64,000 bases of DNA, taken from assembly GCF_964355755.1 (NCBI RefSeq), contig NC_092670.1, positions 20,583,201-20,647,200 on the forward strand, written 5' to 3'. The translations under genes and the position numbers were made by a program. The notes under the pieces are model-generated. The model was not told where the DNA came from and did not search any database. It saw only the letters and a program-made list of their open reading frames with translations. Source of the DNA: Antedon mediterranea. Lineage: Eukaryota; Echinodermata; Crinoidea; Comatulida; Antedonidae. Of the stretch, positions 1-64,000 are shown in pieces (position 1 is the first letter of the stretch; every line of letters begins with the position of its first letter).

Positions 1-1102
1 AACTGAGCTTTTAATGTTCTGCAGTGTCCATGTCAATAAAAGGTTAAATAGCGAAAGGTCGAACCAAGTCTTATAAACCAGGCACTTTAACCAATCGACC
101 ACTAATCCACCTGTTATGTGATTTCCTTCCTGAATTATGTATTTCACTAGGATAGTCATCTTTCTCCCCATAGGCTGCCGCCTATGGTAATGTGTTCCGC
201 TGATGATAGAGTGACCCTTATTTTGTCAATTTATATCATGTGATGTATTTGTTGTTAATGTTAAAAATATCTCAATGGCAAAGTTTCAACTATCATGTTT
301 ACTGAACATCATGGGTCCACACAAACATTTTTCTATTTGATTGACCATCAAACATTAGCTGTTTACTGTACACGCTCTTTTTTATTTATCAGAATTCAGT
401 GCGTCAGTCGATTCAATTGTTCTGCATTCAAACGTTTGTGATATTTGAACGTTATCAGATATCTGAAACATCAGAGGTACATCATAGTTATATTGGAATT
501 TATGACACAGAGAGAATTAAAGCAATTGCGCCGGGTGTACTGTAACTTTGATATCATTAAAATCTGCTTGAATCTATTCTATGCCAGCTTAACTCTAGTA
601 TGTGTACACATCTTGACTTTTCCTTGTTGGCCTAATAACTGTTGTAATGTTAAGATTATTAATTATTAATCTGTGATAAGGAAATTGTTATTTTGATGAT
701 TTTGATTTGAATTACTACAAACGATTTCATCAGTTGTTATTTTGTAATAGTGAAAGTATATTTATATTTATACTACTAGCCATTCAATACTATGTACTTG
801 ATCAGTCTGTATATTAGATGCGTCAAGGAAATTTACTATCATTTATATTTTATCCTCAGGGTTTACATTAAAAAATTACGTATTATGAAGAGGAGAAAGA
901 TATATTCTTCACCTTTTACTGACATTTTATCGGCACTTCCATGATCAACATGTGTTACACAGAAGATTAACTGTATATCCACTGTACTTTTTTTATTTGT
1001 CTCATTTAAGATTCTAGATGAACGATTTAATTTTTAGAACTGTGGCAAATGCTTAGTTTATTATTTATTATTATGTCATTGTCGCATTATTTGTTCTTGC
1101 AG
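1..1102 (+). other. intron of NDUFAB1-like gene (partial)
   Basis: This AT-rich non-coding stretch ends in a pyrimidine-rich tract and the acceptor AG at 1101-1102. It is the intron before the last coding exon of NDUFAB1. The exon with the phosphopantetheine serine (the DSL motif of acyl carrier proteins) was looked for and is not here, so it lies upstream of the window. Nothing else was recognised. Confidence 0.6.
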
Positions 1103-1194
1103 CATTTGAGATCCCTGACAAACATGCAGAGAAGTTGGTGACACCCAAAGACTTAGTAGAATACATTGCCGATAAGATGGAGGTTTGCGAATGA
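1103..1194 (+). CDS. NDUFAB1: mitochondrial acyl carrier protein, last coding exon (partial gene)
   Basis: The exon opens after the acceptor at 1101-1102 in phase 2 and encodes 29 full codons before TGA at 1192-1194. The peptide runs FEIPDKHAEKLVTPKDL and then VEYIADKMEVCE. This matches the C-terminus of mitochondrial acyl carrier protein, whose vertebrate form ends in FEIPD..AEKL..P..IVDYIADK.DVYE. The protein carries the 4'-phosphopantetheine arm in mitochondrial fatty acid synthesis and is also a subunit of respiratory complex I and a partner of LYR-motif proteins. Only helix IV and the tail are in the window. The modified serine and transit peptide lie upstream. The next gene, ECHS1, is 18 kb away and on the other strand. 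Confidence 0.9.
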
Positions 1195-1546
1195 TCTCCC
1201 ATTCCATATAGGTAAGTCATGGCAAAGGTTGTGTAGTATCTTTTTGTACTCTGTACATTTTCTTAACCAGTATACATTATGTTGGTAAATAATTAAATAT
1301 TGGACCCTTTTTTAAGGAGACTCTCAGATATTACAGTATCTAACATTCTAATTTGCATTTGGTTTTATTGTTGAGAGCAATTGAAAATCTTGCTCTATTT
1401 AGAAGAAAAGTAATTAGGTGAAAGGTATACAGTATAGGAATGATGATGTTCATGCAATACAAATATTATATTAAGTACATTGCATTCTCAGCTAAGTTGA
1501 AAATTAAAATATGAATAATTTGACAGTCAAAGGACGGCATGCCTAC

Positions 1547-1699
1547 AGCTCTATCTACATTATCAAACTAGTTTGACAAAAAAAAGTGTAATATGCCCAT
1601 ATATGGACATGATGATGTCATATCATATTTAGGTATATCACTACCATATTGGAGACATCACACTTTTTTGTCAAACTATTTAATAGTGTAGACAGGGCT
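1547..1699. mobile_element. palindromic MITE, family A copy 1
   Basis: The left end reads AGCTCTATCTACATTATCAA and the right end mirrors it as TAATAGTGTAGACAGGGCT. Between them are TTTGACAAAAAA-type subterminal inverted repeats and a core with CCCATATATGGACATGATG. The same arrangement recurs at seven other places in the window. It encodes nothing and is a non-autonomous inverted-repeat element. Confidence 0.75.
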
Positions 1700-2204
1700 T
1701 TAGTACTGCCTTAGTTACAGTTAACTTCGGAACAGACAGCTATTTACTTTACTTACAACATTTATTAAAAGGGTAATTTTTTCTTAGCCTGCGATAAAAC
1801 AAAATTCCATTTTGTTGATAGACGCTCATTGAATGGCATGCATAATTTCATGTTTATTATTGATGAGGTCTCATTGATAGATTTTAAGTTAAGCTGAGCA
1901 TAGCTGGTGTAATTCTTTGACAGGTTGCACAAGGCAGTGAAGGGTCTCTTAATGGCCTAAAGATTGAATCAACCACTTATCCTAGGCTAGTGTTGCCTGA
2001 GTCATCATACATTGTGTTTTGGGTTAATCCTTGGTAGGGTACTAAAACCCCATTGCTTGCTGCAGAGAAAATATTGTGTAATTTCAGAACTGTACTGTAT
2101 ATTCTGAATATAGATAGTTTCAGCCTCAATAAAACCAACATTTTCAGGACTATCAACTTTTTAGGTCAAATTTCTGCATCACATGGACTATGAGTGTAGC
2201 CTAA

Positions 2205-2316
2205 AGCTCTTTCTACACTATCAAACTAGTTTGACAAAAAAAAGTGCGATGTGTACCCAAATATTGTAGTGATATGTCATCTTTTCCATATGGACATTTG
2301 ATAGTGTAGACAAAGA
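2205..2316. mobile_element. palindromic MITE, family A copy 2
   Basis: The left arm AGCTCTTTCTACACTATCAA is followed by CTAGTTTGACAAAAAA. The right end is degraded to GATAGTGTAGACAAAG. It is a shorter, older copy inside the NDUFAB1 3'UTR intron. Confidence 0.7.
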
Positions 2317-2954
2317 TTTGTGGCCCAATCCTTTTACCACAAACTTTTTAGAGGCTTTCAATAGGTCTTACTGCATTTGAAGTTGAGCTCGTATATTTGC
2401 AGTCTAAATGAAGCTTTGTGGTCCGAACCTAGCCTAATTTCTACTATCATATGCTTGAACTATTAGTTATATATCGGTGGTGCAAACTTTTTACAGGTGC
2501 CTGCTTTTACTGCTGTTCTGCAATAATTTTTTTGATTCAGTTCCAAAAATACAACATTAAAAACCGTTGAAATTTGATTATCCTATTGGGTGTAGCCAAC
2601 TAACAACTGCTCAACAGTTGATAGGATGTTTCACTAAATATTTGTTGACAAGTCGTTTTAGAATATTACTTTTGTATTCTAATCTTTCATAATTAAATGT
2701 GTACAAAAAATTAGTGGAACTTCAGGTCTGCGGAAGAAATAAAACAGACCTGACCTTATTAAAAATTATCAATGACAAGACAATATTTTTGTAAAGAATT
2801 ATCAATGCATCATACAAAATCATTCGACACCTAAAGAATAATTTGCGTTATTTAAAATTATTTTTTTAAGTACCATTTTGTTTGATGTTATCTAATTAAA
2901 TGCCTTAGTGATATTTTTGTGTTGATAAAATTTCTTTGTTTTTTTATCTTTTAG

Positions 2955-3215
2955 ATAATATTACAGTGAGCATCTTGATTCAGCCGAGAAAGTTTCTGAC
3001 GTGAATTTAGTTGATACAATTGATTAAAAAGTTTCTGATAGACTTATCCACATAAACTGCAGCTGTCCTTCAAGTTTAAACAATTTGAACTATGGGTGAC
3101 AATTTCAACATTAATTTGACTTCATCCCAAGATGCTCACATATTATGTACAGTTTATAAAGTGTTCCATTCTATGTAAAATCTAAAATCTCAATAAAATC
3201 TGTTGATGAAAAATT
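2955..3215 (+). other. NDUFAB1: 3'UTR exon of NDUFAB1 with poly(A) signal
   Basis: A strong donor, ATAG|GTAAGT, sits at 1211/1212, only 17 nt after the stop codon. The best matching acceptor is the tract ending TTTTAG at 2954. The exon after it has no coding potential and carries AATAAA at 3192-3197. I infer a 3'UTR interrupted by one 1.74-kb intron (1212-2954). An exon junction this close to the stop should not trigger nonsense-mediated decay. Confidence 0.6.
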
Positions 3216-4879
3216 TGGTAAAATACATATCTGTAGAGTTTTATTATTATCAATATTTTTGATTTGTTTGATTATATATATTAAAAAAGTGATTTTCAAT
3301 TTACAATGAAAAGAAAAAACAAAAGAAATTCTTAGTAACTTCCGCATGTTTAATCATGTATCCCATCGTGAATGGCAACATCCTGTATCGTCATAGCAAC
3401 AACTAGATTTTGATACCAGGAAGCCATCCACTGATGGGAATTTTAGTTACCATGGTAACCTTCCAACACCTGGCGGCAGGTGAAAATCATAACACAGTCC
3501 TTTAGCGGATACTTTTGACAGTACATCCCTATTGACAGCTAGATTGAAAAACTGACATGGACAGCCCCAGATTCAGCACACATGCTGTCTTCTCCCTTAA
3601 TCCAGTCGATTTTGACAACACATGGTTTTTATTCAAATTAACCCATAGCATCTTTTTGTTTAAGCCTCTTTTATTCAAATCGGAAAAGAAAATCAAAGCG
3701 GGGTCTGAAAAGAAAGTAAACTGTGAACCGGTTCCACTGTTTTTATCAAGAAACAGAACAGCAAAACTAAGAAATTCAATTGTGTTTTGAATTATATTTT
3801 TGGCGAAAAATTACCATTTTAAAGTTAAGCAATTTAGAATTGTTATAGGAAGAGGTTGTCAATTACAATTGGATTATATCTAGGTATAGTCACCTTGAAC
3901 ATTGCTTAACTTGGTCAAAATTAGTTAACTTAACCATAGATTAGGTTAGCAAATTTGGTTTACATAATTACTTCATTGACCATGCATACCTTAAATATAC
4001 CATAATTTAAGTTCATAAATGAAATACATGTTTTGCAGTCAAGTTAACATATTTCTACCTTAACTGGTTAACTACACTTAACTTGGTTAACTGGCTAACC
4101 TCTTTAAACGCTTACGTTTTTCGATAGTTCTGGTAATAAAATAAATGATTGCAGATAAAAGATACTATCTTGATATCAATGTAGGGCCCACATTGATGTC
4201 AGGGTAGGTACATGGCCCAAAATTGTTACCCAAATGAAGAAAATTGGATTGTTCAAGTTATAACATGTTGAATTTTGGAAATGTTCTTTCGTAACTTCAA
4301 ATTTTAAGGTGTGTGTATCTAAAATAAAGTTGATAAAATATATCTCGATTCTGTTTTGTAGTTTGTTTGGTTACTATGTTGATGATACCACTAAGACGAA
4401 ATACATAATTAGTTATTGCGCCTAAATAGGACGACATAGAAGCTAATTTGGATTCTCTTAAACTTTTCTTTTCTAACTTACATAACACTAAACATTATTC
4501 TCCTTTTTGAAACACAAGTACCACAAAACGTACTAGCGTTTATTTTCCTTTATACGATATTATAAATTCATGTTAGGTATATTAACCTTTAGAATGTGAC
4601 CTAAAAACGAGAATAATATTTATGTACAAGTATCACATGACAACCTATTTGAACTACATTTTTTGACAAGATTGTATTTAGTTAAATGATTTATAGTTGC
4701 CCTGAATTTGCTCCTTATGCTATCTGCAACCTTACTCTATGCCTACCCACCCACCCACCAATATTGCAATGAACTACTAGAAGCCTTCCTATTTTGTTCC
4801 TCCTACTACAGTATTGTGAACTGTCCTTTCACCAGTCTTTCCAGTGGTTTCAGAACTCCCTTTTCAGAATAAGGGCACA
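3216..4879. other. intergenic, no gene recognised
   Basis: This is AT-rich sequence. Between about 3890 and 4100 there are many degenerate copies of TTAACTTGGTTAAC-like words. Short open frames at 3557-3790 (+) and 4297-4488 (-) have no recognisable protein family or splice context. Confidence 0.5.
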
Positions 4880-5510
4880 TCACCCAACTCACTTCTTCAC
4901 AGCTTGCGTGATGACCTCTTCCCCCAACATGAGGACCTCCTCTTCACATCCTCCTTCATGACCCACCTGTTCCAGAATAAGAACCCATCGCTTTCCCCAT
5001 CATGAGGACCCACCTTTTCACCCACCATGAAGCACCACCTTTTCCCAGCCAAAGCCCACCTCTTCCAGTTTTCTTGACCCACCGCTTTCCCAGCTTTCTC
5101 TATGACCCACATCATTCTAACCTAAAGCCCCACCCTTTTCCCAGCTTTCTTTATGCCCCACCTCTTTCCAAGCTAAAGCCCAACTTCTTTCTCCAACATG
5201 AGGATCCACCTCTTTCCCTGCTTTCTTAATGACCCACCTCTTCCTCCAAGCTAAAGCCCCACCTCTTCCCAGCTTTCTTTGACCGACCTCTCCCAAGCTA
5301 AAGCCCACCTCTTCCCAGTTTTCTTTATGAACAACCTCTCTCAAGCGAACGCCCCACCTCTTCCCAGCTTTCTTTATGACCGACCTCTCCCAAGTTAGCC
5401 CCACGTCTTCCCAGCTTTCTTTATGACCCACCTCTCTCTAGCGAAAGCCCCACCTCTTTCCCAGCTTTCTTTATAACCCACCTCTCCCAATTAAGCCCCA
5501 CTTCTTCCTG
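4880..5510. repeat. minisatellite of about 55 bp, degenerate
   Basis: At least eight imperfect units contain CCCAGCTTTCTTTATGACC, CACCTCTCCCAAGC and AAAGCCCCACCTCTTCC. The strand asymmetry (C/T-rich on +) keeps several frames open, and the resulting W/G/K-rich reading frames are by-products of the repeat, not genes. Confidence 0.8.
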
Positions 5511-8500
5511 CGAATAGTTTTTACTTTCTCTTATCGCCAGTATGCAGTATTCTTCCTGCTTTCGAGTGCACAGCTCTTATCCCGAGTGCTCGCAGCATAC
5601 GCATTTCAAATATCCTTTATATACCACTTTGGGAGTATCAAGCTCTCTTGCATAGTTTGTTGATATTTTTAAGATGAATGGTGAGAGTCCAACCGGAACC
5701 AAAATTATTCAGTGAATTTATTTTTGGCGGATATCCAAAACAGTATTACAAATCCACCGACGATAATAATAGTCTTCCACTTTTGTTATCGTTTCTTTGA
5801 AAAGAAAAATCGGGATATCGTCACTACTTACTGATGGTCATAAACAGCCCAAAGACCAAATGCGTGACTATTTGTAGTACTGTATATATTATTTACGCAA
5901 ACAATTTTCTTAAGTTTTCCCGCAAGAATATTCCACGGATATTGTTTATTCTATATGCCCAAATACAACAGTGTGTTCCGACTTCAGTTTCCCCCGCATG
6001 ACTTGAATGTACTTTTTGGAATTTGTTACCCCTTGACCCTAGATGTATGCCACCCTGTTATAATAAAAGGTACATCTATAAAGACGTCACAAGAAGTGGG
6101 TTAATCGGTAACACACACATGCACGAGCTCTATTCCAAAAAGTCCGATGTGGTCCGCATCCTGTCCGTTGTTATTTATATAAAAGTACTTTTTCCATTTG
6201 ATCTTTTTTATGGACATTGTCATTAAATGCTCCAATCATCTCTACATTGAAAACACGATGTTGAAGTTTATGTTGTCGGACTTCTTAATATATAAAGTAG
6301 GACTACATGTCTTTCATAGTTGGAGTGGAATCTCCTCCATAGCAGAGTACCCCGCCCCTCTCCTACCAATAATAATTACGTCATCGAAGGCCTATAATTA
6401 TGAGAACATAATCTGAAAAACCAGCTTGTTAGTGTTTTAATTATGATATAAATTAATAAAACCGAACTTGATGATCACATTTGAAATGTATAACCACATT
6501 TGACGAGAGCCACGCGATCCAATTATTCCTATTAGAAAGAGAATCCCGCTCGACCACATTCATTAATAGGCCCACATCAAAGTAGCACCGCTGTTTTGTG
6601 CGTGTTCAGCAACATACGGGGTTTCATGTAATGCAATTGAAGTAAGTTTGATCATGTTACCATGTTTGTACTCTTTTGTACTGTACTGCATACGATGTCG
6701 TGGAATGTTGTTCGCCATTTCGACAGAAACTAAATATTATGCCATTGTAATGTCTTTTATATCATACTTTTAAACACACCGAGTAGGCTACTCGGTGCAA
6801 TTAAATGGACAAGATTAATACAATACGGTACACAAACGACCATTTACCATACCTGTATAGACAGATAATTGAAGAGAAGTATTAGGCCTGACAGGCAAGT
6901 TCACACTTTACCAGATTTATGGACTCTCTCTGCTATATTCACACGGCAAAGAATTGATTTATCATCAATATACCACAGGTAGAAAACAAAGCAGATTTAT
7001 GTATCAAGTACCACTGGTAGTAAACAGACTACTTTGGCCGTCTTGTTGTCGTAATACCGCCTTGGGGTACTGGATAGCCCTCGGTCAAGATCGTATCCTG
7101 AAAGGTTATCTGATGCTATAGGTTCAATAACATTGTCACTGACGACAAATGACAATGTTATTATAAAAAGTAGTTTTTAATCTAGTAAATAGTTCAATTT
7201 TCCCTCTGATATGCGTGAGTAACACACCATTTTATTCTTGGAAAGCAATTCAAGGCCGTAATTTCATCCTGGCCTATTCGGGTTATGGCGCCGTGATTCC
7301 AGATTAAAATGTATTTAGCATTACAGGAGATTTAAATATATTTATAGACCGTTTTAAAGATTTTCTTTCATAGATAATTAACATACCTATCGACTTATAA
7401 ATGCACCTAAATAATTACCGTATCAACTGAGGCACGCAATTGAAGAATTAGGGCTGGAGCCTAGTTACACTTACAACAAACTTTATTTGCAAACTAAAGT
7501 TTAAACATCTGCAAACTTGTTTTCTGCTGTTTGCCGAAGTTTTAAACTTTGCAAACTTTGTTTGGAAAACCTTTCTTGACAAACGGAGTTTGAAAACAAA
7601 ATGTTTGCCAGGTAAGCTTAGGCTTGCAAACTCCGAGTTTTTGCAAACAAAATATTTGGTAAAGTTTGCTTTCAGAATCAGCTGTTTTTACTGTAATGTA
7701 TTGTTCTTTTTAAGAAAAACAATTTCCTGCTGTTTAAATCTTGCTTAGCCCTAAATTCTGTCAGTTCATGGATATAAAGAAGGTGCAATTGATGACTCCA
7801 AACAATTTGACAAAGACAGATAAGAAGGCACAGGCCCTGCCCTCAATGACATCAATGTTTACTCCCGGGAAAACGGCTTACTCTATATCTATCAACATCG
7901 TACTAAATGAGGAGAGAACAAAACAATCTTAGACCTAGAAAAGTTAACCCGGACGAAAAAAAAGATGTAGATCAACCAAACTCTGTTGCTGTACTTTTTC
8001 ACATTACTGATTCAGGGAGTGAGAAGAAAGTCTAAATGTCAAATGTGCTGAAATGTGTTTCAGAGAGGGTGGCCTCTCCCATTCACGTCACCACTCATCA
8101 CGCTTGCAGCTTAATTTTATTAGAATATCTTCTTTCTTCACTTTGATAACGGCTTGGCAGTTAGATTTAAATTAGACACAACTGCAGAAAATCTATTGCA
8201 TACTTGATTGGTAAAAACACCATTTAATGACAGTTTGGAGTTTCTCTTGCCGAGCTTGCCCTTTTTGGCGCATTTTGTCAATTGTAGCTGTATTTCTAAT
8301 CATTGAAAAATATTTTACGATTGTTGATATCTTCTTTAACTTACTTGTTATGACATTTTGATGACCTATAATAACTCAGACATTTATTATTTTGGCTTCA
8401 ACTGTCGATATGTGACAATATGCAACATTCTGACCATTGCGTCTTTTACCTGACCCAGTTTTTATGTAACTGCAGTAAAAATATAATAAAGCGAATAAAG

Positions 8501-11359
8501 GTATACAGACCACTAAGAAATGTTCGCAACTTGCGTTTTCAACGTCATACAAGATAAACCTGTTTTTTTCCACAATGCAATAAATGAATACCAAAAATAA
8601 TCCACTAACGTCACATTTTAAATAGTGAGATTTATTTTAGTTTAAAAATATAAACGAAGGTCGTCTTGATAAAAATATCAACGGAAATATTGCTATTTAA
8701 TTGAACTGGCCTAGCAAAGTACCTGTCATTATTAATAATCCCTCATAAACTAGCTAGATTTTTAAAAGCGAACTCCTGGGAATTCGTGGAATTTTTTTTC
8801 AGAAGTGAGAACATTCACTCTAGCTGGTGGTTTGAATGACCACCTCAAATCCCACAACATGTAATTGGCTCGAACAAGTTATAGGCCTATAATTAATGCA
8901 ATGTATTTCTAAACATTAGCAAAAACAGCTCTGCGCATCTCGTTTTCAGAGCAATTTGAAAATGTAATTTAAATTGATTATTTTGTATTATTATGACTGA
9001 GCGTAACAAATTAAACTAATTCGTTATATCTTGATACTTAGGTTAGTACCAAGATCATCAGGCCTACAGTACCAATTAAGAAACACAGCCTTTGTAAATT
9101 AGTATTAATTCTAGAGATCGAGTAGGCCAATACCGATGCCTGACGGGTGTGAACAATGAGTAATTGAACTCGATTTACCAATGAATTTTTAAAAAACCTT
9201 TATTTAAACTGAAAAAAAAATGGTTATTTTTCAAATTTCAAAATGAACTTAATAAAAATGGAAGCCATGGTGATGTTGGTTACCTTCAGGGTAACAGCAA
9301 TATTACATTGTTACTGTATATTCTTGATTACAAACAGCTGTGGAAATATGGATAATTATTGTAATAACCTTTTTAATGTAAACATTATTATGTGTTAAAG
9401 GAGTCCATGTTGTTTAATCGGTGAGGTATTATTTTAATCTGTAGACACCATCAATGCCTTTTGCCGGCTTCATGGTCTATTAATGTTGACATTTCTGAAC
9501 CCTTAACTAACAAAATGTTACAATACCAGATGTAAATATTTGTAAATGATTCGCAAAGCCTACATACTGCGTAAGGTGCAGGTTCAGACTATAGTTTCTC
9601 CCCCAAGGCATAGCAAAGATATTTTTTCTAGGCCCACAAGCTAGCACAATTTTGCTGCTTTATATCTTGCTTCTGAAACTACATAGGGTGCAGGTCTATT
9701 TTGAAACAGTTGGTTTGTTTTTGAATTTATAATACTTAATTTAACAGAAAATAAATGCGTTTCCCAAGGCTATAGTTAACCTACATTTAACATTCGAACC
9801 AAGAATGTTGACCGGTATAATCTTGTATCTTTTAGGAACGCAATAATAACTGAGAAATAGCCTAACTATCTTGATGATGAATGTTGAATTTTGTGAATGA
9901 AGTTGATTAACCCGTATGTGTAAACAATATGAAATAAATCAATCAACCGTCAACCATCTTTATTTGTGCAGGGAACGTTCCAACTTAATCCGTTTATCCA
10001 TTAAAACAAGATTTACAAGAAGTTACCAAAATGAGGTGTGTTAATGTAAATAGATTGAGCAGAGTTTGATTTAATGACAAATTATTACCATACAATCCTC
10101 CTTCTTCACCCAGTGAATGCCCCAAGTATTTCTTTTCATGTTGTTAGTATTCCTTTACGAGGCCATGTATGTCAACATGTTTATCTTTTTACCTACACGT
10201 CGAATTGCCGTTTCACCCAGAATAGAGGTTTCTCTATCACATGCATGTAAGCCTACTTTTACGCCCCTATCCAACCTGCTTAAATAACGCTACTCAAAAC
10301 ATACAAATCAATTCCAGGACATAAAGGAGTTGATCCATAATGTGTTTGACTATAACATAGGCCTAATGAAGCAATTGTAATATTTTAAACTTGACTTGGA
10401 AGTCAGTAACCTGTCTCTGTCGAACAGAGCCTTTGGCCTGTAAACTCGATTTATGTATAAGAAAATAAATATCTATCTAAAGACAAATTTAAGCGGATAT
10501 ATATAATTATCAATTATCATAGAAACTATACTTTCTGAGAATTGTTATACGTGTGTTCACGTAAAATAATATGTAAATTTGAAAAGCTTCAGTTCGTGTT
10601 CTGGAATTACTAACTACGCATGCGTACTCATCGAAGTCAGTAATCCCCTAATGTTGTTAATAATTCAAGAAGGAAGAAATGGTTCAAAACTGAATTAATT
10701 GGTTTATTCAATATCGGATATTTATTTCAATTATTGCTTTATAAATTTTATTATTTCAGGAATAAAATATATTACTGTATTATTGTATGATGTTCCACAT
10801 CCGCACTTTGGAAGTTTAGCTCGATATACATGTAGTGTATTTTCTCTCCCTTTGTCCATATTTCACTAATATATTAATGTTTTTATTCTTTTCACTATAT
10901 TTTCTTATGGATGAAAACAAAAATTATTGTGTTATTAAATGTACATATAAAACTTCTGCAAGTGTAGGCCTATGAATAATACCTCATGATAATGTATTGC
11001 TTTTTGAATTATTCCTCCTCTGGCACTCGTTTCATTACGGAAGCATGACCACATAATCATAATCAGAAAGCTTGAGCAAGATGACGAGATTATGGCATAA
11101 TAATGTATTTTATTTGCGTTTCATGTGACCGTTCTGAACAGCTGATGTATCGATAACAGACGATGTCTAAAGTAGATTCTTGTCTGAATTAATGACAGAC
11201 TATATAACGCATCAAAATAGAAGAAGACGTTGGTTGCATGATACTGATATCAGACGATAAATGTATTTCCAGAACTGGTTACATAACAATGTCTCGTGTG
11301 AGTTATAGGCTATATGTCGATAGACGCTTTTGATTCAAAATAATTAATCGAAATAAACG

Positions 11360-11548
11360 CTCGAGTTAAAACTAACATTTACGCTCGAGTTATAACAATT
11401 TCAAAGAATATTTCTTTCCTTGGTTGAGTAATATGAACTTTCGCTCGAGTTACAAAATGTAAATGATTGTGATTTTATTACATAAGTAACATTAAAATCT
11501 TCTTCGAGTTACAAACTATATGAATATTTTACATTTACGTTCGAGTTA
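11360..11548 (+). repeat. five spaced copies of (C/T)TCGAGTTA
   Basis: The motif occurs at 11360, 11384, 11444, 11503 and 11540. It is often preceded by ACG and followed by ACAAA, with spacings of 24, 60, 59 and 37 bp. The flanks are only loosely similar, so this is either a decayed minisatellite or a cluster of binding sites. Confidence 0.5.
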
Positions 11549-14500
11549 CAAACTATATGAACATGTAAATAACTCCATTATATAATTACATTATTAACAT
11601 GGACACGTGTATAAACATTTACAATGTGTTCATATTGTTCATCAGAATGACAGGTGTCGGGGCAAACCTGTCAGAAAGATGAAACTAAAGTTTTAACTCA
11701 ATCTATCACCATGTAGTGTTAAAAGCAACGAGTTTTCTAATCTGCTTAGTCATCTCGTTGGCAGGTAGCTCAACTATTATTATTTGTATTTCAACAATCA
11801 GTTCCCCACTTTTCAGACACGAAAGTCCAGATAGGGTCATGTCTGTTGAATAAGTTAATACGAATTTATCAAAATGTTAAATAACGTATTTACAATTAAT
11901 TGGAAGTGCCACTATGGTAACACTAGAATAAGTTTTTAAAGTGTTTCCATATTGATTTTAAAAACAAAACACATTTGAACGATTTGAATTTTGTTTGAAA
12001 AAAAATATATGTTTCTTGGGTCCTAGTTTTTTTGATAGATCCTTATACCTTCACCTTTAATATTGTTTATACTCCTACAATGTAATATAATGATTGGAAA
12101 CAAAATGTGCCTGAAACTGTTGAAATGGATACACCAGCATGTTAGTGTAGGCGCGGTCCCACGACTCATTCGCTCTTTCAACACAAACCGATTGTTACGG
12201 TACCTTTGTAATGTGTTACATAACCTTTACTTTAGATTCGTAATCGTAATTTCCATCTTTAACTTTTCCAAATTGAGAAATAACCATATCTAATACATGA
12301 TCTAATTTTAGCGATGTACTTGATGTACCAGTAAAAATTAGAGCATGTTTACATGTGTTATCAATACTTGTAGGCATCCTGTTTTGTGACTTTACTGTGT
12401 TACTTTATCGAGTCATCTTCGCAAATCAAATTAACCCTATGTTCGGGGGTTCCTTGTTATAAGTTTAAGTGCAGAAACAACACGCCTATGAAACGCCACT
12501 TTTCAATCCGCTTTCCATAACATCTTTACCAGATGTCACAGACATTCTTTTTCAAATGTCGTTCAGTGTTTCCCGCACAATTTTCTTTTCTGCAACGGAA
12601 CATTCAAAACGTATAGTAGGGCCATGGACGTAAGTATACCCATAGTAAGAGCCAGTCCTTGTATAGGCTTTCACTCCCCCTACAAATGGAACTACTTGCT
12701 GCTATAACGTTGCTGCTATATAACGTCATTATGACGTCGCCAACGATGGACGCCTTGTTGTTGGTCTCGGGACACCATTTTGCGTGGAAGCCCAAATTGG
12801 CGTGACATTCACTTTTGGATTTACCTGCGCATAGTTCAGTTGTTTGTCATTCATCATTTAGTGAAATAATATAAGGTGCGGGAAGCAGCTGCAGTTTGCC
12901 CGCCTTCAACCTATCCTTCTGGGAATTAGAACGTGCCGAAGAAAATCCGCGGCTTTCGTGACAATAACCATGACAATTGTTGGTTATAATTAGAATGTTC
13001 TATTATGTTTTATTATTTATTTTATGTTTTTTGATTCGAAATGTTTGAACAATAAATTGCAATGTACAATAGCTACATGGGGCTCCCTGACTTCAGTTGA
13101 AGATGAAGATCTTTAATTCGAATGTTTTAGAGTTTTTTAAAAAGTAGAAAATCATCATCATATCAATTTAAATAATTACTGAGTGAATATCATTGTTCCA
13201 ACCTATAGGGCCTATAGAAAATATTACTGCATTTCACAAACTAGATCTACACATTTCTAGGTTGTTTTTGACACACATTTCAGTTCACCCAGGGCAAGTT
13301 CTTAACGCTGTGATACAATAATAGTAATTAACAATGACATTTAACCGGTCAAATAAATATTAATTATTATTATGTACACCTGAACAATGTGGATCACGTG
13401 TTTGATAATCTAGCGGGGTTTGCAGGTGTTCAGTTGAATTATGCCACCTGTTACTGCATTGCGTATGCGCGGCAATGTAACGTCACGCAGTCACGCTTCA
13501 TTGATTATGCTTTTAAAAAGAAAGAAAGAAAGAAAGAAAGAACAGATACAATTTAAAATTTCGTATATGTTTTTATCTATATCTAAATGGGCTTTTTGTG
13601 TAATTATTTTAAACTCCTGCTTTTTTCTACATGACTTATTTACCCCTGTCTGTATTTATATCAATTATTCTAATTTCCTCTTTTTACTGACAATATTAAT
13701 TATACCATAGGCCTAAGACCCTATCAGCATTTTAACGGAAATAGGCCTCATATACCCGACCCAAAGCTCCACATTCAGCTGTGACAGAAAGCAAAGATAG
13801 TAAGTTTTTAGGGGAATTCGATTAATACACAGCGTAATTGAAAAGTTCGCCAGTTAACTGGTTTTGACTACTGAAACGTAATGTTTTAACCACATGTATT
13901 CAACTAAATTTCACTCGAAACATTTGGCGCACTTCTAGTAGTAGCTTTTTGCACAATTTAATTACTTAAAAGAAAATATGTAGACTCAAACCCGAGTAAC
14001 ATAAGCCGCTTTAGATAAAAGCGAAGCCCCCTACTGGAATATTAATATTTAAGATCAATACTGATATATTTCACTGTACCACCACAATAGCCTAAGGACG
14101 TGTTCAGTGCCCTTTCTAAGCGGCGACGCGCCATACAAAGGTAGTGCGTTTAATGACCAATTACGCGGTTGATAGACCACCTTCATGTTAATATACAACA
14201 TAACAGGCCTATGCATTTATAAGACAATTCAATAGAAGAGTGATAAAAAAATTACTATTCTTTAGGCGGACGTTAAGCCAACTTTCGAGTGTCTCAGTTT
14301 CGTTCAATTTCGTTTTTATAAAGAAAATGTTATTTTGATATTAAGTAGGCCTATTATTGGTTCTGACTGAATTGATTCACGTGCTGTGGGACACAAAATC
14401 ACTTTACGCGTGAAATAGCGTTCGTTCCCCACGGTATATTCAGGCTGTGGTCATGGTTCATTATAATATACTATAGCCTACGCAAGGAAATAACATTATT

Positions 14501-14728
14501 TTTTTTGCAATTTTTTTAATAGAATATTCAATTTTCGTATGACATCCTTAACTAACATTACTGATTCATCATGGCAATGCTCTGGCGGTCAGTAGCATTA
14601 GTTTTTGTGTGTTTTTTGAATGTCTCGGTCGAGTCATGATAATGCGGACTTAATACAAATATGTTTAATAACGTACAGCTATTTAGAAAATAAAAATGAC
14701 GATCTTTTTTATATATCAACCACGTGTT

Positions 14729-14773
14729 GATGAGACCATGGATTAAAGAATATTCTTTAATCCATGATGAGAC
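14729..14773. repeat. 29-bp perfect palindrome flanked by 8-bp direct repeats
   Basis: GATGAGAC at 14729-14736 is repeated at 14766-14773. Between them lies a 29-bp insert centred on AAAGAATATTCTTT. Together with the next base it forms a perfect 30-bp inverted repeat beginning and ending with CATG. Confidence 0.7.
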
Positions 14774-15451
14774 GTACGTCTACAATATTTTATTGGGTAT
14801 AAAATCACAATAAACCGTTGAGGGCCTTATTTCTATGTTTTATACAAAGGAAAAGTTTTCAATAGATCAAATTTAAAAAAAATGCTTTCCGATTGTTAAA
14901 GCGCTGTTATAAACATTTTTTATTAATGATATTTTGTATGATTTACGTTGTTTCACATACAATTGTTTTCAACTCTACAACATAACTCACCAAATTTGTG
15001 ACGTCATTTACCCTCTTTCCCTTGTTTTAGTGGCCACTCAGACTGCCTTATTTTGACTCAGCTGTAAAACCTTTCAGCCATTCTTCAAACATTTCTTTAT
15101 AAATGTTCAATCGTTTCAGTTTTGTTTAAAATATTCTAATGGAGTGATTATACGCCCATAAACAAAGTATAGAGATTGTTGCGTTATTACGGAGCATATT
15201 AAAGTTGATATGTCTGGGTGCAGACGTTTCCTTGTTAAAATATTGATTTATCTCCGTAATTAACAACCTTATTTTAGACAGGTTCCATCAACATCGCATA
15301 CTTTCCATCACCCGTTTACATTCCACTCTGAAATTAAGACAATTTATACAAATTGATTGAAATATTTGGTAAATAAAAAAAAAAGTAAGAAAAAAGTACT
15401 GTATGGATGGAATGTATTGTAGCCTACATCTATAGAATTATATACACGTTA

Positions 15452-15690
15452 ACATAGCATGGGGCTCCATATCTGAATGCTGTATGTTATAGACTTATAC
15501 AAGACATAGCATGGGGCTCCATATCTGAATGCTGTATGTTATAGACTTAGGCCTATACAAGACATAGCATGGGGCTCCATATCTGAATGCTGTATGTTAT
15601 AGACTTATACAAGACATAGCATGGGGCTCCATATCTGAATGCTGTATGTTGTAGACTTATACAAGACATAGCATGGGGCTCCACCTCTAT
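15452..15690 (+). repeat. 52-bp tandem repeat, about 4.5 units
   Basis: Units start with ACATAGCATGGGGCTCCA at 15452, 15504, 15562, 15614 and 15666. They are nearly identical except for a 6-bp GGCCTA insertion in the second unit and a truncated last unit. Confidence 0.9.
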
Positions 15691-18600
15691 GTTGTATTTT
15701 ATTCCAAATAGGTCAGTTAAGTTTGTGAACTTACAAGAAGTTCGAATAAATTATTGATTTAAATCTCATGGGCAAACAGTGTGGTTAATACATGATTTGA
15801 TGACGCCGAATGGGTAACTGAGACCTAAGGTAAAGTACATGATGACAATTATTACTTACGATACTAAAACTGCCAAAATGTTTACATTTTTTGGGATATG
15901 ACTTCATATTCCAAATATATTTCTATTTATTACCTCATGTTTCTTATCCAGGTCTTTTATAATAATGTTAAATAAGCATTTGGCGACTTTGTAATTATAT
16001 TTGTCACGTTTATGTTAACAGCCTAAACTGTTAACATATAATAATAGGCCTATGCAGTACAATTTATAATTTCATCTTTTCTATGGAATGGTTCTGCAAA
16101 GTTAATGGAACTTTGAATATTTTGTCATTGCTTGGGAGGCCTAAACACTGTGTTTAGCAAAATGGCGATATGCAGGGCCTAACTTTTTGTGTCTTCATTA
16201 AATCATCCATTTACAAACAGTCTCTAACGACCTTTAGTTTACCCCCGTTGGGAAGTTAGCTAATGTAATGGGTGCCTGTTTTAATTATATCAGAGAAAAC
16301 ATTAAATGGTAGCGACGACGCATAACTGCTCGCCATCTATCATTATTTAGGAAGTCTATTGAGGACTATCCTAGTTTGGAAGACAATAAATACAACAATA
16401 TTATCATTTTGCTTGGAGAAAACTGAGTAAATAAGCAACGAACACACTTGAAGGTTTCATGTAGAAATATGACATTTGCATTTAGCTAAACGCAACCAAA
16501 CTCGTTCTATTTCTCTTCTAAAAATCCGTGTCAAGACAGTGTAGTGATTCTTTTAAATTCAATAAGGAAGCCGAATTAGATGACAAACTTGGTGATCTGT
16601 ATTGGTGTTCATGGAACTATGTGTTTTTAACATTTATTTCTGAATTTATTGTATTGTAATTACTGTGTTTTCAACATGTATGTTTTCACGCGATACTATG
16701 AATGATGGATTTGAGTGTGTGAATACCTCCATTCATGAGACTATGGTTATAGTGTATTATATAGTAGCACGGTAATTCAAGGGTTATGTTAATTTCTTTC
16801 CACTTAGAATTTGCTTAAATATGTACAATAAACTTTTCAAACTGGACGCTACTTGATGTGGGTTGTCCCACAAGGTCCGGTTTTCTGGAAAGTTCAATTT
16901 CAATTTGCATGAATCTATCACATTTATGCGGTTTGTTTTCCTTTATTAAAAATGTCTCAATTCGTTGATTGTTTACGCTACCCCACGAATCAAAATACAT
17001 TTGAATTAAATTTCAACCAAAGCTACCCTCATGCTGGGCTTCTGTCGTCACCTTGTTAACATTATGGATGTGATATATCAAGTTTGTTTTTGTACGGATA
17101 GCCTTTCATACAATGTAGCGAATATCCGAATTGGAAAACATAACACACCGAAAACACATTATATCGGGTACGGTATATACCATGTTGACCGAAAACACAT
17201 AGTGTTAGGCCTATTATTTAGAACTTTCGACCAACCGACGATAAAAAATAACTGATGTAGAAACATAGGCCTACTATTAATTATAGTTTTAGAATAGTTC
17301 CAATGTATCAACATGATAAGAAAATAATGTTGAATCAGTTTTTGATCCTCAGCCAATGTAAAACAAATCTGAATAAAAATATACAAACAACCCTACTTGA
17401 ATTGGAGTTCATTGTGGCTGTAATCATCTCTATGATGTGGAGTGAGATGTATTGCAAGAGAAAATTGGAAAAACCACCAGACCTGAACATCTGGGTGAGG
17501 GGTTTTTGAAAGGATGAGTTTGTTATAATATTATAGTATACAACATTTTATACTGTTTCTGAAATGTTAATCTGTCACGGACAAATTATCGTCTGCAGGT
17601 TCTGATAAGACTCTAAATTGCTACAATCTTGGTGACTTTTCAACAAGTTTATTTCCTAAGTAAATGTTGAGATAGTACAACCAACCAGGATGTTCGAAAT
17701 GCGCTATTACTAGGCTTAATAATTTATGGTATAGGCCTAATTTAGTAATCACATTTTTATTTGTGTAATATATTCTTGTAATTACGTTTAAAAAGGATAA
17801 AATCGTATTTTAATTTTTAGTTTTTAGACTCCGCTTACTAATATGTCGTTCGGTCGGTAAACACTAACTTAAATTTGCGCATGCGACTGCAGCTATGTAT
17901 ATGGCCTTGTTTACTTACCACTTTATTAATTATTTAATATTATTACATTTTTGTGTTTATCAGAAAGTGATTACAATTTGGAAAAAGTCTATAATATAAA
18001 GTAAGGAGACTGCAGAACAGAAATATCACTTACATTTCGGAAAATACAATGCAAAAAATAAAATAAGAAGATTGGAGAAGAAACTTTCCCAACTTTACTA
18101 CCAAACTACCACATTCTTAAGTTCGGCCACGATGATGTGAAAACAATAGTATTTTGATACAGATAAACCAATTTAAATGTATATTATTTTTGTAAAGTAC
18201 ATGTTTTGATTCATAATTTGTTTTTTTGGGTTTTTTTTGCAATATAATGTAGGCCTAATCATAAAGTGCAATTCAATTTTAATAAATAAATATTATACCA
18301 ACTACATATTTCAAATTTTAAAAAGTTTGATTATATTTTATGTCTTGAGTACATAGTTATTGACCTATTTTCTGAATGAACAGACCTTCTTTCAGACTAA
18401 TTTGATTTGTGTTTTATTTTACCGCCATTGCCGTTTATTATTTTGTTGGTAAGTTTAGTAGTTCTATGAAACTCTGTCGAAATAATAAAAGGAATGAAAT
18501 AAACTTAGTTAAATACAATACATGCTTATCGCTTACTTGGTGGTAAATTATCTTAATTAATTAATCAATCACCGCAATCATAGGAAAACTTAAATTAGCA

Positions 18601-19615
18601 GATATAGTTCAGCAAGAGGTCAAATGCTTAGTTTAAATGCGAGATGTAAACCCGTAGGTCAACTTTAATTATTTTTCTAATTGGGGAAATCTTTATTCTG
18701 AAACTTCAAGAAGACATCCAGCATTAAAGGCGGCGCATGATAATAAAATATATTAGAACAGTGATAGCAGTTTATTTTTTTTTACTACTGCCAATAGTTT
18801 ATTATATCTTGGAACCGATATAGTTCCATAATGATTGTATAATGTAACCCGAGATGATACGTCACATACGTAATAATATTGATTCGGTTCACTTCTGTGA
18901 CGTCAGTTTACTTTGTGTCCCTTGTTGTTTCATATTTTTGTAAACAAGATTACATTGGCAATACAAGTTACACTAATGTTTGCAATTTTAAATACAGTGT
19001 ATTAAACTATCGTTAGACTATCTGGAATAACATTCTTTGTTTGCAGCTTGAGGGACTTTCCCAGTGCCTGGCATTCTTTTATAAGTTTTTCCAAATAATC
19101 ATAATCAATTACAGATAAATATCGGCGACCAAGACAAAATAGTGAGAATAAAGAAAAAATAATGAGAAGAGAAGAAACAGCTGTTTTACGTTGCAGCTAA
19201 AAATACAAACCTTTGAGATAAGAGGTTATTTTTTCCTCAGGCCTACACCTGCATGTAGTCATACGGCACAAACTTCAGTTTATAGATACTGTATTATGTA
19301 TTTTGATTGGACAAATAAAGTATATCCAATAATAAATTACTTTAGGGCCTGGATGAGACACTGAGATAAGTAATAAATATCTCTAATACTAAATAGTAAA
19401 AGTCTTCCAAAAAAATATTTGTTCATACAATTATATTTTTATTTTATTTCCATAGGAAAATATGCTGGTATTTCTATTCAAGCTATTTTCTAACCAAACA
19501 TTCATAATATCCAAATCTTGATTGCTTATATAATTATTTCATTTACAGAAAATTAATATGCTTGTAATGTTAAACATAAAACAATCAGTTACATGGTTTC
19601 AAGGCATATACTATG
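15691..19615. other. intergenic, no gene recognised
   Basis: This is AT-rich sequence with scattered AGGCCTA words. Open frames at 16815-17000 (-) and 17031-17509 (+) have no family resemblance that I recognise and no supporting splice context. Confidence 0.45.
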
Positions 19616-19622
19616 AATTATA

Positions 19623-19632
19623 TTTATTTATT
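19623..19632 (-). terminator. ECHS1: poly(A) signals of ECHS1
   Basis: Two overlapping AATAAA hexamers on the minus strand (TTTATT at 19623 and 19627) lie about 100 nt after the ECHS1 stop codon. They are the nearest cleavage signals. Confidence 0.6.
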
Positions 19633-19731
19633 CAATTGTTTCTTTAAAATTGCCAAGTTTAGGTTGTAACATCATAATTATTCTCTTTAAAAAAAATCAG
19701 ATACAGAAAAAAATCTTCATTTTCCAACTGC

Positions 19732-22304
19732 TTATGAATCAGTAAAATCCGGTTTTCTTTTCTCCACAAAAGCACTCATGCCTTCTTTACGATCATTCTA
19801 TAAAACAAAATCAAGAAATGACGTCAAATTTACTGGCAACTAAACTATTTATTATAGAGGGCGACATGGATGTTAATGTTCAGAGAATGTTGTTATTTGC
19901 TTGTTACATCTTTAATATTTTTCCTCATAAAAATAAATTCAAAGTCTGTGTGACTATCAACCAAGCTACATAGTTATGTTTAGTTTGGAAAATTATAGGT
20001 TTTTCAATCAAATTAAATTGTTGTGTCATTAAAAATTGTTACATACAGTTGCAAAAGTTGTGTGAAACGTCCTCTTCTCATAGTGAAGTCCTTCCCTCAG
20101 CATAGTCTCAAATGATGTATTGACAGATTCCTTTGCCATGGCTACTATCAACTTTGAGTTGCTTGAAATCTTCTCTGCCGTTTTGACTGCTTCAGCCAGG
20201 ACTTGTTCTTTTGGGAATACTTTACTTACTAGACCTAAAGAGCAAAAAAATATATTTCTTATCAGAGCAAGATATAGTACTGTATTTATGTAGATTTGTG
20301 ATAAATCAAACAAATGAAAACTTCATACCAGATCGTTGGGCCTCGTCTGCTAAGATACGATCTCCTGTCAACGCCATCTCCATAGCTTTAGACTTGCCAA
20401 TAGCCTTTGGCAGTCTCTGGGTACCTCCAGCCCCTGGTAAAAATAATTCAATTTATTAAAGTGGCTTACCTGGGAAAGTGACTGACCTGGGAATGTGGCT
20501 TACCTAGGAATGTGGTTGATCTGGGAATGTGGCCGACCTGTGTATGTGGCTGATCTGGGAAAGTGGCTGACCTGGGAATGTAGCTTACCTGGGATTGTTC
20601 CGATGAGAATTTCTGGTTGACCAAATTGGGCATTGTCACCTGCATAGATGATGTCACACATCATTGCAACTTCACATCCTCCACCAAGCTAAAAAAAAAC
20701 ACCAACAAATAAAATCAATTAGCATTTATGTTTATTACAGGCCCGTAGCCAGGGGGGGTTTTTATGGTTCGGGTGAACCCCCCCTTTACAGCGAACCCCC
20801 TTAACCGACTGCGAACCCCCATCCCCGACATGCCCAATACCTCACCCTCATCTCCAAAAATCCTCCAAATACGTGCCCCACAGTACAAAAAGTTGTTTGT
20901 AAATTGAAAAATTCGTAAACTTGTTCGTGAACCTTCTTCTCTGTATGAGCGTCAACTAGCGATACGTGTCTGTAAATTTCTAAAAGCTGCAAATGAATTG
21001 CCGATTTTAACCTGAAAAATAAATGTTTGGTCCCTGCATGTAACATGATATTGACGCGTCTCATAGCGAACTGGGGCACGAACGATTCGTACAAAGGACA
21101 CCGCCAGACAACTGCGTACCTATAATTGTGTAGATCACTGGCAGTGAGGCAGCATGCATAAAGTATATAGCCTTCCGACGTACATCAGTATTTATGTGTG
21201 ACTATGAAGTATAATGTATCATAAAGGATTATAGTGAATATTAATATTTTACACTATAATATCTATGGTATCAAGTACTGTAGTTCACTGTAGTTGACCC
21301 AAATATTTAGTGTCCGAACCCTCCCTTGACAGATCCTGGCTACGGCCCTGTATTACTATTGTATTATAAAATAAATGTATTCTAAACTTTATTTTAAAAC
21401 ATAAATTACGATAGTTTCCTTTTTGGAAACTTACAGCGAAACCGTTGACAACGGCAATGATGGGTTTGATGTTTCTACTGACTCTGTCCCAATGACTTAA
21501 AAAGTTGCTGCCATACACTTGAGAAAATTCATTGTTCTGCATCTCTTTGATGTCAGCACCAGCTATGGTAAAAAAAGAAGAGGTTAAAATCTAATGATGT
21601 ATAATGTTCGATTTCAAATATAAATATACATATTAATTAAACATATTTACCGGCAAAAGCCTTTTCACTCCCGGTAAGGATAAGGCAACCTACTCCTTTG
21701 TCCTTCTCGAAGTTGTCTAGTACTCCGGCCAGTTCTCTCATCAAACCATCGCATAGAGCGTTCAAAGCCTTCGGCCGGTTCAATGTGATGAGCCCAACAC
21801 AATCATTTTTACCGGTCTTTTCGACTTTCAGGTATTCAAATGTATCTAAATAAAATAAATATATTTGTCTTATTTAGTAATAATTATTATAATAATATAA
21901 TTGGTACTGTACTTCATTTTTGTTCAATAAAATTGCTTGGTGATAAAGGCTGTATGTATTGTAAGTAGGGCTTCTGCTGGAAGACTGCTGAGTCCCACCA
22001 GACTGACTGTTTGGCACTGGATATCACAAAGAAGAGGAGGTGGTCATGATATTGAGTGGTGCTGGTGGTGTAGCTAGCCTTGCATGCTAGGCCTAGGGCC
22101 TAGATAATTTGTCTTCTATGCTGCTAGAAGACAAATTATCTCAAGCTTAAATGCATGATGCAGGCAATCAAAACACTTAAAAATGTGCTTACCTGAAGCA
22201 TAGTTTCTATGCAAGTTAAAATGAGATGTTGGGAGAGCTACTTTTGCTTTTGAAAGGGGGTTTGTGATGAAGCAACGAATCAGACCTGTGCGAAGAGCTG
22301 CCAT
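19732..22304 (-). CDS. ECHS1: mitochondrial enoyl-CoA hydratase (crotonase)
   Basis: The gene has seven coding exons, in coding order: 22193-22304, 21651-21845, 21435-21562, 20589-20688, 20329-20433, 20047-20234 and 19732-19797. All introns are GT-AG, frame is kept, and the protein is 297 aa (human 290). The enzyme hydrates trans-2-enoyl-CoA in mitochondrial beta-oxidation and valine breakdown. Residues 1-37 form a basic, acid-free transit peptide starting [12 protein letters not shown]. The crotonase fold follows, with KAFAAGADIKE for the oxyanion hole. LGGGCEVAM and [14 protein letters not shown] carry the two catalytic glutamates, E151 and E171, which correspond to E144 and E164 of the rat enzyme. 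The C-terminus ends [17 protein letters not shown]. Intron 4 is a minisatellite beginning exactly at the exon 4 donor, and intron 3 holds a transposon. WDR45B diverges from the same 0.4-kb region. Confidence 0.97.
20461..20593 (-). repeat. 17-bp minisatellite in phase with the ECHS1 exon 4 donor
   Basis: Seven full 17-bp units (20470-20588) and one partial unit (20461-20469) read on the gene strand as CCCAG-GTAAGC-CACATT variants. The first unit boundary coincides with the exon 4/intron 4 junction at 20589, so exon 4's terminal CCCAG is itself part of the array. GT is retained at six of the eight junctions and GTAAGC at three. Confidence 0.85.
20738..21350. mobile_element. 613-bp non-autonomous DNA transposon in ECHS1 intron 3
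   Basis: The ends are imperfect inverted repeats, CAGGCCCGTAGCCAGG on the left and CCTGGCTACGGCCCTG on the right, flanked by TATTA on both sides. Poly-C/G blocks with GAACCCCCC sit inside the left end. No transposase remains. The superfamily is uncertain. Confidence 0.65.
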
Positions 22305-22701
22305 GCTTACGATGATCCAACCGAAGTTTCTTTAGTGTAGTAAATTAAAATACCCTGACCGACCTTTCGGATGGACGATTCCAAAACATAATAAGGTAAA
22401 TAACGCACTATTATTACTATAAATTATATTTCTGAATTCATTGTCATCCATCATTAGCAGGAAAATACACATTTTCTAATAAAAATATGATCAAATTTTA
22501 ATAAATAAGGCCTAGTTTAATCTCTATTATATGGATGATGTGGTACTTTAATAGGAAATTAAACCCCATATTTATTGGTTTAGTACAAAATCGGAGATCA
22601 AAGGTCACATTTTCATCATCGGAACCTGAGAAACCACCATCGGTCGGTCGGCGGAAAGTCCCGAATTCTATCTTCATTTTTTGTGCCTAGAAACTCTGAA
22701 A
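22305..22701. promoter_or_regulatory. divergent promoter region of ECHS1 and WDR45B
   Basis: The two start codons lie 397 bp apart on opposite strands, so both 5'UTRs and both core promoters must lie here unless upstream untranslated exons exist. I see no clear TATA box. Head-to-head housekeeping promoters of this size are often TATA-less. Confidence 0.6.
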
Positions 22702-25700
22702 ATGAATTTAATGCCTCAAAATCCACATGGTAACAATCTGTTGTACGCAGGTTTCAATCAAGATCATGGTTAGTTGTTTTATATTAGTTTTAAACGGTAT
22801 ATATTTGTGCGTTGTAAGCTAGGCCTAGGCTAGCCTATATAGGTAGGTACGAGTCAAAAAAATTCAAAGTCAATATTTTAAAATAAAATTGAAGTCAAAA
22901 AATCAGAAAAAACACATCATTTTCAAAAATGTAAATTTTATTAAAATTGACCAACTACTTGATTTTATATTAATTTTTTAAGTCTTAATTTTAATCGGAA
23001 TTTTGGTATAGGAATTGCTAATAAAATTGTGACCTTTTTATAATCGATTTTTTATATTTTGTATAAAACATGTACATCTTTTTACTTCATAGATTTTTTT
23101 TTTTATTTACAGAATGAAGCTTACAAAATTTACATTATGCTAGTAACATCCCCTCCCTACCACCCCCCCCCCCCCAATATTTATTTACATTACCCCCCCC
23201 CCCCCCCCCATCATGAGGAAAGAAAAGCCGGGTATGGGGTTTTATATTAATGTTCCATTTGATGTTGAATCACATTCAGTATATATAAATGTAAAGGATG
23301 TGTCCATTCTTCAAATCTACTACGTCATCAGGAAGTTCAGAATAGCCACTCAAAATCTGCCTATGTTTTCCTGGTTTTATTTCAACATTTCTTTTCTTTT
23401 TTTGCCTCATATTCAAACTACAGAAAATATTAAAAAATAAAAAACTGTTAATGTACTATAATATTATATTAATATGGTAGTGAAAAGGCAACAGTAAATA
23501 TAAATATATACTTAAAAAATACTACCACCACTGTGATAAAATGTAAATCTATCATTGAAATTAAAATGGAATATTGTTACTCACCAATTATATACAATTA
23601 AAGTTTGTAAAAATACCTGAAAAAATAAAACAAAACGCATTAGAAATGGCTTGATCATGTGATCTGCAAATGCATGAATGGGCCAATCAGCAGCCAATTA
23701 AATGACGTCATGCGATATTCATTCTAAACTGTTTGAGCGTCGGATTTTCAGATATTAGAAATCCACTTAAATCACCTATAATATGTTTATTATTTGTAAT
23801 TAAAACTACACAAAATTATCTAATAATATTTAAGTAATCTTATATTTTGAATATTCGGACACATATCGTTAATTTACACTAAAAATATTGCCGTTACATT
23901 ACTGTTACGAAAGCCGGTTTCGACTATCCCAATAAGCCTACCGCCGTCAGAGAGCACCCTCAGTGCTACAAGGTGGATCACGGCGATCGATCACATTCTA
24001 CCGTTAATTATCTAATTGCTTTCATATTTGGCAGAAATATACCTAAATACATGAACTACTGTTTACCGTCATAATAATTGAATTTATTACTTACGCAATG
24101 CTAAAAAAAACGACTTTTATTCGACTCAAATGTTCAAAACGCTGCCAAAAAATTTGACGATCACTGTTTGAAAAAAAAAAGTTTCCTGACCCAAGATTGA
24201 ACTTTAAATGACCTGTCTGACATCAAATCCCTTAAATTAGCCAATGAAAACTGATTTAAAAACGTAAATTCCCAAAGGGCTTGTTGCGCCCACACGATAT
24301 TTTGGGATCAAAAAAACAGAACCGAATTTAAGTGAGTGACGTCACAGATTGACTCGTACCTAGTAGGTACGAGTCAAAAAAATTCAAAGTCAATATTTTA
24401 AAATAAAATTGAAGTCAAAAAATCAGAAAAAACACATCATTTTCAAAAATGTAAATTTTATTAAAATTGACCAACTACTTGATTTTATATTAATTTTTTA
24501 AGTCTTAATTTTAATCGGAATTTTGGTATAGGAATTGCTAATAAAATTGTGACCTTTTTATAATCGATTTTTTATATTTTGTATAAAACATGTACATCTT
24601 TTTACTTCATAGATTTTTTTTTTTATTTACAGAATGAAGCTTACAAAATTTACATTATGCTAGTAACATCCCCTCCCTACCACCCCCCCCCCCCCAATAT
24701 TTATTTACATTACCCCCCCCCCCCCCCCCCCCCCCCATCATGAGGAAAGAAAAGCCGGGTATGGGGTTTTATATTAATGTTCCATTTGATGTTGAATCAC
24801 ATTCAGTATATATAAATGTAAAGGATGTGTCCATTCTTCAAATCTACTACGTCATCAGGAAGTTCAGAATAGCCACTCAAAATCTGCCTATGTTTTCCTG
24901 GTTTTATTTCAACATTTCTTTTCTTTTTTTGCCTCATATTCAAACTACAGAAAATATTAAAAAATAAAAAACTGTTAATGTACTATAATATTATATTAAT
25001 ATGGTAGTGAAAAGGCAACAGTAAATATAAATATATACTTAAAAAATACTACCACCACTGTGATAAAATGTAAATCTATCATTGAAATTAAAATGGAATA
25101 TTGTTACTCACCAATTATATACAATTAAAGTTTGTAAAAATACCTGAAAAAATAAAACAAAACGCATTAGAAATGGCTTGATCATGTGATCTGCAAATGC
25201 ATGAATGGGCCAATCAGCAGCCAATTAAATGACGTCATGCGATATTCATTCTAAACTGTTTGAGCGTCGGATTTTCAGATATTAGAAATCCACTTAAATC
25301 ACCTATAATATGTTTATTATTTGTAATTAAAACTACACAAAATTATCTAATAATATTTAAGTAATCTTATATTTTGAATATTCGGACACATATCGTTAAT
25401 TTACACTAAAAATATTGCCGTTACATTACTGTTACGAAAGCCGGTTTCGACTATCCCAATAAGCCTACCGCCGTCAGAGAGCACCCTCAGTGCTACAAGG
25501 TGGATCACGGCGATCGATCACATTCTACCGTTAATTATCTAATTGCTTTCATATTTGGCAGAAATATACCTAAATACATGAACTACTGTTTACCGTCATA
25601 ATAATTGAATTTATTACTTACGCAATGCTAAAAAAAACGACTTTTATTCGACTCAAATGTTCAAAACGCTGCCAAAAAATTTGACGATCACTGTTTGAAA

Positions 25701-28700
25701 AAAAAAAGTTTCCTGACCCAAGATTGAACTTTAAATGACCTGTCTGACATCAAATCCCTTAAATTAGCCAATGAAAACTGATTTAAAAACGTAAATTCCC
25801 AAAGGGCTTGTTGCGCCCACACGATATTTTGGGATCAAAAAAACAGAACCGAATTTAAGTGAGTGACGTCACAGATTGACTCGTACCTAATATAGGCTAT
25901 ATAGTATACCTAGCATTGCTGTCCGCAATGTTGAGTTAATTTGAGAGTGTGGACAGGGTCCGGGAAGAAGATCCTGTGCCAAATGTTTACTTCATTAATT
26001 ACTGGACCAGGGCCTAGCCTAGGATTTGTTCATGATTTTAAAAGTTGATATTAAATACGTAAATTATAAGTTGAATGGTATACTAACTTAGTAACTAGGC
26101 CTAGGCGTATGTAGGCCTATAATTATTCTGTTGGTAATAATAATAAATGCACAACTATTTAATAAAATTTTGGGTGATGGACATACTTTTACAGTTTACA
26201 CCTAGGCCTAACCCAATTTAAAAACATGTATCCAATGCGTGATGGTGAGTGACCTTGAAAATCTGTGCATGCCCATCCATCGATCCATGAATGTTTACAT
26301 TACATTAGGTACGAAATGCGAAGTAAAGCAGGGCTAAAGGGTCTTTCACACCTGTTCTGGCATGGTTCTGGTCTGGCGAATCGAACATCAATGTTTTGTT
26401 ATGCTTCCTGCGGCTATGCAACAATCGATATGACCATATCAGTGTGAAAACGAAAAATTGACGTTCAATTGGATTTTCCGGTGCCGGACTAGAACCGTGT
26501 CGGAACAGGCGTTAAAGACCCTTAATTCTTGTTCTCAATTAAGATGATCTGTGAGTAAACCAACAGGTCAAACAAGTCGGTGTTAAATTCTGTGTATGAA
26601 TACACAGTAGGATGGATGTAGACGTCATGTCATTTACAGTTCCTTTAGCCCCCACCCAATACTATATCTCTAGACATAACGTAATTATAATGTACATTCC
26701 CAGGTTGCTTTGCATGTGGTATGACAAATGGTTTCCGAGTTTATAATTGTGATCCATTGAAAGAAAAGGAGAAACAAGGTAAGATATTTTTACCAGTAGT
26801 ACGGTAGTCTGCATTATAATCCATATACAAATGACACTGTGTTGAAAGTAAAGAAAAATAGTAACAGTCTGTTTAAATCCTTAATAGTTTAACCATGTGT
26901 TATAGCATTTCATAATAAACATAGTTCCTCTATTATTAATCTTATACAAACTTATAATAACCTTGTAAAATTTATATTTTCTTTTCTGAAATAATGCATA
27001 AATTTATAAAACATGAAAACCTGAGATTACTATAGATCTTAAAATTGTTATAACTTTATAATTTAAATATATTTTTATATTCTAGAATAAGATTACCAAT
27101 TTCAGGATCTATTCTAATCTCTTTGTGCTGCCTGGGAAGTGGCACTATCTTGACCTACTACTATCCTTTCATCTTTAGCATTAATCACTACAAAAAACAA
27201 CTTCCCTATGTTTATTTTAGTATTGTTCATTTTACCATTTCTAAATTTTCTTTAAATATTGCCTGATTTGCTTTTTCTGTAAGATTTTTTATAGATCTGT
27301 TACCGATGCTAGACAGTTGTTATTTTCTGTTTTGTGTTGACGATATTTTAATTGAACCACGGAGGAAATATTCCTCCATGATTAAACCAATTTCCAAAAT
27401 AATGCTGGGATTCATATTTTGTTAGAGTTTATTGATGGTGGTATTGGTACTGTTGAGATGTTGTTTAGGTGCAATTATCTTGCATTGGTTGGTGGAGGAA
27501 AGAATCCTAATTACCCACCAAATAAAGGTAAGAATAAATAACAGAGATGGCTATTAAATTAAATAACTTACCTTTGATGTAGTGGAGTACATTTTATGTT
27601 AATACATTGTATTACCATACCTAATTTCTTATAAATTATAGAGGAAAGAAAAGGCCAAAAAGGAAGTTCAAAATTGAGGTTACCTTTACACAAGAAAAAT
27701 TAAAATATTTATTGTACAACATTAAATATGATCAAATTGGTTATTATATTTATATTAAAAATATTTTTATCTGTTTAGTTATGGTCTGGGATGATTTAAA
27801 GAAAAAACCTGTCATTGAATTAGACTTTTCAACAGAAGTACGAGCAGTCCGGTTAAGAAGAGATAGGTGTGTATTAAATTATTTTATATGCACCAGGCCT
27901 ATTTTATTGTCATCAAATATTAATAGATTTACCATATTAACATTTGAATTTTTTTTTACCTCCCTTTTATTTAATTTTTTACACATTTTTTTTCTCCAGA
28001 ATCGTTGTTGTCTTGGATACAATAATCAAAGTATACACATTTACCCAAAATCCTCAGCAACTTCATGTCTTTGAGACATGTCACAATCCAAAAGGTATAT
28101 AATTATGTATATTTAATTTTTTTCTTATATTTTCAATGTAACTAAGCTTTTACTTTTAATTTAATTCTACCAAACAGTAAGCTCATTGATATTAAACTGG
28201 TTTTTGTCTTTTATTACAGGTCTTTGCGTTCTTTGTCCAAGTAGCAATAACTCGTTATTAGCGTTTCCTGGTCGAAAGGCTGGTCACGTGCAAGTTGTAG
28301 ATTTAGCCAACACTGATAAACCCCCAACGGATATGGCCGCCCATGAGGGGCCACTCTCGTGCATATCACTCAACCTGCAGGGCAGTAGGCTAGCCACTGC
28401 CTCAGAAAAGGTAAGACACCATGCAGTATGCATCAGAATGATACTGAAGTTGCTGTAGTATATGTGTGCTGCAGTAATATTTCTGCAGTATGTATGCATC
28501 AGAATGATGCTGAAGTTGCTGTATTAATGCATCTGTGCAGTAATAGTTCTGCAGTATGTGCCTCAGAATCGTACTGTATGTGTGCTGCAGTAGTTTTGCA
28601 GCATGCCTCAGAATGATACTAAAGTTGCTGTAGTAATTCATCTGTGTGCTGCAGTAGTACTGCAGCATGCCTCAGAATGGTACTGAAGTTGCTGACATAG

Positions 28701-31700
28701 TGATTAATGTGTATCCTGCAGTAATAGTTCTGCAGTATATGCCTTAGAATGGTACTAAGTTGCTGCAACAATTCATCTGTGTGCTGCAGTAGTACTGTAG
28801 TATGAATCAGAATGTTACTGAAGTTGCTATATTAATTCATGTGTCCTGCAGTAATAGTTCTGCAGTATGCCTCAGAATGGTACTAAGTTGCTGCAACAAT
28901 TCATCTGTGTGCTGCAGTAGTACTGTAGTATGCATCAGAATGTTACTGAAGTTGCTGTATTAATTCATCTGTGTCCTGCAGTAATTGTTCTGCAGTATGC
29001 CTCAGAATGGTACTAAGTTGCTGCAGCAATTCATCTGTGTGCTGCAGTAGTTTTGCAGCATGCCTCAGAATGATACTAAAGTTGCTGTATTAAATTCATC
29101 TATGTCCTGCAGTAATTGTTCTGCAGTATACCTCAGAATGGTACTGACCTTGCTCTAGATATTCATCTGTGTGCTGCAGTAATAGTTCTGCAGTATGCCT
29201 CAGAATGATACAGACATTTCTGTAGTAATTCATCTGTGTTCTGCAGTATTTGTTCTGCAGTATGCACCAGAATGGTACTGAAGTGTATAGTAATTTTACT
29301 GCACGTCCTATAGTAGTTGTAGTTTAAAAATAAACTATATTTTCAAAATTGTGTCTAACCTTTTTATTATTTATAATCAAACAGTGTATAACTATAACAA
29401 TTGTATCATTTTTATAAATATACTACACTGCAGTTTTATAATATACGTCTCTAATTTTTAGGGAACACTTATCCGTATGTTTGACACAAGCAACGGAGCA
29501 TTGTTACAAGAATTCAGAAGGGGATCTGGAAGTGCTTCAATTTACTGGTATGTTTAAATTTTAAAGTAATTTTTCTTATTATAGGATGCGTTTAGGAAGC
29601 TTTGGTTTTGATAAGCTCTATTAACCATGAACAGGCTATTAGAATGTAAGCCATTATCTAGTCATAGACAAGACTATATCATTTTTCCAACTTGGTTAAG
29701 CTAGTTAACTAGGTAATGCAATTTTACTAACCTAAACTAGCATACAAAACCACATTAACCAGTATTATGTTGCTAATAAACCTGGTTTTTTAATTTACCT
29801 GATCTTGGTTTACTGTATATACAACAATTGACATCATTCTAACAGGAAACATATTCACTCAAGTAGAAAGGAACAATTGAAAAGAAAACTTATTATTGAA
29901 GCGGAAGTTTCAAACAAATGATTTAGAAACCATTACAAATATCTGTAAATTATAATGTGTATTATTTGGTAACAAAACATAAAAAAGTATAAATAGAACA
30001 CAGAGGAATTAGTTTATTTTAAATTGAGCTAAATGAATAGACAACATAACAATTAACAATTATTCATGGTTACAAATGTACATTTATTGTGGTTATTATT
30101 GTTGTACAGTATTAGAATTTCTTTTATGAGGGGTTTTATTATTAGCTATTGCGATGTACCAAACATGAATCTAAAATCCAGATGTTCTTCAAAACCTCCG
30201 AATGATCAATGGAAATTGAATTCTAGTTCTTGATTCTTTCAATTTCTTTAATTGAATACGATGGTCGACCATTAAAAGTTATTAGATAATGATGCGACCT
30301 TAAAGTTTTTTTTTTTTATAATTATCCCATTTCATACTTACTGTACGACTGATGAAGGTGTAATTAATTTGCATGATCTTTTAACAGGGATATTGTGTTC
30401 TTTAGTGCCTAGCTATTACTTACATATACATTTATTCATTTCTGTCAATTCAACAATAAAACAAAAATGGTAATACAGTATATATAATGAAACAATACAT
30501 ACCATTAGTAGAGGATCTTGTAAGAACAACAACACCCATAAAAAAAAAGAAAAAATGCATTTGTATATAATAATCATGACAGTAAAAGTTTAACGGTGTA
30601 ATGCACTTGTCAATTGTATGACCCACTATACGACCCCCGGGAGAGGTGCGTCATTTGTCCGATGTGCGTCATACCTTTGAATACCATGACGCACCGGTGC
30701 GTCAAAAATGTGACTTACCTTTAGGTGACCATGACGCACCCATTTTGACGCACTGTGACCATGTTGTTTATGATATGATGGGTGGTAAAGTGACGGACAT
30801 TTACACACCTTGTTCATTGATGTGACGTACCATCTAGGTTTTTTGACGCACCCCTGCGACAGTAATTATTTGTAAATGACGCACCCATGACGCACTTCTC
30901 CCGGGGGTCGTATAGTGGGTCATACAATTGACAAGTGCATAATTCGAATATACAGTATGATAATAGGTAATTTTTAATTTCTTTACGAAAAGTTGAGATA
31001 GAAGAAGAGTTAACAACATTGCTATCTAATTGATTCCATATTAAAGGTCTAGAAACTAAGTAAAGTGGAAAGAACTTGTTAATCTTACAAAAGGAATATT
31101 AAACCTGGATATGCCAATAATAGTGGATTGGCCAGTCTGAAAACCACTGTTTGTTTGTAATATACAGTATTATCTTTGTATGTTAATACAGCATAAGTTT
31201 TAACCAAGACTCATCGTTACTGTGTGTGTCCAGTGATCATGGAACGGTACATATCTTTTCAGTAGAAGATCCTAAAAAGAACAAACAATCAAGGTACAGT
31301 ATTATAATTATTAATATTATTCTCAATTTAGTCAAACCAAGGATATCCAAGTGAGTTCTTTACTGTCATGTTCAAACATATACACAAGATGCTCTACATA
31401 AACAAAATAAAATAAGTCTTTGGGAAGTGGAGTTGTTTTTATATCATTGGAAACAATTCTGAAATTTGACAGGATTTGAACCCCGGACCCAAGAAGCATC
31501 TTAATCAACGAGCTATAAGTCCACTCTTAATAGTAATTCTGGATACATCCCTGGATAATAATAATAATAATAATAATAATACTAACACACCAATATTTGG
31601 ACATGAACTCTGCTTGAAGATGCCTACTATAAACCTCTTTCGTCTTTTTCTCATCTTTACTCTATTCAACACTGTCACAAGGAAGTTATATGATAACTTA

Positions 31701-32391
31701 TTTTACATTATTACATTAAGCTCTGTCTACAAACTTTATGTGACAAAAAAATGTGATGTGCCCATATATGGACATGATGATGTCATATCACTACCATATT
31801 TAAGCATATCACTACCATATTTCTATTACTACTATTATAATATAGAACATTCTTTGTTTCAATACAGCCTAGCATCAGCTAGCTTCCTTCCAAAGTACTT
31901 CAGTTCAAAGTGGAGTTTTTCAAAGTTCCAAGTTCCAAATAATGCACATTGCATTTGTGCATTTGGTGCCGACTCCAATTCAGTCATAGGTGAGATCATC
32001 ATTTAAATATTTTATTTCAATCAATATAGAGTAGAACCCCTCCTTTGGGACACCCCTATTCAGGAGACACCCTAGTTAGAGAACACTTTTCTATAAAATG
32101 AAGGACAGTTAATACCCTTTAGAACACGAAAATAGGAGACATTAGTGAGCTTATACCACAAAACCAAATTGTACAGCCTTTGCCTATCAACACCTATTCA
32201 ATTTGTATGCAAACCTGTATTTGTCCTGTTTTTACATCATTTATTGTGCTATTTTAAAGTTGGTGTAAAATTTTTATTTTGTAGCGGTTTGTGCCGACGG
32301 CAGTTATTACAAATTTGTATTCAACAGCAAAGGAGAGTGTAATCGAGATGTGTCAACTAACTTTCTTGAAATGACAGATGATAAAATATAA
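22702..32391 (+). CDS. WDR45B: WIPI3-type PROPPIN beta-propeller (autophagy)
   Basis: Ten exons: 22702-22768, 26704-26778, 27426-27527, 27779-27866, 28000-28094, 28220-28410, 29462-29547, 31192-31293, 31868-31989 and 32285-32391. They join in frame into 344 aa, the same length as human WDR45B. It is a seven-bladed WD-repeat PROPPIN that binds PI3P and PI(3,5)P2 on phagophore and endosome membranes and links lipid transfer to autophagosome formation. The N-terminus [20 protein letters not shown], the [13 protein letters not shown] segment and the C-terminal EMTDDKI are typical of WIPI3 rather than WIPI1/2. The lipid-binding motif is FRRG (residues 224-227). Intron 1 carries two tandem 1.52-kb elements and intron 6 a minisatellite. 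The stop is TAA. No poly(A) signal was assigned with confidence. It diverges from ECHS1. Confidence 0.97.
22846..24360. mobile_element. 1.5-kb TIR element, tandem copy 1 (WDR45B intron 1)
   Basis: It starts GGTACGAGTCAA and ends in the inverse, TTGACTCGTACC, with TA on both sides. The 1515-bp interior has poly-C tracts (the longer one, 17 C, around 23193-23209) and a 75-aa open frame at 23213-23440 of no known family. No transposase is visible. Length and sequence match copy 2 apart from the poly-C tract. Confidence 0.8.
24366..25887. mobile_element. 1.5-kb TIR element, tandem copy 2 (WDR45B intron 1)
   Basis: This is a second copy in the same orientation, 1522 bp, separated from copy 1 by only TAGTA. 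The 7-bp length difference is fully explained by a poly-C tract of 24 instead of 17. It has the same 12-bp terminal inverted repeats and flanking TA, and the same 75-aa open frame at 24740-24967. Confidence 0.8.
28440..29290 (+). repeat. minisatellite of about 68 bp in WDR45B intron 6
   Basis: Roughly a dozen units contain CTGCAGTA, ATAGTTCTGCAGTATGCCTC, AGAATGGTACT and GAAGTTGCTGTA. The units are rich in PstI-type CTGCAG palindromes. The reading frames here on both strands are by-products of the repeat. Confidence 0.85.
30601..30940. mobile_element. 340-bp MITE rich in GTGCGTCA (WDR45B intron 7)
   Basis: Terminal inverted repeats of about 54 bp with a single mismatch begin ATGCACTTGTCAATTGTATG and include CGACCCCCGGGAGA. 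Nine copies of the octamer GTGCGTCA, in both orientations, lie inside. There is no coding capacity. Confidence 0.8.
31365..31524 (-). mobile_element. tRNA-derived SINE, copy 1 (WDR45B intron 8)
   Basis: On the minus strand a tRNA-like head has an A-box-like TATAGCTCGTTGATTA and a B box GGGTTCAAATCC (31472-31483). A unique body follows, containing ACAACTCCACTTCCCAAAGA and TTATGTAGAGCATCTTGTG. The body recurs at 61.4 kb with a second tRNA-like head. Confidence 0.75.
31719..31822. mobile_element. palindromic MITE, family A copy 3 (right end missing)
   Basis: AGCTCTGTCTACAAACTTTA and the core CCCATATATGGACATGATG are followed by two ATCACTACCATATT units. The right inverted repeat is absent. Confidence 0.65.
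32028..32115 (+). mobile_element. pogo/Tigger-like MITE end fragment
   Basis: GTAGAACCCCTCCTTTGGGA and then CACCCCTATTCAGGAGACAC resemble the terminal sequence of small pogo-type elements. Related ends occur near 37520 and 46437. Only one end is recognisable. Confidence 0.4.
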
Positions 32392-32424
32392 ATACTGTAA
32401 TTCTGTTTTGTTTCTGTATTCTAA

Positions 32425-32571
32425 AGCTCTGTCTTACACTATCAAACTTTATGTGACAAAAAAATGTATGGATGATACCACTACTATATTTGGGTATATC
32501 ACTACCATATTTGGGCATATCACTACCATATTTGGGCATATCACACCTTTTTTGATAATGTAGACTGCGCT
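32425..32571. mobile_element. palindromic MITE, family A copy 4
   Basis: The left arm is AGCTCTGTCTTACACTATCA. The centre is three tandem 20-bp units of ATATCACTACCATATTTGGG type. The right arm TGATAATGTAGACTGCGCTT is degraded. It lies just past the WDR45B stop, possibly inside its 3'UTR. Confidence 0.7.
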
Positions 32572-32847
32572 TAACAAATCATATTTTTTAATAAGTGCCT
32601 TTTTTGATGCAAAATAACACGTTGTAGTTTAGCAGTAACTTCCCTCTGTCCCTTTTTTTTGACAGAAGTACGTAATATATTTTCAACATTATTAATACAT
32701 TATTAATACTCTACACGTCCTATATCCACTCCTCATAACGCACTCCACGTAGCAGATAAAGAACTAGAACTGATGATATATTTGTATGGAAATTTGAATG
32801 AGGCATTAATTTAGTTTTTAACTTTACATTCTTGAATGTCGCTGTTA

Positions 32848-33022
32848 AGCCCTTTCTACACTATCAAACTTTATGTGACAAACAAGTATGATGTGCCCAT
32901 ATATGTACATGATGATGTCACATCACTACCATATTTGGCTATATCACTACCATATTTGAGCATATCACTACCATATTTAGGCACATAACACTTTTTGTCA
33001 ACCTAGTTTGATAGTGTAGCTT
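32848..33022. mobile_element. palindromic MITE, family A copy 5
   Basis: Left arm AGCCCTTTCTACACTATCAA, core CCCATATATGTACATGATG, then four CACTACCATATT units, and right arm GTTTGATAGTGTAGCTT. It lies in the WDR45B 3' flank. Confidence 0.7.
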
Positions 33023-35386
33023 TATTCATTCATTTTATCTTGCGTTGTTCAAGACCATTTCTTTCCAATCAAATTCAATGCAACAGTTTAAATTATGATT
33101 TTAACATGTTTTTCCTACAATTAGTATTTTATTTTCAATAATTAAGATACAAATAAAATGCAAATTCATTAAAAACAAAATAATAATATTACTTTAAATG
33201 TTATATAAAGTACTACTAATACATAGCACACTAATCAAAACGCATGTATATTTTAAAATACCGTATTTTATTAATAAACAAATTATATGTTTCATTAAAA
33301 AAAATATATTTTAGTGAGATTCGATCCTTAGCTGTTTACTTTTTCATGTATGTTTATCAATGTTATTTAGAATGAAATTTAATTTCAAAATACAGTAGTA
33401 TTAGACAAAAAAGATAATAGGACCACATATATTTTGATATACCGTATTAAATAATAATAATTATTTTAGTTAGATATAATAAATGTAAAATAGATGAGAA
33501 AATATGCGAGACTGGAAACTCTTCTGTACACTGATACTCTAAGAATTAATTAAATCTTTATTGTTATCTGGGATTTATATACAAATATGTCCATAAAATA
33601 ACTCCATATGTCCATAACAAATAGATGACTAGACACTTTCCTTGTTCATCCCACCAACTTATAGATGTACACCTATTATAATTTGATCAATACACTTTTG
33701 TATTTCAAAAATGTTTTTAATTGACACATGTTTCATTTTTACATTTAGTGTATTCAAATACATATCTATGCAGTAACTTAATGTTATAATATGCTGCTGT
33801 ATGGACTACTACAGTTGTAAAATAACAGTAAAGCCATGGTTTGATAAAATAGTGGATTATTTAAGTCTTGTAATTTCACAAGCTATTGGTAGTACTATAC
33901 AGTAGAGTACCTTGTTTATACAAGATAAACAGGAACCTTCATCAAAGCTAAATTCAATGGAGAGAAATGTATTCTGCATATGATGTGTGGGTTTGTAATA
34001 GTAATCTACTAATTGTGTTCATCTACTAGTTATGTTGGATTGTGCGTTCCCTTTCAATTGACATGTGGATCTCAAACCCTTTTTGATACTGTAGGTTTGA
34101 TCTTAACTACTGTCAGTATATCTCTTCTCATCACATGATCTCGGAAAGGAGTAATCTTTAATTAGATGCAGTATTTTTGTGGTTTATGTTCAAAATATAT
34201 CGCTTCCAATTTCATTTTAAACAAATGCTGAAATTGCACATTAAACTATGAAATAATGCCGTATCACATTTTGCCAATGGTCAGTGATAAGTATAATTAT
34301 TTTGCTTTTTACTGGCTTATATCTGCCCAGTGATTAATTATATAAAAATGTATTAATTATTTTAATATTGTACATATTGTAAAAAATATATCAAAGGTCA
34401 AATGTGATTTCTTTTTCAAAAAAATAAATGAAATTAAAAACTTGTTATGTATATCAAATGAGTTTAAGTTTGTGTCGAACACTTACTCGGTCTTAAATTT
34501 AAACATGTATATGACACCTGAATCTGTTATCAGACCCATAAATAACTCTGGTTTTTTTCCACTAGGCTAGTGGGTTTAAGGTATCCATTTCTTTTCCACA
34601 TTGGACTAGTGGGTTTACAAGGATACAAGGAAACTTTATTCATCCCAACTTGGGAAATTGTGTTGCTGTCTTATAACAATGCTGTAAAGAAAAGAGAAAT
34701 GATAGGCATAACACATGTGTGATAATAATAATAACAAAAATAGTGTATTCGTAATAAATTCCCCTATCTTTGAAATCTTTCATTATAGTCTCGCATGCCC
34801 CTTGGGAGGAAGGAGAGACGATGGCGTTCAGTGGATCCCCGTGGCGGCCTCAGTCTACCACTATCCATTTCTTTTCTAGTGGGTTTAGGACATCCCTTTC
34901 TTATCCACTAGGCTAGTGGGTTTCAGATATCCATTTCTTATCCACTAGGTTAGTTGGTTTCTTCAGATATCCCTTTCTTTTCCATATGGCAAAATTGGCC
35001 ATATGAATGATCTAGGCCTATTAAACCACAAGGCCTGATCGTCTGTTCCTAATTTTAGCTAATACTGCATGCCTAACTGCTTGTTTTCAAAGTGGCGAGT
35101 GTTTTGAATATATGCCAAATTTACAAAGAAACAAAAACAACTCTATTTAGGACGTGATATCTTTTATTGGCCATTTGTCCACACACTAAATCACTCGCAA
35201 CTCAACGAAGCTGCCTCTCATAACATCGTAGGTGTATTAACACCTTTTAGTAGCACACTCAAAATCGATCACTTCCATTGTTCATAATGATCGGAGCTGC
35301 ACCTTGGTATCTTAAAAGATGGAATTAATTATATTCAACAACCTAGTTCTTATTTCAATACAATTATTGACGGTGGTCCTTATGCT
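33023..35386. other. gap between convergent WDR45B and PDI genes
   Basis: This is AT-rich, non-coding sequence. It includes several possible AATAAA signals for WDR45B (for example near 33153 and 33278) and a decayed minisatellite at 34555-34985. No open frame of a recognised family was found. Confidence 0.45.
34555..34985 (+). repeat. decayed CTAGTGGG minisatellite, downstream array
   Basis: Units resemble TTTCTTTTCCACTAGGCTAG followed by TGGGTTTAAGATATCCA. About 200 bp of unrelated sequence splits the units. It is the same family as the array at 36163-36490. Confidence 0.7.
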
Positions 35387-35392
35387 TTTATT
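35387..35392 (-). terminator. P4HB: possible poly(A) signal of the PDI gene
   Basis: AATAAA on the minus strand lies about 500 nt past the PDI stop codon. It is the first clear hexamer downstream and would give a 3'UTR of ordinary length. Confidence 0.4.
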
Positions 35393-35888
35393 ATAAATTT
35401 GTGGTCCATTGATGTTCAACCTCATTAAATGTCCATAACAGTTGTCCAGATTATCAAACCTTATCTTTGTATCTTATAAATTAGTAATTAAAACATGTGT
35501 AATGTATATTGGTCCTTTTCTTGCCTTACATTAAAATGTATTGACCATCAGTGAAATTAATTAAATTCTACCTGTCTGAAAATGGAATTACCTGGTTATC
35601 AGTGGAGTAACCTGGTTATCAGTTTTTAAATTAAAAATTGGATTAGTGAATTAATATCAATCAACAAATAGTCCTGCTAGTCATGCAACAATACATATCT
35701 TTCTACAAACAAATCACTATACATTCACATGGAAGATTAAATAAACTAAAGCTATTGAATAATAAAAGGAAGTCACAATTAAATATTTTCAGTTACAATA
35801 GAAGATTTGTTGATTTTAATGTTTTTTTAAAAGGCAAACAACAATTGTTTGGTTTTGAGTTTAAAGATTAAATTTTAATAAAATATGT

Positions 35889-38800
35889 TTAGAGTTCATC
35901 TTTCTTCACTTCTTCTGTTTCCTCTTCTCCTTCATCACCTTCCTCATCACCTAAATCTTCCATCTCCTGAAAAATCAAAACGGATCAAATATTAGAATTT
36001 GTTTGTTTATGACATAGCAGATGTGTACCTCTCTTGTTCTTGCTTTGAGATGTAATCAAGGTGTCATTTGTTCCAGTACCTTTGTATTACATAGTGGATA
36101 TCTGTATCTATAAAAACAGTAGTGCTGTTATTATTGCTTAGGTCGGTTGAGCCATGTTTAAGATGTCCATTTCTTTCCAACCCAGCTAGTGGGTTTAAGA
36201 TATATATTTCTTTTCCACTAGGCTAGTGGGAGGATATCCATTTCTTTTCCAGTAGGCTAGTGGGTTTAGAATATCCATTTCTTTTCCAGTAGGCTAGTGG
36301 GTTTAATATATCTATTTCTTTTCCACTAGGCTAGTGGGTTTAGGATATTCCTTTCTTTTCCACTAGGTTAGTGGGTTTAATATATCTATTTCTTTTCCAC
36401 TAGCCTAGTGGGTTTAAGATATCCATTTCTTTTGCAGTAGCCTATTGGGTTTAAGATATCCATTTCTTTTCCACTAGGCTAGTGGGTTTTGAATGATTTT
36501 GTAGACTTACCTCATCTGATGGTCCAGATCCATCTTTACCACCACTTTCTATAAACTTGGTTAAACCTTCTAGAGTTCTTTCACCATTATAATCTACAAC
36601 CTAGGAAAAATATATAAAGATATTAGCAAATGTATTCCACATGTTTACCACTAAGCCAATACTAATTATGTAACTTTGGTAATTGTTTATAATTAAGGAC
36701 CAGCATTGTGATGTATGTGGGTACAAGGCCATTTTGTATTTTGCACCAAGACTGGTCCCATACATGGTCAGCCAGTATAAACATGTTTTGTGTATAGCGT
36801 AGACATTTAATGGTGATCTCTCATTACATCAAGACATTCACATGGTTTCTTTTAGTACTGTATATAATTTGATTGAGCACTTACTTCATTAGTTTCTTTA
36901 AGGAAATATTTGAGGGTAGGGAAGCTTCTAATTTGAACATCTTCAAGCTCGTTAGTTGTTGAATCCATCTTAGCAATTACAATATCATCGCTACTTTCAA
37001 ACTTTTCTGCTAATTCATCATATATTGGAGCGAGTGCTTTGCAGTGACCGCACCATGGTGCATCTACATGACAAATTAATATTTAAACTTTAGTAACAGA
37101 CAACAATTCTTGAAATTAATCACATAAACCTATTTATACTATGTAAAGCTGTCTACACTTTGTGACCAAAAAATGCATGCACCCACATATGGACATGATC
37201 ATATCATGACTATATTTGGGTATATCACTACCATATTTGGGTATGTCACTACCATATTTAGGTATATCACTACCATATTTGGCTATATCACTACCATATT
37301 TGGGTATATCACTACCAGTACTTACAAAATTCTACAAGTACATTCTTTGTTGTATCATATGCAACATCAGCAAAATTCTTTCCTACTAGAACTTTCACTG
37401 GGTTCTTATCCCAATCTTCTGGGATTTCTTCAGTCATAAGATGGGGCTAAAAAGAGAAAGAAAATCATCTTAAGTATTTAAATATTATTATAATATATAA
37501 ACCTAGAATATGATTAGTACAGTACAACCTCTATTAAGCTATGTCTACACTATCAAACTCGATGTGCCCATATATGAACATGCTAATGTCATATCACCAC
37601 ATCACTACCATATTTGAGCACTTTTTAGTCAAACTAGTTTGATAGTGTAGACAGAGCTTTTGTGTCTCCTGAATAGGGGAATGGCTGTAGCTTTTTAACA
37701 TACTGTATATTAACAGCCCCTCATTTCATCTGTCCCCCAGAAGAGAAGGATTCTACAGCATTTCAGATACTACATTTTCAATAAAGCCTTTTTTCTATGC
37801 AACATTTACTCATTATTTCAGTATGAACACACCTTGAGATCTCCAGATTGGTAGCTTGCTACAAATGTCTTTATGTTATCTGTTGTAAGATCTTCGAAGT
37901 CTGGTTTATACTTTTTCATGTCACCGTCCAATGTGATGAGGCGGATTGATGGCAGTTCATCTTCTTTCAGGCCAAAGTACTCAAGTATACGGCTGTTGGT
38001 TTCAACGGCAGCATCGATGAATACAAACAATACCTATACAAAAATAATTAGGATGTTCATTGAATCATTTCATTATTCAAATAAAAAAAAACTTTTGTCT
38101 ATATTTATAAACAGTAATAAAATTTGAAATGTGTTGTTTGATAAACTAATAAGAAACACAAGTTTAGGACAAGTAAACATTTAAAAAATATCAAATTATG
38201 AGACAAGACTCAATGCCTACCAACTCAAGTACAAATAACCGTTCTTACTTTTCCTTTGAAGTCACCGGCAGCTGCTTTGAAGTTATCGTATGTGGTTTGG
38301 TAATGGTCAGCATCTTTCTTGACAAAGAGAAGAAGGTGGACTTTGACGGCACCTCCGAAAATCTTTTGTGCAGACTGTAAATAAAAGTATATACAAAATT
38401 TAGCATAAATAACACTGGAATTATGCTGCTTGTGTACCAATTATTTATTTGGCATTCTGGCGCGGGAGTCGCAAATCAGGAACCACACTGAAGGACGTGC
38501 AGAAAGTTTACATTAATTCTGGAATTATGCTGTTTTTGTACCAATTATTATTTTGTATTCATTTGGCATGCTGGCTTAGGAGTCGCAAAAGCAAGGACCT
38601 CACTGAAGGACGTGCAGTTCCCTATCATCAGTAGTCTTGTTACAATACTAACCTGTTCCGTGAATTCAATGACAAGTGGAAGACTGTTTTCAGTGACGAA
38701 GGTAGAGATGGCTTCAGAGTTGTATTCACCATCATATACTGCTTTCAAATCATCAAACTAAAAAAATTAATAAGATTTGTATAATTAATTAATAATAATC

Positions 38801-41800
38801 AATTTTACTTGCTTGGCTGCTATTGTTTCTTCATATGGTGTAAAATTCAGTTCAGTTTCAGTTGTATTTCACAGAGCATATTACACTATATATACATTTA
38901 TACTTATAAGTAATAATAAAACATTTGATTGTGTGTGGAGATTACAATAGGCCATAATGGTTATATTTAGGAGAGCTTCCCATACTTACATTCTTGAGAA
39001 GAACAATGCCACTGTTGCCAGTAACCTCATAAGTGGTCAAGAGTTCTGCATTACTGGTCATGCCAAATGGGATGTCGTCCATTCCACCGGCAGCTTCTAA
39101 AAATGCTTTGGCTTCTGCGCTTTCGATATCCTTGAAAAGACCAATGACAACTACTTCTTGGTCTTTACGCAACTTCTCTACGTCATCAGCGGATTCAAGA
39201 GTTGTTGCTGGTGGTCCGGTCTTCTTTTTAAGCCAGTTGATGATCTCCTTTGTTGTTCTTCCACCTTTAATAAATCATTGCATTACAAGTAATCTTAGAA
39301 TAAATTCTAATTTAATTATTTCAAATTAAAGTTTAAAAAGTTAATTATATCTACCTCCATACTCAGTTGCTTTTCCGTTTCGGAAGAACTTCAGAGTGGG
39401 ATAACCTCTGACCTCAAACTTGGCAGCCAAATCTGAGTTTTCTGTAGCATCAACCTTGCCAAGTTTAATTTCTGAGCCTTCTTTCTCAAGGTCCTGAGCA
39501 GCTTTGGCATATTCTGGTGCCAATGCTTTGCAGTGGCCACACCATGGAGCATCTACCAAAAAGAAACAAATATATTATTATTTATACTGAATCATTTCAA
39601 AGATTGAGTGATTTAAAAAAAGCCACAAACACAAAGCAAACTGCACGAATCCATATGGCTAAACTCATTTTGTAGATTTACTATCTATTCTATTGTAGCG
39701 CTACTTACTAAACAAATCAAAACCACAAGAGCACTCCCATACAATTACTACTCTAATGCATTTCCACAAGGAGAAAAAATAATTAAATTAAAGCCAAGAT
39801 AAAGATCTGATTAATACAGATTATGTTCACAATATGGCAATTTTCACGCTTCAGTAATTACTGAGGTTATTATACGTGGCAATTTCAAATGTATGTGAAT
39901 GTAGTGTGACCCTGTCCACATGGTGGTAATGTACAAATAATTGCTTAATTATTACTAATAATAATAATAATAATAATAAGCAGATGTTGAATACAACTTG
40001 TTCATCTTTTGTTTGAATGAAAGAAGAAAAAAATTGAAATGTTTGATGTAAACTGACTTTATTATAAAAAACAAAAATTACATTTTAATTAAAAATTATA
40101 AATGTTGAATTATGAAAGTATACACAATATAAATAATAACCAGCTGGTATATACAAGCATATGGAAGTTAGCAAATATTGATTGTTGTTATCAATGGACT
40201 GGTAAACGGCTTAGCAATTAAGGATGGCAATTAAAGGCCCTTCCCCAGTGTACTCAAGGAAGGTGCTATTACTCAAGCAGAGGAAGGTGCTACTATTCAA
40301 GAATGAACAAATATGATAGGCTAGGCTCATGGTCTTTTACTTATTGACCTTGAATCTCAATGAGTTAATTACAGTATCAAACTGCAAATATAATAAGGTT
40401 AAACAAACATTTCCAAAAAGCAACTTTTATAAGAAATTACCCTTGCAGGTATTATAGAGGACCACCAAATCTGTTCAGGAGAGATACACTGTATTGTCCC
40501 CGCATAAATGAACAAAATTCTGTTGATCAACAACAATACATGTTTTGAAAATGTATTACGAGTATCAAGTGACAATTCAAAATACTAGATGATTCACGCC
40601 TTATTTATAGCAACTAAAAGGATACATCTGATTAACCAAACAATGCAATAATTTGTCGAACATAATTTGAAGATTTAAAGAACAATAACTGGATTTAGAA
40701 AAGAAGAATAGCGAATTGTTCAACTGTGTTGATAGAGCACATGGAGTTATAAATGATAACAAGTACTTATATCCTGTTCTCAAAACTTCTGATCTACTAT
40801 CTAGGTCCAGCACAAGGCCACTATCTTAGTATCTTAGTAAAGACACATGTAACTAATTGATTTCAATCTGTATGGAATGTTCATTCATGTATACAAATAA
40901 TTGTTATATTTTTTTTTTACTTTCGTTTTTGTTTTAGAGAAGCGAGTGTATTCTTGTATTTGGTTTAAAGTTACTGTCTTTAAAAGATTGGACTCTTTCA
41001 CCGTTTCAAATTATCTTATAAACCTACATATTATTATTACATTTTTAAAAAATGGATAGCTTTATATTATAGTTCACTTCCAATCCAAGATTCCTGGTTT
41101 CAAGTCTTTGATCAAAAGTTAATACAACAAAAATAAAAAAAAGTTATTGTGCAAATCATTCAAATCTTGCATAATAATATTAACTGTGTAGGAGGCAAGT
41201 ACATGGCAATAATAATTACGCCGTGGTTAGGATTCCGGCACCGGAACTCAACTGCCCAGCGTTAGGGAATCCGACACGCTATTGCGCATGCCCAGAGCGA
41301 GGTAATCGGCGACTCTACATACTTCAACAGCGATGGATCATTTCATAGCTGCGCCACACGGCGAACTAGCCTAGATGCCTACTAATACTACGGGATCCAC
41401 TAATCTAGGCTAGGTCTACCAGTTAGACGTGACCAGTGGGGCCTATTTATTTTGTAATTAAAAAGTGGTTGCTTCATTCATATATAAACTTTATATCATT
41501 ATCAATTATATAATTACATGACTAGTTTTATGATTTTTCATAACGCATTATACTGTACATAACAACATGCAATCACAAGTTGATTTGTTGACGGCAGCCA
41601 CCGCGTGGATGTGAAAAAACTGTTCGGAAAGTCAGGGTCGCAACGCTAAAAACAGCATTACGATTCTTAGATAGATACTGATACTTATTAATATCATTAT
41701 AATTATTTTAACGCGTGGCGTAGTATTATTTTAATTATTAATTAATTCATTCATGTATGGCATAGGCCAAGTTTCATCCATCGCTCTCTCGCTCGCGCAA

Positions 41801-42618
41801 CGACTATTATTATATCTGGGCTACAGTAAATCCCTATAACACTCCGACTTTCTCTGTGGTGTGTGTGGCACTATATATTAGTGCAAGCTATAATTCACTT
41901 CCCAGAGCTCTGGGCATGCGCAATAGCGCGTCGGATTCCCTAACGGTGGGCAGTTGAGTTCCGGTGCCGGAATCCTAACCACGGCGTAATAATTATGATG
42001 GTAATATAAATATTTTATTTTTAAAAAGGTTTTTACTTTAGTGCAATGGTATACGATTCAGTCGGTTCTTTGAGCAATTCATAAAAGAAACTGTAATTAC
42101 AATGCACATCTTATTCGTATACAGTACTAAACGTTTTTAATGGTAATGTATACCACCACCAATCATATGCACTCATTTAACACCTCATCATCAACCCCCC
42201 ACATTGATCATTCATTGTCACATTTTGACATGACACCAGATTGATCACACGCAGGGCGGCTCAAAGCAAGGAATCATCTTCTGTGGCTGCTGAAAACCTC
42301 TACCTACACATTTTTTAAGCCTATCAAGCATTTATAGTAAATCTCTAGGCACAGGCTTAGATAATTTTAGGCGATAAGCTAGGCCTAGCCTAGGCCCAGT
42401 TCATTATAAATATCAACAAGCGACTTTTTTGAAAAATGAAATCGCTCGATCGTCGAGGCCCGAGGCTACTTACAGAATTCGACTAAGATAAATTCGGTTG
42501 AATCAATTACTTCTTGGAAGTTTGAATCTCCAAGCACAAGCACTCCTTCTTCTTTAGGAACATCTTCTGATAATGCAATGCTTGCAAAAGCAAAAATTAA
42601 TAGCGTAACAGCCTTCAT
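35889..42618 (-). CDS. P4HB: protein disulfide isomerase (PDIA1/P4HB type)
   Basis: The gene has ten exons, in coding order: 42474-42618, 39355-39552, 38990-39264, 38653-38757, 38249-38374, 37833-38033, 37326-37446, 36885-37063, 36511-36600 and 35889-35966. They give 505 aa (human 508). The enzyme forms, breaks and rearranges disulfides of secretory proteins in the ER, and P4HB is also the beta subunit of collagen prolyl 4-hydroxylase. Residues 1-17 are a signal peptide ([17 protein letters not shown]). Both thioredoxin active sites are intact: APWCGHCK with C53/C56 in domain a and C395/C398 in domain a'. In both, the intron splits the Tyr codon before APWCGHC. Domains b and b' lie between. 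The acidic tail ends in the ER-retention signal KDEL. A TATA box and an ERSE-like site lie upstream. Intron 1 (2.9 kb) holds a long-armed MITE. Confidence 0.97.
36163..36490 (+). repeat. 37-bp CTAGTGGG minisatellite in the last PDI intron
   Basis: About nine units of TTTCTTTTCCACTAGGCTAG plus TGGGTTTAAGATATCCA fill most of the intron between the last two coding exons. Each unit contains the imperfect palindrome CCACTAGGCTAGTGG. The repeats are contiguous with no spacers, unlike a CRISPR array. Confidence 0.9.
37147..37318. mobile_element. palindromic MITE, family A copy 6, expanded centre
   Basis: AGCTGTCTACACTTTGTGAC opens the element, and five or more ATCACTACCATATT units fill its centre. 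It ends directly against the donor of the PDI exon at 37326-37446 and has no right arm, so it sits within 10 bp of a functional splice site. Confidence 0.65.
37547..37658. mobile_element. palindromic MITE, family A copy 7
   Basis: Both arms are good: AGCTATGTCTACACTATCAA on the left and TTTGATAGTGTAGACAGAGCT on the right, read as left and right halves of one palindrome. Pogo-like end sequence lies on both sides (ACAGTACAACCTCTATTA and TGTCTCCTGAATAGGGGA), which suggests insertion into an older element. Confidence 0.7.
41215..41990. mobile_element. 776-bp MITE with 84-bp inverted arms (PDI intron 1)
   Basis: The arms 41215-41298 and 41907-41990 are inverse copies with two mismatches in 84 positions. 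They begin ATTACGCCGTGGTTAGGATT and include TTCCGGCACCGGAACTC and ATTGCGCATGCCCAGAGC. The arms are GC-rich against an AT-rich interior with no coding capacity. The flanks are AT-rich, so the target duplication cannot be fixed. Confidence 0.8.
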
Positions 42619-42706
42619 GTTGTGTGATTATAGTTGAATTCTTAGCTAGCGATGTTTGAGATCGACTTGCTTCGTGGCAAAAGAGACCGACAAAATTGAG
42701 CATGCG

Positions 42707-42716
42707 TATTTATATA
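42707..42716 (-). promoter_or_regulatory. P4HB: TATA box of the PDI gene
   Basis: TATATAAATA on the minus strand lies 89 bp before the start codon. It would place transcription start near 42680 and give a 5'UTR of about 60 nt. Confidence 0.6.
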
Positions 42717-42759
42717 GCGCCCTCAGACCACTTCGGAAATGAGATTTTCTGATAGTGTA

Positions 42760-42778
42760 TGTGGTGTTTTCTGATTGG
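42760..42778 (-). promoter_or_regulatory. ER stress response element-like site
   Basis: On the minus strand, CCAAT (42774-42778), exactly nine bases, then CCACA (42760-42764). This matches the ERSE consensus CCAAT-N9-CCACG except for the last base. It sits 44 bp upstream of the TATA box, where NF-Y and ATF6 would be expected to act on an ER chaperone gene. Confidence 0.55.
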
Positions 42779-43520
42779 TTAAAATCCTTTAAGTTCCTTT
42801 TATCTCCATATATTTTATAAGTCATCACAGATAATATGTGTCAAACATTCATTATCGCTAGGTACACGTGGTATTCATCTTAATACTAATAAATAAATAA
42901 ATAAATATTGCTTTAGTACATTGACGATCACTAATTGATTAAATATGTACATTTATCTACAATGCAAATAAAATTTAAATTGTAATATGTTATACGTATA
43001 TGTACTTAAGTACTTACTTTTTGTTTGCCGAATTGTATTAATTAAACATTGTCGAATACTTATTCATTTATTATCATTAAGAGAGTTTATTCGTATTATT
43101 TATTTCTAATTCAGTTTCGTTTAGTTAGAATATGGAGATTCAAGATTCAAGAAATTGTATTGGTCCACTTAAAATGGAAATTTGTTTTGCTTGGCATAAT
43201 TACGACAATAAAACTACAAGGAAAAATACATCATATTGCAAACAAGTTGTACTGTTAATAGGCGGCCAATGTTAAAATACTGTTAAAAAACTGTTTAAAA
43301 CGCATATTGCAAAAACGCCATAGGCCAATGGAAAATGATTAAAAATTCAAAAGAAAAATTACAATATAAATAAATGATTATCGTCGAACGTTTGAATTAT
43401 ACATAATGAATGCTAGGTCCGTACATTAACAAAGGTAAAAGGACTTCCTATTTTTATTTTAAATTAGTTAAAGATGGGGCATGGATATAAAAAATAAAAA
43501 CATTATTTTTTACCTCCATG
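42779..43520. other. intergenic gap upstream of PDI
   Basis: AT-rich sequence between the PDI promoter and the 3' end of the LINE. A short open frame at 43049-43258 (+) has no recognised similarity. Confidence 0.4.
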
Positions 43521-44755
43521 TAGTCATAGTCATAGTCATATAGTCATATATACTTTATTGTCCATTTAAAAAACAGAAATGTGATTTGAAAACTGGCAAA
43601 ATACAAAAATATAAAATACAATTTACAAAAACACACACAAAAAGTTAAGAGGCTAAAAATTGTTAAAATTAGATAAAAATTATCGGTTAAATTTTACCTT
43701 TGTACTCTGGAGTTATATAAGTGTATAGCATTAGGTACAAACGAGCACATAAACCGTTTTGTTTTGGTATTAAGTGCACGTAGTCTTATGCCAGAATTCA
43801 TGAGAGCAAATTGTTTGTGAAGAGGATGTGTTTCATCATCAATGATACTTTTTACTTTTTTTAACACATTTTCTTTATAAAAGGATTCAACATCAGGTAA
43901 GTGCTCTCCTACTAGTCTAATTGCTCTATTTCCTATTCGATTAAGTTTAATTTTATCTTTTTGCATTATTGTATTACCATAAAAACAAACATTACAAAAA
44001 AGTATTACACTGAGAATTACAGAGTTATAAAACAATTTAAGTATAGTTTTGTCAATTTGTAGGTACTTCATTTTTCTTAAAATAAACATCCTTTGGTTGG
44101 CTTTGCATGTGGCTTTATTTACATTATTTATCCAATTTAGCTTATTGTCAATTATACAACCCAGATATTTGTACTCATTTACTACTTCAATCTCATTTTC
44201 ATTTATAATCAGAGGTTCTAAGGGTTCTTTAATTTTCCTAAAATCAATTTGCATTTCTTTTGTTTTCTTTATGTTTAGTTTCAGGTTGTTATTGCAGCAC
44301 CAGTGATAAAAATCACATCCTAGTTGTCTATAGCTTGTTTCATCATTGCCAGTAATGTATCCAGTGATGACTGTGTCATCTGCATATTTTACTATACAAC
44401 ATTCATTTGAATTGGCTCTGAAACTGCTGGTGAACAGTGAAAACAACATTGGGGAGATAACAGACCCTTGTGGCGTGCCAATGCTAACAGTTCTTTTATC
44501 AGATAAAATACCATTTAGTTTAACATACTGGAACCTTTTTGTTAAGAAATTATATATCCATGAAGTCAATGTGTCGTTTACGTTCATTTCTTTAAGTTTG
44601 CGTACTAATGAACCAGGTTCAACGGTATTAAAAGCACTAGAAAAATCTATATACAAACATCTTACATATGATTTAGGCACATCTAAATGTTGGTAAATGT
44701 ATGGGGTATGTAAAAGCGTAGATAACGCCAAGGACGTGTGGAGTAGTAGTGACAT
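43521..44755 (-). mobile_element. 5'-truncated LINE with open reverse transcriptase ORF
   Basis: A 353-aa open frame (43694-44755) holds the palm part of a non-LTR reverse transcriptase. Motif A is LYIDFSSAFNTV, motif B is IGTPQGSVISPMLFSLF and motif C is KYADDTVITG, followed by thumb-like sequence and a C-terminus ending HLYNSRVQR. The fingers region and any endonuclease upstream are missing, so this is a dead-on-arrival copy. The 3' end, after an AATAAAG stretch, is a run of TATGACTA-type microsatellite (43521-43552), as in L2/Rex1/CR1-like LINEs. The clade is a guess from motif style. The frame has no stop, so the insertion is fairly young. The exact 5' junction was not fixed, and no target duplication was found. 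Confidence 0.85.
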
Positions 44756-45575
44756 GGATTAAACAACGCCACTGCCTAGTCTACACGCAAAGGCCCAGGG
44801 ACTACGCAAAGCGTAATTACCCAGCTTTACAGCGTAATACAACGTGTGAATTTATATAAGTTCGTACCGTTTTGGTGAAGTTTGTGTGTAAACTTTTGTC
44901 ACGCCTCACTTAGCACCATTGTTTTGATTGGCTGACATGGAATGACCTTTCATAGTTTCAGAAGCAGCAGAGCATGTCGAAAAAAAAATGAAAGAATAAC
45001 GTGTGACACACACCGGCTTCGTCGATCGCGCGCGAAGGCCTAACCTACCTAGGTAGGCCCTAAAAATATTATATCGACCTGGTTGATCATTTTACTTACA
45101 ATTATGTTAAATAAAGAATTATATAGGCTAGAGCTAGGCTTTATTTGGATCACATCGATGTTTAGTTTTAGGTACTCTATAGGTCTACACGGTGTGCTAG
45201 AGAGTAGCTAGTAGTAGTAGGCCTACTCAACAATGACTCATGCCTGCTTTTTATTTAGTCTGTACTTTCGCACCATCGGCCGGGCATAACAGGCCTAGGC
45301 CGTAGTCATAATCTCTCTAGCTAGGCTAGGCCCTACTACCTGTTTGTAGTTTAACAATACAGTCATTTTCTTTCCACTTTTAAAGAAAAGGTTAAAACGT
45401 CAACAAGCAAAGATGAGACTAGCCCCACTACTACCAGCACAGAAAATATGTGCAGATAAGCTCAATTACAACACGTGTGTGTAAAGCTGGTATGAAAGCG
45501 CCAGCTTCATGTTACACAACAGCCTTAAAAACTCTTCGTAAACTGCACATATATTTTTGGAGATCGATCATCGGC
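44756..45575. other. intergenic sequence and 5' region of RPUSD1
   Basis: The stretch is relatively rich in AGGCCTAG words (45040-45340). It contains the presumed RPUSD1 promoter and 5'UTR. An ATG at 45450 is in frame with the gene but is not favoured as the start. Confidence 0.4.
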
Positions 45576-46985
45576 ATGAACCAGGCAGCCACCATCGATA
45601 ATCTAAATATTCTATACAAAAGTGACAACTATATTGTTGTTAACAAACACTATGATATCAAAATTAACAGCAACGATGATGAAGATAGAGTTACAGTAGC
45701 CAAACAACTAGGCAAGATGTATCCAGATCTAGTTGACACGTCTATTGAGCATCAGTTTAGGTAAAAACAGTTTGAAAATAATATGCTGCAGTATATCTTG
45801 CTATACCTTATTGCCATTCAGTGCATATATGTATACAGTGTATACTCTTTCTTCACTAACAATAACATTAACAAACGAATATAAGATTCACCCTCTCAAA
45901 AGCACTTAATGAATTATATTTTCTGAATTGTGTATTTTGTATTAACTTTAGGTTTGTTCATCGGCTTGACTATTCAACAAGTGGCGCTGTTGCTGTTGCA
46001 CTAAATCGTAAAGCTGCTGGTGATGCCATGTCAAAGTTCAAAAAGCATCTGGTAACTAAGGAGTATGTAGCATTGGTATGTTTATCATTACCTTGACAAC
46101 ATCAGCATCTATCTAGCAAGTTAAATGTTTTCTTCAATATTTTATGTTAATTTTACAGGTCAGAGGTCATGTTAAAGTTGATCACATGACAATTACGAAA
46201 GCAATATGCCCAGAAACAAAAGAAGGATTTACTCACATGATGAGAATTGCTGATGATGATGATGTTAAAAAAGGAGGATGCAAAGTTCAAACAGCAAAGA
46301 CGGAATTACTCGTCCTTCAGCGCGGATTGTACGGTGGTGATCCAGTTACCAAGATAAAGCTAGTGCCTTTTACTGGCAAGTTAGAGTTTTGTAATATAGT
46401 AAACTAATCCTCTGTTTTGTGTTATATTATACTACAGTAGAACCCATATTAAGGTTACACCTTCGTGACCCATCAAAGTGGTTCACCCCTTAAATGGTGG
46501 GTTGTAGTGTTAAAACCTACATTGCCCCCCCCCCCTCCTTTATGAAAAGTGTCCCATATACAGTATAGAAGTGTCCCACAGTAGTAGTTGTACTGTATTC
46601 TTATGTATATATTTTTTGGGCCTCCATCCATCTCAGGTTGGTGATATGCTTTTGTACTCCATGCATATAATGTTTAGTAGAACATTTACATTGTTATATA
46701 CGTACCAGTATGACATTAGAACCAGTTCTCAGCATTAACATTGTGGTTTTGTATGTTTCAGGTAGAAGACATCAACTGCGTGTTCACTGTAACAGTGTAG
46801 GTCACACCATACTTGGTGATTACACGTACAGTAATCGCACAGATTTTAAACCATATCGGATGATGTTACATTCGCATAAACTTGTAATCCCATTGGACAA
46901 TGAGAATATTGACATTGATGCGTCTGATCCATTCGTTAAGGAGGTCGATAAAAAGTGGTTACCTCAAGTACAGCCTTTACTTTAA
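45576..46985 (+). CDS. RPUSD1: RNA pseudouridylate synthase domain protein 1 (RluA family)
   Basis: Four exons, 45576-45760, 45952-46075, 46159-46375 and 46762-46985, give 249 aa. RluA-type enzymes isomerise uridine to pseudouridine in RNA, and the substrate of RPUSD1 is not settled. The catalytic motif HRLDYSTSG with nucleophile D68 is intact, as are the LYGGDPVTK and RRHQLRVHC...GHTILGDYTY signatures of the family fold. The start at 45576 (MNQAATIDNLNILYKSDNYI) matches the human N-terminus, which begins a few residues before the same N-L-x-I/V-x-Y-x-S core. The upstream in-frame ATG at 45450 would add 42 residues with an amphipathic, basic look, so a mitochondrial isoform is possible. Human RPUSD1 has a long proline-rich tail that is absent here. 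Intron 3 uses a GC donor. AATAAA lies at 47285-47290. Confidence 0.93.
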
Positions 46986-48126
46986 TTAAGGACCATTTTT
47001 AGGTCCAAGGACCAATTTTGTGTGATAAATGTTGGTGTAGACAACAATTTGTTTTATGTGATTGTGGATACTAGTAAATTGTACATTGTTGATGACCTAC
47101 TTTCATGTGAACAAGACCTAAGATAAGGCAAGTTGTATGTGATTGGATACTTGTTGATGACCTATTATGTAATCCATACAGTAATGACTGATCCAGCTTT
47201 ATGTAGACTTTATATTTTTGTTTTATACCATATTTCTATTATTAATACTGTAGAATTGTTATGGCAATATAGTATTAATATGGCAATAAATATAGTACAC
47301 ATAAATTGTATAGTCTTGGTGATTTTGTTTATTTAAAGTTCAGCTTTTATACTTAATATTATGTATCACCTGTATTTATATTTTTGTATTCATTTTTATA
47401 GAAAAAAGTCATTTTATAAAGAGTATTATTATTACACTTTATTATACAGTATTTAATTTTTAAATCAATATACTGCCCTCTATTTTTGAGTATCATAATA
47501 CAGTACTGTTTTACAAAAAAGTGCATGTGTCTTTTTTTTAGCCAGCTTATTTACATATCAAACCAGAGGTACTGTACCTAATTTAGTTAATGGAAGTTGT
47601 GCTTATTTGTTAAAATAATTTCTAAACGTTGGTTGATGATATACTTTAAATTCAACCTCAATTTTATAATATTGTTACAACATCCACATCATGATGGTCA
47701 TTTTTACTAACTATAGCAAGCAATTGAGAAAATAGAAAAGACATTTTTAAATAATTAAAATAGTATATACAATGAAAAATGAGCTGTGGTATAACTAAAT
47801 GAGTTGAACATTTTATGCGTCAATAATTTGAAGCATTAAATAGAGGAAAATAATAACTAATTTTGACTCTGACGGATTCTAAAAATAGAAAACTATAGGG
47901 GTCGCCTTATAAAAGCACTTTTTGTAGCGATTGGTTATTTCAGTTTGTTTCGGAATTGCTCAACTGTACTTCCGTGTGTGTTCTGCATGAACGACAGTCC
48001 CCACACCCATGTTGTCGCGCCTATCACACAGCACAGGGCCTAGTAAACTTAGTAAACGTCTAATAAATCGTCATTAAGCAACATTATTGATAAATTGAAG
48101 CATAGTGTTGATTTAAGTGATTAATA
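46986..48126 (+). other. RPUSD1 3'UTR and Rac upstream region
   Basis: The RPUSD1 3'UTR probably ends after AATAAA at 47285-47290. The remainder is AT-rich up to a more GC-balanced stretch (47890-48070) that is the likely Rac promoter and 5'UTR. No TATA box or coding sequence was recognised. Confidence 0.45.
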
Positions 48127-58229
<10,103 letters not shown>

Positions 58230-59255
58230 ACACCTCAGATTATTCAGGACATTTTTCATCTGTGTACTCTATGTTGCCAAGAGTTGAATAACAAACATAA
58301 CAACAATTTTCACACTACATTGGAATAGAGAATACTAAAGACAACACGCCAGTTATTAAAATTGAATTCTATAATACTTCATTTGTGAAGTTTTGCCAAA
58401 AGTTTTTGAGATGTATAAATAATAGTGTTTATTGTTTCAAAGATTAAAATGGCATTAGCTTTCTTGCAAATGTACCATGTTGGGTCTCATGAATGATAAA
58501 GTTAACTTGGTAACAGTTAATTATTGTTCAAAATGAATGTATGGCCACTACTTTGTGTTTGAAGATGTGGTAGGAAATAGGATGCATTTTCTGATGTCAT
58601 CTTCATAGATGCTGGTAACAAGTTTAAAGTGATAAATTCCATGTTCATTCAGTCTTATAGAATACATTAGGATTTGCAAATCAAAACTTTTAGTCACAAA
58701 AATCTTTTATACGGTTTATCATATAATAAAAGTAAATTAGAAAATTAAATAAATTCAGTGAAAATTAGGCCTTTTTAGTTATTTTTGCCGTTTCTTCTTT
58801 GAACCACTTATGGTAACAATCCATAAAATATTGTCTCTACTTTCCATCGTTTACTGTTGTATAGTCAACGTTATTTACAGTGTTTCTATTGGACAAATTA
58901 TTTCTAAACCAAATCTTCGTATACTGAAAGAAAAAATGTCTATGTATATTTTAATATTGTTTTATAGTTTAGTTCAAATGAATTCAATGCGTTATTTTGC
59001 ATTAAGAGAACGGTTTGCGTAAAAAAACTATTCTAGTAGAATTTTTCTGCGCGCGTGTGTGAACATGAATGTAACTCTTTATCAATTGTGGAAAAATTGT
59101 ACATAAAATTTGTTTATAACGCTTAATTAGTGGCGTGGAAAATATCGTACATAGATAGGGACAATGTAAGCTTGTAAAATAGATTGGCTGATAGTGGTGG
59201 CATGGGTTTATTAATTTTCTAAAAATTATTCTTTATGTGCATAATCTTTACACAT

Positions 59256-59338
59256 ATGACATTGCAACCTTTTTACATGACATTGCAACCATTTTACATG
59301 GCATTGCAACCCTTTTACACGTATAATATTGCAACCTC
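59256..59338 (+). repeat. tandem repeat of about 25 bp
   Basis: Four imperfect units of the form ACATTGCAACCTTTTTACATG. Confidence 0.75.
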
Positions 59339-60679
59339 ATATCCATTGTCATTGGGGAGGAATAATTGTATTGTCCTGTTTATTTGGAAGTGAATTAACA
59401 TTTTTTTACAGATGCACAATAAACAGTGCTAATTAACTATGTAAAATTGATAATGTTACCAAGATCCTTCTCAGTGTACTACTGTTTTTAACATTCTGTA
59501 GAACTAAAATCTATTGATTTTGAAATTGCTGTGGCCTAATACCATTCTACACTATCGTTAACACAGAAGGTCTATTGCAGACTATTTTAAACCTATGAAT
59601 GCCATTCTGTCCAGTTCAGCTATAGGGCTTTCTTAAAACATAAAAAAATAGGGTCTTCCCACAATGCATTGTTTTTAAACTTACACAAATTGTATATTTA
59701 CAGACAGCAATATACAGCATGTCATGTGTTTATTGGGCAATCCAAAGTAAAAAATATAAGTATGTCCTGAATATTTACGACATCCTTATGTTTCAAATAA
59801 ACAATAATAAAAAGATAATAATTAATAATTATTTTCTATCTAATTAGGATTGTTTCAATTACATGTGTGATGTCAAAGGTCACACTAGGCATATTCGACT
59901 GATCTGAGTAGACTTAATGCATCAATTACTCGGAGGTGCTGATTTGAATAGATTCTGTAGGTCTCAAAGCAGACAGTCGAAAAGGCCTACTGTAAGATCA
60001 TACGAAAGAAAACTTTTGACATCTCATATAGTAAACTACAATAAAGATGCTATAATAATTTCTTCCATTAAGTTTGATATATGTTTCAGTGTTTTATACA
60101 AGTAAATATTAATAAGTTTACTTTTAATTTTTACTAAATAATGGAGTAAAAAGCGATGTATTTTTTAAGATTCAAATTTAATTTTTATTCTTGGGACAAA
60201 TTTTCGGGTGTTAAAAATTGTTTTACTTTAGTTGCTGCAGTAATTGAACTGCATGTGGTTTGGCATCTAGACATATAAACAGGTGTCTTCACTTTCTTTG
60301 AGACGTCAATTTACAGGTGATTGAAATTAGAAGATACTATGTTTCTTCAATATTTGCCACATTCACATACAATATTTACTGCAGCAAAGCATAAAACTAC
60401 TGCAGTAAAATTATTTTAACATGGCCCGAAGTACAAAATACTGTTGTGTTTGAAAAAATCAACTTTATGTAATTTAGAATTTTGTTTTTGACCTGTGCCT
60501 TGCATTGTGTGTAGATTATAGAAATTTCATAAATTTATCGATTTCTTTTGTTACTAAAAATTAACAGGAATTTAATGGCTTCCAAATAATATTATTATAA
60601 TGAAATATATGGAAAAAATGAAGTGTACTTGTTTTGAATTGTTGTGTTTTATTTATGAGTATAACATTTGTTATTTATG

Positions 60680-60783
60680 TATACCTCTAGGCTTAGTTGA
60701 CTGGTAACTTGTTGTATACCTCTAGGCTTAGTTGACTGGTCACTTGTTGTATACCTCTAGGCTTAGTTGACTGGTCACTTGCA
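60680..60783 (+). repeat. 35-bp tandem repeat, three units
   Basis: Three nearly identical units start with TATACCTCTAGGCTTAGTTG and end with CTGGTCACTTG-type sequence. Confidence 0.85.
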
Positions 60784-61023
60784 AACACCCTGCAGTGATC
60801 TAAGCCACTGCTCACATACAAACAGCGACGGTCCAGTCGAAACACGCCTTTTGCCTTTTATTTTAGAAAGTCATTTAATATTAAGGAGGTTGGTTTACTG
60901 GGCTGTATGCCTTATCCAGTAAATCGATATCAATCAATGATACAGTAGGATACCAAATGGATACAGTATTTCATTTCTATGCTAACTATTATCTATCAGC
61001 ATCCACAGAAACGATGTGGGTAA

Positions 61024-61157
61024 AGCTGTGTCTACACTATCAAACTTTGTGATGAAAAAATGTGATGTGGCCATATGATGATGTCATATCACTACCACCA
61101 TATTTGGGTACATCGCACTTTTTTTTGTCAAACTAGTTTGATAGTGTAGACAGAGCT
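61024..61157. mobile_element. palindromic MITE, family A copy 8
   Basis: Left arm AGCTGTGTCTACACTATCAA and right arm GATAGTGTAGACAGAGCT, with GTCAAACTAGTTTG before the right arm. It is one of the best-preserved copies and contains one CACTACCACCATATT unit. Confidence 0.75.
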
Positions 61158-61299
61158 TAACACAGTGACTCAATTTAGAAATTGAAAGTTGATAATGTAG
61201 GTAATACTTATGCTGTATATTGTGTAATAAACAGTGGCATAATATATGAGCACTCACTGGCTAAACCCAGGCGCACCAGAGCTTAAGGGGTCCTAGAGC

Positions 61300-61545
61300 A
61301 TGAGCAGTTTTTTTTGTTTTTTTTTTACCATATTTAATGAGGGTGATCCATCCAGCAATTGCTGATCATTAGGGACCCTCAGAGGTTCACAAGACAAACA
61401 TATACACAAGATGCTCTACATAAACAAAATCTTATTACAAGTCTTTGGGAGTGGAGTTGTAATTTTGTCCTTTCATGATATGTGACAGGATTGGTAGCCA
61501 AGCATCATAACCACCAAGCCACAATTCCACTATAGCAGTCCAATG
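61300..61545 (-). mobile_element. tRNA-derived SINE, copy 2
   Basis: The minus-strand head GTGGAATTGTGGCTTGGTGG carries an A-box-like TGGCTTGGTGG. The body shares ACAACTCCACTCCCAAAGAC and TTTATGTAGAGCATCTTGTG with the copy at 31.4 kb. The tail runs TGCTGGATGGATCACCCTCA into an A-rich end. The B-box region is shortened relative to copy 1. Confidence 0.7.
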
Positions 61546-61549
61546 CAAC

Positions 61550-62276
61550 TGTTATGCGCGATTTGAACGATTTGCGCAATTTAAAATTGCGCAAGGATTT
61601 TTTTGCGCAATCAACTTGCGCAATTTCAAATTGCGCAAGAAAATCTTTGCGCAATTTTAAATTGCGCTGCACAATTTGTAAATTGCGCAAGATAGTTCTT
61701 GCGCAATATGACACCTTTGCGCAATTTGAAAACGAACTGTAAATTTTCCAATACATGGCTAGGCTAGGCCTAGGCAGAGGAGTTTAAAATTTAGTATTTT
61801 ATTATATAGGGTAAATAAGACCATTTCAATGAAGATAATGTTAATACTCACTTTTTAAGTTTTTAATATTAGTTTAAGCTAGGCCATGTAACCTAGTCAG
61901 TATCAGTAGTCCAGACCCTAGCTAGGCTAGAGTAGTATAGCCGGCCGCCCGCGCTGCGCCCGTCTGGTGGAACACCACCGCTTCGTTTTCCTTCGTCGGT
62001 TCTTCGACGGTATGCTAACTTATAACAATATTTGCACTACTAAAATAAGGAAATGCGATATTTATCTTTAATTTTGAATCATTCTTAGAAATTACTATAA
62101 AAATATGGGTGTGCATGATTTCACAATCTGTCGAAAAACCTTGCGCAATTTGCAGATTACTTGCGCAATTTAATACGTTGCTTGCGCAATTTGAAACACA
62201 TGTTTCAATTCAAATTGCGCAAGGATTTTTTTTGCGCAATTTCAAATTGCGCAAATCGTTCAAATTGCGCATAACA
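61550..62276. mobile_element. 727-bp TIR element with 15 TTGCGCAA palindromes
   Basis: The left end TGTTATGCGC and right end GCGCATAACA are inverse, flanked by CAAC on both sides (61546-61549 and 62277-62280). The first and last 60-70 bp are near inverse copies. Nine exact TTGCGCAA octamers lie in the left part and six in the right. No transposase is present. The short open frames are driven by the repeats. Confidence 0.75.
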
Positions 62277-62280
62277 CAAC

Positions 62281-64000
62281 TACTCAGCATTGGAAGATTA
62301 ATAAACCTATGCCCTGTGCATTACGCACATTGGTAATAAACAGTAATTTTAGACCAAAGTAAACCATATTCTATACAGTAATTACATTTTAGTTAGAATA
62401 TCAACATTTATTCAGTACTAGTATTAGGAACAATGTACTAAAAAAACAATTACGGAGGTATATGCTATTTTAAAAATTGAATTTGACAAGGTTTCTTTGT
62501 AGACTAGGTTACAGCATCGTTAACACAGTGTATGTAATACAGTTAATTGATTTCTTAATGATTATGTTTCTGCTTACAGAGGGCAGTAACAACTTTGGTC
62601 AATTTAAAAACCCAGTGAACTTCAATATGCCTATATACAATAATAATACACTAATATACCAATAATAAATATGTTCACATAACACTATTCAAGGTTTATA
62701 TGGAGCACATTACATCATTAAAATCACATGGTCAAAGGTTATAGGTTAGGTCAAAGGTTAGCACAAAATATTGAAACTACATGGTCAAAAAATTTGTTTA
62801 AAAAATCTTAAAATCATACAGTATACTGAATATAAATTCTAATTGAATACATAAAGGTTCACTACATTTTTTTATATTTTTTAAATTATTTTACATTTTA
62901 AAAGTTAATTTAATTGGTTATTTAGTTAGAATTCATCATTAAATGTAACAAATAAATTCATTCATGATTTTAAAATATTACAGGAAAAAAAAAGTTAAAA
63001 TTCAAGGTAAAACACTTTTTAGTCAATACAAATCAAGAAAAACAAAACTTTGTTTCAAGAATCAGACACAATTGAGCGTGTCATACTTGAGCATGCCATA
63101 TGTAGGTTAACAGGGCAGGATCATCTATTTTACACTCTTACATAACAATAAAAATTGTACGCTTTCTGCCAAACACAGAATCAGGTGCTATTCTAGTTAA
63201 CATGCACACGTACGGTAAAATGTTAAGTAGGTACGGTAATTGTAATCATTCATTATTATGTAATATAGGTTTATTCACATACAGTTTTTTTAAAATATAA
63301 ACACCTCTGCTTGAGGAACTTAAATAGTACATGACCTTAAATTTAGATTCAAATTTAGTGGCGTTTTAACAGATTTTAAACCATTCTAACTAGTAAATTA
63401 GCCCCTTGAGTTTAATTCAGCAATTTTTTTATACATATAAATCATACTAAACAATATTTACCATACTGATTAAGATTTAGGCTCACTCAGCAATTTTCGG
63501 GTGGACAGTATCCCTGAAAACCCATGTGTAGGGTTTAAAATGGTAACTTAAACCCAATCCATGTCAGTATTACAATGAACAATTTATTACATTTTGGAAA
63601 TTAATCTAATAATATAAAAATAAATACATAATAATATAATATTTGAAAACATATGGGATAATTCTTAATTTTCATTTAAGAACACATTTTTGGGATAAGA
63701 ATCGCAAAATATGAATCAAAAATGTATTATTAATCTAATGAAATTATATACTACCTGCTAGTGCTAATATTACTTATACACATGTTACAAATTACTATTA
63801 TTTAAACACTGCCTTCTTATGATAACATTTTACTCTGTTAAAAATGTCATATAATCAGATAAAAATCAGTTACAGGACACACAACCAATGCATTTCATTT
63901 GGATATTATTATGCTAATGATCAAAATTAAGCCTTTTCCCCAGTTTAAATTTAGATTAATTACAGTTTAAATCTGAGATAGCGGACTAGACAATTCTACC
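62281..64000. other. AT-rich sequence, no feature recognised
   Basis: No exon, RNA gene or inverted-repeat element was identified on either strand. Short frames, such as 62477-62665, have no recognised similarity. Confidence 0.45.

Follow-up and report, generated by a model that had tools for sequence, protein, structure and literature searches.

Two copies of a gene-less element in WDR45B intron 1

The window, a stretch of 64,000 nucleotides from Antedon mediterranea, carries two direct, near-identical copies of a transposable element in the first intron of WDR45B (Table 1). The intron assignment, already made in a preliminary description of the window, was confirmed by tblastn with a human WDR45B sequence as the query, which placed the first two exons at 22702-22770 and 26703-26777. 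Sequence comparison likewise upheld the two copies as first delimited (22846-24360, 1515 bp, and 24366-25887, 1522 bp). Their length difference was correctly attributed to a poly-C tract, which has seven extra C residues in copy 2 and is the sole difference between the copies. The element contains no gene or open reading frame.

Table 1. Positions of the tandem pair and its parts in the window
Feature	Position	Strand	Basis or remark
Host intron 1 of WDR45B	22771..26702	+	tblastn exon boundaries, human WDR45B query
Left 7-bp target-site duplication, ATATAGG	22837..22843	.	Same as 25890-25896; boundary as in C10 and C3 copies
Copy 1, non-autonomous element, 1519 bp including terminal TAs	22844..24362	+	
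Left TIR of copy 1, TAGGTACGAGTCAA	22844..22857	+	Exact-end search
Left-end region of copy 1, homologous to element end at C3:13477649 beside P transposase gene	22846..23113	+	
Poly-C tract of copy 1, 17 C	23193..23209	+	
Right TIR of copy 1	24349..24362	-	
Spacer G, single base between copies	24363..24363	.	
Copy 2, 1526 bp including terminal TAs	24364..25889	+	
Left TIR of copy 2	24364..24377	+	
Poly-C tract of copy 2, 24 C	24713..24736	+	
Right TIR of copy 2	25876..25889	-	
Right 7-bp target-site duplication, ATATAGG	25890..25896	.	

The element ends in a 14-bp inverted repeat and duplicates 7 bp

The whole 354-Mb assembly was searched for exact ends of the element. Ten exact full ends were found, each with the sequence TAGGTACGAGTCAA and each from a member of the element's family. 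Because the TA within TAGGTACGAGTCAA is invariant at all ten, it is part of the element. The terminal inverted repeat (TIR) is therefore 14 bp long, and the boundaries originally drawn were 2 bp too short. The inverted ends themselves are real, and the description of a TIR element of the cut-and-paste type stands. The TA that had been taken for a target duplication outside the element instead lies inside it, with 7-bp duplications beyond, which rules out TA as the target duplication. Similarly, the TAGTA read as a spacer between the copies shrinks to one base, the G at 24363.

Two singleton copies, on C10 and C3, have the same 7-mer directly outside the TAGGTACGAGTCAA end on both sides (GCTCTAA at the C10 copy and TCATAGG at the C3 copy). 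From these exact flanking 7-mers we conclude that the target-site duplication is 7 bp. Members of the P superfamily make duplications of 7 to 8 bp, and 7 bp was found at C10, at C3 and around the window pair. hAT elements typically duplicate 8 bp; neither the C3 copy nor the window pair is flanked by an 8-bp match, and hAT entries with a 7-bp duplication are present in Repbase. The TA duplication outside the TIR that marks Tc1/mariner elements was not seen in the element.

The left end is related to a P-type element

Members of the P superfamily are marked by a P-type transposase (PF21787 or PF12017), encoded by the element or by its autonomous partner. The left end of the element aligns from its first base to C3:13477651-13477931 (66.7% over 294 bp, E 6e-25), and an nhmmer search with the family profile extended the left-end match at this locus (C3:13477649) to 374 bp (E 2.6e-14). 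The TIR of this P-adjacent end reads TAGGTATGATACAA, compared with TAGGTACGAGTCAA in the element. Immediately internal to the end, a disrupted transposase gene of the P superfamily runs on the opposite strand, its 3' end toward the TIR; it matches PF21787 (E 1.4e-13) and, weakly, the P-element HTH and zf-AD domains. Another fragment of a P transposase, in the same orientation, comes immediately after a second left-end-like stretch (C3:13484268-13484514). The surrounding region, C3:13474500-13496500, is a cluster of broken, duplicated P-type elements that includes a 1.4-kb direct duplication (95.6% identical).

We also noted two intact-looking P elements in the same genome, whose TIRs are perfect over at least 25 bp. 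One of them (C11:13871856-13878179, 6.3 kb) begins CATGGAGGTAT and is flanked by a 7-bp duplication, GATACCG; the other (C1:2820999-2826549, 5.6 kb) begins CTGAGACAAC and is flanked by CGGACAC, also 7 bp. The C11 transposase has an N-terminal zf-AD-like zinc finger just below the Pfam cutoff, and no THAP match was reported for it. Duplications of 7 bp are known from Galileo and other P-superfamily transposons, with 7 to 8 bp in Galileo (PMC4168063, PMC2775673).

The element was previously left unclassified. The homology of its left end to a sequence beside a P transposase, together with the 7-bp duplications at the two P elements and the 7 to 8 bp of Galileo, suggests that it represents a non-autonomous family of the P superfamily, an assignment that we regard as probable rather than proved. 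On the other side, the right end matched nothing in any P locus examined (most of these loci were seen in part), the right TIR was not found at C3:13477649, and the exact-end search of the assembly revealed no intact autonomous partner with the element's TIRs. The copy on C8 was considered as a coding partner and rejected, as its 5-kb insert consists of other repeats with no transposase reading frame of note.

A single duplication is shared by both copies

The order in the window is ATATAGG, element, G, element, ATATAGG, so that a single duplication flanks the pair. Taken individually, copy 1 is flanked by ATATAGG and GTAGGTA and copy 2 by TACCTAG and ATATAGG; neither has a duplication of its own. 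A 7/7 match is expected by chance with a probability of about 1.3e-4 from base composition, and in this AT-rich window 40 of 60,930 positions match 7/7 at equal spacing. Both inner TIRs are complete to their terminal base, and a single additional base lies between them. Since one 7-bp duplication is shared by both copies, we count the pair as one insertion, and it behaves as one insertion event.

The preliminary description had suggested insertion into an adjacent TA, which would mean two independent insertions of a TA-targeting element of the Tc1/mariner type. Each of the two copies is indeed bordered by TA on either side, but two insertions should have produced two 7-bp duplications, one per copy. 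The invariant TA at all ten exact family ends, the exact 7-bp duplications outside the TA at the singletons and the homology of the left end to the end of an element next to a P transposase gene also speak against this suggestion, which we consider hardly credible. A simple unequal crossing-over between the duplications would be expected to leave ATATAGG in the middle of the pair; its absence there argues against such an event.

The spacer G is identical to the base that borders the insertion on the left, the final G of ATATAGG. This identity would be accounted for if the pair had once had a complete middle ATATAGG, produced by two insertions into one target site or by exchange between duplications, which then lost six bases and kept the G. 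Such a history requires a second, base-exact deletion at the element border without microhomology, in copies that otherwise differ only in poly-C length, and we consider it improbable.

The copies are recent sisters and their junction is unique

The genome search that the preliminary description had called for revealed two further full copies, those on C10 and C3, and fragments on C7, C8 and C1; these genome copies respect the ends of the element. The C10 copy has four substitutions plus indels, and the C3 copy is 94% identical overall, counting a 64-bp internal deletion. No substitutions separate the two window copies, and both carry 278A, 792G and 890G; at these three sites the copies on C10 and C3 read G, C and A. 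From this absence of substitutions and the three shared variants, the window copies are, on sequence grounds, sisters and recent. The poly-C tract is hypervariable across copies: it has 17 or 24 C in the window, is interrupted in C10 and is deleted in C3. A repeat at 41218-41987 of the window, belonging to a separate repeat family, recurs beside the C3 copy (L045:1-472, 82-97% identity).

The junction between the window copies, CTCGTACCTA-G-TAGGTACGAG (junction stretch CCTAGTAGG), was found once in the 354-Mb assembly, and thus no donor dimer was observed. The search for copies and exact ends also detected no other dimer of the family in the assembly. The earlier remark that a tandem of a cut-and-paste-type element is unusual was correct. 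A dimer or multimer made elsewhere, from end-joined excised copies or a circle, could have been inserted as a 3-kb unit by its outermost ends with one 7-bp duplication. This would explain the single duplication around the pair and the intact outer TIRs, and it predicts an identical local structure. However, it leaves the junction with no counterpart elsewhere in the assembly and makes the agreement of the spacer G with the local left flanking base a one-in-four coincidence. We consider this origin rather unlikely.

An assembly duplication, also raised at the outset, would have doubled a single element in the contig. The copies are identical, and homopolymer length differences are common sequencing errors. 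Nevertheless, the break is base exact at both biological ends of the element, and the extra G would be absent from any ATATAGG-flanked single-copy allele; in addition, the assembly has only 18 contigs for 354 Mb, which suggests long reads. An artifact is therefore very unlikely.

Tandem joining is not routine in a comparison family

A high-copy family without a gene, the 2,032-bp TAGGTATCCCAATG family (C3:13486886-13488917, L047:3387-5418, and at least 36 further full-length copies), was used for comparison. It shares the first six TIR bases with the element, and 7-bp duplications were present in 10/10 tested copies, all of the form nTnnnAn. Many copies are 97-100% identical. One copy interrupts a LINE reverse-transcriptase reading frame (L047:2851-6065), and this frame thus offers a check on the 7-bp duplication of that copy. 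The family's similarity to the element lies in the inner right portion of the latter and is weak (64% over 151 bp, E 1e-5). It was dropped as a proxy for superfamily assignment, since three long intervals between its TIRs contained no transposase reading frame.

No head-to-tail junction within 30 bp was found among 193+180 exact TAGGTATCCCAATG TIR ends. These ends indicate that tandem joining is not routine, in a comparison family that may itself be of another superfamily.

Proposed origin of the tandem pair

We propose, at about even confidence, that the pair arose from a single insertion by sister-chromatid cuts of a P-type transposase and the joining of element ends. The 1.52-kb element, a probable non-autonomous member of the P superfamily, would have been inserted once, creating the 7-bp duplication ATATAGG. 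Once the DNA had been replicated, a P-type transposase supplied in trans would have cleaved opposite ends of the element on the two sister chromatids, the right end on one and the left on the other. End joining would then have united the two element ends with one base, G, in between. The product would be flank-ATATAGG-element-G-element-ATATAGG-flank, in which the outer duplication is kept and only the element is doubled. The P-type enzyme, the cuts on sister chromatids and the end joining are all steps that we infer, and a single dimer is in hand for the model. The spacer G is what cleavage one base beyond the end would leave, yet little can be proved from one base.

That ends can be drawn from two sister-chromatid copies is established by hybrid element insertion of P elements and alternative transposition of Ac (PMC3744419, PMC2775673). 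The pair resembles the products of hybrid element insertion and reversed-ends transposition (P, Ac/Ds) in that one event draws on the ends of two copies, and such events can give rise to tandem direct duplications (PMC3744419). They differ in having a new target, a new duplication and duplicated flanking DNA, whereas here the element alone is doubled and its ends are joined to each other. No duplication is present at the inner junction, nor any flanking DNA beyond one base between the copies, whereas alternative transposition would leave a new target duplication there and flanking DNA that is duplicated or deleted. The direct end-to-end joining of elements is our own proposal, beyond the P and Ac precedents.

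Comparison with other known systems

Like Galileo and the P superfamily, the element has 7-bp duplications, gene-less copies and one end homologous to a P-type element of this genome. Unlike Galileo, in which the TIRs are very long, it has a short TIR of 14 bp; its ends begin TAGGTA, and its three duplications do not fit GTANTAC. The P-MITEs of Anopheles gambiae are likewise gene-less with a terminal region related to a P element, and tandem P copies were proposed to be able to move en bloc (PMC1562414). Their duplications are 8 bp, compared with 7 bp here, and homology of the present element was detected at one end only.

Head-to-tail tandem dimers with abutted inverted ends, a spacer of a few bases and a single outer duplication are formed by bacterial insertion sequences of the IS30, IS21 and IS911 types. 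The window pair shares this head-to-tail arrangement, the abutted ends, the tiny spacer and the one outer duplication. The bacterial dimer is a regular intermediate, while the window pair is one case with no sign of being one.

Implications

The genome analyzed contains P-like elements that make 7-bp duplications. The shared duplication makes the pair the outcome of one insertion event, which excludes neighboring insertions and disfavors exchange through the duplications. If it was formed in place, the pair preserves a natural instance of element ends that were cut by transposase and then joined together, and it connects transposition by cut and paste with the origin of tandem arrays and of larger composite transposons. 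More tentatively, a P-type transposase may yield joins between sister copies that resemble signal joints, giving clean dimers with a single duplication that are mobile as a unit. If end joining of sister copies is the true origin, tandem arrays of cut-and-paste elements could arise without homologous recombination.
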